From the NCBI GenBank assembly GCA_947567595.1, contig CANOMQ010000022.1, positions 1 through 60,657 of the forward strand: a stretch of DNA of 60,657 bases, written 5' to 3'. Of the stretch, positions 1 through 60,657 are shown piece by piece; position 1 is the stretch's first letter; each line of letters begins with the position of its first letter. This DNA comes from an uncultured Lachnospiraceae bacterium (GTDB lineage Bacteria; Bacillota; Clostridia; Lachnospirales; Lachnospiraceae). The notes beneath the pieces were generated by a model. The model was not told the DNA's origin, searched no databases, and saw nothing but the letters and a program-made list of their open reading frames with translations. The translations under genes were made by a program, and so were the position numbers.

Positions 1-1414
1 CTTCAAGTGCAAGCGCCTGTTCTTCTCTTAATTGTCCTTTAAATTCAACGTGAATGTTTCTTCCGGCCTGCCTTTCGTCCTGAATTTCATATTCAATATG
101 TGCCTGTTCTAAGTTATCTATTAATCTGTCATAGAGTCCCCGTGGAATTTCTATATATCCGCCCAAATGATCTGCTCCTAAATAAATCCATCTTGAGGTA
201 TCATAATTAGATGTACCAATTGCCTGATTTTTGAAATAAATAGGATTGCTAATTGCAGCCATTCTTCGAATCTTATTTTGCATAGCAACTTTCACATTCG
301 TATTATCAATATAAATACCATTTGATAATGTAATACTAAGCCTTCCAGCCACATCACTTAATGCAAACTTTCTATTCCTCTCCCAAGGCTTTTCACAGTT
401 TTCTCCTTGTTCATTTTCCTCCACATCTCCAAGTAATAGCGACCATTCTTTTATTTTCAGCTCTAAAAACTCCTGTGACAGCTTTGGCTTGCTCCATAGC
501 ACTTCCCATTGTTCCCTGTACGCATTCCAATTACTGTCAACAAATGCACTATTCCCACTCCTCAATGCCTTTCCCTGCAGCGGAAGAGCTATCAGATTGC
601 CAAGTCCGCCTTCCGGCAGTTTATCCTGTGCCGGAAGCATTCTGTCATAATACTGAAAGGATTTCAGATTTACACACTCTGCTCCCCTGTCAAGCAATGC
701 TGTTCCAAATCTTCTTGCCAAAGAAGCAGGAATCGGCTTGTCAAAAAATATCCAGATATGTGCGCCCCGTCCTGAACGTGAACGTTCTACCAATGGATCT
801 ATTCCATTCAAAACACAGATGTTCCGCATTGCTTCAACTTCTTCTATCCACGCATCATCCACATTTGCGAAATCATTCTCCTCCGCATTTTTCTCATGAT
901 TATCAAAATCAAATACCAGAAAACGGCAAGTATTGTTTTTAAGAAGCGGATACACCCCTATCACATCGGAAGCATTATAGGCATTTCCTCTTAAATGAGC
1001 AAGTATGTCTTCCTTTGTTAATGGTTTATATTCATAATACTCACAGTTTTTACATGAAACACCCGTTTTTAACTTCCTATGGCACACACTTGTCCAAAAA
1101 TTCCTGCATTGCGTAAAGTACCCTGCTTTTCCAGTATCTTTCTTTTCATTTCTCTTAGCATAAACATCCTGACGTCCCCAAAATCTCGCAAAAAAATTAT
1201 TTGCCATCTCGTCCGTAATTTCATCAGGATGTATAATTCTTTTTCCCTGCTCCGGATCATAGTTTTCTCCCTCATCCGCCGCTTTCAAACGAGCTATCGA
1301 TTGTTTATAAGATACTCCTGCCTGATCCAGAATATTTTTTAATATTTGGTTTTCCAATTGCAAATCATTCAATTGTTTTTGCAATTTGCTAATATTCTCA
1401 ATCGGGTCACGCAT
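1..1414 (-). CDS. AEP primase-helicase (TOTE-type), 3' end outside window
   Basis: One open frame of 471 codons runs off the left edge. Its ATG lies 6 nt after a GGGAGG ribosome-binding site. Residues 1-35 form a short coiled coil. Cysteines 103, 111, 121 and 124 look like a zinc site. LVFDFD (166-171) supplies the paired catalytic acids of the archaeo-eukaryotic primase fold, SGRGAH ends at the conserved H219, and GNLIALPLQ (272-280) is a third conserved block. The last visible residues (FKGQLREEQ) look like the start of a DEAD/DEAH helicase domain. The order coiled coil, zinc site, AEP, helicase is that of proteins annotated with the TOTE conflict-system primase domain. Primase or polymerase plus helicase activity on DNA is inferred from family. 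The helicase core and any nuclease domain lie outside the window, so intactness cannot be judged. The gene is AT-rich compared with the metabolic genes to its right. Confidence 0.8.
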   Translation of the reverse strand, partial: MRDPIENISKLQKQLNDLQLENQILKNILDQAGVSYKQSIARLKAADEGENYDPEQGKRIIHPDEITDEMANNFFARFWGRQDVYAKRNEKKDTGKAGYFTQCRNFWTSVCHRKLKTGVSCKNCEYYEYKPLTKEDILAHLRGNAYNASDVIGVYPLLKNNTCRFLVFDFDNHEKNAEENDFANVDDAWIEEVEAMRNICVLNGIDPLVERSRSGRGAHIWIFFDKPIPASLARRFGTALLDRGAECVNLKSFQYYDRMLPAQDKLPEGGLGNLIALPLQGKALRSGNSAFVDSNWNAYREQWEVLWSKPKLSQEFLELKIKEWSLLLGDVEENEQGENCEKPWERNRKFALSDVAGRLSITLSNGIYIDNTNVKVAMQNKIRRMAAISNPIYFKNQAIGTSNYDTSRWIYLGADHLGGYIEIPRGLYDRLIDNLEQAHIEYEIQDERQAGRNIHVEFKGQLREEQALALE

Positions 1415-1506
1415 TATATTCCTCCCATGAAGAGCAAAAGCGATGCCTTAAACACATAAAAGCATCATAATCTTGAATTAAGTATATTGCTTAGTTATTG
1501 TAATTG

Positions 1507-1656
1507 TCATTCTTCATATTTTTTCACCATCCAACGTCCACTTCTGTTAGTGCCCTTTCTTACAAGTACACCTTCTTCCTGCAATTCTTTCATATCCTTT
1601 TGTACTTGTTTTCTTGTTAAATTCATTTCGTCCATAAGCTGAGTTTGAGTCATCAT
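1507..1656 (-). pseudogene. Detached C-terminal HTH of a Schlafen/AlbA-type regulator
   Basis: A 49-codon frame encodes a winged-helix tail with an MDEMNLTRKQVQKDMKELQE recognition segment followed by EEGVLVRKGTNRSGRW. This is the usual C-terminus of Schlafen AlbA_2-domain ATP-binding regulators. Its start overlaps the stop of the preceding fragment as ATGA, but it is in a different frame from the AlbA part and has no domain of its own. I read it as the remnant of a gene whose central ATPase region has been lost, not as an independent regulator. Confidence 0.55.
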
Positions 1657-2042
1657 CGGACTTCAACAAAATCCCCTGTTTTTGATTTCTCATACAAGGA
1701 ACTTTTTACCTCTTTCAGGTAATTCTGAACAAGTGTAATATTCAAATCCGACATCTCCGCCTTATGATTTACTCGATCATCAAACGGAACCCTATTTGCA
1801 AGGTTAAACAGATCCTTCTCTTCATCATCTGTCGGTTCCGCTGAGTTAGAAGACTTACGAATATAGTGAATACGTTCCTTATTATCCTTATTCATTGTCT
1901 TTGGAGACGAATATGGTCGTGTTTCACCACCCGGACGACCCTTCTCTTCCTCTACGCCTATGACAATATAGCCACCGCCCCAGTTATCAAGGTCATTGGC
2001 AAATGCACAAACAGTTTTCAAAGAAGCAGCCGGATCCCTTCA
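1653..2042 (-). pseudogene. Remnant of a Schlafen AlbA_2 DNA-binding regulator
   Basis: The frame encodes RDPAASLKTVCAFANDLDNW and GGGYIVIGVEEEKGRP, the conserved AlbA_2 core. It jumps directly to GGETRPYSSPKTMNKDNKER and then EEKDLFNLANRVPFDDRVNH. In intact family members, as I recall them, about 50-60 residues separate GRP from the RPY block, so an internal deletion is inferred. The frame has no ATG before the core. An in-frame TGA at 2040-2042 cuts it from the sequence upstream, and the ATPase-like part after SLYEKS is gone. The HTH fragment just downstream is probably the original C-terminus. The family is linked to regulation and sometimes to mobile or defence loci. This copy is unlikely to be functional. 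Confidence 0.7.
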
Positions 2043-2204
2043 TAAAAGCCTCTTGTAGATTTTATCCACTACCTCATCGATTGTCCACGTTATATTTCTT
2101 ATCAAATAATTATGTTCATACATCTCCCCACCAAGGGCGTTTTCATATGTAGTACCTTTTTTCACATCCACAGATTGAAATTTTATAGCAATTCCCTCCA
2201 TCAT
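2040..2204 (-). pseudogene. 54-codon frame of unknown origin fused to the AlbA remnant
   Basis: A frame starting at an ATG-ATG pair encodes about 54 residues with no recognised family and ends at the TGA that separates it from the AlbA remnant. It has no convincing ribosome-binding site. It lies between the TraX-like gene and the AlbA remnant in a region with several deletions, so it is probably a gene fragment brought next to the remnant by a deletion. A genuine small gene is possible but not supported. Confidence 0.25.
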
Positions 2205-2234
2205 TAATCGCGAAAAAGCAACTAAAGCCCTTAG

Positions 2235-2891
2235 CTAAAACAACAAAGGAATATCCCCATAAATACAAATCCGAAGCACCCCAATCAAAATCAAATGAAC
2301 TGGATAATACAGATAGAAAAACCATTTCATGCATTTAGCTGTCCCTTTTTCGCCATTGTAAAGCTTTAACACGGGATAAACCATCAAAACGCCAATCTGC
2401 ACCAAAGCATAAACCTTACTTACAAAAAAGAACGATACTACTGCATATAACGCAACATACAGAAGCATTGCTTTCATCTGTGCATTCAAATCTCCCCTTT
2501 TCTTATACATTGCCAAGATTGCCAACACCGCTATGCAGCTCCAATCTGCGGGGAACGCACTCCAAACCAATATAAAGATAATAATATTCTTTACCCAGTT
2601 CTTGATTGGCAAATCATTGTCCTGCAGCCACATGACCAAAACTGCAACAAAAAGCGGGTACATGACACTTGTCTGATTAAAAATCCCTGTGCTGAACGGA
2701 ATTGGGTTTATTCCGAATGCAAAACAATATGCAAAATGCCCGATAATATGTAATCCGATTGCCCCCGGTTCAGCCGGAAAACCGGGATAAATCAAATCGC
2801 TTGCATGGTCTATCGTCATAGCAATAATCGCAATCAATTTTAATTGATTTGCATTTAATCGTAATTGTAATTTCTTTTCTTCTCCTAACAA
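2235..2891 (-). pseudogene. TraX-family membrane protein with internal deletion
   Basis: Up to 218 residues, almost all hydrophobic helices. The N-terminal NANQLKLIAIIAMTIDH and the HFAYCFAFG block are characteristic of TraX, an acyltransferase-like membrane family named after F-pilin acetylation and common as a function-unknown gene in Clostridia. In family members a glycine/arginine-rich helix and a short loop (about 30-35 residues) normally lie between the GLHIIG and HFAYCFAF blocks. Here the two are fused directly, which suggests an in-frame deletion. No ATG is available: the frame opens after an in-frame TGA and could only start at a TTG, while the AGGAGAAG motif upstream points to a different codon. 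It is probably inactive, although the frame remains open to the C-terminus. Confidence 0.6.
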
Positions 2892-3043
2892 TCCTCAGAT
2901 TATTTTGTAGATTGTTTATTGTTAATATTTTAACACCAACGTATACACATTTCAAGGAAAGCTTTCTCGCTTTTCCCGCCGTTTTATGCTATGATACAAG
3001 GAGTAAAAAGAGAGAGTTTTTTGAATAAAAAGGAGGGCTTTCC

Positions 3044-3760
3044 ATGCGGATTGCCATTGTAGATGATATTGCGTCAGAACGGGAGTACCTGAAAAACGAG
3101 CTGGACACACAGCTTGCCCGCCTTTTTCTTGACGCTGCGGTTTACTGCTTTTCCTCCGGCGCGGCATTCCTTGACGCTGCCAAGGAGGAACGCTTTGACC
3201 TTGTGTTCCTTGATATTTATATGGAAAGTGAAAACGGCGTGGATACGGCACAGGCGCTGCGTCGCTTTGACACGGACTGCCTGCTGGTGTTCACCACCAC
3301 CTCGACCGACCATGCGCTTGACGGCTTCCGTGTCCGGGCATTCCATTATTTGGTAAAGCCTTGCACGCAGGAGGTTCTTACCTCTTTATTTGATGAAATC
3401 GTCAAGCGGCTTCCCGCTGATGACAGATATATTGAAGTGAACACCGCAGGTGGTATGGTACGGCTACGGTTTCGGGAAATCCTCTATGCGCAGCACCACC
3501 AGCACCAAATCCATATATACAGGACGGACGGTCAGGAGACCGTGGCACGGCAGACCTTCCGGGAGCTTTGCGCCAGTCTTTCGGACAGACGTTTCTTTCC
3601 TTGTAGCCGGGGCGTCATCGTCAACATGGAACACGCCGGGGATTTTGACGGCACAGACTTCATCATGAAAAACGGGAAACGAATTCCCGTCAGCCGCGAC
3701 CTTGCCAAAGCCGCAAGAATGGCTTTCGGAGATTTTCTCTTTGAAAGGGGTGAGGTATGA
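3044..3760 (+). CDS. LytTR-family response regulator (AgrA type)
   Basis: 238 residues. Residues 1-120 are a receiver domain, with the acidic pair IVDD at 5-8, the phospho-acceptor D57 in LVFLDIYM, and a lysine in LVKP near 108. Residues about 130-235 form a LytTR DNA-binding domain (RYIEVNT, then FFPCSRGVIVN). The protein would bind promoter DNA when phosphorylated by the kinase encoded next, whose ATG overlaps this gene's stop as ATGA, indicating translational coupling. An AAGGAGGG site precedes the ATG and a TATGAT box lies about 50 bp upstream. No agrB or agrD-like peptide gene is visible on either side, so the signal is unknown. Confidence 0.9.
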   Translation: MRIAIVDDIASEREYLKNELDTQLARLFLDAAVYCFSSGAAFLDAAKEERFDLVFLDIYMESENGVDTAQALRRFDTDCLLVFTTTSTDHALDGFRVRAFHYLVKPCTQEVLTSLFDEIVKRLPADDRYIEVNTAGGMVRLRFREILYAQHHQHQIHIYRTDGQETVARQTFRELCASLSDRRFFPCSRGVIVNMEHAGDFDGTDFIMKNGKRIPVSRDLAKAARMAFGDFLFERGEV

Positions 3761-5073
3761 TGACGGATTTTTTACGTGCTGCAATCGAGCTTATGTGTCT
3801 CCTTCCGGCAATGCTGCTTGCCTGTCTGCCCGTGAAAGGGCATCTGCGAATGCCACCTGCAAGGCTTGCGGCAATCATGGCTTTGCTGATACTGTTTCTT
3901 AGTTGTGCGGGAGGCGCGGTAAGCTGCTTTTTTCATGCGGAAACACATTGGCTGCTTTTCCCAGCCGCCGCTGTCATGGGCATTTTTTATGTGCGAATGC
4001 TAAAGACCACCCGTTGGAAATCCGTCAGTGTTTTCCTCGCCGTGTGCGGTGTGTTCTCCTGCCTTGGCAGCTCCGCCATTGCGGTAAACAGTATGCTTCG
4101 TCCAAGTGAGCCTGCGCTGCCACTTTCCTTGCGGGGCGCGCTTTTATGGTTTGCAATGTGCTGCCTGTCCGTTCTCGCTGTATGGTATCCTGCTACCCAT
4201 GCCTCAAGGAGGCTTTTGGAAGACGAGTCCTTTGCGCAGACATGGTATGTGTTTTGGATTGTCCCCATCTTATTCATCGGGCTGAACCTCTCCCTAATTC
4301 CAAAAAACCCCGATATTTTAGGGCAGGGACGGCTCCGGCAGCTTTATCTTCTGCTCAGCCTTGCGTTCCTGTTTCTGCTCCTGCTGTTTTATCTGCTGTT
4401 TTATCTCATGGCTTCCAGCCTGAACCGCAATGACCGCCTCCGGCAGGAGAACCAGCTTTTGTCCATGCAGCAGGCGCGGTATGACAGCCTCCAGTCCGCC
4501 ATTGAGCAGACACGTCACGCGCGGCACGATATGCGCCACCATTTTCATATCCTTCAGGGGTTCGCCGCGCAGGGGAATTGGGAGAGCCTTTCCGCGTACC
4601 TTGATGAGGTACAGGGACGTATTCCGAACAGTGATTTGGGGCTGTGTAAAAACACCGCCGTGGACAGTGTGGCGGGCTATTTTGCCATGCGGTACCGGGA
4701 ACAGGGCATTCCGGTCACGTTTGTGCTAAACCTCCCCCAGCAGCTCCCGATACCGGAAAGCGAACTGTGCTCCGTGCTGTCCAACCTTCTTGAAAATGCG
4801 ATGGAGGCTGGTCTGAGGACTGCTCCCGAAAGGCGGCAGACAACAGTGAAGGCGTGTCTCCATTCCAGTCATATGGTGCTGTTGTCCGTGGAAAATGCCT
4901 ATGACGGGAAGGTCAGGGAGAAGGACGGCGTGTTCCTTTCCTCCAAGCGGCCGGGGGAGGGCGTGGGATTGCAGGCGGTGCGCCATGCCGCGGAAAAGAA
5001 CGGCGGATATGTCCGGTTCCATTATGGGAACGGTGTTTTTACTGCCAATGTAATGCTGCGGGGTGAAGCGTGA
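3757..5073 (+). CDS. GHKL sensor histidine kinase (AgrC type)
   Basis: 438 residues. The N-terminal ~220 residues form about six membrane helices with no extracytoplasmic domain, as in AgrC/VirS sensors. A coiled coil leads to the phospho-acceptor H257 in RHDMRHH. The ATPase domain has the N box around 341-347 (LSNLLEN) and a G box GEGVGLQAV (400-408). It is co-translated with the LytTR regulator through a 4-bp overlap. The ligand is presumably a peptide, but no peptide or processing gene is present. The gene is followed immediately by a repeated non-coding element, and no terminator is obvious before it. Confidence 0.9.
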   Translation: MMTDFLRAAIELMCLLPAMLLACLPVKGHLRMPPARLAAIMALLILFLSCAGGAVSCFFHAETHWLLFPAAAVMGIFYVRMLKTTRWKSVSVFLAVCGVFSCLGSSAIAVNSMLRPSEPALPLSLRGALLWFAMCCLSVLAVWYPATHASRRLLEDESFAQTWYVFWIVPILFIGLNLSLIPKNPDILGQGRLRQLYLLLSLAFLFLLLLFYLLFYLMASSLNRNDRLRQENQLLSMQQARYDSLQSAIEQTRHARHDMRHHFHILQGFAAQGNWESLSAYLDEVQGRIPNSDLGLCKNTAVDSVAGYFAMRYREQGIPVTFVLNLPQQLPIPESELCSVLSNLLENAMEAGLRTAPERRQTTVKACLHSSHMVLLSVENAYDGKVREKDGVFLSSKRPGEGVGLQAVRHAAEKNGGYVRFHYGNGVFTANVMLRGEA

Positions 5074-5114
5074 AGATGTGTCGGCGTATCATTAGAATAA
5101 TGCAAATAATGACA

Positions 5115-5716
5115 AATTAAGAGCGACCGCTATATCCTTTTTCAGTGATATACCGGCCGCCCTAATTCATTTCAATATCCAATTTTTTTCCTCTTTCTCG
5201 GCATTTTCTTTTCTCTTCTTCCTTGTACCATCTTTCTTTTATTTGCCGATTTTTTTATGGTACTTTTTTCTTCCGGTTCCTGCGTCCGCTTTGTGTTCCA
5301 TTAACCCGACTACTCTATCTGAAACATTCGCTTAATTTCTTTTTCTGTGTACAATCCTCTTCAATACACATTCTCTCATTCTCATATTCGTTAAGGATTT
5401 TCATTTTCATCAGATTAAGGTTTGTGTGCCATCCAATGGACTCATCTCCTTCCCTAAGCATACCCTTTATCGCTATTGTTTACGGTTTCCGAAAATATAT
5501 AGGATAAAGCTGAAAGATTAACAGTATCTTTTATGCTTTTCTCTGCTCTCCTTGTGATTGTAGAATAGCACCATTTTCAGGATATTTCAAGAGGTTTTGG
5601 AAACTTTTTCCAATACTGTCATTTTGTATATTCCTTTCGGTCATTCTGTATAATATTTTCAGAATTTTCAGACGATGTACTGCCGCAGAACCTGTTTTTA
5701 TAAGCTCCACGGCAGC
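5115..5716. repeat. Dispersed ~600-bp non-coding element, copy 1
   Basis: This intergenic stretch aligns by eye along its whole length, in the same orientation, with 32863-33477. Shared blocks include GAGCGACCGCTATATCCTTT, TCTTTCTCGGCATTTTCT, TTGCCGATTTTTTTATGGTA, AAGGATTTTCATTTTCATCA, ACCCTTTATCGCTATTGTTT and AAAATATATAGGATAAAGC. Identity looks roughly 80-85%, with small indels. No frame is conserved between copies. It lies between the convergent kinase gene and the fructuronate reductase gene, beginning right after the latter's stop when read on the minus strand. No transposase, terminal inverted repeat or target-site duplication was found. Its nature is unknown. Confidence 0.8.
5123..5160 (-). 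other. Hairpin at the end of repeat copy 1
   Basis: A 14-bp stem pairs 5123-5136 with 5147-5160 around a 10-base loop. Read on the minus strand, the one position that differs between copies is a G-U wobble here and an A-U pair in copy 2. On the plus strand it would be an A-C mismatch here. The minus-strand transcript is therefore the more likely structured one. Only a weak U-rich tail (TCTTAATTT) follows on the minus strand, so it may act as a terminator or as a stabilising end. Confidence 0.55.
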
Positions 5717-5726
5717 CCTACACATC

Positions 5727-7334
5727 TTATACCCGTTCCAAAACCTTCGCAACCGCGCCGACGCCTGAAATCATTTCGCCAAACAGTGCAATGACCTTCT
5801 TGCCGAGCACATTCTGCGTCAAATCCACGCCGAAAATATCCGTCCGCTTCAAAATCGGTGTAATCACCGCCTCCACATCGCAAGGCTCGCCAAGCTTCAC
5901 CTCTGCAAGCAGCGGCATGAGTGTTTCCAATAACGGGTCAGGGCTTGGCGTAAACGCCTTTCCGTTATCATCAACGCCCATCAGATACCGCAGCCACCCC
6001 GCAAATACCATCGGAATACCCTCCAACGCGTCCACGTCCAAATCGCTTGACGCCATATACGCCTTAATCGTCTCGCCAAAACGGATTGGCAGCTTCTGTG
6101 ACGTATCCGTTGCAATGCGCTGCGGCGTATCCGGCATGAATGGATTGGGAATACGCATTTGCAGTACCTCATCAATGAACTGCTTTGGCTCCAAAATCCC
6201 CGGATTTACCACCACCGGAAGTCCCTCCTGATAGCCGATACGCTCCACGAGCTTCTTTAACGCCGGATTTTTCATTTCCTCCGAAATCAGCTCATAGCCA
6301 AGCAGGCACCCGAACACCGCAAGCGTCGTATGCAGCGGATTGAGGCAGGTGCACACCTTCATTTTTTCCACCTTATCCACCGTTTCGCGCGCGGTAAACA
6401 TGACGCCTGTTTCCTCCAACGCCGGTCTGCCGTTTGGAAACGCGTCCTCAATCACAAGATACTGGCACTCCTCCGCATTGACAAACGGCGCCACCCATGT
6501 GTTCTTGCTTGTGACTGCCTTCTCAAGTCCCTCAATGCTGTCCGCCTCCAAAATTGCCTCGACCTTCGGGTCGGGACGCGGCGTAATTTTGTCAATCATG
6601 CTCCATGGGAAGGTCAGCTTGGACGTGTCGTTTACATAATCCGAGAACTCCTTCTCCGCCGTGCCCGCCTTTACCCAAGCGTCCGCAAACGCAGTCACCG
6701 CTGCCTTGAGCTTGTCGCCGTTGTGCGAGCAGTTATCCATGCTCACCAAAGCAAGCGGAAGCTGTCCTTTCTGATAGCGCTCATAAACCAGCGCACAGAC
6801 CTTGCCAAGATAGCTCTCCGGCTTTGCGGGACCGTTTTCCAAATCCCTTGCAACTGCGGGCAGCGTTTCGCCCTTGCCGTCTACCAAGCTATAGCCCTTT
6901 TCCGTAATCGTAAAGCTTGCCATTTTTAGCGACGGCGCGGCAAAAATCGCCTTTAAGCGGGAAAATTCCTTTTCGTTTTCGCTGTCCAAAATCAGCGACT
7001 CCACAATGCTTCCAATTACCGTTTTTTCCACATCGCCGTTGCCTTTCAACGTGACAAGAATACTATAATCGTCGTGCGGACGGTACATCTTTTCGATAAT
7101 CTCATAGTCAAAGCCCTCCGCCACAATCAATCCGGTGTCGCTCTTTCCCTCTTCCATCAACTGCTGCATTAAATTCGCCTGATATGCGCGGAAAATATTG
7201 CCCGCACCAAAATGAATCCACTCGGGATTGTTCTTCGTATTTTCCGTCAGCCGCTCCCTGTCATACGAAGGCACATGATACCCCAAAGCCTCCCACGCCG
7301 CCTTGTCCTGCAAACCTGTTTTATCCAATCTCAT
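5727..7334 (-). CDS. uxuB: Fructuronate reductase (mannitol dehydrogenase family)
   Basis: 535 residues, the usual size of polyol-specific long-chain dehydrogenases. The Rossmann start is IHFGAGNIFRA (40-50). The catalytic lysine/asparagine/histidine region is MKVCTCLNPLH (K326, N332, H335). It would reduce D-fructuronate to D-mannonate with NADH in the cytoplasm, the step before mannonate dehydratase, which is encoded immediately upstream in the same direction 38 bp away. Family members also act on mannitol or tagaturonate. The uxuA neighbour makes fructuronate the best call. It is the last gene of the uronate block, with a GGAGG site before its ATG. Confidence 0.88.
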   Translation of the reverse strand: MRLDKTGLQDKAAWEALGYHVPSYDRERLTENTKNNPEWIHFGAGNIFRAYQANLMQQLMEEGKSDTGLIVAEGFDYEIIEKMYRPHDDYSILVTLKGNGDVEKTVIGSIVESLILDSENEKEFSRLKAIFAAPSLKMASFTITEKGYSLVDGKGETLPAVARDLENGPAKPESYLGKVCALVYERYQKGQLPLALVSMDNCSHNGDKLKAAVTAFADAWVKAGTAEKEFSDYVNDTSKLTFPWSMIDKITPRPDPKVEAILEADSIEGLEKAVTSKNTWVAPFVNAEECQYLVIEDAFPNGRPALEETGVMFTARETVDKVEKMKVCTCLNPLHTTLAVFGCLLGYELISEEMKNPALKKLVERIGYQEGLPVVVNPGILEPKQFIDEVLQMRIPNPFMPDTPQRIATDTSQKLPIRFGETIKAYMASSDLDVDALEGIPMVFAGWLRYLMGVDDNGKAFTPSPDPLLETLMPLLAEVKLGEPCDVEAVITPILKRTDIFGVDLTQNVLGKKVIALFGEMISGVGAVAKVLERV

Positions 7335-7372
7335 TTAAAAACATGCCTCCTTATCTAACCTGCAAATTTCTA

Positions 7373-8443
7373 TTATTTTGCACTGCTTTTTACAATAGCT
7401 TCCCAAAGTCCGTTCAAGTAAGTCGCACCTAACGCCCTGTCATACAATCCATAGCCCGGCATTGCCACCTCGCCCCAAATCATGCGTCCGTGGTCGGGGC
7501 GGATTGGCCCTTCAAATCCAATATCATAAAGCGCCTTCATAATCTCATACATATCAAAGCTTCCGTCCGACGACAGGTGTGCCGCCTCCTCGAAATCGCC
7601 CGGGTAATTGTGTTGCAAATTCCGCACATGCGCAAAGTGCACACGTCCCTCAAGCGCACGAATCATGCCCGGCAAATCATTGTCGGGATTGGTTCCGTAC
7701 GAGCCGGAGCAGAACGTAACGCCGTTATGCGGATTGTCCACCATCTTCATCATGCGCTGAATGTTCGGCAAATTCGTGATAATGCGCGGCAACCCGAACA
7801 CGCTCCATGCGGGGTCATCGGGGTGGATTGCCATGTTAATGTCATACTTGTCGCAGACCGGCATGATTGCCTCCAAGAAATACTGCAAATTCGCAAACAG
7901 CTTTTCCTCGTCCACATCTTTGTAAAGCCCGAACAATTCCTTAATCCGCTCCATACGCTCCGGCTCCCAGCCCGGCATGACAAAGCCGTTTGTGTCGCCC
8001 GAAATGGACTCGAACATCTTTTCGGGATTTAAGTTGTCAACCGTTTCCTGATGATATGCCAAAACCGTCGAGCCGTCCGGACGCTTTCTTGCAAGCTCTG
8101 TTCTCGTCCAGTCAAAGACAGGCATGAAATTGTAGCAGACCATATGAATGTCTTCCTGTCCTAACTTTTCCAACGTCTTGATATAATTGTCAATATACTT
8201 GTCGCGCTCTTTCAGACCAATCTTAATCGCGTCGTGGATATTCACGCTCTCAATGCCCGCAATGTGCAGACCACCCGCCTCCACCTCAGCCTTTAGCGCG
8301 CGAATGTCCTCCAAGCTCCACTCATCGCCGGGCGCTGTTTCATAAAGCGTCGTAATCACGCCCTTCACCCCCGGAATCTGCCGGATTTGCTCCAACGTCA
8401 CCGAGTCCGATTTGCTCCCGTACCACCGTAATGTCATTTCCAT
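7373..8443 (-). CDS. uxuA: Mannonate dehydratase
   Basis: 356 residues, matching UxuA (EC 4.2.1.8), which dehydrates D-mannonate to 2-keto-3-deoxy-D-gluconate. Recognisable blocks are the N-terminal LRWYGSKSDSVTLEQIRQIPG, in which only the first ~20 residues are quoted, CYNFMPVFDWTRT, the metal-site MAIHPDDPAW with C/H ligands nearby, GVTFCSGSYGT, and VHFAHVRN. The fold is a TIM barrel of the xylose-isomerase-like superfamily. It sits between an MFS transporter gene and uxuB in one run of minus-strand genes. No kdgK or kdgA is present in the window, so the lower part of the Ashwell pathway must be elsewhere. Confidence 0.93.
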   Translation of the reverse strand: MEMTLRWYGSKSDSVTLEQIRQIPGVKGVITTLYETAPGDEWSLEDIRALKAEVEAGGLHIAGIESVNIHDAIKIGLKERDKYIDNYIKTLEKLGQEDIHMVCYNFMPVFDWTRTELARKRPDGSTVLAYHQETVDNLNPEKMFESISGDTNGFVMPGWEPERMERIKELFGLYKDVDEEKLFANLQYFLEAIMPVCDKYDINMAIHPDDPAWSVFGLPRIITNLPNIQRMMKMVDNPHNGVTFCSGSYGTNPDNDLPGMIRALEGRVHFAHVRNLQHNYPGDFEEAAHLSSDGSFDMYEIMKALYDIGFEGPIRPDHGRMIWGEVAMPGYGLYDRALGATYLNGLWEAIVKSSAK

Positions 8444-8511
8444 AAAAATACACTCCTTTCAGCTTGATAAAAATTTTATATTATGCTTTGTGTAACAATA
8501 ATAACCATTTT

Positions 8512-9699
8512 TTATTCCGAAAATTCCGCCCAATGTCTCCTAATGTAAAAGTACAGCGCCGTAATCAGCGCCAAATCCACCAGCACCACCACGACAATCG
8601 AGCTCATTCCATACGCAATCCCGACACTCTCCGCAATCCGCCCGATAATCATCGGCATCAAAATCGAGCCAAAGCTTGCCAGCGTCAGAATGAAGCTCCA
8701 CGCCATCGAATATTTCTGTATCAGCCCGCCGCAAAATGACACGGTTGTCGGATAAATCCCCGCCATGCTGTACCCAAAACCCATAATGCCAATCACAATC
8801 GGCACCGTGCTCTTAGAAAACAGCAGCCAAAAGAAAAATCCCATAAAGCCAACGCCCATCGCAAGCAGCAGCTTTTCCTTGCGCACCTTTCCCGACAGTG
8901 CCGCGGCAGTCAGCCTTCCCGCCAAAATCATCACCCACAGGACGCTTGCCATAAGCTGTGACAGCCCGTCGCTCAAAAGCCCCGTGTCAACGAAATACGT
9001 AATCAGCCAGCCGATAACGCCCTGCTCCGCGCACAGGTAAAAGAACAGCGTAAACGTGCAAAGATAAAACAACGGTTCCCTGAAAAAACCGACACTCGTG
9101 TCATTTTTCTTCTCGTCCTTTTTTGCCGCAGGCTCCGAAATCGGAACCATAAAGTACAAAATCCAGCTAAGCACACCCATCGCAATCATGAAATAGCACG
9201 CATACACCCAGCCGTCCGCATTTGTGCGTGTCAGAAGCGTCAGCAAAATCGGGAACGAAAAAGCGCCGATGGAAAACATTGCGTGCAATGCGTTCAGAAA
9301 ACCCGCCCTCCCCGGTGCAATGCTGTTGACCGTGTAATTGCCGAAATTGCTCGACGCCCCTCTTGCCAGTCCCGTCATCAGAAAGGCAAGCGCCAGCATC
9401 AGATTGCCATTTCCATACAAAATCATCACGTACGCAATCGCGTAACAGGCGTTAAACAGCAGAATGCTTTTTTTCCTTCCCAAAAACACGGCAAGCGTTC
9501 CAGACGCAAAGCTCGAAACCAGATTGCCCACCGAATGCAGGCTGACAATCAACCCCGCAAACGCATAGTTTAACCCCTTTGCCTCCCGGATAAACGGCAA
9601 AAGCGAACCGATTGACAGCGCCAAAACGCCGTTTAACATAAACGCAAGATACGTAAAGCACAACTGCTTTTTCTCCTCCGCCGTCTTTAAATAACCCAT
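8512..9699 (-). CDS. MFS transporter, probable uronate or sugar-acid carrier
   Basis: 395 residues with about 12 predicted membrane helices and the MFS inter-helix signature GRKKSILL near residue 77. The central cytoplasmic loop (PAAKKDEKKND) splits two six-helix halves. The ATG follows an AAAGGAAAAG site. Position between the DctP-like gene and uxuA suggests uptake of an aldonate or uronate, or export of a side product. The substrate cannot be read from sequence. It is a second transport route besides the TRAP system of the same block. Confidence 0.75.
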   Translation of the reverse strand: MGYLKTAEEKKQLCFTYLAFMLNGVLALSIGSLLPFIREAKGLNYAFAGLIVSLHSVGNLVSSFASGTLAVFLGRKKSILLFNACYAIAYVMILYGNGNLMLALAFLMTGLARGASSNFGNYTVNSIAPGRAGFLNALHAMFSIGAFSFPILLTLLTRTNADGWVYACYFMIAMGVLSWILYFMVPISEPAAKKDEKKNDTSVGFFREPLFYLCTFTLFFYLCAEQGVIGWLITYFVDTGLLSDGLSQLMASVLWVMILAGRLTAAALSGKVRKEKLLLAMGVGFMGFFFWLLFSKSTVPIVIGIMGFGYSMAGIYPTTVSFCGGLIQKYSMAWSFILTLASFGSILMPMIIGRIAESVGIAYGMSSIVVVVLVDLALITALYFYIRRHWAEFSE

Positions 9700-9721
9700 T
9701 GTTCTTTTTCCTTTCCTTTTG

Positions 9722-9735
9722 TGACACGCGTGTCA
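9722..9735. promoter_or_regulatory. Perfect 14-bp palindrome TGACACGCGTGTCA
   Basis: A perfect inverted repeat in the short gap between the DctP-like gene and the MFS gene, just upstream of the latter's ribosome-binding site. Its form fits an operator for a dimeric regulator such as GntR or LacI. No promoter boxes flank it clearly, so function is inferred only from symmetry and position. Confidence 0.35.
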
Positions 9736-9740
9736 TATTT

Positions 9741-10790
9741 TCAGGGCTGCCCTTGTGCGCCCAATGCACGGATTTGCGCAATGTCCTCGCCAAAATCCGC
9801 CTCATACCGCTCATAAACAGGCTTCATTGCCGCCTGAAATTTTTTCTTCTCCTCTGTGGAAAGCACAATCTCCTCCACTTGGTTTGCAAGCGCCGTCCTT
9901 CGTGCCTTTCGCTCGTGCTCCGTCCAAAGCTTGCGCTCGTATAGCGCCGACTCCTTCGCACATTCCAAAATAATCGCCCTGTCCGCCTCCGAAAGCTGCT
10001 CCCACGTGTGCTTTGCGCAAATCTGCATTTCGGGAATGCGAACATGCTCGTCAACCGTAAAATACTTTGCCACCTCGTAATGCTGCTTTGCCTCGAACGA
10101 CGACCAGTTGTTTTCCGCACCGTCCACCTGACTGCGCTCCAACGCGGCATACACCTGATCATACGGCGTTTTCACAGGCACCGCCCCAAGCGCGGCAATC
10201 ATCTCCGACATCATTTCCGACTCCTGAATGCGGATATGCATTCCCTGTAAATCCTCAAGTGTCCGCACAGGATTCGCCGCGCAGTAAAGATTGCGCGCGC
10301 CCGCGTCGTACCACGAAAGCCCGATTAAATCATACTGCTGCGGATACTGCAAAAACCGCTCGCCGATTTCCCCATCCAAAACACGCCACATATGGTCTGC
10401 GTCTTCATACAGATACGGAAGCTGCAGCACCTTCATTTCCGGAATATGGTCCGCAACCTGCGCCAGTGAAATCCGCGCAAAATCAATACCCCCGTACCGC
10501 ATTTGCCGAATAACCTCCGCCTCCGAGCCAAATTTCCCTTCCGCATGCACCTGTATGCGAATGCGCCCTTGCGTCCGCTCCTCCACCAGCGCGGCAAATT
10601 TCATGCCGCCCATCGTCGTGGGGTAATCCTGCGTCTGATTTTCGGCGTAGGAGAATACGTACTCCGGCACGCCTGTCTTTTTCCTGTTCAGAAAAAACAC
10701 AGTAGCCGCCACCAAAAGCACCGCCGCTATCACCAAACACCAGTACATTATTATTCTGCTGCGATTTTGTGCCTTCATATCCTGCCTCAT
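9741..10790 (-). CDS. Membrane-anchored DctP-like TRAP solute-binding protein
   Basis: 349 residues, or 345 if translation starts at the second ATG (10778), which has the better-spaced GAGG. Residues about 13-33 form one hydrophobic helix without a lipobox cysteine or clear cleavage site, so the protein is probably tethered outside by an uncleaved helix. The rest is a DctP fold: AEGKFGSEAEVIRQMRYGG, LQLPYLYEDADHMWRVLDGE, and GMHIRIQESEMMSEMIAALG. It has no permease partner next to it. It lies 23 bp after the response regulator gene. I infer that it presents ligand to the adjacent sensor kinase, as binding-protein-dependent two-component systems do, rather than feeding transport. It could also be a spare binding protein for the TRAP permease. 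Confidence 0.82.
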   Translation of the reverse strand: MRQDMKAQNRSRIIMYWCLVIAAVLLVAATVFFLNRKKTGVPEYVFSYAENQTQDYPTTMGGMKFAALVEERTQGRIRIQVHAEGKFGSEAEVIRQMRYGGIDFARISLAQVADHIPEMKVLQLPYLYEDADHMWRVLDGEIGERFLQYPQQYDLIGLSWYDAGARNLYCAANPVRTLEDLQGMHIRIQESEMMSEMIAALGAVPVKTPYDQVYAALERSQVDGAENNWSSFEAKQHYEVAKYFTVDEHVRIPEMQICAKHTWEQLSEADRAIILECAKESALYERKLWTEHERKARRTALANQVEEIVLSTEEKKKFQAAMKPVYERYEADFGEDIAQIRALGAQGQP

Positions 10791-10813
10791 TCCATTCCAA
10801 CCATTTTTTATGT

Positions 10814-11593
10814 CTATTGATATCGGTACTCGCTTGGCGTAACACCCGTAATCCGCTTAAACACCTTCGTAAAATAGCTCGAGTCCCGATACCCGACTTT
10901 CTGCCCGATTTCCTTGATATTGACCGTAAAATCCGCCAGCAGCTCTTTCGCCTTCTCAACCCGAAGCTCCGACAGATACATGATAAAGCTCTTGTCAAAA
11001 TTCTGCTTGAAAAACCTGCAAAAATATGCGTCGGAATAATGAAGCTGCTCCGCCGCGTCCTGCAGCGAAATATCCTCCATGTAATGCATCTCAAGATACA
11101 CCCTGATATGCTCCGCCAACGCCTGATTTTTCATGCTCTCCGCCTTCTCGTCCTTCTCCTGCGGCTCCCTTTGCTGCATGGAAAAATCCGGTTGCCGCAC
11201 GCGCCCCTTGCTCAGCCAGACTGCTTCCTCCAAAACGGCAATCAAGTCCTCCTTCGCGCTTGGCTTTAACAGATAATCCAGCGCACGCACCCGGATTGCG
11301 CGCTTCGCAAACTCAAACTCGTCATACGCCGTCAGGAAAATAATGCTGCACGTCTGATTTTCCCTGCGGATTTCCTCCGCTGCCTCCAAGCCGTTAATGC
11401 CCGGCATGGAAATATCAAGCACCGCCACCTGACAGTCATGCTCCCGAAACACCGCAATCGCCTCGCGCCCGTTCTCCGCCTCAAAGAGCGCGACCGCTTC
11501 CCCAAAATAGCCGCGTATCGTCTTGCCAATCACCTTCCGCTCAATCGGTTCGTCATCTGCAATCAGAATACGGCACACCTCATTCTCCGTCAT
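10814..11593 (-). CDS. AraC-type response regulator (YesN-like)
   Basis: About 259 residues from the chosen start. The ATG at 11593 overlaps the kinase stop as ATGA. A longer upstream frame exists but would overlap the kinase further and lacks a ribosome-binding site. Residues 6-120 form a receiver with D60 in VAVLDISMPG and a K in LLKP. The C-terminal ~100 residues have two AraC helix-turn-helix motifs (ISLQDAAEQLHYSDAYFCRF and IKEIGQKVGYRDSSYFTKVF). It should activate the uronate or TRAP genes when phosphorylated. This fits the good -10 but poor -35 seen upstream of dctP. Confidence 0.9.
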   Translation of the reverse strand: MTENEVCRILIADDEPIERKVIGKTIRGYFGEAVALFEAENGREAIAVFREHDCQVAVLDISMPGINGLEAAEEIRRENQTCSIIFLTAYDEFEFAKRAIRVRALDYLLKPSAKEDLIAVLEEAVWLSKGRVRQPDFSMQQREPQEKDEKAESMKNQALAEHIRVYLEMHYMEDISLQDAAEQLHYSDAYFCRFFKQNFDKSFIMYLSELRVEKAKELLADFTVNIKEIGQKVGYRDSSYFTKVFKRITGVTPSEYRYQ

Positions 11594-13101
11594 GCTCCAC
11601 CCTCTACACTGTTCCTCTCGTCCCCCATGCAAATCCGAACAATTGTTCCAATTCCGCGTTTGCTATGGATATGCATGGTTCCACTCTGATACATCATATG
11701 AATGCGCTTGTAGATATTGGAAAGACCGATACTTGTGTGCTGCATTTTGCCCGTCTCTTCCTCGCGCAGCTCCTGCCGCAGCCGTCGCAGCGTTTCCATA
11801 TCCATTCCAACCCCGTTGTCCGCCACAACAATGCAAATTTTTCCATATCGTTCCCGAATACGGATTAAAATATTCCCGCCCTCCTCCTTTGAGGCAAGCC
11901 CGTGAATAATCGCGTTCTCAACAAGCGGCTGGAACGTAAACGTCGGGATATGCACAAGCTCGGCGTCCGTCTGACAGTCAATGCTGTACGTAATCCTGCC
12001 GCCAAAGCGCATTTCCTGCAAAAACATATAGTCCCTGACAACCTTCAGCTCCCGCGCCAAGGACACCTTTTTCTCCGGCGTTTTCAAATTATAGCGAAAC
12101 AAAAAGCTCAGCGACTGTATCATTTTCTCCGTCGTCTGCGCCCCCTCCAAATCCGCCATGCCGCCAATTACATTCAACGTGTTAAACAAAAAATGCGGGT
12201 TAATCTGACTTTTTAACAAATCAAGCTCCATCGCGTCCAAGCGGGCTTCAACTGCAATCTTTTCCAGCTCCTCCGCATGGTACAAATCCATCGCCCGCCT
12301 GCGCTCCTCAAGCGCCATGATGTACTCACCCGTCGCGTACTTCATCTTATTAAAGGCAACCACCAGTTCGCCCAGCTCGTCCTCGCTCTGCGTCCTGATG
12401 TCATCAACGTAAAAATCATTCTCCGCAATCTTGCGCGACGCCTCCGCAAGCTCCATGACAGGCGACACAATCGAGCTATTCAAAAGCTCCGAAAGCTTTC
12501 GCGTACAAAAGAAAAAAAGCAGCTCAAACAAAATCAGAAGCACGGGCATCAGCATAATCATCTTTAGCTTCCCCGCGTAACGGCTCACGCCGTCCTCAAG
12601 CGTATCGCGCATCAGCTCCTTTGCATAGACTTGCAGATACCCCTGCATGTCGTAGACCTCGTACAGGTTTGCGATATATTCCGCCGTCTTTTCCCCGCCG
12701 CCTAATACAAGGTCACGCTTTTCGCAATATACCTGATACATATTCAAAATCGACCACGTCTTGGCAAAGCACACCTCCCCCGTTTTCTCATAATCATACG
12801 GGAGCTGCTCCACGGCTTTTTTCGTGCGCGAAATTGCATACCCAAGCTCGGTGCGCGCCTCCTCCTTACCCGTCCTGATACTCGTTTTGAAAAGCTGTGA
12901 TTCCTCCTCCATGCACTGGACAAAATCGCTCGCAACCCAGTTGTTGGTCAAAATCACATAAAAGTCAAACAGCGAATATTTCACCGTCCAAACCGCCAAA
13001 AAAATGGATAACAAAATCAATAAAAAAACAATCGTTGTAAAGGACTTGATTTTCTGTTTGATTTTTAAGGTTTTCCATATCCGTTTCAGGTGCTGTTTCA
13101 T
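11590..13101 (-). CDS. YesM-family sensor histidine kinase
   Basis: About 503 residues from the ATG at 13101, which begins MKQHLKRIWK. A longer frame exists upstream but it overlaps the preceding gene. Two membrane helices (about 20-40 and 200-220) flank an extracytoplasmic helical domain. A HAMP domain follows (SSIVSPVMELAEASRKIAEN), then a coiled coil, then the His_kinase domain with H303 in SQINPHFLFNTLN. The ATPase domain has FQPLVENAIIHG and DNGVGM. It pairs with the AraC-type regulator encoded by the overlapping next gene. YesM kinases commonly sense sugars, often through a binding protein, and the DctP-like protein two genes on is a candidate partner. Confidence 0.9.
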   Translation of the reverse strand: MKQHLKRIWKTLKIKQKIKSFTTIVFLLILLSIFLAVWTVKYSLFDFYVILTNNWVASDFVQCMEEESQLFKTSIRTGKEEARTELGYAISRTKKAVEQLPYDYEKTGEVCFAKTWSILNMYQVYCEKRDLVLGGGEKTAEYIANLYEVYDMQGYLQVYAKELMRDTLEDGVSRYAGKLKMIMLMPVLLILFELLFFFCTRKLSELLNSSIVSPVMELAEASRKIAENDFYVDDIRTQSEDELGELVVAFNKMKYATGEYIMALEERRRAMDLYHAEELEKIAVEARLDAMELDLLKSQINPHFLFNTLNVIGGMADLEGAQTTEKMIQSLSFLFRYNLKTPEKKVSLARELKVVRDYMFLQEMRFGGRITYSIDCQTDAELVHIPTFTFQPLVENAIIHGLASKEEGGNILIRIRERYGKICIVVADNGVGMDMETLRRLRQELREEETGKMQHTSIGLSNIYKRIHMMYQSGTMHIHSKRGIGTIVRICMGDERNSVEGGA

Positions 13102-13114
13102 GAAGATACCACTT

Positions 13115-13633
13115 TTATCCTTTTCTTTTTTTGGATTTTTTGGACGTTTTGGAAGCGTTTCCCTTGCTCGTAAGATGTGCTTCCACAAACCGGAAAAACG
13201 CGTCCTTTTCCTTGCCAAGCACACGGTCTGTCAGCATATATCCGTGGTTCGCGTCCGTGTAGACAATCACCATGTTCGCCTCCCTGCGCACGCCCTTTAC
13301 CATATCCCAGCGGATTTGCTCCTGCTGCTGCCCAAGCGTCACATGAATGCCGTCCTCGGAAAAGACAAGCCTCGTCCCCTGTGGAATGACGGACACCTGT
13401 GCCTTTGCCTTTAGATAAACGCCCAAAGGCTGAATAACCGGTATCAGGAGGCAGGCAAGAAAGAGCAGAGCCTGCACCCCGTCGCTTGCCTGCGCCCAAA
13501 ACCGAACCGTCAGGAGAATCATTGCGACAGCGAACACAATATTGCACACCCCCACCAGCGAATGATAGGTGCGGTACATGGATAAAGCCCAAAAGTCGAG
13601 CGGTCTGATTTTACTTTCATACTGGTAACGCAT
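13115..13633 (-). CDS. YcxB/PH-like membrane protein
   Basis: 172 residues with two membrane helices (about 25-50 and 55-75) followed by a PH-like beta domain (VSVIPQGTRLVFSEDGIHVT, then EQIRWDMVKGVRRE). It ends in a lysine-rich tail (SKTSKKSKKRKG). This layout matches the YcxB-like family, which has no established function. It sits between the TRAP permease and the kinase, 14 bp before the kinase start. Co-transcription suggests it could modulate the kinase or transporter, but nothing in the sequence proves this. Confidence 0.7.
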   Translation of the reverse strand: MRYQYESKIRPLDFWALSMYRTYHSLVGVCNIVFAVAMILLTVRFWAQASDGVQALLFLACLLIPVIQPLGVYLKAKAQVSVIPQGTRLVFSEDGIHVTLGQQQEQIRWDMVKGVRREANMVIVYTDANHGYMLTDRVLGKEKDAFFRFVEAHLTSKGNASKTSKKSKKRKG

Positions 13634-13677
13634 AACGCAATTTTTCCCCTCTCATATACACTCTATTTTTCCAAAAT

Positions 13678-14970
13678 TTAACCAAACAAATTCGGAAGGA
13701 ACATCGTAATCTGCGGGAAGAAGGTCAAAAGCAGAAGCACCGCAATCATGCATACATAAAACGGCAGCGTCGCCTTGACAACCTTCTCCATTTTTACCTT
13801 TGCAACCGCCGAACCGATAAACAGCACGGAACCAACCGGCGGTGTCAGAAGACCGATACCACAGTTTAAAATGACCATGATACCAAACTGAATCGGATTA
13901 ATGCCAATCGAGGTTGCAATCGGAAGCAAAATCGGCGTTGCAATCAGAATAATTGGCGCCATATCCATAATGCAGCCCAAAACGAGCAAAATCAAATTCA
14001 ATAAAAGCGCAATCAGTACCGGATTATCCGTCAGACCGACAATCGCCTCTGACGCAAGAACTGGTACGTGAAGCGTTGTCAGGCAGTAACCGAAAATACT
14101 TGATGTAGAAATCAAAATCAGCACGATGGACAAGGTGTCAATACAGCTTTCCAATACCTTCCATACGCCCTTCCAGTTCAGTCCCTTATAAATATACACG
14201 CTCACAAGCAAACTGTAAATAACCGCAACCGCTGCGGACTCTGTCGCCGTAAACCAACCACCAACCACGCCGACCACAACGATGATAACTGCTGCCAGCG
14301 CCCAAAACGAAACGCCAAGCTGTTTGATTAAATTCTTAAAGCTGAACTTATCGCCCTTTGGATAATGTCTGCGCTTTGAAATAATATACGAACCAACCAT
14401 CAAAGAAATCGCAAGCAGCGCGCCCGGGATATATCCCGCAAGAAACAGGCTTCCCACGGAAACACCGCCCGCTGACATCGCGTAGATAACCATGTTATGG
14501 CTTGGCGGCACCAAAAGTCCCTCGCAGGAGGACGTAATCGTAACCGCTGTTGAAAAGTCGTCGTCATAGCCTTGGTCTACCATCATCGGGATTAAGATAC
14601 TTCCAAGCGAAGCCGTATCCGCCGCCGCAGAGCCGGAAATTCCGCCGAAGAAATACGACGCCACGATGTTTACCATTGCCATGCCGCCCGTCATCCAGCC
14701 AACACAGGCGTTTGCCAAGGCTATCAGCTTTTCGGAAATACCGCCGCTTCCCATCAGACACCCCATCGTGATAAAAAACGGCACCGCCATCAGGCTGAAC
14801 GAATTGATACCCTTTACCATCTGCTGGCAGATGGTCGTAAACGGCAGTCCCTGATACAGTAAGCACAAAAGGGAAGAAAGCGCAACCGCATACGCAATCG
14901 GGAACCGCAGAAAAATCATTACCGCAAAGCTTACCAGTAATACCAAAATTGCTACTGTCTGTGTACTCAT
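13678..14970 (-). CDS. dctM: TRAP transporter large permease DctM
   Basis: 430 residues, the normal DctM length, with about 12 membrane helices. Family blocks include FSLMAVPFFITMGCLMGSGG, GGISGSAAADTASLGSILIP and GCIMDMAPIILIATPILLP. It forms the ion-coupled channel of a TRAP uptake system with DctQ, using the DctP protein to capture an organic acid. It overlaps dctQ by 4 bp. Location in the uxu block makes a hexuronate the likely substrate. Confidence 0.94.
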   Translation of the reverse strand: MSTQTVAILVLLVSFAVMIFLRFPIAYAVALSSLLCLLYQGLPFTTICQQMVKGINSFSLMAVPFFITMGCLMGSGGISEKLIALANACVGWMTGGMAMVNIVASYFFGGISGSAAADTASLGSILIPMMVDQGYDDDFSTAVTITSSCEGLLVPPSHNMVIYAMSAGGVSVGSLFLAGYIPGALLAISLMVGSYIISKRRHYPKGDKFSFKNLIKQLGVSFWALAAVIIVVVGVVGGWFTATESAAVAVIYSLLVSVYIYKGLNWKGVWKVLESCIDTLSIVLILISTSSIFGYCLTTLHVPVLASEAIVGLTDNPVLIALLLNLILLVLGCIMDMAPIILIATPILLPIATSIGINPIQFGIMVILNCGIGLLTPPVGSVLFIGSAVAKVKMEKVVKATLPFYVCMIAVLLLLTFFPQITMFLPNLFG

Positions 14971-15491
14971 GCTTTCCCCTCCTTTAACACAATATTTTTC
15001 AAGTGGTTATAAAGCGTTTCCAGCTCAAAAATCAGCATAGCGATACCTGCCACAGGAACCGGAAAATACATCCAGAACCTTGAGAGCCACGGCATGCTGA
15101 CATACGAACCCTTTGCGCCAAGTCCTGACGCATATTTCCAGCCAACGACAATCATCACGACCGCCAAAATCAAAACGCTTATGTCTGCCAAAATATCCAA
15201 AAAACGCAGCAATCCCTCCGGCAGGTAACGGTCAAACGCCGTCATGCGGATATGCGCCCCGCGCCGGATTGCAAGTGCCGCAGACAGCACTGCCATATAT
15301 GCCATGCAGGTCAGCACGACTTCCTCGCTCCATGCGGGGTCGGGGATAAACGAAACGTATCTGCCGATAACGCTCATTGTCGTAATCAGAATGTCGGCAA
15401 TCAACAAAAGTTTACATACAAACAAAACGATTTTATATGTAACGTCAAACACCGGCTTGATTTTATCTACCCGTTCAAAAAAAGCTGCCAT
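14967..15491 (-). CDS. dctQ: TRAP transporter small permease DctQ
   Basis: About 174 residues with four membrane helices and the DctQ signatures VIGRYV, WSEEVVLTCMAYMAVLSAAL, and RRGAHIRMTAFDRYLP. I chose the ATG at 15491 because it has GGAGGG at a good distance. The in-frame ATG 24 bp upstream directly abuts GGAGGT and leaves no spacer. The protein is the small membrane subunit that bridges DctP and DctM. It is separated from dctP by a strong RNA hairpin. Confidence 0.92.
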   Translation of the reverse strand: MAAFFERVDKIKPVFDVTYKIVLFVCKLLLIADILITTMSVIGRYVSFIPDPAWSEEVVLTCMAYMAVLSAALAIRRGAHIRMTAFDRYLPEGLLRFLDILADISVLILAVVMIVVGWKYASGLGAKGSYVSMPWLSRFWMYFPVPVAGIAMLIFELETLYNHLKNIVLKEGKA

Positions 15492-15530
15492 AAAATCCCT
15501 CCAATCTTTTATCATACCTCCGTGTAGACT

Positions 15531-15564
15531 AAGAGCGCATGGACACTGCGTCCAATGCGCTCTT
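15531..15564 (-). terminator. Strong intra-operon hairpin between dctP and dctQ
   Basis: A ~14-bp stem (AAGAGCGCAT-GGAC against GTCC-ATGCGCTCTT) with a small loop lies between the dctP stop and the dctQ ribosome-binding site. No U-run follows on the minus strand, so full termination is unlikely. Such hairpins often protect the upstream binding-protein mRNA from 3' decay, giving more DctP than permease. That role is inferred. Confidence 0.6.
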
Positions 15565-15586
15565 CCACGTCATTCGAACAATTTAA

Positions 15587-16705
15587 TTACTTCGCTAAAT
15601 CAAGAATTTTCTGATATAACTCTTCCTGACCCTTTGTATTCTCCTCGATAACGCCCTTTACTGCTTCCTGCCAAGGAGTAACGTCGCTTACCTCAACAAC
15701 GTTGACGCCGTCTGCCTTCAACTGCTCTAATACCTCATTCTCAGCGTCCTCGGAAATCTGTCTGTTGAACTGAGACGCATACTCGCCTGCCTCAACAATA
15801 ATCTTCTGCTGCTCTTCTGTCAGAGAGTCCCAAGCTTCGTCCGTGATGATAACCTGAATTGCGCCAAGTGTATGTCCGTCCAAAATCAGGTTCGGAGCAA
15901 CCTCGGGGAACGCGTTTGACTTATAGTTTGCAATCGGCTGCTCTGCGCCGTCAACAACGCCTGTCTGCAATGCAGAGTAAAGCTCGTTGAACGAAACAAC
16001 TGTCGGGTTTGCGCCAAGTGACTCTACAAGGCCGTTCATAACCGGGTCATTGGAAACACGAAGCTTCATGCCTGCCAAGTCTTCCATGCCCGCGATTTCC
16101 TTTGTTGTAAAGAAATGACGGAAGCCTTCCTCACCATAGAACAGACCCCTTACACCGCTGCCGTTCTCATGCGGCTCAAGCAGAAACTCGCTTGCCAAAT
16201 CCGATGTCGCAAATGACCAGAAATGCTCACGGTTTACAAATGTATACGGAAGGGAAAGGAGCATAGACTTCTCTCCGCCGTAGCTTGTCAGCGCGAATGC
16301 GGAAATACGTGACATCTGAATGGTACCGCCGCCGCCTAACATCGTATCCAATACGTCGTTCTCAGAACCAAGCACGCCGCTTGCCTGAATGTCAATCTTG
16401 ATGGAACCGCCCGAAAGCTCTGTTACCTTGTCGGCAAATGCCGTCGCTGTCTGACCTACGATTGTGTCAAGCGGGTTTACCTCTGCATATACCAGTGTTA
16501 CCTCCGGCTCTGCTGACGGTGTTGCCGTATCCGCAGGCGCCGCAGTGTCTGCCGGCTTTGACTCCGCAGGTGCCGCTGCCGCTCCCGAGTCCGCCGCGGG
16601 TGTCCCGCTTCCTGTAGATGATGTGTCAGGCGACTTCAATCCGCAGGCTGATACAGAAATTACCATTGTTAATGCAAGCATTATTGATAAAATCTTCTTT
16701 TTCAT
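15587..16705 (-). CDS. dctP: TRAP transporter solute-binding lipoprotein DctP
   Basis: 372 residues. A lipoprotein signal peptide ends in SVSAC with acylated C21, followed by a Ser/Ala/Pro-rich linker (to about residue 66). The mature DctP fold includes GSIKIDIQASGVLGSENDVL, LPYTFVNREHFWSF, and GMKLRVSNDPVMNGLVESLG, with the substrate arginine in the LRVSND segment. It captures a sugar acid outside the cell and hands it to DctQM. It is the first gene of the uronate block, with a good GGAGG site. A TATAAT -10 box lies upstream. Confidence 0.93.
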   Translation of the reverse strand: MKKKILSIMLALTMVISVSACGLKSPDTSSTGSGTPAADSGAAAAPAESKPADTAAPADTATPSAEPEVTLVYAEVNPLDTIVGQTATAFADKVTELSGGSIKIDIQASGVLGSENDVLDTMLGGGGTIQMSRISAFALTSYGGEKSMLLSLPYTFVNREHFWSFATSDLASEFLLEPHENGSGVRGLFYGEEGFRHFFTTKEIAGMEDLAGMKLRVSNDPVMNGLVESLGANPTVVSFNELYSALQTGVVDGAEQPIANYKSNAFPEVAPNLILDGHTLGAIQVIITDEAWDSLTEEQQKIIVEAGEYASQFNRQISEDAENEVLEQLKADGVNVVEVSDVTPWQEAVKGVIEENTKGQEELYQKILDLAK

Positions 16706-16761
16706 AGTAAAAATCCTCCTTTTCTTTGGGGCAAATGCTGCCCGCTTTTAGTTATATATTA

Positions 16762-16767
16762 ATTATA
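16762..16767 (-). promoter_or_regulatory. Probable -10 box of the TRAP/uronate operon
   Basis: TATAAT on the minus strand lies about 57 bp before the dctP ATG. The hexamer 17 bp upstream (TTCCTT) matches a poor -35. A good -10 with a poor -35 fits a promoter that needs an activator, and the AraC-type regulator of the same block is the obvious candidate. Confidence 0.45.
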
Positions 16768-16826
16768 CGAGGATTTTTGCACAAAAGGAAGCATATATTT
16801 TTAATATTTTTGGTAAATTTTTGACT

Positions 16827-18923
16827 TTACGGTACCAGCTTCCAGCTATTAATGTCCTTTACATTCCCTGTTATCTCATATTTCTCCGTACCGCTTGATA
16901 ATTCTATTCTTGATATCCGCGTCCTTTCCTCATTTTCTCCAACATCCTCCAGCCCTTTTCCGGAAACGTTCACACCGATTTCCTTTTCAATTGACCGAAC
17001 CATGTCGGCATGGCTGACAGGTGCACTGCTGACGGTCATATCCTCCTGCGTCTGTCCGGGGTATTTTACAAATAAAATCGGGCACTGCTGCTTCACTGTG
17101 GCTCCGTCTTCGGTTTCAACCGCATATGCGGCACCATGATCGGCAGTAACGATAATCATGGACTCATCATACTTGTCCAGTTCCTCAAGCTGCCTAAGAT
17201 ACTCATATACGATTTTCATTGCGCCCTTCGTCTGTGATATATTATCGCCCCAGTGCTCGTCTCGTCTTGGATCATAGTCAATATGCTGAAATTCGTCTGT
17301 CATATTATATGGCGAATGCGCCCCATGCATGTGTATAAACCGGAACGCCCCTTCCTTGTCATTATCAGCTACTGACAAACCGGTTTTGATAAGCCTGTGG
17401 TAAAAAGGCAAATCATCTTCAATATTCGTTATCCGGTCACTCACCGCAAGCAATGCAATATCACTCGTATCATACATATAATAATCTTTTATGATAAACG
17501 GCGCCATTTTATACCGGGAGCACTGTGTCATCAACGCAAATAAATCGCCCATACTGCACGTGCGCTGTATGCCGTCCTCATAATTTGCAATAATATCCTT
17601 CAAGCCTTCCGGCACAAATCTTTTATCTGTATAAATCCCAATATCATACTCTGCATTATCCAAATAGGTCAATAAAATGTCTCCCTGAAACGCGTAGCTT
17701 CTGTACGCTTCCTCTGACTCGTCCCTGCATTCCGTTCCCGTCAGCAGAAAAGGAACACTGTTTCCGGTCGGGTAAAATTCGCTTGTTGCATTTTCATAGT
17801 AAATAAAATCATTGAGCGGCTCAAAAAATTCCGGCTCCTGCTCCATCAACTCGTCACACATGCTCCCCTCAAACTTATCCAGTATGAATACAATAATATT
17901 GTTCTTTTCGTTAACCTCCAGCATTCCATCTGTCGTAAGGGCAAGCTCACTTTTGACCGTGGTATCCCCGGATGAAATAATGATGACTGTCAAAGATACC
18001 AACTGTATCAGGATAATCCATATCGCTACCATATTTACTATTTTTTGCGCCGCACGCTTTTTCAGGCAGCACAGGATAACCGCCGCGATAAGCACAATCC
18101 AAAACGCACAATTAAAAATCTCCTTAAAGCCAAGTACCATGCGCTCCTGCGTTCCGTCCAAAATCTGCATGTTTCCATTCAAAAACATGCCCTGAATGTA
18201 TCCTGCTATCAGTAACGAACCGATAAATGCCGTATATACGGTAAACTGTTCCTTTTCAAGATAAAGCACCATTCCCAGCATCAGTATTGCTGCCGTGATA
18301 GCACCCGCCAATAAAAGCTTTCCAAAAAAATACCAGTATGAGATGGGAAACTCTTCCGCATTATTCAGGTAAAGCTCGTTTGGCGTATAGATTACAACCG
18401 TGACAAGATAAAATGCTGACAAAATAAACGCCCTGAATGCCTTCTCCTTTAGTGCATGTTTGTCCGCATCAGCATTGCTGCCCGTCTTTTTCAACATTAC
18501 CGCCAGTAGTGTGACCGCACATGCCAAAAGATATGCCACACAATAAATTTGGTTGTTCATTTTCCGCGCAAGCAGAACTGCACATGAGCATACAAAAAAG
18601 AATGAGGAATCAAAATACCGCATGACTTCCATTTTCTTTTCCCGAAAGATTATATGCATAAGCAAGGGTGCAGCAATTGCAATTATAACTAACGGAACGC
18701 CGTAGTGAATATATGTTCGTGCTTGTGCGTCCCAAAAGCTTTCCAAAAGATTTTCTCTATGATACCCTAGATACCATTTTACTGCAGACGCGACGAAATA
18801 ATAGGATACAAAGAAAAATGACCACGAATAAAGCCATTCCTTTTTGTCGCGTTCAGATTTTATGACTGCAGATAGGATACTGCATAGGATAAGGACAATT
18901 ATAATCCCCCACTTTAAATCCAT
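16827..18923 (-). CDS. Membrane sulfatase-fold hydrolase or transferase
   Basis: 698 residues. The first ~320 form about nine membrane helices. The C-terminal half has an alkaline-phosphatase/sulfatase fold: the first metal aspartate D349 in IIVFILDKFE, a presumed nucleophile region EFYPTGNSVPFLLTGTE, FIHMHGAHSPY, and the second metal site TADHGAAY near residue 595. Family relatives include LTA synthase-like and phosphoethanolamine transferase-like enzymes that modify envelope glycans or lipids. The exact donor and acceptor cannot be assigned. GGAGG precedes the ATG. The gene lies 40 bp after rsmE, so it may be expressed as the tail of that run. Confidence 0.75.
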   Translation of the reverse strand: MDLKWGIIIVLILCSILSAVIKSERDKKEWLYSWSFFFVSYYFVASAVKWYLGYHRENLLESFWDAQARTYIHYGVPLVIIAIAAPLLMHIIFREKKMEVMRYFDSSFFFVCSCAVLLARKMNNQIYCVAYLLACAVTLLAVMLKKTGSNADADKHALKEKAFRAFILSAFYLVTVVIYTPNELYLNNAEEFPISYWYFFGKLLLAGAITAAILMLGMVLYLEKEQFTVYTAFIGSLLIAGYIQGMFLNGNMQILDGTQERMVLGFKEIFNCAFWIVLIAAVILCCLKKRAAQKIVNMVAIWIILIQLVSLTVIIISSGDTTVKSELALTTDGMLEVNEKNNIIVFILDKFEGSMCDELMEQEPEFFEPLNDFIYYENATSEFYPTGNSVPFLLTGTECRDESEEAYRSYAFQGDILLTYLDNAEYDIGIYTDKRFVPEGLKDIIANYEDGIQRTCSMGDLFALMTQCSRYKMAPFIIKDYYMYDTSDIALLAVSDRITNIEDDLPFYHRLIKTGLSVADNDKEGAFRFIHMHGAHSPYNMTDEFQHIDYDPRRDEHWGDNISQTKGAMKIVYEYLRQLEELDKYDESMIIVTADHGAAYAVETEDGATVKQQCPILFVKYPGQTQEDMTVSSAPVSHADMVRSIEKEIGVNVSGKGLEDVGENEERTRISRIELSSGTEKYEITGNVKDINSWKLVP

Positions 18924-18963
18924 TTTTAACTTCCTCCTTGTTTTGATTTATCTGATATACCTT

Positions 18964-19722
18964 TCACTCCTCCAACTGGTACATCACCCACGCCATGACC
19001 GTCATGCCCGCTGTTTCCGTGCGCAGAATGCGTTTTCCAAGCGTGATGGGTTTCATGCCGCGTGCGATTGCCGCGTCAATTTCGTCCTGCTCGAACCCGC
19101 CCTCAGGACCGATGAAAACGGCAATGCACTGTCCGGGCTGCAGGCTTTCCATGATTTTTTTCGTTCCTGCCATTCCCGACGCCTCGCTTAGCATGTTTTC
19201 CATTTCATAGGGTACAAGCTTTACGTCCATGTCGTCCGCGTACTCTAATGCCTGTTTGAAGGTCATCATCTGATGGATTTGCGGAATGACGGCGCGCTTG
19301 CTCTGCTTTGCCGCGGCCTCCGCAATGCCCTGCCATCTTGCGATTTTTGATTTCGCTTTTTTTTCATCAAGCTTTACAACACAGCGTTTCATGGCAACGG
19401 GAATGATTTCAAATACGCCGAGTTCTACCGTTTTCTGAATGATAATCTCCATCTTGTCGCCTTTTGGCAGACCTTGGAACAGATACACCTTTGCCGGAAG
19501 CTCCACGCCGTCCTCCTTGATAAAGCGCAGTCTGCATACGACCTGCGTTTCTGTGATTTCCTCTATTCCACAGCGGTAATCCTTGCCGTCGATACCATTG
19601 CTGACGCTGATTTCATCGCCGGTTTTTAAGCGGATTACGTTTTTAATATGATTGACATCGTCGCCTGTAATTATGACGCTTGTGTCATAAATTTGGCTTG
19701 GGGGTACAAAAAAATGGTACAT
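18964..19722 (-). CDS. rsmE: 16S rRNA (uracil1498-N3)-methyltransferase RsmE
   Basis: 252 residues from the ATG beginning MYHFFVPPSQ. A longer frame reaches back into the Nudix gene and is rejected. It has an N-terminal PUA-like part and a C-terminal SPOUT methyltransferase domain with the knot signature IGPEGGFEQDEIDAA and TLGKRILRTETAGM. It methylates U1498 of 16S rRNA using SAM. In many Firmicutes it directly follows prmA in the dnaK cluster. Here two Nudix genes, an acetyltransferase and an Rpn nuclease lie between them. Confidence 0.93.
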   Translation of the reverse strand: MYHFFVPPSQIYDTSVIITGDDVNHIKNVIRLKTGDEISVSNGIDGKDYRCGIEEITETQVVCRLRFIKEDGVELPAKVYLFQGLPKGDKMEIIIQKTVELGVFEIIPVAMKRCVVKLDEKKAKSKIARWQGIAEAAAKQSKRAVIPQIHQMMTFKQALEYADDMDVKLVPYEMENMLSEASGMAGTKKIMESLQPGQCIAVFIGPEGGFEQDEIDAAIARGMKPITLGKRILRTETAGMTVMAWVMYQLEE

Positions 19723-19763
19723 AATGAGCGCCCTTTCTTTATTATCAATTATCGTTTCAAATA

Positions 19764-20195
19764 TTATGCCGACAGTCTCCTTTGCACTTCGGAAATCAAT
19801 AGCGGTTGTATCTGCGGATAGGTCCATTTATCCGGTAACGCGTCAAGCAGCAAAACCGCCTCTATCTCGCTATGTAATCCCTTTTCAAACGCACTGATTT
19901 CCGCATAGTAAAGCATTCCGAACCTTTCCTCACCTGTTTCATTTGCCCTCGTTTTTCCGGTCACGGAGTAGACGCATATCGGTTTCATATCAAACGCAGT
20001 GGCACCTGTTTCCTCATACAGCTCCCGCTCCGCCGCCTGTAAAATCGTCTCACCCATCTCCCGATGACCGCCGGGAACCTCATACGTGTCACGTTCCTTG
20101 TGCTTGCAAAATACCCATTTGCCGTTTGATTTAGAAACAATCACGGCAAATTTCAGCAGGGCGTCGTCTATGCTTTCATAAAAATTTACATACAT
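19764..20195 (-). CDS. Nudix hydrolase
   Basis: 143 residues with a full Nudix box from G43 to about A65 (GGHREMGETI, then RELYEETG), so it should cleave a nucleoside diphosphate derivative with Mg2+ as cofactor. Start at MYVNFYESID; the preceding Nudix gene ends 15 bp upstream. The substrate is not predictable from sequence. It is co-oriented with rsmE and follows a second Nudix gene, which suggests a small housekeeping or repair operon. Confidence 0.85.
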   Translation of the reverse strand: MYVNFYESIDDALLKFAVIVSKSNGKWVFCKHKERDTYEVPGGHREMGETILQAAERELYEETGATAFDMKPICVYSVTGKTRANETGEERFGMLYYAEISAFEKGLHSEIEAVLLLDALPDKWTYPQIQPLLISEVQRRLSA

Positions 20196-20210
20196 ATTAT
20201 ATCCTCCAAC

Positions 20211-20708
20211 TTAGGACTGTTCGGAAGCGATTACGGTTTTCACCAACTGCCACCCGATACTTCCCTCCCGCAGCAGGCTTAACGCATTCTCAAATTTTAC
20301 CCATTCCGCAGAGTCAACTTCACCGGACAGTTTAAAATCAGTTTTTTTCACGACAGCCTTATATCCTAACATCAGCATTTCTTTTTTCTCATACGGATAA
20401 CTTTTGACAAACTGCACAGCTTCTACATCAAATCCAAGCTCCTCTTTGATTTCACGGACAACGGTTTCTTCCGCCGCTTCGCCAATTTTCATCATTCCGG
20501 CTACACATACATATTTCGTTTTTGACACATAATTTTGCCGCAGCAGCGCAACCTCGTTTTGTTCGTTTACAACAGCAGCAATAATGCTCGTTTGAAACAT
20601 ATCCCATAGCGGTATGTTACATTTTTCACAAAAAGGAATTACCCCTTCATCACCGATTTCCTTTTTTCCTAACTGGCTTCCACAATGTGGACAATATGTA
20701 AAATGCAT
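20211..20708 (-). CDS. Zinc-ribbon Nudix hydrolase (NudC-like)
   Basis: 165 residues. An N-terminal zinc ribbon (C6, C9, C27, C30) precedes a Nudix domain whose box begins GMMKIGEAAEETVVREIKEE. This zinc-ribbon plus Nudix order is that of NudC-type NAD/NADH pyrophosphatases and related small Firmicute proteins. The protein is shorter than E. coli NudC because the N-terminal domain is missing. Substrate is uncertain. It ends 15 bp before the next Nudix gene. Confidence 0.83.
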   Translation of the reverse strand: MHFTYCPHCGSQLGKKEIGDEGVIPFCEKCNIPLWDMFQTSIIAAVVNEQNEVALLRQNYVSKTKYVCVAGMMKIGEAAEETVVREIKEELGFDVEAVQFVKSYPYEKKEMLMLGYKAVVKKTDFKLSGEVDSAEWVKFENALSLLREGSIGWQLVKTVIASEQS

Positions 20709-20722
20709 TTTATTACCCTCTC

Positions 20723-21238
20723 CTACTCTGTATCTTCCTTTACCAGCGCATACATCTTCATATCCAACACCCGACCGTTTTTGACGGCATTGCTCCGAAG
20801 GAGTCCCTCAAACGTAAACCCTGCCTTTTCAAGCACACGGCAGGACGCCGTATTGTGACTGAACGGTTCCGCAAAAATCCGGATAATGTCCGTATGCTCA
20901 AATATATACTGACACGTCTGCCTCACCGCGCTCGTCATAGTTCCCTGCCCCCAATACGGTTCACCGATATAATACCCCATTTCAGCCGTACGGAAATGGA
21001 TATTCTCACACCGGAAAACGCCGATACTGCCAACTGCTTTATCATCAACCGTAATCGCAAACGCAAACGTCTTCTCCAAATCCGCCGCAAGCATTGCGCC
21101 AATAAATTCCTCCGCGTCCTTCACCGTATATGGAAACGGCAGACCGTCGCGCAAGTTGTCCATAATCTTTTGATTATTTAACAGCTTTGCCAAATCCCCG
21201 GCGTCACTTAACCGCCACTGTCTGATAGCACAATCCAT
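20723..21238 (-). CDS. GNAT N-acetyltransferase (RimJ/RimL type)
   Basis: 171 residues from the ATG preceded by GAGGAGGAG; an earlier in-frame ATG lacks such a site. The fold is the GNAT acetyl-CoA binding type, with the RimJ/L pattern AEMGYYIGEPYWGQGTMTSA, then NTASCRVLEKAGFTFEGLLR. It would transfer an acetyl group to an amine of a protein or small molecule. It lies 15 bp before the Nudix genes and is the first of that run. Confidence 0.88.
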   Translation of the reverse strand: MDCAIRQWRLSDAGDLAKLLNNQKIMDNLRDGLPFPYTVKDAEEFIGAMLAADLEKTFAFAITVDDKAVGSIGVFRCENIHFRTAEMGYYIGEPYWGQGTMTSAVRQTCQYIFEHTDIIRIFAEPFSHNTASCRVLEKAGFTFEGLLRSNAVKNGRVLDMKMYALVKEDTE

Positions 21239-21251
21239 CACAAACTCCTCC

Positions 21252-21353
21252 TCACTCACAATCCGCAAACGCTGCCGCCCACTCGCCATATTCCTTGCCA
21301 AGAATAAGCTCATAATCCGCCACAAGCTCCTGCCGCGTTGTCTAGTCTGCCAT
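21252..21353 (-). pseudogene. Short interrupted reading frame before the acetyltransferase
   Basis: A frame starting ATGGCAGAC meets TAG at codon 4 and then stays open for 29 codons, reading TTRQELVADYELILGKEY and on to a TGA just before the acetyltransferase ribosome-binding site. The protein-like composition after the stop suggests a gene remnant, or a short gene inactivated by one base. I do not recognise the family. Confidence 0.3.
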
Positions 21354-21375
21354 TATTTCTCTCGTAGATGGGTAC

Positions 21376-21405
21376 ATTATAGCACACCTCCTGCCGTCTT
21401 GTCGA
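21376..21405 (-). promoter_or_regulatory. Sigma-A-type promoter of the acetyltransferase-Nudix-rsmE run
   Basis: TCGACA (-35), 18-bp spacer and a perfect TATAAT (-10), reading toward the acetyltransferase. It drives a transcript with a leader of about 130 nt that contains the interrupted short frame. Confidence 0.5.
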
Positions 21406-21472
21406 ACATTTATTTTGTATCAGAAAACCTAACAGATAACACACTTTTTCTGCAAAATGTCAAAATCCGCAC

Positions 21473-21501
21473 TTGTTTACATAACAAATATGTGTTACAA
21501 T
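21473..21501 (+). promoter_or_regulatory. Sigma-A-type promoter of the Rpn nuclease gene
   Basis: TTGTTT, 17-bp spacer, TACAAT, located 80 bp before the gene's ATG. It is divergent from the promoter of the acetyltransferase run. The rest of the 21254-21581 gap is AT-rich, with no other recognisable feature. Confidence 0.5.
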
Positions 21502-21581
21502 CATTCCGTTACAGACAAATCAAATCTTACAATTCTTTTTCGTCTTAACAATCTATATTTCACAAAGGAAAGGAACACTTC

Positions 21582-22397
21582 ATGGAAAATCTTCAACAAA
21601 CGACACAACAAAAAACATTTCACAATGCCACCGGCAAAATCGACTACCCTTTGACAAACGACTATATGTTTCGGGCAGTTCTGCAGAAAAACCAAAAAGT
21701 CCTAAAGGGACTTATCGCCGCACTTCTTCATCTCAATTCCCAAGACATCCAATCCGCAGACATTCTCAATCCAATTGTACTCGGTGAATTTATTGACGAT
21801 AAAACATTCGTTCTCGACGTCAAGGTCATGCTGGACAATTCCGCCATCATCAACCTCGAAATGCAGGTTTTGAAGCAGGACTTCTGGAGCAACCGTTCTC
21901 TCTCCTATCTTTGCGGCATTTTCAATAACCTCGAAAAAGGAGAGGAAGTATATCCCGAATTTTATGCGTCAAACAAAATGATGAATATTAAAAATCACTA
22001 TATTTATAATGACAACTTCACCCTAAATGTGCTAGACTTAAATCAGATAGCACTGGCAACCGAAGAGGATAAAGCCTTCAAAATTGATTATTGGGCACAG
22101 CTCTTTAAAGCAAAAACGTGGGAGGATTTCAAGATGTTAGCAAAGACAGACGATGTTTTTGAGGAAACCTGTGAGACGGTTTACAACTTAAATCAGGACA
22201 GAGCCGTTCGCTATTGGTGCGAAGCACGCGAAGAAGGGGAACGTATCCTGCGCACTTACCAAAATATCCAAAAGCGGGACAAAGCAGAGCTTGCCAAAAA
22301 GAATGCGGAAATTGCACAGCTCCAATCCATGATAAGCGAAATGCGCTCCGAAATTTCCGAATTAAAAACACAATTGGAAAACACGAAAAATTCATAA
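21582..22397 (+). CDS. Rpn-family PD-(D/E)XK nuclease / putative transposase
   Basis: 271 residues. The N-terminal two thirds match the Rpn/YhgA-like PD-(D/E)XK family: LTNDYMFRAVL (25-35), catalytic D79 in FVLDVKV, and E93-Q95 in NLEMQ. The C-terminal ~55 residues form a coiled coil rich in E, K and Q (AELAKKNAEIAQLQSM). Rpn proteins cut DNA and promote recombination in E. coli; many are relics of mobile elements. This gene is the only plus-strand gene in the run from 5.7 to 29 kb and splits the usual prmA-rsmE arrangement. AAGGAAAGG precedes the ATG. Confidence 0.85.
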   Translation: MENLQQTTQQKTFHNATGKIDYPLTNDYMFRAVLQKNQKVLKGLIAALLHLNSQDIQSADILNPIVLGEFIDDKTFVLDVKVMLDNSAIINLEMQVLKQDFWSNRSLSYLCGIFNNLEKGEEVYPEFYASNKMMNIKNHYIYNDNFTLNVLDLNQIALATEEDKAFKIDYWAQLFKAKTWEDFKMLAKTDDVFEETCETVYNLNQDRAVRYWCEAREEGERILRTYQNIQKRDKAELAKKNAEIAQLQSMISEMRSEISELKTQLENTKNS

Positions 22398-22406
22398 TCA
22401 AATTAC

Positions 22407-22446
22407 AAAAATAGGACATCACAATCTGATATGATGTCCTATTTTT
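22407..22446. terminator. Bidirectional intrinsic terminator
   Basis: A perfect 15-bp inverted repeat (AAAAATAGGACATCA and its complement) with a 10-base loop gives a GC-containing stem and a U-run on both strands. It serves the Rpn gene on the plus strand and prmA on the minus strand. Confidence 0.9.
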
Positions 22447-22461
22447 CTCTCTAATCTGCAA

Positions 22462-23430
22462 CTACCCTCGTTTCCGCGCCGTCACACTCACCCACTCGCC
22501 CTGATACGTCACCGCAATCACCTCAAGCCCCGCCTGTTCCACCGCGTCACGCACAACCTGCTCCTTATTGTCAATAATACCGGACGTAATATAAACCCCG
22601 CCGGGTTTTAACTGGTTGACAATCACAGGCGTCAGCGGCACCAGCACATCGGCAAGGATATTTGCGACAACAATGTCATACTGCCCATATCCGACCTTAT
22701 CCTGCACTGCCTTATCCGTAATGAGATTGCCAATCATCATTTCAAACCGCTCCGGTGCAATATTGTTTGCCTTCATGTTCTCCCGCACAGCCTCCACGGC
22801 ACACGGGTCCAAATCCGTCCCCACAGCGCTTTCAATGCCATACATCAAAGAGACAATCGCCAAAATCCCACTGCCCGTTCCCACGTCAAGCAGCCTCGTC
22901 TTTGGTGTGATATGCTTTTTCAACTGCCTGATACAAAGCTGCGTCGTCTCATGCATTCCCGTGCCAAACGCCGTTCCGGGGTCAATATGAAGGATTTTCT
23001 TATCCTTATCCTCCGGCTTAACCTCCTCCCACGACGGAATGACCAGCAAATCGTCAATATAAAACTGGTGAAAAAACTGCTTCCAGTTATTAATCCAGTC
23101 TATGTCCTCCGTCTCCGACACCATGACCGAGCCCTCGCCCACGTCCATGAAATTGCGCAGACCGTCCAGCTCCTGCTTTATTTTCGCAGTCATTTCATCG
23201 CTGTCAACCGGGTTTTCCGCACTGTCCTCCACAAAAAAACTCAGATACGCAATCCCGTCGTCCTCCGGTCCATCGGGCAGTATATCAACAAACATCTGTT
23301 CTTTTTCCAATGGCGTCAGCGGCACCTTGTCCTCAATCTGCGCTCCCTCCAAGCCAATATCATAAAGCGTGCTGATAATAATATCCTCCGCGTCCGTAAT
23401 CGTCTTAACCGTAAATTTTTTCCATTTCAT
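22462..23430 (-). CDS. prmA: Ribosomal protein L11 methyltransferase
   Basis: 322 residues from the ATG at 23430, with GGAGGG upstream. It is a class I SAM methyltransferase with motif I LLDVGTGSGILAI, the acidic TDLDPCAVEAV and the NPPY-like VVANILADVLVPL typical of PrmA. It trimethylates L11. Its place directly after dnaJ is standard in Firmicutes. A strong terminator lies between dnaJ and prmA, so prmA may have its own promoter or depend on read-through. Confidence 0.94.
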   Translation of the reverse strand: MKWKKFTVKTITDAEDIIISTLYDIGLEGAQIEDKVPLTPLEKEQMFVDILPDGPEDDGIAYLSFFVEDSAENPVDSDEMTAKIKQELDGLRNFMDVGEGSVMVSETEDIDWINNWKQFFHQFYIDDLLVIPSWEEVKPEDKDKKILHIDPGTAFGTGMHETTQLCIRQLKKHITPKTRLLDVGTGSGILAIVSLMYGIESAVGTDLDPCAVEAVRENMKANNIAPERFEMMIGNLITDKAVQDKVGYGQYDIVVANILADVLVPLTPVIVNQLKPGGVYITSGIIDNKEQVVRDAVEQAGLEVIAVTYQGEWVSVTARKRG

Positions 23431-23468
23431 CTGCAATCACCCTCCACCTTTATCAAAAACTACACGAC

Positions 23469-23520
23469 AAAAAACTTCCGTATCATACGATATTCCAAAA
23501 ATATCATACCATACGGAAGT
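23469..23520 (-). terminator. Intrinsic terminator after dnaJ
   Basis: ACTTCCGTAT pairs with ATACGGAAGT around a 27-base loop that can itself pair (GATATT/AATATC), followed by a U-run on the minus strand. It ends the hrcA-grpE-dnaK-dnaJ operon. Confidence 0.8.
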
Positions 23521-23528
23521 CCAAATTG

Positions 23529-24701
23529 CTATTTAAAAAACCCTTTGCGCTTCTTTTCCTTCTTCTCTTTCTCGTCGTTTGACTCATTGCTTTCCATATT
23601 TTTGACAGCCTCCAAGCTGTTTCCCGTCTCATGGTCAAACTTACGAAGCAGCTCCTTCGCCTCGCTCGAAAGCTTCTCAGGAACCTGCACGACAAGCGTT
23701 ACATAGTGGTCGCCGCGCACGTCCTTATTGCGGAGTGAAGGAACGCCCTTTCCGCGCAATCTGACACGCGTGTCAGTTTGTGTACCCGCCTTCACGTCAT
23801 ACACAACCTTGCCGTCCACCGTATCAATCAGCACCTCGCCGCCAAGCGTCGCCACCGCAAAGGAAACGGGAACCGTTGAGAATATGTTCATATCCTGCCG
23901 CTGGAAAATCGGGTGCCTGTCAACCACAACCTCCACCAGCAAATCGCCGCGCGGTCCGCCGTTGACACCCGGCTCGCCCTTATCCCTGATACGCACGCTC
24001 TGCCCGTTGTCGATACCTGCGGGAATGGACACCTGTATCTTTTTCCTGCCTGAAATATATCCGCTTCCGCCACAGTCAGGGCATTTATCCTTAATCGTTT
24101 TTCCGGTACCGCCGCAGTCAGGACACGTCTGCGAATTCTGAATGGTGCCAAACGGTGTCTGACGCCTTGTCACCACCTGACCGCGCCCGCCGCAGCGATG
24201 GCACGTCTCCGGTGACGTCCCGGGCTTTGCGCCGCTTCCGTTACAAGTCTTACACGTATCCTTGAGATTTAAATCAAGCTCCTTTTCCACGCCAAACACA
24301 GCCTCGGAAAACGTGATGCGCACACTGGTACGCAAATTCGCGCCCCGCATTGGACCATTGCTTGAGCGACGGCTGCCGCCGCCAAAAAAGTCGCCAAAAA
24401 TATCCCCGAAAATGTCAGAGAAATCCGCGCCGCCAAAATCAAATCCGCCAAAACCGCCTGCGCCGCCGCCCTCAAACGCGGCATGACCAAACTGGTCATA
24501 CTGACGCCGCTTGTCAGGATCACTCAGCACCGCATAAGCCTCCGACGCTTCCTTGAATTTTTTCTCAGCGTCCGCGTCACCCGGATTCATATCGGGGTGA
24601 TACTTCTTGGCAAGCTGCCTGTATGCTTTTTTAATCGAAGCGTCGTCGGCGCCGCGCTCGACGCCCAACACTTCATAGTAATCTCTTTTCTGCTCCGCCA
24701 T
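23529..24701 (-). CDS. dnaJ: Chaperone DnaJ
   Basis: 390 residues, full length. It has a J domain with HPD at 35-37, a Gly/Phe linker ([14 protein letters not shown]), and four CxxCxGxG zinc motifs ([32 protein letters not shown]). The C-terminal substrate-binding domains end in a lysine/glutamate-rich tail. It stimulates DnaK ATPase and delivers unfolded proteins. It lies 6 bp after dnaK. The coding sequence contains a second exact copy of the palindrome seen at 9722-9735. Confidence 0.98.
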
Positions 24702-24707
24702 ATCAGA

Positions 24708-26603
<1,896 letters not shown>

Positions 26604-26665
26604 TTAAAATCGTTTAAATTGTTCTTTCTATAATAAATCTATCTAAATAAATATGAAAAATGAAA

Positions 26666-27304
26666 TTATTCCACAACCGCTACCATGCTGTGACGCACGA
26701 CGCTGTCGCGGTACGTGTAACCCTTTTGAAGCTCCTGTGCGATAACGCCTGACTCATATTCCTCGCTTGCCACCTGCATGACCGCATTGTGCAACTCGGG
26801 ATTAAACGCACAGCCAACCGCCTCAATCGGCTTTACCTCAAGCTTTTCAAGCTCCGTGATAAGCTGCTTGTAGACCATGTTCATGCCTTCCGCAAACGGT
26901 TCCTTCAGCTCCTCCTCGGAAAGACCCGCAAGTCCCCGCTCGAAGTTGTCTACCACCGGCAGGATTTTCTCAACCACGCTCTTTGCACCCGTCTCAAACA
27001 TTGCCGCTTTTTCCTTTTCGGAACGCTTGCGGAAATTGTCGAACTCCGCCATCTGACGCTTTACCCGGTCCTCAAGCTCATCGACCTTTTCCTGTAGCTT
27101 ATTGGGCTTTTTCTCCTTTCCCAAAAGCGTTTTCTTCTTTCCCTTTTTCTCATTCGGCTCCGCGTCCTGTGCCGCGTCTTCCTCCAAAGCGGCGTCCTGC
27201 TGCGGATTTTCCTCCTCCGAGGCTTCCTCCCCCGAAACAGGCTCCTCCAAATCCCCATTTTCCAAATCGTTTCGTTTGTCTAAATCCTTCTCTTCCACGC
27301 TCAA
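26666..27304 (-). CDS. grpE: Nucleotide exchange factor GrpE
   Basis: 212 residues. The first ~75 residues are acidic and disordered. A long coiled coil follows (LQEKVDELEDRVKRQMAEFD, then NFRKRSEKEK). The C-terminal beta domain has the signature VGCAFNPELHNAVMQV. It releases ADP from DnaK. It lies 12 bp after hrcA. The N-terminal acidic extension is longer than in E. coli GrpE but common in Clostridia. Confidence 0.96.
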   Translation of the reverse strand: MSVEEKDLDKRNDLENGDLEEPVSGEEASEEENPQQDAALEEDAAQDAEPNEKKGKKKTLLGKEKKPNKLQEKVDELEDRVKRQMAEFDNFRKRSEKEKAAMFETGAKSVVEKILPVVDNFERGLAGLSEEELKEPFAEGMNMVYKQLITELEKLEVKPIEAVGCAFNPELHNAVMQVASEEYESGVIAQELQKGYTYRDSVVRHSMVAVVE

Positions 27305-27316
27305 TCGTCGTCCTTT

Positions 27317-28402
27317 CTACCTATCATAATCTATTTTCGTTCCAGTCTGCCCGTCATCTTTTTTGTAAATGGTGTCAAGCTGGCTTTTTAACGTCTTCAA
27401 TGTATCAATTACCTTGTCATAATCCATTCGCCTTGGCCCGATAATGCCGATGGTTCCCTTCATGCCCTCCTCAAGCTCGTAGGTTGCCGTGACCACACTG
27501 CAGTCCTTCATGGTCTTGACAGGCGTCTCGTTTCCGATATAAACCTGTATGCCTGTTCCTGTCTCATCGGTGAGCGTTTCATTGACCAACTCGGTCAGAA
27601 GCTGTTTTTCCTCAAATGTCGTAATCAGCTCGCTCGCCCTTTGATTGTCCGCAAGCTCGGGATATTTGAAAATGTTATTTGCGCCGCTTGTGTAAATTTC
27701 AATGTTCTCGTCATTTTTAATCTGCGACGCCACCGCGTCCATCACTTCCGCCACAATGCCTGCATGGTCGCCTGCCTGCTGCTTTAGCTTCGCAATCATC
27801 GCAAGGTTGATTTCCTCGATTGGCAGTCCGTTTAAATTTGTGTTCAGCAGGATATTCAGCTTTAAGAGTGTTTCGTCGTCAAGCAGCTCGTCGACGGTTA
27901 TCATGCTGTTTTTTATCACGTTGCCCTCGACAACGATTGTCGTAAGGAGCTGGCATTTGTCAACCCTTGAGAGCTGGATAAATTTCAGCTTGTTTCCCCT
28001 GACCTGCGGCGCCGAAATCATGGTTGCGTAGTTGGTGTTCGTGGCAAGCATTTTTGCCATCTGCTTGAGCACCGACTCCATTTTGTCCTCCCGCTCGAGG
28101 AGAATGCGCTGCAGCTCCTTGACCTCCTGCGTCGCCTGATTGAGCTGCTCCTCCTTCTCCAACATCATGCGGTCAACATACAGCCGGTAGCCTTTGTCCG
28201 ACGGAATGCGCCCTGCGGAGGTGTGCGGCTGAAGAATGTAGCCAAGCTCCTCCAAGTCGGACATTTCGTTTCGGATTGTGGCGGAGCTGAGGTTCAAATC
28301 CGTGTACTTTGAAATTGTCCTGCTGCCTACAGGCTCGCCCGTTTCCAAATAGTTTCGGATAATCGCCTGAAGGATTTTCAATTTCCGTTCATCTAAATCC
28401 AA
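27317..28402 (-). CDS. hrcA: Heat-shock repressor HrcA
   Basis: 361 residues starting at a TTG (28402) with AAAGGGG upstream. This start places the protein after the CIRCE operator. A longer upstream frame would translate through the operator and is rejected. It has an N-terminal winged helix (ILQAIIRNYLETGEPVGSRT, then SSATIRNEMSDLEELGYI) and the HrcA C-terminal domain. It binds CIRCE and represses its own operon until GroEL becomes limiting during heat stress. Confidence 0.95.
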   Translation of the reverse strand: MDLDERKLKILQAIIRNYLETGEPVGSRTISKYTDLNLSSATIRNEMSDLEELGYILQPHTSAGRIPSDKGYRLYVDRMMLEKEEQLNQATQEVKELQRILLEREDKMESVLKQMAKMLATNTNYATMISAPQVRGNKLKFIQLSRVDKCQLLTTIVVEGNVIKNSMITVDELLDDETLLKLNILLNTNLNGLPIEEINLAMIAKLKQQAGDHAGIVAEVMDAVASQIKNDENIEIYTSGANNIFKYPELADNQRASELITTFEEKQLLTELVNETLTDETGTGIQVYIGNETPVKTMKDCSVVTATYELEEGMKGTIGIIGPRRMDYDKVIDTLKTLKSQLDTIYKKDDGQTGTKIDYDR

Positions 28403-28440
28403 CCTGCCACGCCCCTTTCTGACTGATGCTTGAGAATTTA

Positions 28441-28467
28441 TTAGCACTCCTTGCGGTTGAGTGCTAA
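28441..28467. promoter_or_regulatory. CIRCE operator
   Basis: TTAGCACTC-N9-GAGTGCTAA is a perfect match to the conserved inverted repeat bound by HrcA. It lies downstream of the -10 box and 38 bp before the hrcA start codon, so bound repressor would block transcription. Confidence 0.98.
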
Positions 28468-28481
28468 TATTTACATATACT

Positions 28482-28511
28482 AACTTACTACTTTCCAAAA
28501 TTATTGTCAAC
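28482..28511 (-). promoter_or_regulatory. Sigma-A promoter of the hrcA operon
   Basis: A perfect TTGACA, 18-bp spacer and TAAGTT lie just upstream of CIRCE on the minus strand. This is the only strong promoter seen before hrcA. Confidence 0.75.
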
Positions 28512-28582
28512 AATCTTTTTGGAATTATTTATAAACATTTTCTAAATTATAGAAAATCGGGAATTTGGACGCACGTGTGCAT

Positions 28583-28609
28583 AAAAAAAGCCCCGCGCGG
28601 TGGCGGAGC
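28583..28609 (-). terminator. Intrinsic terminator after the KdgF-like gene
   Basis: GCTCCGC pairs with GCGGGGC (one G-U) around a 6-base loop, followed by seven U on the minus strand. It separates the cupin gene from the hrcA promoter region. Confidence 0.85.
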
Positions 28610-28626
28610 TTACTTTTTATATGAAC

Positions 28627-28968
28627 TTAAACGAACTCGTCCCGCATGGGATTGAAGATGTCAACCAAAATGCCCTCTTTTAAGCAGACACAGCCGTGCT
28701 CAATGCCGTTTCGCTTTAACAGCACATCGCCTGCGTTTACGATTTTCTTTTCCTCGCCGACCGTGAACTCAAACTGCCCGGACGCGACGTATGTGATTTG
28801 CGTGTGCGGGTGGCTGTGCATTGCGCCGATGGCTCCCTCCTTGAAATGATTTTCAACGCACATCATTTCATCGGCGTATGCCATGATTTTGCGCTCCACG
28901 CCTTCACCGCAGGGCTCGGCGTCAATTTCGGTGTTAAAGTTCCAAATGTTGTTTTTTGTTGTTTTCAT
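28627..28968 (-). CDS. kdgF: KdgF-like cupin, uronate-linearising enzyme
   Basis: 113 residues, a single cupin domain. The metal ligands fit H51, H53, Q57 and H91 (MHSHPHTQITYV and GIEHGCVCL). The ending LVDIFNPMRDEFV and the AIGAMHSHPH context match KdgF. KdgF converts 4,5-unsaturated galacturonate or mannuronate from pectin or alginate lyases into the linear keto sugar that enters the 2-keto-3-deoxygluconate pathway. The nearby uxuA/uxuB and TRAP genes, 12-20 kb away, fit this role. It stands as a single gene with its own terminator. A generic cupin of other function is the alternative. Confidence 0.72.
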   Translation of the reverse strand: MKTTKNNIWNFNTEIDAEPCGEGVERKIMAYADEMMCVENHFKEGAIGAMHSHPHTQITYVASGQFEFTVGEEKKIVNAGDVLLKRNGIEHGCVCLKEGILVDIFNPMRDEFV

Positions 28969-29033
28969 GTTGATTGGTTCCTTTCTTTATTTATAGCAGA
29001 TTTTACACCTTATTATATAATCAGCCCTTCCTG

Positions 29034-29315
29034 TTATGCCAGCTTCTGAAGCTTTTCACTATGTTCCCGAATTACATTTTTCATAACATCAATGTCTGCC
29101 TGCATCGCCTCAATCTGTTCCACGCCAATCTGATAACGTCTGAACGTGCTGGTATAGCAGGATTCAATTGTCTGCAATCTTGGCAAAAGCTCATTCTCCT
29201 GCATAAGCTCAATTTTTGTCAGCCTGTCATTAATAGGTTTTAGCTTCTTGTCAAGCATATCGGACATTGCAAGCAATAATTCATTATCTGTCATATTAAT
29301 CCTCCGTTTTAACAA
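29034..29315 (-). CDS. Small coiled-coil protein of unknown function
   Basis: 93 residues, mostly two amphipathic helices. The N-terminal half reads LLLAMSDMLDKKLKPINDRL, followed by a heptad-rich stretch up to HSEKLQKLA. Small proteins of this type are frequent in Lachnospiraceae. No enzyme motif, signal peptide or membrane segment is present. AGGAT precedes the ATG. It stands alone between the cupin gene and the divergent spore-coat operon. A -10-like TATACT lies about 70 bp upstream. Confidence 0.6.
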   Translation of the reverse strand: MLKRRINMTDNELLLAMSDMLDKKLKPINDRLTKIELMQENELLPRLQTIESCYTSTFRRYQIGVEQIEAMQADIDVMKNVIREHSEKLQKLA

Positions 29316-29584
29316 TATTTGTAAATTCTAATACCGAAAAGCATAAGCTTTTAAATGTATGTAGCTTGTTCATAATTGTTATTGACAGTATAACACACCC
29401 CGTCTGTAAAGTCTATCCAAATAGTCCTTATTTCCTCCCACCATCCCCATCAAATTTTTACCACCCGCCATTTCCCGCCGCCGAAAGAATTTACCAGCAT
29501 ACCACACCCCAAACCCACCAAAAATAAAACCGTAACCCGATGATATTCACAAATTCACAATTACATGAAAACGGAGGCTTTTCT

Positions 29585-30061
29585 ATGAAAACACAAACAA
29601 ATTGCCAATGCAGCGCCGAAACCCTTGCCATGGCGTCCGTTCCCATGCAGGAATGGTGCGAGCCATATGATCTTGCCACAGCAATCTACAGCGGCACACT
29701 GTTCCCATGTCTGAACATGAACTTTTTTGACGCGGAGGACATTCCGTGCCCGTTCTGCAACAAGCCCGCACTGACAAAAGCGGCGGAGCAGGAAAAGGCA
29801 CTGATTGAAATCTGCAAGGTCGGCTTTGCAATCAATGACCTTACACTGTACCTCGACACGCACCCCGACTGCCAAAACGGTATCAATCTGATGAAAGACC
29901 TTTTGCAGCAGCGCCTTGACGCACTTGCGGAATTTGCCAAAAAGTATTACCCGCTGACGCAGCTATCCATCGTCACGGGCACCCCGGAGGCAAAGGACTA
30001 CGAGTGGGACGAAGGCCCGCTCCCGTGGGACCCGTTCGGAGAGTGTATTTTAGCAAAATAA
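29585..30061 (+). CDS. cotJA/cotJB: CotJA-CotJB fusion, spore coat assembly protein
   Basis: 158 residues from an ATG with ACGGAGG upstream. Residues about 13-55 match CotJA (ASVPMQEWCEPYDLATAIYS, GTLFPCLN). After a short Cys-containing linker (CPFC, 55-58), residues about 68-150 match CotJB (EICKVGFAINDLTLYLDTHP, KKYYPLT, PLPWD). In Bacillus these are two adjacent genes, and here they form one frame with no stop or overlap. The products help place CotJC in the spore coat. The cotJC gene follows 30 bp downstream. Expression late in sporulation in the mother cell is expected from the family, but I could not find a convincing sigma-E/K promoter. Confidence 0.85.
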   Translation: MKTQTNCQCSAETLAMASVPMQEWCEPYDLATAIYSGTLFPCLNMNFFDAEDIPCPFCNKPALTKAAEQEKALIEICKVGFAINDLTLYLDTHPDCQNGINLMKDLLQQRLDALAEFAKKYYPLTQLSIVTGTPEAKDYEWDEGPLPWDPFGECILAK

Positions 30062-30091
30062 GAAAACAAAAACAATTAGGAGGATTATATT

Positions 30092-30703
30092 ATGTGGGCT
30101 TACGAAAAACGACTTCAATACCCGGTTAAAATTACCAAAACATGCCCCAAAACCGCACAACTAATCATCAGCCAGTACGGCGGGCCGGACGGCGAGCTTT
30201 CCGCGTCCATGCGCTACCTTGCGCAGCGCTATTCCATGCCAGTCAAAAAAGTCGGCGGGCTTTTGACGGACATCGGCACGGAGGAAATCAATCACATGGA
30301 AATCATCTGTGCCATCGTCTATCAGCTTACAAAAAACCTCACGCCCGAACAGGCAAAAACAGCAGGCTTTGACGCCTACTATATCGACCACACCACTGGA
30401 CTCTGGCCGCAGGCGGCTGCCGGCGTGCCCTTCACGTCATTGGAATTTCAATCCAAAGGCGACGCGTTTGCCGATTTATACGAAGACTTAGCGGCAGAGC
30501 AAAAAGCACGTACCGTCTACGAAAACCTGCTGCGCGTCATCGACGACCCCGACGTACGCGCACCGTTAAAATTCCTGCGCGCAAGGGAAATCGTGCATTT
30601 CCAGCGGTTCGGAGAAGCTCTCGAAATGACAAAGGACAAGCTTGACCACAGTAATTATTATTTCTTTAATGCGGAATTTGATAAGAAGTTTTTGAAAAAA
30701 TAA
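30092..30703 (+). CDS. cotJC: Spore coat protein CotJC (manganese catalase fold)
   Basis: 203 residues. It matches the CotJC/manganese catalase family: MWAYEKRLQYPVKI, GPDGELSASMRYLAQRYSMP, TDIGTEEINHMEII, EQKARTVYENLLRVIDDPDV, and LRAREIVHFQRFGEAL. The Glu/His residues in TEEINHME, EQKAR and REIVHFQ are the di-manganese ligands of the family. It may protect spores from peroxide. An AGGAGG site precedes the ATG. It is co-transcribed with the CotJA-CotJB fusion and followed by a terminator. Confidence 0.95.
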   Translation: MWAYEKRLQYPVKITKTCPKTAQLIISQYGGPDGELSASMRYLAQRYSMPVKKVGGLLTDIGTEEINHMEIICAIVYQLTKNLTPEQAKTAGFDAYYIDHTTGLWPQAAAGVPFTSLEFQSKGDAFADLYEDLAAEQKARTVYENLLRVIDDPDVRAPLKFLRAREIVHFQRFGEALEMTKDKLDHSNYYFFNAEFDKKFLKK

Positions 30704-30709
30704 TAAAAC

Positions 30710-30749
30710 AAAAAGCGGAGAATTTTCGAACATATATTCCCCGCTTTTC
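30710..30749. terminator. Bidirectional terminator between cotJC and uppP
   Basis: AAAAGCGG-GAAT pairs with ATTC-CCGCTTTT around a 12-base loop, with U-rich tails on both strands. It serves the convergent cotJC and uppP genes. Confidence 0.85.
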
Positions 30750-30759
30750 TTTCCCCAAT

Positions 30760-31596
30760 TTACACCGTAATCACACCCCCAACGCCAAGCGCAATTACGA
30801 CAATCCCAAGCACAATCCGGTACCACCCGAATACCTGAAAATCGTGCTTCTTGATATACTCCATCAAAAACTTTATCACAAACACCGAAACCAAAAACGC
30901 CACAACCATGCCGACAAGCAGAATGCACGCCTCCATTCCGGTAAACGAAAATCCAAACTTCACCATTTTCAAAAGACTTGCCCCAAACATCACCGGAATG
31001 GCGAGGAAAAACGTAAACTCCGCCGCCACGCTCCTTGATACACCAATCATCAGTGCCCCCACAATCGTCGCCCCCGAGCGCGAGGTGCCCGGAAAGACTG
31101 CGGCAATCAACTGAAACAGCCCGATAATCAACGCCGTCTGAAACGTAATGTCATCCAAGGTATTAACCTTGGCGCGCTTTCCCTTATTGTTCCGCTCCAC
31201 GATGATGAATGCCACACCGAACGCAATCAGCGCAATCGCAACCGGTATCGCGTGATAAAAAAGCTCCTCGCACACATCGTCAAACAGCAGTCCCACAATC
31301 GCCGCAGGAACACACGCGACCGCGATTTTGAGCCACAGCATGATTTTATCCATCTCAATCACAGGCTTTGATTTGTCCTTAAACTGGAACGGGAAAATCT
31401 TTCCCCAAAACAAAAGCACCACCGCCATAATCGCGCCAAGCTGTATCACCACAAGAAACATTTCCAAAAACTCCGGCGTACAGTCAAGCTTGATAAACTC
31501 ATCAAGTATAATCATATGCCCCGTACTGCTGACAGGCAGCCATTCCGTAATGCCCTCAACAATACCAAACAATATTGCCTTAAAAATTTCTACCAT
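30760..31596 (-). CDS. uppP: Undecaprenyl-diphosphatase UppP (BacA)
   Basis: 278 residues, about eight membrane helices. Both catalytic motifs are present: EGITEWLPVSSTGH (14-27) and FPGTSRSGATI. It dephosphorylates undecaprenyl diphosphate to recycle the lipid carrier for peptidoglycan and teichoic acid synthesis, and gives bacitracin resistance when abundant. The gene starts 11 bp after the aminotransferase stop and is probably co-transcribed with it. Confidence 0.96.
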   Translation of the reverse strand: MVEIFKAILFGIVEGITEWLPVSSTGHMIILDEFIKLDCTPEFLEMFLVVIQLGAIMAVVLLFWGKIFPFQFKDKSKPVIEMDKIMLWLKIAVACVPAAIVGLLFDDVCEELFYHAIPVAIALIAFGVAFIIVERNNKGKRAKVNTLDDITFQTALIIGLFQLIAAVFPGTSRSGATIVGALMIGVSRSVAAEFTFFLAIPVMFGASLLKMVKFGFSFTGMEACILLVGMVVAFLVSVFVIKFLMEYIKKHDFQVFGWYRIVLGIVVIALGVGGVITV

Positions 31597-31607
31597 TCCG
31601 TACCCCT

Positions 31608-32795
31608 TTATCTATACTCCGCTGCAACAAACCTGCGAAGCGCTTCCATCGCACGCTCCACCATCTGCGTCTCGACACAATACGCCATCCTAAAATACCC
31701 CGGACAGCCAAACGAGTCTGCCGGAACAAGTACAAGGTCGTAATTTAACGCCTTTTTGCAGAACGCAACCGAGTCCTCCTCAAGCGCCTTCGGGAAAATG
31801 TAAAACGTTCCGCCCGGCTTTACAACCTCAAACCCTAAACTGACAAGCGTGTCATAAATAATATTCATATTTTTCTCATACACCGACAAATCCGATGTCA
31901 CGCCAAGCACATCTGCTACTGCTATCTGTATGATGGACGGCGGGCAATTATGACCAATCCCCCTTGAAATCTGCGCGCACATCACCGAAATCAGCTCGCT
32001 GTCCGTGCACTTCGGGTTTGCCGCCACATATCCGAGACGCTCCCCCGGAATGGACATCGACTTCGCAAACGAATAGCACGAAAGCGTATTGTCGTAAAAC
32101 TTCGACACATACGGAGCATCAACGCCCGCAAAAATAATCTCCCTGTACGGCTCGTCCGAAATGATAAAAATATCATGTCCGTACTCTTTCTGCTTTTCCT
32201 CCAAAACAGCGGCAAGCCGCTTCAACGTTTCCGCCGAGTAAACCGTACCGGACGGATTGTTCGGTGTGTTAATCAACACCGCCATCGTCTTCGGATTTAA
32301 AAGCTCCTCAAACGCCTCAAAGTTAATCTGGAACTGCTTCGTATCCGCAGGCACCACCTTCAGAACCGCGCCCGTCTGATTGATATAGTGATTGTACTCA
32401 GGAAAATACGGCGCAAACGTAATCACTTCATCCCCCGGCTGCGTCACAGCACGCGCCGCATGCGCCACCGCGCCTGCCGCACCCGTCGTCATAAACAAAT
32501 GCTCTGCCGTGTAATTCATGTCAAATGTCTTGTTCAGATATTCCGCAAATTTCTGCCGTACCGCCGGAATACCCTGCGACTGGCTGTAGCCGTGCAGCTC
32601 CATTGTATCCTTCATCTGCAAAAGTTCTATCATTTTATCCGTAAATTCCTGCGGCACCGGAACGGAAGGGTTGCCGAGGCTGAAATCAAACACATTCTCC
32701 GCGCCAATCTCCTTCGCGCGCCTTCCTGCCCACTCCGACAACTCCCTGATAACCGACTTTGCGCCGAGCATATCCTTATATTTTTGTGAAACCAT
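31608..32795 (-). CDS. Pyridoxal-phosphate aminotransferase, class I/II
   Basis: 395 residues. It has the fold-type I layout: TTGAAGAVAHAARAV (PLP phosphate region), INTPNNPSGTVYSAETL, IISDEPYREI, and the Schiff-base lysine in SYSFAKSMSIPGERLGY with the substrate-binding arginine near the end (FRMAY). It would move an amino group between an amino acid (aspartate or aromatic) and 2-oxoglutarate. The specific amino acid cannot be assigned. It is transcribed with uppP. The second copy of the repeat element ends about 70 bp upstream of the ATG. Confidence 0.88.
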   Translation of the reverse strand: MVSQKYKDMLGAKSVIRELSEWAGRRAKEIGAENVFDFSLGNPSVPVPQEFTDKMIELLQMKDTMELHGYSQSQGIPAVRQKFAEYLNKTFDMNYTAEHLFMTTGAAGAVAHAARAVTQPGDEVITFAPYFPEYNHYINQTGAVLKVVPADTKQFQINFEAFEELLNPKTMAVLINTPNNPSGTVYSAETLKRLAAVLEEKQKEYGHDIFIISDEPYREIIFAGVDAPYVSKFYDNTLSCYSFAKSMSIPGERLGYVAANPKCTDSELISVMCAQISRGIGHNCPPSIIQIAVADVLGVTSDLSVYEKNMNIIYDTLVSLGFEVVKPGGTFYIFPKALEEDSVAFCKKALNYDLVLVPADSFGCPGYFRMAYCVETQMVERAMEALRRFVAAEYR

Positions 32796-32862
32796 TGTGA
32801 TTGTCCTCCTTCATTAACTGTTCTTCCTTACGTTACCACATTTTGGCGGTTTCATCAAGCAA

Positions 32863-33477
32863 AATCAAGAGCGACCGCTATATCCTTTTTCATGATATAC
32901 CGGTCGCCCTAATTCATTACAATATCCAATTTTTTCCTCTTTCTCGGCATTTTCTCTTCTTTTTTCTTCCTCGCACCATTTCTTCTTAATTTGCCGATTT
33001 TTTTATGGTACGTTTCTCTTTTGGTACTTCTTATGGTTTTTTTCGTTCTCTTTGTAGTCCTTTCATCTGATTACTCTCGCTGAAACATTCACTTAATCTT
33101 TTTTATGTGTACAATCCTCTTAAATACACATTCTCTCATTCACATATTCCTTAAGGATTTTCATTTTCATCAGATTAAGGTTTGCGGGTCATCCAATGGA
33201 CTCATCTCCTTTCTCAAGCATACCCTTTATCGCTATTGTTTACGGTTCCCGAAAATATATAGGATAAAGCTGAAAGATTAAAGGTATCTTTTGTGCTTTT
33301 TTGTTTTTTCCTTGGTGTGATTGTAGAATAACATGATTTTTGGGATATTTCAAGGGGTTTTTGGCATTTTTCTCAATACCGTCGTTTTGCACAGCTTCTT
33401 TCAGTTATTTCGTATAGCATTTTCTGAATTTTCTGACCATTTTCTTCCTGTTCCATGGCAAAATGTTCCATGGCAGA
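32863..33477. repeat. Dispersed ~600-bp non-coding element, copy 2
   Basis: Same orientation as copy 1 (5115-5716). Both ends and all shared blocks correspond, with scattered substitutions and small indels. It fills most of the gap between the divergent aminotransferase and CarD-like genes. A minus-strand frame that is open in copy 1 has a stop after ten codons here, so the element is not conserved as coding. It has no transposase and no recognised boundary repeats. Read on the minus strand it leads straight into the aminotransferase gene. Confidence 0.8.
32871..32907 (-). other. Hairpin at the end of repeat copy 2
   Basis: Same position and shape as the hairpin in copy 1. The 14-bp stem 32871-32884 with 32894-32907 has one fewer mismatch here because GGTCGC pairs fully with GCGACC. 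Confidence 0.55.
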
Positions 33478-33487
33478 CCCAATTCAT

Positions 33488-33516
33488 TTGCAGAAAGCAA
33501 TTTTATGTCGTATACT
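33488..33516 (+). promoter_or_regulatory. Sigma-A promoter of the CarD-like gene
   Basis: TTGCAG, 17-bp spacer, TATACT. The ~75-nt leader contains a hairpin pairing GTAGGGGGAG with CTCCACTAC, before the GGAGGG ribosome-binding site. Confidence 0.65.
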
Positions 33517-33592
33517 AATCGAGTAGGGGGAGCGTTCTTCTCCACTACCCGCCGCGCGAAAAAGCGCAGAAAAATCACACGGAGGGATAGCC

Positions 33593-33877
33593 TTGTTTCA
33601 AAAAAAAGACATCATATTCAGCGAAACCATCGGCGTTTGCGTCGTGGATGATATTGTAAAACTTGCGGACAGCCGGAAGGATACCTACAGCTACTACCTT
33701 CTGCGCTCCGTATTTGATAAGGCGAAAAAAGCCTACATTCCTGTCGAAAACCATTCGGTTAAGCTGCGCGCCCTGATTACCGCAGAGGAAGCGCAGGCAG
33801 CAAAGGACGCGGAGGATTTTGACCAGCTTAGTCAAGCCATAAGGAATGAAATAAACTACGTCTTAAAAATAAATTGA
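33593..33877 (+). CDS. CarD/TRCF-RID-like small protein
   Basis: 94 residues starting at TTG, with GGAGGG upstream. The sequence FQKKDIIFSETIGVCVVDDI and the later YYLLRSVF...AYIPVENHSVKLR resemble the RNA-polymerase-interacting domain of CarD-like proteins, which begin with a similar IGD-x-VVY-x-GVG pattern. No DNA-binding C-terminal domain is present, so it is at best a minimal version. It might modulate transcription initiation. A promoter for the following FIST gene overlaps its stop codon. I am fairly sure the gene is real and less sure of the role. Confidence 0.6.
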   Translation: MFQKKDIIFSETIGVCVVDDIVKLADSRKDTYSYYLLRSVFDKAKKAYIPVENHSVKLRALITAEEAQAAKDAEDFDQLSQAIRNEINYVLKIN

Positions 33878-33902
33878 CCTTTTACTTCATTATCAGTATA
33901 AT
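33874..33902 (+). promoter_or_regulatory. Sigma-A promoter of the FIST-receptor operon
   Basis: TTGACC, 17-bp spacer, perfect TATAAT, 63 bp before the FIST gene ATG. The -35 overlaps the CarD-like stop codon. Confidence 0.7.
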
Positions 33903-33964
33903 AATATTGCTATTTATTCTAAATCATTCTAAAGACATGAGATATAGGAAAGGATGGAAGCTGT

Positions 33965-35020
33965 ATGAAACAGTTTTTTGGAACAAGTCAGAGCGGGGAT
34001 TTGGCGGCGGCAGTCCGTAACCTAAATAACCCGAAATTCATCATGCTCCTGTCAAACAACACACAGTTTGAAGCGCATGTAAAGACTTTGGAATCCCTAT
34101 ACCCCAAAGTCCCAAGCATCGGCTGTATCGGCATGAGCTATGATACCAATATTACGGAGAACGGCGTCAGCGTTATCGCATTTCTGGATGATGTCAGCGC
34201 GACGGCAAACGTGCTCGAGCAGGTGTCCGTCATGCCCGTAAAATACATTGAGCGAATGGATAAGGATCTTACAAAAATCGGTGCTTCGGCACAGGATACC
34301 GTATGTATCGACTTTTGCAGCGGCAACGACGCCTGCGTTCTTACGACCATTTATTCCTGCCTAAAGCACAGAGGAATCCAGCTCGTAGGCGGAACAGGCG
34401 ACGCGGGAAAGGTATCCGCAAACGGTAAGGTCTACAACGATGCCGTCGCTTACGCACTTATCAAAAATCACGGCGGGCGCGTCAAGACATACAAGGAAAA
34501 CATCTACCACAAGCTTGGTAATTACCGCTTTATCGCCTCCAACACAGACCGCGCCAACTATATCATCGGTGCGCTGAACGGAATGCCGGCAAAGCAGGTG
34601 TACAAGGACATTCTCCATGTGACCGACGAGGGTATTCTTACGCAGACCTTTAAAAATCCTTTTGGAAAAATTAACGGAAACGACACCTGTATTATTTCCA
34701 TTAAAGAGGTCAGCGGGAACGCGCTTGCATGCTTCCGTCAGGTGAACGACTCCGATGTCTTAATCCTGCTGGAGCTGGGCGATTTCAAGGCGACCGTCAG
34801 ACAGACCATCGAAACAATCCGCCGCGAATTTCCAAGACGTTCTGCAGTCTTTTCCGTGAACTGCCTGTTTCGGTATAAGCTGTTTTGCGAGCATAATTAT
34901 ATGCAGGAATATCTCAGAGAAATGGGTGCACTGGGCACACACGCAGGGCTTGTCGGCTACGGGGAGCATTACAACAACCGCTTTGTCAACCAATCGATGA
35001 CTTGCGTTGTGTTTGAATAA
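33965..35020 (+). CDS. FIST sensory domain protein
   Basis: 351 residues, soluble, no signal peptide or membrane helix. Residues about 1-190 match the FIST_N domain (PSIGCIGMSYD, GIQLVGGTGDAG), and about 215-345 match FIST_C (AKQVYKDIL, then FSVNCLFRYKLFCEHNYMQE and LVGYGEHY). FIST domains are predicted to bind small ligands such as amino acids and to feed signalling outputs. Here the output is probably the methyl-accepting protein encoded 15 bp downstream. AGGAAAGGA precedes the ATG. Confidence 0.85.
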   Translation: MKQFFGTSQSGDLAAAVRNLNNPKFIMLLSNNTQFEAHVKTLESLYPKVPSIGCIGMSYDTNITENGVSVIAFLDDVSATANVLEQVSVMPVKYIERMDKDLTKIGASAQDTVCIDFCSGNDACVLTTIYSCLKHRGIQLVGGTGDAGKVSANGKVYNDAVAYALIKNHGGRVKTYKENIYHKLGNYRFIASNTDRANYIIGALNGMPAKQVYKDILHVTDEGILTQTFKNPFGKINGNDTCIISIKEVSGNALACFRQVNDSDVLILLELGDFKATVRQTIETIRREFPRRSAVFSVNCLFRYKLFCEHNYMQEYLREMGALGTHAGLVGYGEHYNNRFVNQSMTCVVFE

Positions 35021-35035
35021 AGGAGGGAGCACATC

Positions 35036-35962
35036 ATGTTTTTTAGAAATAACCGGGGAAAATCCGGACAATCCAAAAACCTTTATCCGATTTTGCACGT
35101 GACAAGCAGCCTGAACGACTACCAAAAGGAGCTTGCGCAAAAGGAAGTGGAGTCGTTGTCGGAGCTTGGCATGGTCAGCAGCTCCTTTGCGGGCGTACTC
35201 AACGAAGCGGAGAATTTTCAGACACAGCTTCATGATTTCGGCGACTCGTTTTTCAGCGTCAACGAAGCGGCAGGTCAGTTTGCACAGGTAAAAGAAGATA
35301 TTTCCCAAACCGTATCTGGCGCACAGGAGATGGTGGAGGAGCTCAAGCTCACCTCCGCACAGGTTCAGGACGCTTACAGCGCAATGCAGAGCACCTTCGA
35401 GCAGCTCCAGCTTGCCGTAAAGGACATCCGGCGGTGCATGGGCAAAATCGTGTCCATTGCGGATGAGACAAACATTCTTGCATTAAACGCGTCCATCGAA
35501 GCGGCAAGAGCCGGAAACCACGGCAAGGGCTTTGCGATTGTCGCGGAAAAGGTCGGAGAGCTTGCAAAGGAAATCAAGGGGCTGACCGATGATGTTGACG
35601 TGAGCATACATAACGTGGAAAACGGTGCAAACCACCTAAATGAAAGCATTACGCAGTCACAGCAGGTACTGGGGCAGAACATTGATATTGTAAATAATAC
35701 CTCAAAATCCTTTGAGCAGATTACCGAGGTTGCGGACGGCGCTTCATCGGTGCAGTCGGAAATAGCCGAGGTAATCCTTGACTCGCAGAGTAAGCTGCAA
35801 TTACTTTGTCAGTTTTTTGACAAAATCAAATATCAGTATCAGGAGGTTGTAAAGCACATTGACCGCGCCAGCAGTCTTGGCACGACAAAGAGTACCATGT
35901 TTGAGGACATGAACAACATGCTCTCACAGATTGAGCCGATGATGAAGGATACAAATTCTTAA
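35036..35962 (+). CDS. Soluble methyl-accepting chemotaxis protein
   Basis: 308 residues without membrane helices. Residues 1-100 form a helical lead. The signalling hairpin tip is [20 protein letters not shown], followed by [20 protein letters not shown]. The rest is a coiled coil. It is a short cytoplasmic chemoreceptor of the MCPsignal family that would control CheA. It has no ligand domain of its own. The FIST protein encoded just before is the likely sensory partner, together acting as a split receptor. It may govern motility or another Che-like output. A terminator follows. Confidence 0.88.
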
Positions 35963-35972
35963 ATGATTTAAC

Positions 35973-36013
35973 AAAAAAGCGTTTCCGACAGCTTTTATGC
36001 CGGAAACGCTTTT
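35973..36013. terminator. Bidirectional terminator after the receptor gene
   Basis: AAAAAAGCGTTTCCG pairs with CGGAAACGCTTTT, giving an 11-12 bp stem with U-runs on both strands. It separates the receptor operon from the convergent thioredoxin gene. Confidence 0.9.
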
Positions 36014-36040
36014 CTTATTGTCTGCACTTATTTTATCAGA

Positions 36041-36355
36041 TTATGCGATATGTCCGCTGATAAACTCCTTTAGCTTCTCCTTCGACAGAAAGCCGACACT
36101 CCTGCCTGCCACCTCGCCATCCTTGAAAACGACAAGCGCGGGAATATTCTGAATACCATATTTGAACGCAAGCTCGTCGTTCGCGTCAACATCCGCGTTA
36201 AAAAATTCAAGCTTTCCCGCAAACTCATCCGAGATTTCCTCCAGCACAGGCGCAAGCATTTTGCAGGGGCCGCACCATGTCGCGGAAAAATCCACCAATG
36301 CAAGTTTACTTGTAAGTGCCTTACTCATGTCGTTATTCTCAATTTTATTTACCAT
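36041..36355 (-). CDS. trxA: Thioredoxin
   Basis: 104 residues from the second ATG, which has GGAGG 5 bp upstream; the first ATG lies within that site. The active site is TWCGPCK with C28 and C31. The cis-proline block IQNIPALVVFKDGE is also present. It reduces protein disulfides. It lies 54 bp after the coiled-coil gene and could be co-transcribed with that pair. Confidence 0.95.
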   Translation of the reverse strand: MVNKIENNDMSKALTSKLALVDFSATWCGPCKMLAPVLEEISDEFAGKLEFFNADVDANDELAFKYGIQNIPALVVFKDGEVAGRSVGFLSKEKLKEFISGHIA

Positions 36356-36409
36356 GTTTTCCTCCATTCTTCATAAAAGACTGTTTGTCCATAATTTGTA
36401 TGCGCTTGA

Positions 36410-36994
36410 TTATTCCACTGTCAGACCAAGCTCCCCCAAGTCCTCCGGCGCTGATACAGATGTCTCTGCATTCTCCGCCTTGCCCTCGGGATCGTACTCC
36501 TGCTTCTCCTCCTCGTCGTCCCAAAGCGACTCATATTCTTCCTTCTTTTTATTTTTCATCTTGTTGAGCAATGCAAGGTTTTTTGCCGCCAAGTATAGCT
36601 CCATGCTATAATCCATGACCTTTTTCTCGTCCGAAGCAGGCACGCGCGCGCCCTTACCAATGCGCCGTGCGGTCTCCATGATTTTACCCATTTCCAGCGC
36701 GGCGTCCTCCATCGCGTCCTTTTGCTGCTTGGAAGCCTCCGCGTTAAAAACAGAAACGTACTGCTCCGTCAGCCTGTCAAGCACCTCCTGATTTTCGTCA
36801 AATTTCTCGTTCAGTGCGCCGATTGTCAGCTCTAGGGTTGCCGCCTCGTTTGCATAAACCTCGCGCTTTTCCGAAGAAAAGGCTGTCTTGGCTTTTTTAT
36901 CCAGCTCTTCCTTTTTCTTGGCAAGCTTTCTGCGCCGGTCAATGATTGTCGCACGCTGTGCACGGTATAGTTTCTGTGCTTCTCCGACCTTCAT
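36410..36994 (-). CDS. Coiled-coil protein of unknown function (sigma-D operon, gene 2)
   Basis: 194 residues, nearly all charged helix: residues 1-130 are coiled coil (LYRAQRATIIDRRRKLAKKK, then EELDKKAKTAF). An acidic tail follows from about 150 (SLWDDEEEKQEYDPEGKAEN). No membrane segment, signal peptide or enzyme motif is seen. It starts 28 bp after the larger coiled-coil gene and is probably in its operon. I do not recognise a characterised family. The upstream sigma-D promoter suggests a role in late flagellar assembly, motility or the cell surface. Confidence 0.75.
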   Translation of the reverse strand: MKVGEAQKLYRAQRATIIDRRRKLAKKKEELDKKAKTAFSSEKREVYANEAATLELTIGALNEKFDENQEVLDRLTEQYVSVFNAEASKQQKDAMEDAALEMGKIMETARRIGKGARVPASDEKKVMDYSMELYLAAKNLALLNKMKNKKKEEYESLWDDEEEKQEYDPEGKAENAETSVSAPEDLGELGLTVE

Positions 36995-37022
36995 ATCATC
37001 ACATCCTTTTGAAACGCTCCCA

Positions 37023-38351
37023 CTATCCTTGTGTTATAACGATTCTATCCTCCAGCTTTACATCCTCGTCTGTCTCGGAATTGTTGTTCACTTCCTCCGG
37101 GTCTTCCTTTGGATTGAGCAGTTCTCCGATTTCCTTTTCTTCCTCCTCGTCCTTTTCCTCCTCGGAGTCTACGTGGTCTATATCGTTGCGCTCGTCGATT
37201 AAATCCTTTACCTCGTCCTCAAGCTCCTGCGATGTCTCGTCAAGCTTGCCCTGTGACGCCTCGTTGAATGCGGCGTCCACTGCGGACTGTATCATGCTGT
37301 CCCTTGTTTCCTCCATGCCTTGAAGCGGGTTTGCCTTGATGTGTTCCTCATTGCATTCCTTCGCGTCGATGAGCATCTGCTGACCACGCCGTTTGTAATT
37401 GGCAAGGTCACTGTCCTTTACCGCCATAGAGCGATAGCGTTCCAATGCTTCTTCTTTGTCCTTCTTTGTGTAATTCGCACCAAGCAGGATTTCCAATTCA
37501 GCGGATGCTTTTGGAGCCATTTTCAAACCGTAGCTAAATACTGCCTCCTTTTTTTCCTCATCTGATATATTTTCATCATTGAGAAACTCTTTTAAGCTTT
37601 TCGCCTCGTCACGCATCTTGTTTTCAATGTCATCTGCCTTCGCAAGATATTGAAGTCCTTCCTCCTGCAGTTCATGAATTAATCCGACTACATCCAGTTC
37701 CCGTTTCATAGAGGATGTTGCAAACCTTGTCGCGGAGTCTGCAATGGTATCGCTTACACTGTTTTCCTGATTTGAATCGCTGCTGCCATCACCTTCTGAT
37801 GTTTTACCCTCACACTCTTCTTCTACCTCCTCAGCCTCTTCAATGCTCTTTAGCATCACCAGCAAATCCCGGTTTCCCTTATCAATTTCGTCCTGCATTT
37901 CCGATGACTGCATTGCCATCTGCTGTGCTTCCTTTGCCCTCTTTTGGTTCTCCTCCTGCTGTTTCATCTTCTGATCCCGTATAGAGCCAAGTACATCCTG
38001 CTTTCTTTGAAGTGTCTCTAAATCCTCGTCTGCTACCTTAGAGTTCTTCATTGATTTTATAATATTATCTATTTCCTCCATCAGGTCCAAATATTCACTC
38101 TTTGTCGTTTCTGACAGCGCTTCATCAATCTGCTCCATTTTCGCCATTCTCTGCGTTCTCAGTACCTGTTCACTCTTTTGCGTGCGTCTGTCCGACTGCT
38201 CACTAAGCTTTCTTCCCTCTTTTGAAATCGTCACCCTGCACTGTGGTCCGTCAAAAGGCCCGTTCTGACTTTGCATGTGCTGACGCTTCTGCTGTGCTGC
38301 CCTGCCGATTGTTACATTGATATTGTTGTCTGTAAACATTTTAATTTGCAT
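37023..38351 (-). CDS. Coiled-coil protein of unknown function (sigma-D operon, gene 1)
   Basis: 442 residues from the ATG with GAGGTGGGGTG upstream; a longer frame upstream is rejected because it crosses the promoter. The N-terminus has MFTDNNINVTIGRAAQQK and CRVTISKEGRKLSEQSDRR, the latter a motif I have seen in function-unknown Lachnospiraceae proteins. Most of the rest is coiled coil with acidic low-complexity stretches (EEAEEVEEECE near 180 and DSEEEKDEEEEKEIGELL near 400). No signal peptide or membrane helix. It is the first gene after a perfect sigma-D promoter. Confidence 0.8.
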   Translation of the reverse strand: MQIKMFTDNNINVTIGRAAQQKRQHMQSQNGPFDGPQCRVTISKEGRKLSEQSDRRTQKSEQVLRTQRMAKMEQIDEALSETTKSEYLDLMEEIDNIIKSMKNSKVADEDLETLQRKQDVLGSIRDQKMKQQEENQKRAKEAQQMAMQSSEMQDEIDKGNRDLLVMLKSIEEAEEVEEECEGKTSEGDGSSDSNQENSVSDTIADSATRFATSSMKRELDVVGLIHELQEEGLQYLAKADDIENKMRDEAKSLKEFLNDENISDEEKKEAVFSYGLKMAPKASAELEILLGANYTKKDKEEALERYRSMAVKDSDLANYKRRGQQMLIDAKECNEEHIKANPLQGMEETRDSMIQSAVDAAFNEASQGKLDETSQELEDEVKDLIDERNDIDHVDSEEEKDEEEEKEIGELLNPKEDPEEVNNNSETDEDVKLEDRIVITQG

Positions 38352-38448
38352 AAAACACCCCACCTCATTCCTTTGAAATTTTCCGCAATTCCGTTTGCTT
38401 TTATTTTTTGATAAATTATGATATTGGTAAAAATTATAATTTATATTT

Positions 38449-38475
38449 ATATCGGCAAAATGTCTGAAATTTTTA
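38449..38475 (-). promoter_or_regulatory. Flagellar sigma-D (sigma-28) promoter
   Basis: TAAA, exactly 15 bases, then GCCGATAT on the minus strand. This is the consensus of the Bacillus sigma-D promoter with no mismatch. It lies about 100 bp before the 442-residue coiled-coil gene, with nothing else in between. Confidence 0.8.
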
Positions 38476-38518
38476 ACCCTTTCAAGCAATAATTGTGCGG
38501 ATTGCCAAACTTTCCCTG

Positions 38519-39954
38519 TCACACCACAGCTTCTATAATCACCTTGCCATCAATCTGCAGCTCTTTGACGCCGGTTTTCTTTTTCTTGTTAAAGTTAAAG
38601 CTGATCATGTATCCTTTCTCCTCAGGAAAGACTTACGCCCGCAGGCTTCGATGAATTTCTCGTCATTCTCACCATAGATGTCGTGGAAATGTTCCACAAA
38701 CTTTTTCAGTACCTGTTCCATATCGAGCCTGCCGTTTTCTGTAAACTGGTTCCTGTCTCGTTCTCCATATTGAAATGCCGTGCTTTTGGATGCTTCTTCC
38801 GCAATGAACATATTCAGCAGTCTCATCTCGAAAATCCGGTTGGCTACAGCAACATGACCATCGTTTTCCTTTAAAAAGCCAAACATCACTCCAAGATTAA
38901 CTGATTTTATGTCCGGACTATATGGAATCCTTTTCCCCTGATATAAAATATCCTTTATCGTTTCTCTTAAATCCTAATATTGGTCCAGCTGCTTGACCAT
39001 GCTGTCAAATAACGGCGTGTTTTCCTTCAGCAAAAGACTAACAGCCTCATCGAGCCCACGCTTCGTCCATGCATCACCGCTATGCCCAAACCCTTCTCTG
39101 TCAGGAATTTCCTCGTCAAGGTATTTGCAGAGCGCAGAGACAAGGTATGGATAACCGGACGTATACCGGTAAATCTCCTCTGCGATTTTTGCCACATCCA
39201 TTCCGGTTTGATGGTCTTTTTCATATTCCTCAAGCATGGCTGCAATCTGAACAGATGAAAAGCTCATATCAATCGTAAATTTTGCCGCAATGTTCCACGG
39301 GCTGTTGTACTGGTGTTCCACACCAGGACGTATCTTGAGCTTTAGGTTTTTGATATCATATACGCCTGCAAGAATGACTGAATGGAATGTCGAACGGTTT
39401 TCCCTGTCCAGATAGTATCCCCTGAGTTGTGCGAGGAAGTCAATAAAGACCTGATTGTTGGATGCACTGTCTACCTCATCGATCAGCAGTACGATTGGCT
39501 TTGGGGATTTCCTGCATATATTGCTTATATATTGAAACATATTCTTTATGGTTTTTTCTTCCTGGTTCTTCAGACTGTTTAAGGCTTGTAGCGCCTCTGC
39601 ATGGATGATTTCCATTGATTCCTTTTCTGAAGAAACCAGCTCCTCAACATATCCGATAAATGACATTGCAAACGTCTGCTCATCTGCAAAATTTGCCGTA
39701 CTCATCATCTGGAAATCCATGGAAAGGACAATGTAATCGTCTTTTAAATACTCCGCCAATGCCCTGAGCATTGTTGTCTTTCCATATTGGCGTCCCCTGT
39801 TGATGACAAAATATTTCTTTCTGTCAACCAGCATCTTTTTTATATATCCAAGCCTGTCATCCAAGTTTACCATATAATGTTCTTTCGGCTTACAGGAACC
39901 TTCTGTATTAAAATATTTCATTCCAATATCCTCCATTGTGCTCATTGTCGTCAT
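38519..39954 (-). pseudogene. Broken AAA-ATPase/PD-(D/E)XK gene
   Basis: The first frame (to 38974) has a Walker A-like GRQYGKTT at 54-61 and a Walker B LLIDEVDS. An in-frame TAG at 38974-38976 interrupts it. The same frame continues at once with DLRETIKDILYQGKRIPYSP and FGFLKENDGHVAVANRIFEM, which fit the middle of this family, down to KFIEACGRK. A further stop follows after FLRRKDT. A final fragment reads MISFNFNKKKKTGVKELQID, the family C-terminus. The nuclease core between GRK and MISFNF, about 75 residues in intact relatives as I recall, is missing. Nonsense mutation plus deletion make the gene inactive. Confidence 0.8.
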
Positions 39955-40012
39955 GGATTTATTATAGCATTGCGGTTGAAATAAGTAAATGAAGGCTTCC
40001 TTATTTTACGTT

Positions 40013-40048
40013 GACAGGGAGCCGCTGCGTTTGCAACGGCTCCCTGTC
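40013..40048 (-). terminator. Strong hairpin downstream of the giant gene
   Basis: GACAGGGAGCCG pairs with CGGCTCCCTGTC over a ~12-bp GC-rich stem with a short TGC-containing inner pairing. The tail is U-poor, so it may be an RNA 3' stabiliser or a non-canonical terminator for the giant gene. Confidence 0.5.
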
Positions 40049-40128
40049 TGTTTATGCTGCTACAGTATTTTGTTATTAGCTTTTGAAGTATACCGCTGTT
40101 GGTTTTTGTTATGCTGCGGTATGTTTCA

Positions 40129-43100
40129 TTAATTCTTCTCTTCTTTGATCGTGATGTTGACTGTGCCGGTGTTGTTTGGCAGGATGTACATATACACTAC
40201 CTTATATTTATTGTAATTGCTCACATATGCGTAATCCTGATATCCCTGACCTACAGTCAGGCTACTATTGCCCATAGAATCTATCCAATTATTGTTGCCT
40301 AAATAACTCGCATATCTACATTGCAGATAATTGTATTCGTTCGCCCTGCCTTCAACACGATAGCTCTGCTGATTTGTGTCCTTCACCTTAAAGTATATCC
40401 ACTTCTCCTCATCGGCTGTTAAAGATAGGCTTGTTTCTTTGCCTAATGTAACCTCCTCCATCGTCACCTTTTCGTCTTTGCTGACTGTAAGAATAACTGT
40501 TTCTTCATTGCTGTTGTAGTCGTTTATCTTAAGATATACCGTCGTACCCATAATTAATGGATAGCAAATTATCCCATTATTACTTGAAGACTGAGAACTG
40601 CTTCCATTCAAATGCGCCTCTTTATCCGCATACAAGTAGATAGTAGGTTCTCTGTTCTCAGCCGGCGCAAATGTATATATCCCTGTTTCAGGTGCGGTGA
40701 ATTTTACCATGGCAGTGTTGCTCGCTAATGTAATCTTATTCTCCCCGTTGCCTAATTCCGGAAACTCCACTTTTTCCGCCGTAAGAGACGCTTCATTGTA
40801 ACTGTTCGTCTTTAAGTACACGGTTTCTCCCTTTTCAAACGGATAAGTTACTGACTGACCCAAAATTGAATTCACATTGCCCTCTGCTTCAAACTGTTCC
40901 TTCGTATACAGATAAACATAGCTCGCATTTCCGTTGGAATCTTTACATGTAAATGTATACTCTGTCTCCTCGGGTGCAGTGAATACAAACCATGTGTCTT
41001 TGTAGTTGGCAGGTATTGTCTGCGCTACTGATACATCCGTCCATGGTGTCGGATCAATCTTAGTTGCGCTTAACGTTGCCGTGGCTTCTGAACTGCCGTT
41101 GTTTCTCAATCGAATATACACAATGCTACCTGCTTTCAACCATCGTTCCGTAAAACTGTTCTTCTGTTTGTTCACATCGTCGTAACATACTATATCAACA
41201 TTATAGGAAGTTGATGTACATTTAAAAGAATATCTTCCATCGCTTTCCACCTGATAGCTGTACCACGGTTTTTTACCTGCTCCCACCGTAACCTCATCTG
41301 TTGTAAAGGGCAGTATTGTCGATTGTGTCTTTTCAACTTTCACTGCTGCATCGGAAAAATAGTAGCTGTTATATCCGCTACCAACTCTTAACCATACCTT
41401 CTGTCCTGCTGGTAAGTAACACGTTATTCCATTCGAACTGCTTGAAACATTAACCTGCTTGATGTATTCGTCATTCTGCAAGCTATTGTTTAATGACAAT
41501 TTTTCCATAATATATGCGGTTGCAGAAAAAGTTAAATTTTCTAACGTAAATTTATAAAACCCTTCTCCGTCCTGCGCAGTAAACGAAATCCATCCATAAT
41601 TATCGTTTCCTGAACCAGCACCTGAAGCCGCAAGCGCCAATGCGTCACCGCCTGCCGTCAATGCGTTTATCACGGTCTTTTCCACCGTTAATGACAAATC
41701 ATTCCACGAACTGTCGTTCTCTACTTTTAACGAATACGCCGTTCCCGCTTCTAACGGATATGATATTGTCCCATTCCATGTTACGGATTTTAACGGCGTC
41801 GCTTCATCGCTGGCTAAGTAAATTCCCATGCTCTTTGCGGAGCTGTCCAGCCTAAACGTATAAACCGCATCCGCGCCCGGCGTGAGGGTGTAGCGTGTTG
41901 TTGCGTTCCGCTCCGCACTCTGCGGATACTCGGACTGGTTATCCGTTATGACAACCGGCTCTACCTTTATTACCTTGAATGACGCCCCCCTGTACTCATT
42001 GATGTATGCCTTCACATAGACCGTGTCGTTTGCCTTCATCGTACAGGTTGTTCCCAAAACTGCATTCTTGTTGATCGCATCATGGTCTTTATATACGCTA
42101 AAATTAATGCCGGCATTGTTTTGCGCCTTAAAACGGTAATCGCCGTCTTCCTCCGCCGTAAAGGTGTACCAATAGGTCTGCTCGTATTCTCCAGAGTACG
42201 CTTCTCCTGCTTTGATCGGCTGCATGCTGACTGCAGAAACCTCAATATTATTCTCATATGAGTTGTCATTCTCTACATATACGGTATCCTGCGCCTTCAT
42301 TGCATAGTATATTGAATTGTATTGTTTCTTTTGTGTAAGTTCTCCGTTCTCATACGCATGAAGTTTTATCAAATTTTCTGCGTTAAAGCTGTACAGTCCG
42401 TCTTTCTGTGCCGTAAATACACCCCATCCGTTTGCGGACAGCGTTGTTTTTTCATTCAGCTTAAGCGGCGTTCTGTTTTCAAGACCTGTTCCGGGAACCT
42501 TTTCTACCGTTATCGTACCGGATGTAGGTTGATAAGAGCTTCCGCTTACCTTAATAGTCTTTGTCGTTCCCTTCTTCACATTCTCCAAGCTTGAAGGTGA
42601 GGCACTCAGTCCTGCGGATGTGACAATCTTATAATTTCCTGCCTCCTCCGCCGTAAAGCTGAATTTCTGCGGTTCTCCCGCTGCAAGCTCTACTGATGCA
42701 GGTATGTTCAGGATAAGCTTTGTCTTTGTATCATACTTGTCTGTGCCGTCGCCGCGCAAATCCTCGTTCTCGTCATAGAAGTATGCGTTGTTGTATGCGT
42801 CGCCGACTGACCTTACGGTCACTTTCCATCTTGCGATTGTCTGCTTCAGGATGCCGGACTTCACTTCAATGATTGTTGTTCCTGCCTTCAGCGCTTTTAA
42901 GTTTGCAGAATAGGTGCCGCCTACCGCGCTGATTTTTGCCACCTTGCCGTCAGAGCTGCTCCATGTGAGCTTATCCGTTACGGCGTACTGTGCACCCTGA
43001 TTTGCATCCGCCACAAGCGTATAGCGGTTGCCTGATACAAACGTGTAATCGTCTACATCTGTCTCTGTCAGTTCACCTTTCGCAAATACCTGAATCGGCA

Positions 43101-46100
43101 TACCAAAATTTAAAGCGTCGTTTGCGATTCCGGTATCCCATGCGGGCAGCTTTGTCATTGTAACTGCCTTTGATACAGGCTTTGACTTCGCATCCCCGTA
43201 TACTGCCGTCACTGTTACGTTATACTTGCTGTTTGCCGTAAGACCTGTTACCTTAAATCGATCTACATAATCCGGCTGCCATACATATGCTTTTTTCTTT
43301 GCGCTGTAATACCAGATGTATCCGTCATTGCAGCCACATTCTTCAAGGTACTCATCGCGCTGTGAGATATACTTGCGCTGTACAAGCTTTCCTGCGGAGT
43401 TCTTGATGTCAACAATATATCCCTCCGCATAAATGCTCGGCGCAAAATCAAGCATGAAGCTGTTGTCAATCAGATTGCTGAATTTCAGGTTCTTTACGGG
43501 GTCAAGATCCTTTATCGTAACCGTGGCTGAGCCGCTGACCGCCGGACCTTCGCCTGCTGTTACTGTCACGCTCTGTCTTGACGCTGTTTTCTCAAATTTA
43601 ACAGGCGTAATGTTTCCGTTTTTGTCTGTCTTAAGGCAGTCGCTGTCCGCCGCTGTCGCTTTGTGTGCGAAATACGGATTGCCGGAGTCAAGCGCGCTTT
43701 TTCCTGCCTTATATGCCACAAGGTCAACAACCGGGGTCTTCTGCCCTACTTGTAATGTTACCTTCGCGCCTGCCGCGCTGTCTGCATCCGCCTTAATTCT
43801 TATGATAATCGGAGCGGATTGCGTCTTTGTCACGGTATCATATGCCGTAACCGCGAGCGCCTCGGGCTGTGTGAACTTCAGTTTGCCTTTCTTGTCAGCC
43901 TTTGTGTACTGCGCGTAGGTGTATTCCCTATTCCAGTCATTATAAATCTCGTCGTAATAATCATGCCTTACATATTTCCAAAGTCCGTCCTCCTCCTGCA
44001 CCACCTGATACATACGGTATTCCAGCTTCGGCTCAAGGAGCTTCGTCTTTAACGCCGCCTTATCCGCGCCGATAAACGGTACGGCATAACCCTGCGACAA
44101 ATCAGGCTGTTCCGCCTTATCCACTTCATCCGCAAGCGCCGAGAACACCCCGGTCACCGCAAGCTGTACGCCGCCGCTTGTCAGGTCATACTCATAGTAA
44201 GGCACGTCTGTTGTCCTGTCTTCCCCCATTTCGTCATCATAAATATATAATGACGCTGACTGCGCTTCGCCCTCTGATGCAACCACAAGCTTCTTCACCT
44301 GTCCGAGCGTGGTCGTAAAGTCCTTGGGCATGCCGTTTGACGACAGCTCCGCCGTTCTCCTGTTTCCGTCCTTATCCAAAACCGTGCGGCTTGCGCTGAC
44401 GTTTCTTACATAAACGGAATACGGGGTCTTGGGCGTTAATCCATCCACCTTGACCTGTATCGTCACATTCTTGCCGCCTGCAATTCCTGAAATATTTTCG
44501 TCATATGCGTACTGCGTATATATGCCTCGGGCAAGCTCGTAAGCAATATCCTCTTCCGCATTGTTTGAAACATATACCGGATTTGCCGCAAGACCTGCGG
44601 TCTTATAGTCGCCTGTCTCTTCGAATTTCCCGATTGCTTTCTCAAAGTCGTCAACGGTTTTTTTGTTGTCCGGCATTACGTAAATTTCACGGCGGTAGCC
44701 GTAATCATAGTACTTTCCGTTGTTCTTTACATACGGGTACTGTACGTCCACAGATACGTCGGCGGGAAAGATTTTTCCGACCTTTGGAGCCGCAACCTTG
44801 GAAACGGTAATCTTTACCTGTCCGGGCTTGCAGCCGTCTGTGATTTCCTTCTTTTCATTGCCCACAATCTTTACAGGATATACTTCAACTGTCGCGTTGC
44901 CCTCTTTTAACGCAGTCACCCTTCCCTGACTGCTGATTGCGAGAACGTCCGCGCCATCTGTCACTCTGTAGTCAAGATATACAAGATCCTCGTTCTGCAC
45001 CTTTGTTATTTTCACGTCAAGATCCTGCACTTCGCCGACTACCATCTTGGTCTTGGGCGCGTTGAATGCAACGGACTTTGGTGCAACTGCGTTTCTCAAA
45101 TCCGCCGCAAGGTTCTCCTGTGTCGGCGTGATTGTGAATTTTTCAACAAAGCCTTCCTTCCACAAGATTGAGAAAGTCACGGGATTTGGCTCAAGTCCGT
45201 TTTCTCCGTCCTTGGAAAGGTTGAATGTTGCCGTGATTTTTCCGTTATCATCTTTCCTGACATTAATTCCGCCCGCCTTTTCCAGCGCGTTTTTATAAAT
45301 TGCCGTTTCGGGAGCTCCGTCCTCAAACTCGGACGGCGGGGTAATTTTTACGGTCGCCCATGCGCCATATACCGTCTTTGTCACGCCGTTTTCCGTAACC
45401 TTCTGTACCGTGTACGGAACTGCCTGCCAAAATGTAACTTCGTGCGCAAACTTTTCTGAGGTTTCGCCCTTTGTTACTTTGTCATTGATTTTTATGCTGC
45501 TGTCCGAACCTGCAGGGAATAATTGCACCTTCTCGGCGCTTACATACGCAGGCGTTATCTCCACGGGTTTGCCTGATTTTAGCTGATAGTTCAGGCTGTA
45601 TGGATAAGCAAGCTCTCCATCGCCACCATCAGTTGTAGCATTGATTGTATATTTCTCGCCGCTCTTTAATCTGCCCTCATAACGCTCATTATCGCTTCCG
45701 TATACGCACAAATACGGAAGATCCACATAGCTAAATTCCCCGTCTTCATCATACCGCGCAAACACCGGATAGCCATAAACGATTTGATTACCGTCCTCTC
45801 TGTCTCTACCCAGCATCTGCCACGTTGTAAACGCATCCTTTACTTCCTGTGTTTCCTTCTCTGGAAAACCTGCAATTGTAAGGATATCTCCATCCTTCTC
45901 TTTGTTATGATACTCTTTGTAAAGGTTATATGTGTCCGTTCCGGCTTTTACTTCCTCCGCAGGCTGCTTTGTTACCGTTACCGTAAGCTCCGCTTTCTTG
46001 ATAACCGCTGTCGCTACCTGCTCACGGTCTGCCGGGGCATAATTCTCATCGCCGTCATATTTTGCATAGATGGTGTAGGTTCCGGCAGTTACAGCCTCCT

Positions 46101-49100
46101 CGGGCGATACAACCTTATTATTTTCAAATGCTTCATTTGACCACTCCCAAACGAACTGGGGCGTTATCTCTTTATTATCGCTGTCCGTATACTTTACGTT
46201 GGAAAGGTCAACGGTCACCGGCGTATTATCATAGGTTTTTTCCGCCTTGATTTCTTTATCAGGCAGCTTCATGGTGAGCTTCTTTTCGCCTGACGACTTG
46301 ACAGTAATCGGCGCGTTGGAAAGGTTCTCGCTGACAGCCGTTACGATAGTCTTGCTGTCCTCATTTTCACCTTCTGTCTTTGTTTCAACGGTGTATTCCA
46401 CAAAAGTATAGTTCGTGGATACGTGTCTGCTGTCATTGATGTATACGCCATACTCATCATACAAGAGCCTGTATTCATTCTGAGCCGGCTTCTGGTCGGG
46501 GTTTTCCCCTGTCCGTTCTGTAAAGCTCCATACCGTTTTCCATCCGTCCCATTCAGGCTTTTCGCCTTCTTTCCCGGGAGCCGGCGCTTTTGCTTCCACA
46601 TACCAGTAATTGTAACTGTCAAGAGAATAGTCACCGTCTTTTTTGTCCTGCGTCCAATCTGACGCTATCCAGTTCCCCGCATTGTTCTCGTTTATTTCCA
46701 GCTTCGGGGCGAACTTTGATTTGTTATCAAAAACATAGTACTCCGTATCCATGCCGTAATGCGCCTCGGGCACGTTTGTCGCCTTAAGGCGCAGCTGCTG
46801 CCGCTCGATTGCGTAGTAAACGTTTTCCTGCGCATACGCCGAACCGTTGTCACAGGTAATCTCCAGCTTATAGATACCCGCGTTGCTTAAGCAGCTCTTT
46901 ACGGAATTGAAATCCTTATGATTGACCGGCAGCGGAGTCCAGTCTGCCTTAAAGTCCATTTTTTCGTTTAAGACTTCGACATACGCCTTGTTGATGTCAT
47001 AGTATGCGTCATTACCCTTACTATTACCACCCCACTTATACCACTTATAAGTCAGGTTCTCGTCTCCGGTCGCGGTCTTATAAGCGGCGCGGGTATCGTA
47101 AAGCGCCCCGCCTTCCTTGTAAACCTTTGTGTAGATGGTATTGCCGTCTATCGTGCGCTCCGCCTTTTTCAGTCCTGCCGCCGCAAGCGCCGCGTCGCCT
47201 GTAATCGGTGTTGTGTCGATCTTTGCATCCGATGGCGAAAGCGCAAGAACCAGATTGTTTTTGGCAATCGTGTCCGCGTCAGTTTTTGTTTTATAATTGC
47301 TGTTATAGGAATCAACGGTTTCGTCGTTAATCTCTTTCAGTTCATCGTACGAATTTATCACGCCATTCTCATTACGCACTGCCTTTTTGCCCGTAAAGCG
47401 CACCTCGTACGTCACGCCGTCCGCCTTCGCAAGCTTATCCATATCCTTCATCTGTACGGCTGTGTCCTTTTCAACCCTGAACACGCCAAAAACAGGCTCA
47501 TACGGCTGAGTCTTATCAACAGCGTCATACGACGTACCCCATATGCCTTCCACGCCCTCTTTATCCACGCTGTAAATGATTTTTGTAAGCACATCCTTAA
47601 CAGTCTCGCCCGCGTAGAATTTCGTGTTTGTATCGGCTAACGCCGGCTTAACCGTCACTTCAACCGGAGCAATTTCCACCACGATATCCGCATACGATGC
47701 TGCATATTGCTCCTTATCACCCGCGTATGAAACACGATAAACATATGTTCCCGCTTCTGTGGGAGCGCTGCCTTCTTTGAGCGCATTGCCTACCGTCAGG
47801 GTGCAGAGCGTTACCGGCACGTTCTTATATATGATATTGCCGTCCTCGTCCTTCTTTTCGGTACCGTCTGCCTCTTTTTCCGCTTCCTGTTTGGTTTCCT
47901 CCCATAAACGGAACTCAGCGGAATGCCATCTGCCCTCGGTTGCAGCCGAAGCAATCGCTATGGACTGATCCGTCTCCTTGCCGTCCTCGCCAACGACCGT
48001 TTTTACTTCTTCTACCTTTGCCGTATATGAGGGAACTGCCGCCGCATTCTTGTCGTAGGTTTTTGTGATAACCTGTACTTTCGCACCATTATCGCTACGC
48101 GTTGCCTCCTTCTTTTCTCCGGCAACCTCAAGCGTTGTCCTTGTTTTCTTTAAGTCTGCAAAGCCAATCTTTTCCGTGGTGGTCTTTGGCAGGTTAAAGT
48201 TGCCTTTTTCCGCATCCGTCACCAGCGGATTGCCGTCCGCATCCTTGGCATCGGAAAAGCTGACTGTAATCTTTGCCGTATAGTCGCCGTTCTTTTTCAG
48301 ATACGTATCTGTCGTTTTGCTTCCGGTGTAAGGGTCAATGACCTCGTCTACCGTTACCTTGAGCTGATTTTCCTTATTTTCGGAGCTGTATGTAAAGCTT
48401 CCGCTTCCGTTTTCCGCAGAAACCGTCAGGGACGTTATGCTGTTGATGACCTCCTCTGGTTTCGTGCCGGGCTTTACGTTCAGCGTAAGATTACTAATTA
48501 TGACTTCCGCTTTTTCAATGGTAAATCCTTTGATGGTAATCGGCTCTGCATTGGCAAACTGCCCGTCCGCCACAGGTGCAATCGTCATCTGGTATGCGCC
48601 TGCATTAACCGGGGCGGTGGCGAGATCTTCGTCCTTTGCGCCATCCTTCTTCCATGTGAAAGTGAAGTCCTCTGTATGATTGGAAAGCTCACTATACTCC
48701 TCACCGTTTTTCTTAATTGCAATCTTACTTAAAATTTCCCATGAAGGCACTTCGCCATATTCCGTAAACTGTTGTTCTCCGTTATAGGATTTCTTCATGA
48801 TTTCGGCGGCATCATCATCACCCTCAAGATTATTCTCAAGCGTGTATGTTACCTCCGCTGGTGTGTTGTCTCCCTCCGCCTGATTATCGGCTTCCTGCGC
48901 TTCGGCTTCCTGTTCGTTAGCTTCCTGCGCTTTGGCTCCCTGTACGTCTGGCTCAACCGCATCCTCTGCCGCCGTACTTTCCTCCACCTGCACCGTACTA
49001 CTTACGGGTTCGGCTTCCTGCGCAGCTTCATTCTGTGCTTCCACAGTTTCCGCAACGGCTTGCGTTTCCGCTTCCTGCGTTTCAACCGCCTGCGTTTCTG

Positions 49101-49212
49101 CTTCCGCCGCAAACGCCGTCTGCGGTACGGATGTTACAAGCATTGCCGCCGAAAGTGCAAGCGCAATGATTCGTTTCGCTTTAAAAAGCTTCTTTAGTTT
49201 GTCCGGTTTCAT
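40129..49212 (-). CDS. Giant secreted multidomain protein (Ig-like, FN3-like, tandem beta-sandwich)
   Basis: About 3,027 residues from the ATG with GGAGG upstream. A signal peptide covers residues 1-37 (RIIALALSAAMLVTSVPQ, AFAA). Residues ~40-130 are an Ala/Glu/Gln repeat region (AEAQEADNQAEGD). Then come many Ig-like modules with YDG/YDN/YDK starts, a BIG2-like domain near 1390-1480 (DVLAISSQGRVTALKEGNAT), FN3-like parts near 1600 and 2000, and a second BIG2-like domain near 2090 (LTWSSSDGKVAKISAVGG). The last ~850 residues hold about nine repeats of a jelly-roll module of the PPC type (FTAEEDGDYRFKA, FTAPETGIYTF, FTAQKDGLYSF). No LPXTG, S-layer or other anchor is seen. It could be an adhesin or a scaffold held by the lipoprotein encoded just upstream. 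Substrate or partner is unknown. Confidence 0.85.
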   Translation of the reverse strand: MKPDKLKKLFKAKRIIALALSAAMLVTSVPQTAFAAEAETQAVETQEAETQAVAETVEAQNEAAQEAEPVSSTVQVEESTAAEDAVEPDVQGAKAQEANEQEAEAQEADNQAEGDNTPAEVTYTLENNLEGDDDAAEIMKKSYNGEQQFTEYGEVPSWEILSKIAIKKNGEEYSELSNHTEDFTFTWKKDGAKDEDLATAPVNAGAYQMTIAPVADGQFANAEPITIKGFTIEKAEVIISNLTLNVKPGTKPEEVINSITSLTVSAENGSGSFTYSSENKENQLKVTVDEVIDPYTGSKTTDTYLKKNGDYTAKITVSFSDAKDADGNPLVTDAEKGNFNLPKTTTEKIGFADLKKTRTTLEVAGEKKEATRSDNGAKVQVITKTYDKNAAAVPSYTAKVEEVKTVVGEDGKETDQSIAIASAATEGRWHSAEFRLWEETKQEAEKEADGTEKKDEDGNIIYKNVPVTLCTLTVGNALKEGSAPTEAGTYVYRVSYAGDKEQYAASYADIVVEIAPVEVTVKPALADTNTKFYAGETVKDVLTKIIYSVDKEGVEGIWGTSYDAVDKTQPYEPVFGVFRVEKDTAVQMKDMDKLAKADGVTYEVRFTGKKAVRNENGVINSYDELKEINDETVDSYNSNYKTKTDADTIAKNNLVLALSPSDAKIDTTPITGDAALAAAGLKKAERTIDGNTIYTKVYKEGGALYDTRAAYKTATGDENLTYKWYKWGGNSKGNDAYYDINKAYVEVLNEKMDFKADWTPLPVNHKDFNSVKSCLSNAGIYKLEITCDNGSAYAQENVYYAIERQQLRLKATNVPEAHYGMDTEYYVFDNKSKFAPKLEINENNAGNWIASDWTQDKKDGDYSLDSYNYWYVEAKAPAPGKEGEKPEWDGWKTVWSFTERTGENPDQKPAQNEYRLLYDEYGVYINDSRHVSTNYTFVEYTVETKTEGENEDSKTIVTAVSENLSNAPITVKSSGEKKLTMKLPDKEIKAEKTYDNTPVTVDLSNVKYTDSDNKEITPQFVWEWSNEAFENNKVVSPEEAVTAGTYTIYAKYDGDENYAPADREQVATAVIKKAELTVTVTKQPAEEVKAGTDTYNLYKEYHNKEKDGDILTIAGFPEKETQEVKDAFTTWQMLGRDREDGNQIVYGYPVFARYDEDGEFSYVDLPYLCVYGSDNERYEGRLKSGEKYTINATTDGGDGELAYPYSLNYQLKSGKPVEITPAYVSAEKVQLFPAGSDSSIKINDKVTKGETSEKFAHEVTFWQAVPYTVQKVTENGVTKTVYGAWATVKITPPSEFEDGAPETAIYKNALEKAGGINVRKDDNGKITATFNLSKDGENGLEPNPVTFSILWKEGFVEKFTITPTQENLAADLRNAVAPKSVAFNAPKTKMVVGEVQDLDVKITKVQNEDLVYLDYRVTDGADVLAISSQGRVTALKEGNATVEVYPVKIVGNEKKEITDGCKPGQVKITVSKVAAPKVGKIFPADVSVDVQYPYVKNNGKYYDYGYRREIYVMPDNKKTVDDFEKAIGKFEETGDYKTAGLAANPVYVSNNAEEDIAYELARGIYTQYAYDENISGIAGGKNVTIQVKVDGLTPKTPYSVYVRNVSASRTVLDKDGNRRTAELSSNGMPKDFTTTLGQVKKLVVASEGEAQSASLYIYDDEMGEDRTTDVPYYEYDLTSGGVQLAVTGVFSALADEVDKAEQPDLSQGYAVPFIGADKAALKTKLLEPKLEYRMYQVVQEEDGLWKYVRHDYYDEIYNDWNREYTYAQYTKADKKGKLKFTQPEALAVTAYDTVTKTQSAPIIIRIKADADSAAGAKVTLQVGQKTPVVDLVAYKAGKSALDSGNPYFAHKATAADSDCLKTDKNGNITPVKFEKTASRQSVTVTAGEGPAVSGSATVTIKDLDPVKNLKFSNLIDNSFMLDFAPSIYAEGYIVDIKNSAGKLVQRKYISQRDEYLEECGCNDGYIWYYSAKKKAYVWQPDYVDRFKVTGLTANSKYNVTVTAVYGDAKSKPVSKAVTMTKLPAWDTGIANDALNFGMPIQVFAKGELTETDVDDYTFVSGNRYTLVADANQGAQYAVTDKLTWSSSDGKVAKISAVGGTYSANLKALKAGTTIIEVKSGILKQTIARWKVTVRSVGDAYNNAYFYDENEDLRGDGTDKYDTKTKLILNIPASVELAAGEPQKFSFTAEEAGNYKIVTSAGLSASPSSLENVKKGTTKTIKVSGSSYQPTSGTITVEKVPGTGLENRTPLKLNEKTTLSANGWGVFTAQKDGLYSFNAENLIKLHAYENGELTQKKQYNSIYYAMKAQDTVYVENDNSYENNIEVSAVSMQPIKAGEAYSGEYEQTYWYTFTAEEDGDYRFKAQNNAGINFSVYKDHDAINKNAVLGTTCTMKANDTVYVKAYINEYRGASFKVIKVEPVVITDNQSEYPQSAERNATTRYTLTPGADAVYTFRLDSSAKSMGIYLASDEATPLKSVTWNGTISYPLEAGTAYSLKVENDSSWNDLSLTVEKTVINALTAGGDALALAASGAGSGNDNYGWISFTAQDGEGFYKFTLENLTFSATAYIMEKLSLNNSLQNDEYIKQVNVSSSSNGITCYLPAGQKVWLRVGSGYNSYYFSDAAVKVEKTQSTILPFTTDEVTVGAGKKPWYSYQVESDGRYSFKCTSTSYNVDIVCYDDVNKQKNSFTERWLKAGSIVYIRLRNNGSSEATATLSATKIDPTPWTDVSVAQTIPANYKDTWFVFTAPEETEYTFTCKDSNGNASYVYLYTKEQFEAEGNVNSILGQSVTYPFEKGETVYLKTNSYNEASLTAEKVEFPELGNGENKITLASNTAMVKFTAPETGIYTFAPAENREPTIYLYADKEAHLNGSSSQSSSNNGIICYPLIMGTTVYLKINDYNSNEETVILTVSKDEKVTMEEVTLGKETSLSLTADEEKWIYFKVKDTNQQSYRVEGRANEYNYLQCRYASYLGNNNWIDSMGNSSLTVGQGYQDYAYVSNYNKYKVVYMYILPNNTGTVNITIKEEKN

Positions 49213-49256
49213 TCTTTCCTCCATTTCCTGAACAGTTCCGTCCATTTTTCATGATG

Positions 49257-49688
49257 TCATTCGGCGAAAAGTCCCGCCTGCTTCGCTACAGCTTCACTAC
49301 TATAACAGAATACTGTGTCTTTGCCGGTCATGATGCTGCATTTGTCATACTGCTCTATGTAGTATTCCATGATGTCCTGTACATCCTGCTCGTCCATCAC
49401 GCCGTAACAGATGTCAAGGTATTCTTCGTCTTTCACCGCCTTAACCCTGTCCGCCGTAATCCCGAGCCCTCCGACTTCTTCATACTGCTCCACCGAAAAC
49501 CCTTCCTCCTCCAAAACTCCTGAAAGCTCCTCCGGCGCGAGACCGGCTTTTTCTTCGGGTGCGGAATGGTTCTCTTCGAGGTATGCGTTTAGCTGTCTGG
49601 CTTCTTCCGATTTGGCGCATCCCGTGAATGTCAGTAAAGCTACGGCAAGAAGCATTGTAATGATCCGCTTTGTTTTTGCCTGTTTCAT
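49257..49688 (-). CDS. Small lipoprotein co-transcribed with the giant protein
   Basis: 143 residues. The lipobox LTFTGC gives acylated C24. The mature part is acidic, with an LNAYLEENHS segment, no known domain that I can name, and a C-terminal QDVQDIMEYYIEQYDKCSIM segment. The stop lies about 45 bp before the giant gene ATG, so the two are likely one operon. AGGAGGG precedes the ATG. Small lipoproteins of this form may help export or hold a surface protein. I infer this from position only. Confidence 0.7.
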   Translation of the reverse strand: MKQAKTKRIITMLLAVALLTFTGCAKSEEARQLNAYLEENHSAPEEKAGLAPEELSGVLEEEGFSVEQYEEVGGLGITADRVKAVKDEEYLDICYGVMDEQDVQDIMEYYIEQYDKCSIMTGKDTVFCYSSEAVAKQAGLFAE

Positions 49689-50127
49689 AACCCTCCTCTT
49701 CTTTTTGCATTTTTATAACCATGCTTCCTTCTCAGTGTGTAAGTCCGGGCTGTAAAGCACAAACTTGCAGGTTGAAAATTCAAGCGGCAGTATACCACAA
49801 TGTGTTGTAATGATTCTGCCGCCTGTTGCCGGGAAACTGTTAAAACAGTAATGTTACATTTGTTACAGTGTGCCCTACCGCCTGTTTCCAAGTCGTAGCC
49901 ATTATACTATGAATATTTTTAATTTACTACCCTCCCTAAATTTTTTAGCTATATTTCATAGTTTTATTCAAGTTAAATCGGTTTATTTTGTATGTATTTG
50001 CTAATTTTTCTCTTAAAATGCACACTTTAAATGCTCTGCAATGTGTATAAAATGCAAATGTAAAATATTTTTATACTGGGGAGAATAAATAATATGAGAG
50101 TCTTTTTGAAGTCTTTTTGAAGTCTTT
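49689..50127. other. Long leader and AT-rich gap before the lipoprotein-giant operon
   Basis: No gene is seen. A TATAAT at about 49900 on the minus strand gives a likely leader of about 200 nt. Within it, GCGGCAG (49784-49790) and CTGCCGC (49816-49822) form a hairpin stem around ACAACACATTGTGGT-like inner pairing. No named riboswitch motif was recognised. Bases 49920-50120 are very AT-rich. Confidence 0.45.
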
Positions 50128-50310
50128 TTAAAAAATAGTTGAAATGAGCAGAAATATGTATGAAATTGTCACCGAAAAAACCGCAATCCCGTAAAATGCC
50201 AAAAGCAACACCATCACAAACCGCCAAAAGCTGCGCTGGCGCAAGACAAAAAACTGCAAAACCACAACCGCCGAAATACACTCAATTCCAATAGAAAGCA
50301 ACCGAACCAT
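50128..50310 (-). CDS. Small two-helix membrane protein, function unknown
   Basis: 60 residues from the ATG at 50310, with AAGGGGTG upstream. Two hydrophobic helices (IGIECISAVVVLQFF, then VLLLAFYGIAVFSVTISYIF) are joined by RQRSFWR. It lies between the giant-protein operon and the divergent ECF sigma operon. Small membrane proteins near ECF loci can sense envelope stress, but there is no direct evidence here. It may also be a chance open frame. Confidence 0.45.
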   Translation of the reverse strand: MVRLLSIGIECISAVVVLQFFVLRQRSFWRFVMVLLLAFYGIAVFSVTISYIFLLISTIF

Positions 50311-50384
50311 CTGCCAAACACCCCTTATTCCTATTTTGTACAATCTTTCCATTGAAAATCTTTTAAAATTATTTTAAGATTACT

Positions 50385-50413
50385 TAAAACTTTTTCCACT
50401 CCCCCACCGTCTA
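50385..50413 (+). promoter_or_regulatory. ECF-type promoter of the sigma/anti-sigma operon
   Basis: TTAAAAC as -35, a 17-bp spacer with a pyrimidine run, and CGTCTA as -10, 28 bp before the sigma gene ATG. The AAAAC and CGTC cores match extracytoplasmic-function sigma promoters such as that of SigV, so autoregulation is expected. Confidence 0.7.
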
Positions 50414-50440
50414 ATCATTACAGAGAGGAGGAACGAGCCT

Positions 50441-50926
50441 ATGCGAACCGACATCATACAAAAGAAAGTGGAGGAAACGGTGCTAAGCTCTTACGAGGCA
50501 ATGTACCGTTTGGCATACACCTATGTGCGCAATGAGGCGGACGCGCTTGACATTGTGCAGGAAAGTGTGTACAAAGCCATAAAGAATGCGTCCGGCGTGA
50601 AAAAGGAGACGCACATCAAAACGTGGTTATGGCGGATTGTCATGAACACCGCGTTGGACTTTATCCGCAAAAACAAGCGGGAAATCGCGGTAGAGTCGTT
50701 TGATGAAACCGGAAAAGAGGACTGTTATCAGGATTTTGACACGTTGCAGGCATTGCAGGTTTTAACGCAGCAGGAAAAAACGGTCGTTGCGCTCCGCTTT
50801 TTCGAGGATTTGAAGCTCAACGAAATTGCGGCGGTTTTGGGTGAAAATGCCAACACGGTCAAGACCATTTTGTACCGCAGCCTGAAAAAGCTGAAGGCTG
50901 TGTTGAAGCCAACGGAAGGAGCGTAA
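50441..50926 (+). CDS. sigV: ECF RNA polymerase sigma factor (SigV type)
   Basis: 161 residues with sigma-2 (about 14-80: YRLAYTYVRNEADALDIVQE) and sigma-4 (about 105-155: LTQQEKTVVALRFFEDLKLN, ENANTVKTILYRSLKKLK) domains and no sigma-3, as in ECF factors. It would direct transcription of an envelope-stress regulon when released by its anti-sigma factor, encoded 3 bp downstream. The SigV assignment follows from the RsiV-like partner. Confidence 0.88.
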   Translation: MRTDIIQKKVEETVLSSYEAMYRLAYTYVRNEADALDIVQESVYKAIKNASGVKKETHIKTWLWRIVMNTALDFIRKNKREIAVESFDETGKEDCYQDFDTLQALQVLTQQEKTVVALRFFEDLKLNEIAAVLGENANTVKTILYRSLKKLKAVLKPTEGA

Positions 50927-50929
50927 GAT

Positions 50930-51853
50930 ATGAATGAGGAAAATGTAACAAAATTAAAAGAGGAGTACGAAAACATCAAAATTCCTGCCAGTCTGCGCCA
51001 AAGGGTGGAAGCAGGCATTCGGCAGGCAGAAATGGAGAGGAGTGAGCATATGAATGAAAAAAAGAAGTCAGGGGTTATGGTTTATGTCGGAAGAGCTGCA
51101 GGTGCTGCTGCTGCCGCACTGCTACTGATTACGGTTATGGCAAATTCAGGGGCGGGGATTGCGCACGCCATGTCGAAAATTCCCGTAATTGGCGCGATTG
51201 CCGAGGTGGTGACGTTTCGGCAGTATGAAAGCTCAAACAACAATATGGACGCAAATATTAAAATCCCGGAGGTCAGTGTCAAAAATGAAGATGGTACGGT
51301 GAACGAGGAAACGACTCAGAAGATTAACAAGAGCATTCAGGAATACACGGACGAAATCATTGCGCAGTATGAGGCGGACGTTGCCGCGGCAGGCGATGGC
51401 GAAGGGCACATGGACGTGTCGCTTGATTACTCCGTGATTACGGATAATGAACGTTTGTTCTCTATCCGCTTTGACGAGCTGCTCATTATGGCGAGCGGGA
51501 CGCAGATGGTCAAGATTTATCATATTGACAAGCAGACCGGGGAACTGATTGGACTGTCGGGGCTGTTTAAGGACGGGGTTGATTTTATCACGCCAATTTC
51601 AGAAAATATCAGGCAGCAGATGAAAGAGCAGATGGCGGCGGACGAATCGGTGATGTACTTTTTGGACAGCGACGTGCCGGAATGGGATTTTCAGGCTATA
51701 ACCGAGGATACGACGTTTTATGTCAATGAAAATGGGAAGCTTGTGATTGTATTTAACGAGTACGAGGTTGCACCGGGGTATATGGGAAGTGTGGAATTTG
51801 AAATTCCCACGGAAGTTGTGCAGGACTTGGTGCAGGACGGGTTTTTGAAGTAA
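50930..51853 (+). CDS. rsiV: RsiV-family anti-sigma factor
   Basis: 307 residues. An N-terminal cytoplasmic part (1-47) should bind the sigma factor. One membrane helix is at about 52-70 (AAGAAAAALLLITVMAN). After it comes IPVIGAIAEVVTFRQY, typical of RsiV. The extracytoplasmic part contains the DUF4163/DUF3298 pair, and the last ~100 residues end in FEIPTEVVQDLVQDG. In Bacillus, lysozyme binding to RsiV triggers proteolysis and frees SigV. A similar lysozyme or envelope-stress response is likely. A terminator follows. Confidence 0.88.
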   Translation: MNEENVTKLKEEYENIKIPASLRQRVEAGIRQAEMERSEHMNEKKKSGVMVYVGRAAGAAAAALLLITVMANSGAGIAHAMSKIPVIGAIAEVVTFRQYESSNNNMDANIKIPEVSVKNEDGTVNEETTQKINKSIQEYTDEIIAQYEADVAAAGDGEGHMDVSLDYSVITDNERLFSIRFDELLIMASGTQMVKIYHIDKQTGELIGLSGLFKDGVDFITPISENIRQQMKEQMAADESVMYFLDSDVPEWDFQAITEDTTFYVNENGKLVIVFNEYEVAPGYMGSVEFEIPTEVVQDLVQDGFLK

Positions 51854-51872
51854 TGTAGCGTCAATTCAAGAG

Positions 51873-51921
51873 AGGAGTTGCTGGAAGCTTCCATTTCCAA
51901 CAACTCCTTTTTCGCTTTTTT
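51873..51921 (+). terminator. Intrinsic terminator of the sigma operon
   Basis: AGGAGTTG pairs with CAACTCCT, with further pairing of TGGAA with TTCCA inside, followed by a U-rich tail. Confidence 0.85.
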
Positions 51922-52036
51922 ATTCCCATTCTCCATTGTTGTAAAGAACTTGCAAATACAAAACAGCACCCTCTGTTACGCCTGCGTCTCCTCCTTCGGG
52001 CTTTCCTGTTTTTTTCCTTCAATTGTTTCAATACAA

Positions 52037-53155
52037 TCAAATCCGAACCAACTCATACGCATTCGTCCCAAGCCCAATCTTCACCGCATGCGCAATGCAG
52101 GACTTCCATTCCGTATCCGGATGCGTCATGTGAAAATGGTCATGCCCTTCCTCATTTCCATGCTCCTTCAAATTCTCGCCCAAAATGCTGCTCTCAACCG
52201 GTTCCATCTGATTACACAAATCCGCACACGCCTGATCAAGCGCCACCGGGTCAAACGACGCCAGCATTCCGACATTCGGAATAATCGGAATATCATTCTC
52301 CGCATGGCAGTCGCAGTTTGGCGACACGTCACAAATCAGCGACACATGGAAACATGGTCTGTCCTTGCAAACCGCAAGGCTGTACTCCGCCATCTTATAA
52401 TTCAGCACCGCAATCGAGTCGGAAAAATCCGCCGCAATCACATCTTTCGGGCACACCGCAAGACAGCGCCCGCAGCCCACGCACTTCTCATGGTCAATCT
52501 TCGCCTTGCCGTTTGTGATAATCGGCGCACCATGCGCACAAATCCTGCTGCACGCGCCGCAGCCGATACAGCCGCTTTGATCCACGCTTGGTTTCCCGTC
52601 ACAGTGCTGCTCCATCTTACCCGCTCTTGAGCCGCAGCCCATGCCGATATTTTTCAGCGTGCCGCCAAAGCCCGCCATCTCATGTCCCTTAAAATGCGTC
52701 AGTGAAATGAAAATATCCGCGTCCATAATTGCCTGACCGATTTTCGCTTCCTTCACGTATTCACCATTAATCGGCACAAGCGCCTCGTCCGTTCCCTTCA
52801 AGCCGTCACCGATAATCACATGGCACCCTGTCTGATATGGCGAAAATCCGTTAATATACGCCGTCTCCAAATGGTCAAGCGCATTCTTCCTGCTGCCCAC
52901 ATACAGCGTATTGCAGTCGGTTAGGAACGGCTTACCGCCAAGCTCCTTGACATAATCCGCCACAACCCGCGCATAATTCGGACGCAGAAACGCAAGATTG
53001 CCATACTCGCCAAAATGGATTTTTATCGCCGCATACTTCTCCTTAAAATCAATCGTCTCAAACCCCGCCGTCTTCATCAGCCGATGCAGCTTTTGCAAAA
53101 GATTTTCGCTCCCTGTCGCCTTAAATGTTGTAAAATACACCTTTGCACTACTCAT
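52037..53155 (-). CDS. DUF362 / double 4Fe-4S ferredoxin protein
   Basis: 372 residues from the ATG beginning MSSAKVYF; an earlier ATG lacks a ribosome-binding site. The N-terminal ~180 residues are DUF362 (KIHFGEYGN, FLTDCNTLYVGSRKNALDH, LTHFKGHEMAGFGGTLKNIG). Two [4Fe-4S] motifs follow (CIGCGACSRICAH and CVGCGRCLAVCPKDV). The C-terminal DUF362 half then resumes (PIIPNVGMLASFDPVALDQA). It is an iron-sulfur electron carrier or enzyme of unknown reaction, widespread in Clostridia. It lies 100 bp after the transketolase gene and past its terminator, so it is probably a separate transcript. Confidence 0.85.
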   Translation of the reverse strand: MSSAKVYFTTFKATGSENLLQKLHRLMKTAGFETIDFKEKYAAIKIHFGEYGNLAFLRPNYARVVADYVKELGGKPFLTDCNTLYVGSRKNALDHLETAYINGFSPYQTGCHVIIGDGLKGTDEALVPINGEYVKEAKIGQAIMDADIFISLTHFKGHEMAGFGGTLKNIGMGCGSRAGKMEQHCDGKPSVDQSGCIGCGACSRICAHGAPIITNGKAKIDHEKCVGCGRCLAVCPKDVIAADFSDSIAVLNYKMAEYSLAVCKDRPCFHVSLICDVSPNCDCHAENDIPIIPNVGMLASFDPVALDQACADLCNQMEPVESSILGENLKEHGNEEGHDHFHMTHPDTEWKSCIAHAVKIGLGTNAYELVRI

Positions 53156-53194
53156 TCCGATACCCTGTTCCTTTCTTAATACAATCAATTTGAC

Positions 53195-53226
53195 AAAAAG
53201 AGCCCACCATATCGCAGTGGGCTCTT
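53195..53226 (-). terminator. Intrinsic terminator of the pentose operon
   Basis: AAGAGCCCAC pairs with GTGGGCTCTT (10 bp, perfect) around a short loop, followed by U-run TTTTT on the minus strand. Confidence 0.9.
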
Positions 53227-53254
53227 AAGTCTGCCGTCAGCGTCCTGTTGCGAC

Positions 53255-54199
53255 CTATTTATTTAAAAATTCCTTCACCTGCTCATAAACGCCCTTCGCG
53301 TCCAGCTTATACTTCTCAATCAGAGCCGCCGCAGAGCCGGACTCACCGAACATATCCTGCATGCCAATCTTGTAAACAGGCGCCGGATACGACTTGCAAA
53401 GCGCGTCGCAGACCGCACTGCCAAGTCCGCCAATCACGGAATGCTCCTCCGCCGTCACGCACTTGCCCGTTTTCTTAACGGAATTGACGATAACCTCCTC
53501 GTCAAGCGGCTTAATCGTGCAGATATTGATAACCTCCGCACTCACGCCGTCCTTCTCCAGCATTTCGGCTGCGCCAAGCGCAGAATCTACACAGATACCT
53601 GTAGCAACGATGGTTACATCGGTTCCTTCCCTGACAACCGTGCCCTTCCCAATCTCAAACTTATAATCCGGTCTGTCGTTAATCACGGGAACTGCCGCAC
53701 GCCCGAAACGGATATACACAGGTCCCTCATATTCCACAGCCGCGCGCACCGCCGCCTTCGCCTCAACATCATCTGCCGGACACATTACAACCATACCCGG
53801 AATAGTCCGCATTAACGCAATGTCCTCATTACACTGATGGGACGCGCCGTCCTCGCCAACCGTAATGCCCGCGTGTGTCGCACCGATTTTTACATTCAAG
53901 TGCGGATAACCAATCGAGTTGCGCACCTGCTCAAACGCACGTCCCGCCGCAAACATCGCAAACGAACTCATGAACGGGATTTTTCCCGCAAGCGACAAGC
54001 CTGCCGCCACGCCTGCCATATTGCACTCCGCGATACCGCAGTCGATATGCCTGTCCGGAAATGCCTTCCGGAACACGCCTGTTTTTGTCGCCGCCGCAAG
54101 GTCTGCGTCAAGGACAACCAAATTCGGATTTTCTTTTCCTATCTCAACGAGAGCGTTTCCGTAGCTCTCTCTTGTTGCTACCTTTTTTACATCTGCCAT
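53255..54199 (-). CDS. Transketolase, C-terminal subunit
   Basis: 314 residues, equal to the pyrimidine-binding and C-terminal domains of transketolase. It starts ATRESYGNALVEIGKENPNL and contains DCGIAECNMAGVAAGLSLAG and VGEDGASHQCNEDIALMRTI. It works with the N-terminal subunit encoded 29 bp upstream to move two-carbon units between pentose and triose phosphates. Split transketolases are common in Clostridia, archaea and Actinobacteria. Confidence 0.93.
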   Translation of the reverse strand: MADVKKVATRESYGNALVEIGKENPNLVVLDADLAAATKTGVFRKAFPDRHIDCGIAECNMAGVAAGLSLAGKIPFMSSFAMFAAGRAFEQVRNSIGYPHLNVKIGATHAGITVGEDGASHQCNEDIALMRTIPGMVVMCPADDVEAKAAVRAAVEYEGPVYIRFGRAAVPVINDRPDYKFEIGKGTVVREGTDVTIVATGICVDSALGAAEMLEKDGVSAEVINICTIKPLDEEVIVNSVKKTGKCVTAEEHSVIGGLGSAVCDALCKSYPAPVYKIGMQDMFGESGSAAALIEKYKLDAKGVYEQVKEFLNK

Positions 54200-54228
54200 T
54201 TTCCCTATGCTCCTTTCTTCACACGCGC

Positions 54229-55062
54229 TTAACCCAACTGCTGCGCGATTTTCTCCAAATCCGCCATAGCGACAGCGTACTCCTCGTCGTTGGGAGCCTT
54301 ACCGTGCCAATCCACATTGCCTTCCATAAAAGACACGCCCTTGCCCTTTAATGAATGCGCGATAATCGCCGTCGGCATTCCCTTCGTCTCCCTTGCCTCC
54401 TGAAACGCGGCACGGATTTTGTCAAAATCATGCGCGTCGTCAAGATTAATTACATGGAAATTAAACGCCTCAAATTTCTTGTCAATCGGATACGGCGAGC
54501 ATACGTCCTCAATCTTACCGTCAATCTGCAACCCGTTATTATCCACAATCACACAAAGATTGTCAAGCTTTCTATGCCCCGCAAACATCGAAGCCTCCCA
54601 AACCTGACCTTCCTCAATCTCACCATCGCCAAGCAGCGTGTAAACACGATAATCCGCATTGGACATCTTTGCGCCAAGCGCCAAACCGCACGCAACGGAA
54701 ATGCCCTGTCCAAGTGAGCCTGACGACATGTCAACGCCCGGCACATGCTGCATACAAGGGTGTCCCTGCAAATAAGAGCCAAGCTTTCTGAGCGTTTTCA
54801 AGTCCTCAACCGGAAAATAGCCGCGGTTTGCAAGTGCGGAATAAAGTCCCGGCGCCGTGTGTCCCTTTGAGAGAATAAAACGGTCCCTGTCCGCCTTCTT
54901 CGGTTCCTTCGGGTCAATGTTCATCTCCTCGAAGTAAAGATATGTAAAGATATCCGCCGCCGATAACGAGCCACCCGGGTGCCCCGCCTTCGCCGCGTGA
55001 ACGCCTGTGACGATACCTTTACGAACTTCATTTGCTGCTCTTTGAAGTTCCAAATTTGTCAT
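54229..55062 (-). CDS. Transketolase, N-terminal subunit
   Basis: 277 residues. It carries the thiamine-diphosphate binding domain: GHPGGSLSAADIFTYLYF, HTAPGLYSAL, and GDGEIEEGQVWEASMFAGHR ending in the VDNNGLQIDG region that holds the metal ligands. It forms the active enzyme with the C-terminal subunit. Position after araD and the FGGY kinase fits pentose degradation. Confidence 0.93.
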   Translation of the reverse strand: MTNLELQRAANEVRKGIVTGVHAAKAGHPGGSLSAADIFTYLYFEEMNIDPKEPKKADRDRFILSKGHTAPGLYSALANRGYFPVEDLKTLRKLGSYLQGHPCMQHVPGVDMSSGSLGQGISVACGLALGAKMSNADYRVYTLLGDGEIEEGQVWEASMFAGHRKLDNLCVIVDNNGLQIDGKIEDVCSPYPIDKKFEAFNFHVINLDDAHDFDKIRAAFQEARETKGMPTAIIAHSLKGKGVSFMEGNVDWHGKAPNDEEYAVAMADLEKIAQQLG

Positions 55063-55098
55063 GTTGAATTACCTCCATTCTTGTATGTTAAATTCTTA

Positions 55099-55800
55099 TC
55101 AATCTTCTTCTACCTTATTGCCATAATACGCATTTGCACCATGCTTCCTATAATAATGCTTATCCTGAATGCGCTGCGGAGCCGGCTCCACGTCCGCATT
55201 CAACTGCTCCGTGAACAGTGCCATCTTCGCAACCTCCTCAAGTACCACCGCATTGTGCACCGCCTCCTTCGCATCCTTGCCCCACGCGAACGGTCCGTGA
55301 TTTTTGCAAAGCACCGCAGGAACTGCCATCACGTCTTTGTCCTTGAACGTCTCAATAATCAGCGTTCCTGTATTCTTCTCGTACCCGTCGTCAATCTCCT
55401 CCTGCGTCAACACACGCGCACACGGGATTTCCCCGTACATATAATCCGCATGGGTCGTGCCATAGCACGGAATCGACCGCCCCGACTGCGCCCAGCTTGT
55501 GGCATAGGTACTGTGCGTATGCACCACGCCGCCGATTTCGGGAAACGCCTTGTAAAGCTCCAAGTGCGTCGGCGTGTCGGACGACGGATTGTATTTTCCC
55601 TCAACCCTGTTGCCCTCCAAGTCCATGACAACCATGTCCTCCGGCTTGAGCAAATCGTAGTCAACGCCGCTTGGCTTGATGACAAACAGTCCGCTCTCAC
55701 GGTCAATCGCACTCACGTTTCCCCACGTAAACGTCACAAGACCGTATTTTGGCAAATCCATATTCGCCTCATACACCTTTTTCTTTAATTCCTCCAGCAT
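55099..55800 (-). CDS. araD: L-ribulose-5-phosphate 4-epimerase
   Basis: 233 residues, close to E. coli AraD. Zinc ligands H94 and H96 (VVHTHSTYA) are present, D75 fits the family catalytic aspartate, and the third zinc histidine lies in [20 protein letters not shown]. It converts L-ribulose 5-phosphate to D-xylulose 5-phosphate, feeding the adjacent transketolase. AAGGAG precedes the ATG. Upstream lies a near-perfect palindrome that may be an operator. Confidence 0.93.
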
Positions 55801-55850
55801 CTGTATGAACTCCTTTCCCTTCTCTCAGTATTTTCCATTACCTGAAAGAA

Positions 55851-55876
55851 TGCAAAACAAACTTGTTTGATTTGCA
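55851..55876. promoter_or_regulatory. Near-perfect palindrome upstream of araD
   Basis: TGCAAAACAAAC-TT-GTTTGATTTGCA: 12-bp arms with one mismatch and a 2-bp centre, 50 bp before the araD ATG. It could be an operator or RNA hairpin. The adjacent TGCATTC-like half on the minus strand recurs at the FGGY kinase promoter. Confidence 0.4.
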
Positions 55877-55885
55877 CTCTTTGGG

Positions 55886-55943
55886 CATGTGACTTAGCAC
55901 TTCTTAGTTAGCGTCTTTTGCTAACTTAGAAGTCCTTCACATG
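55886..55943. repeat. 58-bp imperfect inverted repeat at the kinase gene end
   Basis: Inner arms ACTTCTTAGTTAGC and GCTAACTTAGAAGT differ at one position around a 7-base loop. Outer arms CATGTGA and TCACATG are perfect, with short asymmetric bulges between. It covers the last seven codons and stop of the FGGY kinase. It lacks a U-run on the minus strand, so it is more like a stabilising or processing hairpin than a terminator. Confidence 0.7.
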
Positions 55944-57522
55944 CCGCGCGCTCAATCGCAAGTCCCTTCTTATACCGCTCAATAAACGTCTCAAAGCCTG
56001 CCACGTCCTTTGCGTCCGGCTCCATGCGCACAGACTCCTCGCCCGCAAATACCTTATTGTTCAGATAATCACCAAGCGACTCGTCCGCGCCCTTCGTCAT
56101 CATATAATTCGCAAGCACTGCCATGCCCCAAGCGCCACCTTCGCCTGCCGTCTTCATCACCGAAACAGGCACATTCACCGCCGCCGCGACAACCTTTTGC
56201 CCAACGCCCTCCGTCTTAAACAGTCCGCCATGTCCCAAAAGCTCATCAAGCGTCACATGCTCCTGCTTAAACAAAATATCCATACCAATCTTTATCGCCC
56301 CAAGCGCCGTAAACAAATTCACGCGCATAAAATTCGCAAGATTAAACTTCGCATCAGGTGTGCGCACAAACAACGGTCTTCCCTCCGCAAAGCCCGTCAC
56401 ATGCTCGCCCGAGAAATACCCGTACGCCAACAGCCCGCCACAGTCCGCGTCGCCCTCAAGCGCCTTCCTGTAAAGCGTTCCATACAGCTCATTCATATCC
56501 GTTTTCTGTCCCATTGCCTCTTGGAATTCCTTGAAAATATTCACCCACGCATTCAAATCCGAGGTGCAGTTGTTGCAGTGCACCATCGCAACCAAGCTGC
56601 CGTCCGGCGTTGTCACAAGGTCAAGCTCCTCATACGATTTTGACAAATCCTTCTCCAAAACCGCCATCGCAAAGACCGAAGTTCCCGCGGAAATATTACC
56701 CGTCCTCTGCGCCACGCTGTTTGTCGCAACCATTCCCGTACCTGCGTCGCCCTCGGGAGGACACATCGGAATACCTGCCTGCAGCGTCCCCGTCACATCA
56801 AGCAGCTTTGCGCCTTCCTCAGTCAGCACGCCCGCCTTATCGCCGGAAACCAGCACCTTCGGCATAATGTCCGCAAGCTTCCATGCAAAGTTTTTATCCG
56901 CTATCAGCTCATCAAACTGCGCAATCATTCTCTTATTAAAGTCTTTTGTATCAATATCAATCGGGAACATTCCCGACGCCTCACCGACACCAAGCACCTT
57001 CTCGCCGCTAAGCTGCCAATGGATATACCCCGCAAGCGTCGTGAAATAATCCACACTGCCCACATGCTCCTCGCCATTTAAAACCGCCTGATACAAATGC
57101 GCAATGCTCCATCTCTGCGGAATATGGTAGTTGAACAGGCTTGTGAGCTTTTCGCTCGCGTCCTGCGTAATCGTGTTGCGCCACGTCCGAAACGGCACCA
57201 GCAGCTCACCATTCTTGTCAAACGCCATATACCCGTGCATCATCGCGCTAAAACCAAGCGAGCCCAAGGTCTTAATCGGCGTACCATACTTGGCCTGCAC
57301 CTGTTTTGCCAAGTCCTGATAACAGTCCTGAAGTCCCTTCCAAATCGCGTCAAGGCTGTACGTCCAAATGTTGTTCACAAGCTGGTTTTCCCAATCATGA
57401 TTTCCAATCGCAAGCACCTCATGATTTTCATCAATCAGCACCGCCTTAATCCGGGTAGAGCCAAACTCAATTCCAAGCGCAGTCTTGCCATTTTCAATTG
57501 CAGTCTTTGCGTCAAGTCCCAT
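55921..57522 (-). CDS. FGGY-family carbohydrate kinase, probable L-ribulokinase
   Basis: 533 residues. FGGY fold: [20 protein letters not shown] (phosphate 1), [20 protein letters not shown] (substrate region), [13 protein letters not shown] (ATP-binding), and a late [17 protein letters not shown] (adenosine region). It phosphorylates a pentulose. Its place ahead of araD suggests L-ribulose, though L-xylulose or another ketose is possible and no araA isomerase is in the window. GGAGGTTACA precedes the ATG and a strong promoter lies about 80 bp upstream. Confidence 0.8.
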
Positions 57523-57595
57523 AACATTGTAACCTCCTGTTTGTTATATTTTTCACAAATGTTTTGTCAAAATGCACAAAATTCTAGTCACACTC

Positions 57596-57630
57596 TGCAT
57601 TCATTATAACAACTCTGCAAAATGAATGCA
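57596..57630. promoter_or_regulatory. Inverted repeat overlapping the kinase promoter
   Basis: TGCATTCATT-N15-AATGAATGCA, perfect 10-bp arms. The left arm overlaps the -10 box and the right arm overlaps the -35, so a bound dimer would block RNA polymerase. It may also fold as a hairpin downstream of the preceding gene. Confidence 0.5.
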
Positions 57631-57631
57631 A
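57603..57631 (-). promoter_or_regulatory. Sigma-A promoter of the pentose operon
   Basis: TTGCAT, 17-bp spacer, perfect TATAAT on the minus strand, 81 bp before the FGGY kinase ATG. Confidence 0.8.
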
Positions 57632-57637
57632 CAGGTT

Positions 57638-59215
57638 TTACCGCCAATTCAGCTTTTCGATTGCGCAGGTGTGCGGCTTATTTGCATTGTCCTTATTGTA
57701 ATTAATCCCGACAAGCAAAATCTCCCCGGCATACCCCTCAAGCGCCTGCGTGTAGTGCCTGTCCTTGATTTGTTTCATTGCTGTGTCAACTGTTTTGTCG
57801 TATTTTAATTCCACGACAAGCGCAGGCTTATCTGTATGCGGCAATGGTAAAAAGACAATATCCGCAAAACCGCGTCCCGTCGGAAATTCCCTGATGAACT
57901 TGTAATCCTTGCGCGCGCTGTAATACGCAAGACCGATTGCACAGCTCAAGGAATTTTCGTCATTGTACGTCAAAATCGACGCGACCTCCGTATGCGCCTT
58001 ATCGAGTGCCTCCGCAACACTAACCGCATCGCCGTTTATCGTATCCTCCAAAAGCCGCTCCGACGCCTTCAAAACACGCATAACCTCCGCCCAGCCGCCG
58101 ACACTCATCGCATTCTCAAATTCCCGGATAATCTCCTTATTTGGAATAAACGCCTCCTCATTTTCGGCATTGTATCCCAAATAACCCAAATGGATTAACA
58201 GCGTCAGCACATCATCCTTTACCTTGAAATTGCGCATGTCATTTTGGAAGCTCAGCGTATTCACCCTGATGTATTCCCCGCCGAGCATTCGTACAATATC
58301 CGAACGCAGTCCGTCAAAATCCATGTCAAGATACGTTTTCAACGCATCATATGTTTCGGTGGAAATCCAGTAGCTTGATAAAATATGATTTTTCATTGCC
58401 GCCACGACAGACCACGGATTATAAATATGCTGATACCGCCGAAACCGATATCCGTCATACCAACTGCCAACCTGCGCATAATCCATGCCATACTGCCCAC
58501 ATAATGCTTTAACTTCATTCTCCGTAAACCCTGTATATTCTTCAAATTCAAACTGATCCGTCATGGAATATTCCCAAAACATATTCAGCGCCGAATGCAC
58601 CCCGTATTTCTTAACAGGCAAAATCCCCGTCATATACGCAAGCGCCACATACGACTGATCCTTCAACAAATTCCGCAGGAAATCAAGATACTGCTTCTGC
58701 ATCGCCTCCGACTCCTGCCGCTCCCGCATCACGCAGTCCCACTCGTCTATCAAAAACACAAACCCTTTTCCTGTTTCCGCATAAATCTGCTCCAAAACAG
58801 CAGCAAGAATTGTTTCCTCTCCGGAAAAAAAGTCCCCATACACCTTGCGGATTTCTGCAATCACAATCCGCTCAAGATACTCCGTCACTTCCTCCCCCTT
58901 CGCCCGTATCAGAAACTGCTGCATATTCAGAAAAATCACATCAAACTGATTTAAATACTCCAAAAACGTCTCGTCCTGTTCAATTGCAAACCCCTGAAAC
59001 AGACCCGCAGAATCACACCCACGGCTGTAATACGCCGCAAGCATTTTAAGCGCCATCGACTTCCCAAACCGACGCGGTCTGCTCACGCAGATATACCGTT
59101 GCTCCGTATTCAGGCATTTATTCGTATGTGCTATCAGCCCCGTTTTATCAACATATATTTCAGAGCGGACAGCCTGCCAAAATCCCTTGTTATCCGGATT
59201 TAAATAAATACCCAT
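57638..59215 (-). CDS. AAA-ATPase-like / PD-(D/E)XK nuclease protein, paralogue A
   Basis: 525 residues from the ATG after GGGAGGTATC. The N-terminal AAA-ATPase_like domain begins IYLNPDNKGFWQAVRSEIYVD and has the Walker A-like RPRRFGKSMALKM (G51, K52, S53) and a Walker B FLIDEWD. The C-terminal PD-(D/E)XK domain carries GRGFADIVFLPLP and ALVVELKYDKT, the D, E and K of a nuclease. This family is expanded in Lachnospiraceae and Bacteroidetes. Its function is unknown, with a mobile-element or defence role often suggested. A paralogue lies directly upstream. Confidence 0.85.
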   Translation of the reverse strand: MGIYLNPDNKGFWQAVRSEIYVDKTGLIAHTNKCLNTEQRYICVSRPRRFGKSMALKMLAAYYSRGCDSAGLFQGFAIEQDETFLEYLNQFDVIFLNMQQFLIRAKGEEVTEYLERIVIAEIRKVYGDFFSGEETILAAVLEQIYAETGKGFVFLIDEWDCVMRERQESEAMQKQYLDFLRNLLKDQSYVALAYMTGILPVKKYGVHSALNMFWEYSMTDQFEFEEYTGFTENEVKALCGQYGMDYAQVGSWYDGYRFRRYQHIYNPWSVVAAMKNHILSSYWISTETYDALKTYLDMDFDGLRSDIVRMLGGEYIRVNTLSFQNDMRNFKVKDDVLTLLIHLGYLGYNAENEEAFIPNKEIIREFENAMSVGGWAEVMRVLKASERLLEDTINGDAVSVAEALDKAHTEVASILTYNDENSLSCAIGLAYYSARKDYKFIREFPTGRGFADIVFLPLPHTDKPALVVELKYDKTVDTAMKQIKDRHYTQALEGYAGEILLVGINYNKDNANKPHTCAIEKLNWR

Positions 59216-59287
59216 AGCCGATACCTCCCATATCTTCTCACAATTAGCCCGCAAAAAATGTTCCTTCCAATATTCCCGCCATTTCTA

Positions 59288-60657
59288 TTACGGTTTCCAA
59301 TCCAACCGCTCTATCAGACAGCAATGCGTCTTACTTTCCCTATCATAATTAATACCAACAAGCAGAACCGCACCGCTATACCCTTCAAGCGCCTGCGTAT
59401 ACTTCCGCTCCTTAATCTGCCTGATTGCCGTATCAGCAGTTTTGTCATATTTCAATTCCACGACAAGCGCAGGCTTATCTGTATGCGGCAGCGGCAAAAA
59501 GACAACGTCCGCAAACCCCCGCCCTGTAGGAAATTCCCTGATGAACTTATAATCCTTCCGCGCACTATAATAAGCAAGACCAACCGCACAGCTAAGCGAG
59601 TTTTCGTCATTATACGTCAAAATCGAAGCAACCTCCATATGCGCCTTATCAAGCGCCTCGGCAACCCTATCCGCATCACCGTTTATCGTATCCTCCAAAA
59701 GCCGCTCCGATGCCTTCAAGACACGCATGACCTCCGCCCAGCCGCCGACGCTCATCGCATTCTCAAATTCCCCGATAATCTCCTTATTCGGAATAAACGC
59801 CCTCTTTGTCTCAGCATCATACCCCAAATACCCCAAATGAATTAATAACGTCAACACATCGTCCTTCGTCTTAAAATTGTGCATGTCATTCTGAAAGCTA
59901 TGCGTATTCACTGCAACAGACTCCCCACCAAGCATCTGCACAATGTCCGAACGCAGCCCGTCAAAGTCCATGTCCATGTATACCTTCAATGCCTCATATG
60001 TTTCCGTGGAAGTCCAGTAATTCGAAAAATCCTGACACTGCATCGCTTCCACCACAGATTTCGGATTATAAATATGCTTAAATTTCCGCAGCCTGTACCC
60101 GTCATACCAGCTTCGCGTCTCGGCAAAATCCATGTCGAACCGCCCGCATAACGCCTTTACCTCCTCGTCCGTAAACCCCGTATATTCCTCCAGCATTTTT
60201 TGATTTGTCATCGAATACTCCGCAAACATATTTAACGCAGAATGCACCCCATACTTCTTAACCGGCAAAATTCCCGTCATATACGCAAGCGCAACATACT
60301 CCCTGTCCTTCAATAAATTCCGTAAAAAATCAAGATACTGCTTCTGAAGCTTCTCCGACTCCTGCCGCTCCCGCATCACGCAGTCCCACTCGTCTATCAA
60401 AAACACAAACTCCCTATCCGTCTCACAATAAATATGCTCTAATACATTAGCAAGCATTGTTTCCTGTTCCGGAAACAATGTCCCATACACCTTGCGAATA
60501 TCCGCAATAACCACCTGTTCCAAATATTCCGTCACGCCCTGATCTTTTGCACCAATTAAAAACTGCTGCATATTCAAATAAATCACATCATACCGATTTA
60601 AATGCTCCAAGAAACTCTCATCATGCGCAATCTCAAACCCCTGAAACAGCTCCGCCG
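59288..60657 (-). CDS. AAA-ATPase-like / PD-(D/E)XK paralogue B, 5' end outside window
   Basis: About 456 codons are open to the right edge, so the N-terminus with the Walker A motif is outside. The visible part starts AELFQGFEIAHDESFLEHLN, has the Walker B FLIDEWD, and the same nuclease motifs as its neighbour (GRGFADVVFLPLP, ALVVELKYDKT). It aligns with paralogue A along its whole visible length, with the last ~200 residues almost identical. Divergence at the DNA level is mainly at third positions, so both copies appear under selection. The gap between the two is about 70 bp. Confidence 0.85.
   Translation of the reverse strand, partial: AELFQGFEIAHDESFLEHLNRYDVIYLNMQQFLIGAKDQGVTEYLEQVVIADIRKVYGTLFPEQETMLANVLEHIYCETDREFVFLIDEWDCVMRERQESEKLQKQYLDFLRNLLKDREYVALAYMTGILPVKKYGVHSALNMFAEYSMTNQKMLEEYTGFTDEEVKALCGRFDMDFAETRSWYDGYRLRKFKHIYNPKSVVEAMQCQDFSNYWTSTETYEALKVYMDMDFDGLRSDIVQMLGGESVAVNTHSFQNDMHNFKTKDDVLTLLIHLGYLGYDAETKRAFIPNKEIIGEFENAMSVGGWAEVMRVLKASERLLEDTINGDADRVAEALDKAHMEVASILTYNDENSLSCAVGLAYYSARKDYKFIREFPTGRGFADVVFLPLPHTDKPALVVELKYDKTADTAIRQIKERKYTQALEGYSGAVLLVGINYDRESKTHCCLIERLDWKP

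Follow-up and report, generated by a model that had tools for sequence, protein, structure and literature searches.

Sigma-D is released once the hook–basal body is complete, and flagellin is the classical CsrA target. For transcription, one study gives TAAA-N16/17-MCGATAa as the sigma-28 consensus of Roseburia and Eubacterium flagellin genes (PMC3720852). For translation, RsmE/CsrA sites are described as ANGGAN hexaloops, and the B. subtilis hag leader is reported to carry two sites, one of them on the Shine–Dalgarno sequence (PMC7652899). The C. jejuni flaA leader likewise has a pair of GGA hexaloops spaced by 21 nt, in a species whose CsrA is reported to bind mainly flagellar mRNAs (PMC4894983). 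In the C. difficile fliC leader, two sites were predicted (-45 to -34 and -20 to -9), the second of which falls on the Shine–Dalgarno sequence, and only the Shine–Dalgarno site was reported as needed (PMC11898703). Here, we propose that a three-gene operon of a Lachnospiraceae bacterium, P1-P2-trxA, is probably a late-flagellar operon with both kinds of control, i.e., transcription by sigma-D and translational gating by CsrA-FliW, a reading that draws on a conserved promoter, a motility-linked distribution, leader hairpins and the presence of sigD, flgM, fliW and csrA in the same genome.

The window, i.e., the whole stretch of DNA analysed, comprises 60,657 nt from an uncultured Lachnospiraceae bacterium. 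On its minus strand, the order is promoter, a leader of ~100 nt, P1, P2 and trxA, with P1 (37023-38351, 442 aa) as the first gene of the operon and P2 (36410-36994, 194 aa) as the second. The thioredoxin gene trxA (36041-36367, minus strand; Pfam PF00085) lies 42 nt 3′ of P2 and is likely the third gene of the operon. A thioredoxin-like frame directly follows P2 in 5/5 relatives having P1 and P2 together, and no trxA was seen after P1 in G022, a genome with P1 without P2. At 35975-36013, direct reading of the sequence shows an inverted repeat (AAAAGCGTTTCCG / CGGAAACGCTTTT; T-rich at its ends, no strand assigned) that likely terminates both the operon and the facing MCP gene; it was not listed by the terminator scan because its loop is 13 nt long and the scan allows 3-8 nt. 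The operon had been placed outside the main flagellar cluster by the original prediction, and as far as was looked this is so, the operon being on contig C22 vs. C5 and C6 for flgM and the listed flagellins, and C4 for sigD. In the flagellar cluster, fliW and csrA (Pfam) stand side by side just 5′ of flaG. Regarding a phage or plasmid origin, P2 had no match in phages and P1 had none in plasmids.

The perfect sigma-D promoter that had been predicted directly 5′ of the gene pair is indeed present (38449-38475, minus strand), with a -35 element TAAA at 38475-38472, a 15-nt spacer and a -10 element GCCGATAT at 38456-38449. TAAA-N15-GCCGATAT has this single match in the whole window, where 0.03 would be expected and 3/100 shuffles had one. 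The same genome encodes a sigD over the TIGR02479 cut-off and places promoters of the same type before the flgM operon (TAAA-N15-ACCGATAA), before the flaG operon (TAAA-N16-ACCGATAT) and before two flagellin genes (TAAA-N15-GACGATAT and TAAA-N15-ACCGATAT). In sequence, these late flagellar promoters agree with the sigma-28 promoters published for Roseburia and Eubacterium flagellin genes. With the promoter at a plausible distance from the first gene, and with both sigD and the shared promoter type in the genome, we infer that P1-P2 is probably transcribed by sigma-D.

The exact 12-base pattern alone is poor evidence genome-wide, being only weakly specific. With a spacer of 14-16 nt, it matches the 4.16 Mb genome 8 times, whereas the reversed pattern matches twice; of the 8 matches, at least three (L001, L003 and L005) are inside long reading frames. 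Because of this weak specificity, the case for the promoter rests on its conservation rather than on the match alone. TAAA-N15/16-GCCGATA is kept in the window and in 4/4 relatives whose sequence 5′ of the first P1 gene could be read (L009, L010, L012 and L014), where it starts 94-125 nt 5′ of the P1 ATG, and the genes 5′ of it vary among the relatives, where readable. L011 has two tandem P1 copies, of which the second alone was readable upstream, and no such promoter was found there.

The distribution of the two genes was then compared with markers of motility. P1 is narrow, being found in 2/150 family genomes and at five further loci in named genomes, and P2 mostly occurs without P1, since its profile matched 15/150 family genomes. 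All of the latter are flagellin-positive (15/15 vs. 82/150 overall, p=6.1e-5), and a wider P2 profile matched 36/299 family genomes, which are 36/36 sigD-positive vs. 152/299 overall (p=2.6e-12), where both p-values ignore phylogeny in a sample of nearly one genome per genus. A genome was called sigD-positive by the FliA/WhiG (TIGR02479) cut-off, and all 36 P2 genomes are among the 150 listed of the 152 positives. At the level of the class, P2 was found in 5/291 genomes, three of them outside Lachnospiraceae, the flagellin and sigD counts referring to family genomes. Because P2 is in only 36/152 sigD-positive genomes, it is not essential for motility. In G196, a genome of the same genus, the P2 match is broken by a stop codon. 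Among the P2 loci, 14/31 (own included) match at least 10 of 12 promoter positions (combined p=2.9e-5), with 31/32 loci scored and L090, which had no parsed domain ORF, left out. In several loci below 10/12 positions, P2 stands behind another gene.

These data also bear on a rival explanation, in which the match to the promoter arose by chance and P1-P2 is a normal cytoplasmic operon for coiled-coil proteins, found in motile genomes through common descent. Two points speak for it, namely the weak specificity of the 12-base pattern and the lack of phylogenetic independence among the 299 genomes, sampled at nearly one per genus. We nevertheless consider it very unlikely, as the promoter is kept despite differing upstream genes, a perfect promoter (TAAA-N15-GCCGATAT, 109 nt upstream) also precedes a DUF6033-P2 operon in G024, and the 36/36 association with sigD is joined by the leader hairpins described below. 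The link to sigma-D control and motility drawn by the original prediction is thus upheld at the level of sequence (promoter conserved in 4/4, P2 genomes 36/36 sigD-positive), and the opposite pattern, i.e., homologues widespread in non-motile relatives with the promoter not conserved, was looked for and not seen.

All P1 leaders have GCAAAYGGAATYGC and CAANGGAATG in common and can fold into two ANGGAN hairpins. In the window, hairpin 1 (GCAA-ACGGAA-UUGC, 38385-38398, minus strand) lies 34-47 nt 5′ of the P1 start codon and carries an ANGGAN hexaloop, a CsrA-type site, and hairpin 2 (UUCA-AAGGAA-UGAG, 38364-38377, minus strand) carries an ANGGAN hexaloop over the Shine–Dalgarno sequence. The GGA-GGA spacing in the six P1 leaders is 21 (window), 24, 23, 22, 21 and 22 nt. 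In the 6-row alignment, 95.8% of the cells of both helices are paired, vs. 23-35% for slid arms. L009 has a broken pair in hairpin 1, and the one compensatory change, in hairpin 2 of L032, replaces U-A by C-G. A covariation of 1 changed pair was reached by 81/500 shuffles, and because there is so little covariation, sequence conservation explains the pairing equally well for P1 alone. The minimum-free-energy folds of the six P1 leaders are no stabler than those of shuffles (z -0.92 to 1.02), and for the L010 and L009 leaders the best fold is not the two-hairpin form. The features expected of a CsrA target, namely an ANGGAN hairpin and a GGA on the Shine–Dalgarno sequence, are found, as are csrA and fliW in the genome, from which we infer that the P1 leader is probably bound by CsrA.

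The operon partners of P1 and P2 shift between genera and are drawn from a small set, the P1-P2-trxA arrangement being that of this clade. DUF6033 (PF19498), which forms an operon with P2 in G024, adjoins P2 in G171, and a gene of a further family, A (the RKxAMKLISDAW proteins), is paired with P2 in G004 and with P1 in G022, where TAAA-N16-GACGATAT stands before A. Relatives of A follow DUF6033 in at least three loci (L126, L129 and L134), and many other P2 loci have no partner from the P1/DUF6033/A set. P1 may be homologous to the A family, its hhalign score of 29.2 exceeding those of all 30 block-shuffled controls (best 21.2), but at a probability of only 6.7%. DUF6033 is present in 44/150 genomes, 44/44 of them flagellin-positive (p=1.8e-15), and 13/25 parsed genes (from 25/30 loci) match 11 or 12 of 12 promoter positions. 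L008 (227 aa) is an orphan that was found through its perfect promoter, and its family is present in 61/150 genomes, 61/61 of them flagellin-positive (p=2.7e-24). One row of genes in G171 comprises an orphan that carries the L008-type motif GYWGVKQTS (identified by eye), two further orphans, DUF6033 and P2. In an open-access library, nothing on these families was found by title or abstract opening, DUF6033 alone having been sought by name and the other searches covering sigma-D, FlgM and CsrA topics.

The specificity of the hairpin was assessed across these families using a strict definition, i.e., an A-N-G-G-A-N loop on at least 4 Watson–Crick pairs, 10-70 nt before the start. Such a hairpin is found in 5/6 P1 leaders (p=1.4e-8, a value that overstates because the six leaders are one lineage), 11/26 DUF6033 leaders (p=7.6e-11), 6/11 L008-family leaders (p=3.3e-8) and 5/29 P2 leaders (p=1.5e-4), vs. 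1/194 controls. Leaders were parsed for 26/30 DUF6033, 11/20 L008-family and 29/30 P2 loci. The controls are 212 leaders less 17 that share the leader of a family member and one DUF6033 gene (L160); the raw 212 gave 11 hairpin matches, 10 of which came from such mis-filed genes. When another triplet replaces GGA in the same leaders, the mean count per triplet is at most 0.06. A pairing-blind test, which takes every ANGGAN site 20-62 nt before the start, paired or not, gave flank pairing of 81% for DUF6033 (20 sites), 85% for the L008 family (10) and 83% for P1 (12), compared with 28% in 52 control sites and 4-39% with the arms slid; the values for P2, FlgM and flagellin were 57% (14 sites), 55% (5) and 40% (5), respectively. 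A looser hairpin (any GGA loop, stem score at least 5) occurs in 16/26 DUF6033 and 6/11 L008-family leaders vs. 18/212 uncleaned controls, and in 3/29 P2 leaders, which is no better than controls (p=0.48). Where the best hairpin has a stem of at least 6, GGA is at the loop in 12/17 DUF6033, 3/5 L008-family and 10/57 uncleaned control leaders. Counting against CsrA control, the hairpin was found in 0/5 of the genome's own flagellin leaders examined (9 flagellin matches in the genome), although CsrA classically targets flagellin, and in 1/18 FlgM leaders.

In the mechanism that we propose for P1-P2-trxA, sigma-D, freed from FlgM at completion of the hook–basal body, would transcribe the operon, and the leader would fold into two ANGGAN hairpins, the second covering the Shine–Dalgarno sequence. 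CsrA would keep translation off at this leader until flagellin export frees FliW from flagellin and FliW takes CsrA away. Under such CsrA-FliW gating, both coiled-coil proteins would therefore be made in step with filament growth.

The two proteins are acidic (pI 4.50 for P1 and 5.08 for P2) and mostly helical in AlphaFold2 models, and the original description of them as acidic coiled-coil proteins of no characterised family holds: neither reaches the curated cut-off of any Pfam family, neither has an NCBIfam match up to E=1, and ten related proteins have no Pfam match over cut-off. No flagellar, chemotaxis or autolysin family was found in the P1-P2-trxA operon by Pfam or NCBIfam. P2 is modelled as a long helical hairpin (H3-37, H41-113, H120-145; mean pLDDT 76.5), and this N-terminal helical hairpin is accompanied by a conserved module, ARRIxxGxxVPAxDEKKLMEYSxELYxxAK. 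Against solved structures, P2 resembles only generic helical hairpins (the ESCRT-III / PspA helical-hairpin fold was among those considered), and its sequence has no match in the PDB up to E=1. P1 is modelled as long helices with low-confidence ends (mean pLDDT 60.7; residues 1-62 <50). It has a polar N-terminus, which on the model is probably disordered, with the motif QCRVTISKEGRKLSEQ at residues 37-52, and an acidic low-confidence tail. Cys38 is invariant across 6 aligned P1 proteins.

For function, we tentatively suggest, given the probably disordered, S/T/N/Q-rich N-terminus and the short FlgM-like motif of P1, that P1 is soluble and acts at the flagellar export gate or through it, and that the helical hairpin P2 serves it as partner or chaperone. 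One specific version, possible though not favoured by the odds, is that P1 is a non-structural flagellar export substrate, secreted or filament-associated, P2 is its dedicated chaperone and trxA keeps the conserved P1 cysteine reduced before export. The S/T/N/Q fraction of residues 2-25 is consistent with such cargo, being 0.41 in P1, 0.42 in DUF6033 and 0.45 in the L008 family, and 0.27 in P2, whose more charged N-terminus is near the 202 controls (0.24); in a 30-residue measure, the fraction is 0.37 in 5 flagellin/hook-type proteins and 0.37 in 28 FlgM proteins. The low-confidence first 62 residues of P1, next to a P2 hairpin that starts at residue 3, fit as well, and the invariant Cys38 and the adjacency of trxA, which follows P2 in every relative that pairs the two genes, may be linked. 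There is also a precedent in Campylobacter, whose flagellum is reported to export non-flagellar proteins and for which an export-signal screen includes two annotated coiled-coil proteins among its candidates (PMC2764114). Against this, composition is a weak, unspecific signal, drawn for P1 from 7 proteins of a single lineage, P2 is usually without P1, and the P1 of G022 adjoins neither P2 nor trxA.

A regulatory role was also weighed, in which P1 and/or P2 would be FlgM-like cytoplasmic regulators, i.e., a second, divergent anti-sigma or checkpoint factor acting on sigma-D or CsrA. P1 has a FlgM-like motif (CRVTISKEGRKLSEQ vs. DKVEISxxGK) at FlgM's place, one hhalign comparison of P1 vs. FlgM gave P=0.005 at a probability of 7.2%, and several P2-module proteins carry a D-x-V/L-x-I-S-like motif. 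However, a true FlgM is already encoded on C5, and among the matches listed, the FlgM HMM puts no P1 or P2 above shuffles except for one P2 relative at E=0.2 (best shuffle 0.32), so that we consider this role improbable. Two homologies were tried and rejected: P1 as a FlgM homologue, whose HMM scores lie within the range of shuffled P1 and for which the short motif alone remains, and the C-terminal module of P2 as a FlgM-like domain (hhalign probability 1.3%). Of the original suggestion of a motility-associated structure or regulator, the motility association thus stands, and the support does not extend to structure or regulator. That prediction did not include the CsrA-type hairpins, the trxA gene in third place or the broader group of orphan families that share these controls.

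Paired ANGGAN hairpins predicted in the P1 leaders, and the same hairpin in the DUF6033 and L008 families, are new here. In these draws, the families are confined to sigD or flagellin genomes (P2 36/36, DUF6033 44/44, L008 61/61), and this restriction, together with the two late-flagellar control signals, makes the role of the P2, DUF6033 and L008 families testable. A broader and rather doubtful extension of the proposal is that P1, the P2 module, DUF6033, the L008 family and probably the A family form an undescribed sigma-D, CsrA-FliW-gated regulon whose products are non-flagellar export cargo or chaperones. Should CsrA-FliW control many genes of this sort, the CsrA of Gram-positive gut commensals would be a broad late-motility regulator, beyond flagellin, and in these bacteria the flagellum may serve beyond swimming. 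The P1-P2 operon points to an unexplored part of the Lachnospiraceae motility programme.

Compared with known systems, P1 shares with FlgM (PF04316) a short DxVxIS-like motif near residue 38, whereas neither P1 nor P2 has the Pfam FlgM domain and profile comparisons fail. Like DUF6033, P1 and P2 have a sigma-D promoter and the same hairpin, and DUF6033 adjoins P2 in two genomes, although neither P1 nor P2 matches the DUF6033 Pfam model (PF19498). With the late sigma-D/sigma-28 operons of Lachnospiraceae (flagellin, flgM and flaG), the operon shares the promoter type TAAA-N15/16-NCCGATAW (PMC3720852), and it differs from them in gene content and in lying on a separate contig from flgM, sigD and the listed flagellins. 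The CsrA-FliW flagellin leaders, i.e., B. subtilis hag, C. jejuni flaA and C. difficile fliC, differ in that P1 is not a flagellin and its leader sites are predicted from sequence. Like them, however, the P1 leader has two GGA hairpins at a spacing of 21-24 nt, with the second over the Shine–Dalgarno sequence, in a genome that encodes both fliW and csrA.

Facing the operon, the plus-strand interval 33965-35962 of the window encodes a FIST-domain protein and, after it, one carrying a methyl-accepting chemotaxis signalling domain. A very large frame of 3038 aa occupies 40129-49245 on the minus strand, and a similar protein in a relative, L009, ends directly 5′ of P1, i.e., the first protein of the operon. 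One relative possesses two P1 copies in tandem (L011:15-1591), the second of which lacks both the promoter and the leader motifs.

Elsewhere in the genome that holds the window, an orphan gene of 227 aa (contig C38, L008:719-1402, minus strand) is preceded by a perfect sigma-D promoter approximately 126 nt upstream and carries the hairpin AACC-ACGGAT-GGTT. Its family was present in 61 of the 150 Lachnospiraceae genomes drawn, all 61 of which are flagellin-positive. Upstream of an orphan gene on contig C13 (188 aa; L004:820-1386, minus strand), whose product is Ser/Thr-rich, stands TAAA-N16-GCCGATAT, a perfect match to the sigma-D promoter. Two motility-linked DUF6033 genes of this genome (L159:1726-2550, plus strand, contig C7; L160:2264-3142, minus strand, contig C3) have the sigma-D-type promoters TAAA-N16-ACCGATAT and TAAA-N16-GCCGATAA, respectively, and the leader of the latter contains AAGAGC-ACGGAT-GCTCTT 5′ of the start. 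In the family genome G171, contig C71 (L163) carries seven orphan genes in series, among them an L008-like gene, DUF6033 and P2 (the second protein of the operon), with a sigma-D-like promoter 5′ of the last two genes.

Coiled-coil proteins with the motif RKxAMKLISDAW, termed the A family, are encoded directly 3′ of DUF6033 at L126:455-1432, L129:487-1482 and L134:381-1400, all on the minus strand; other copies lie 5′ of P1 in G022 and 5′ of P2 in G004. The A family may bear a distant similarity to P1.
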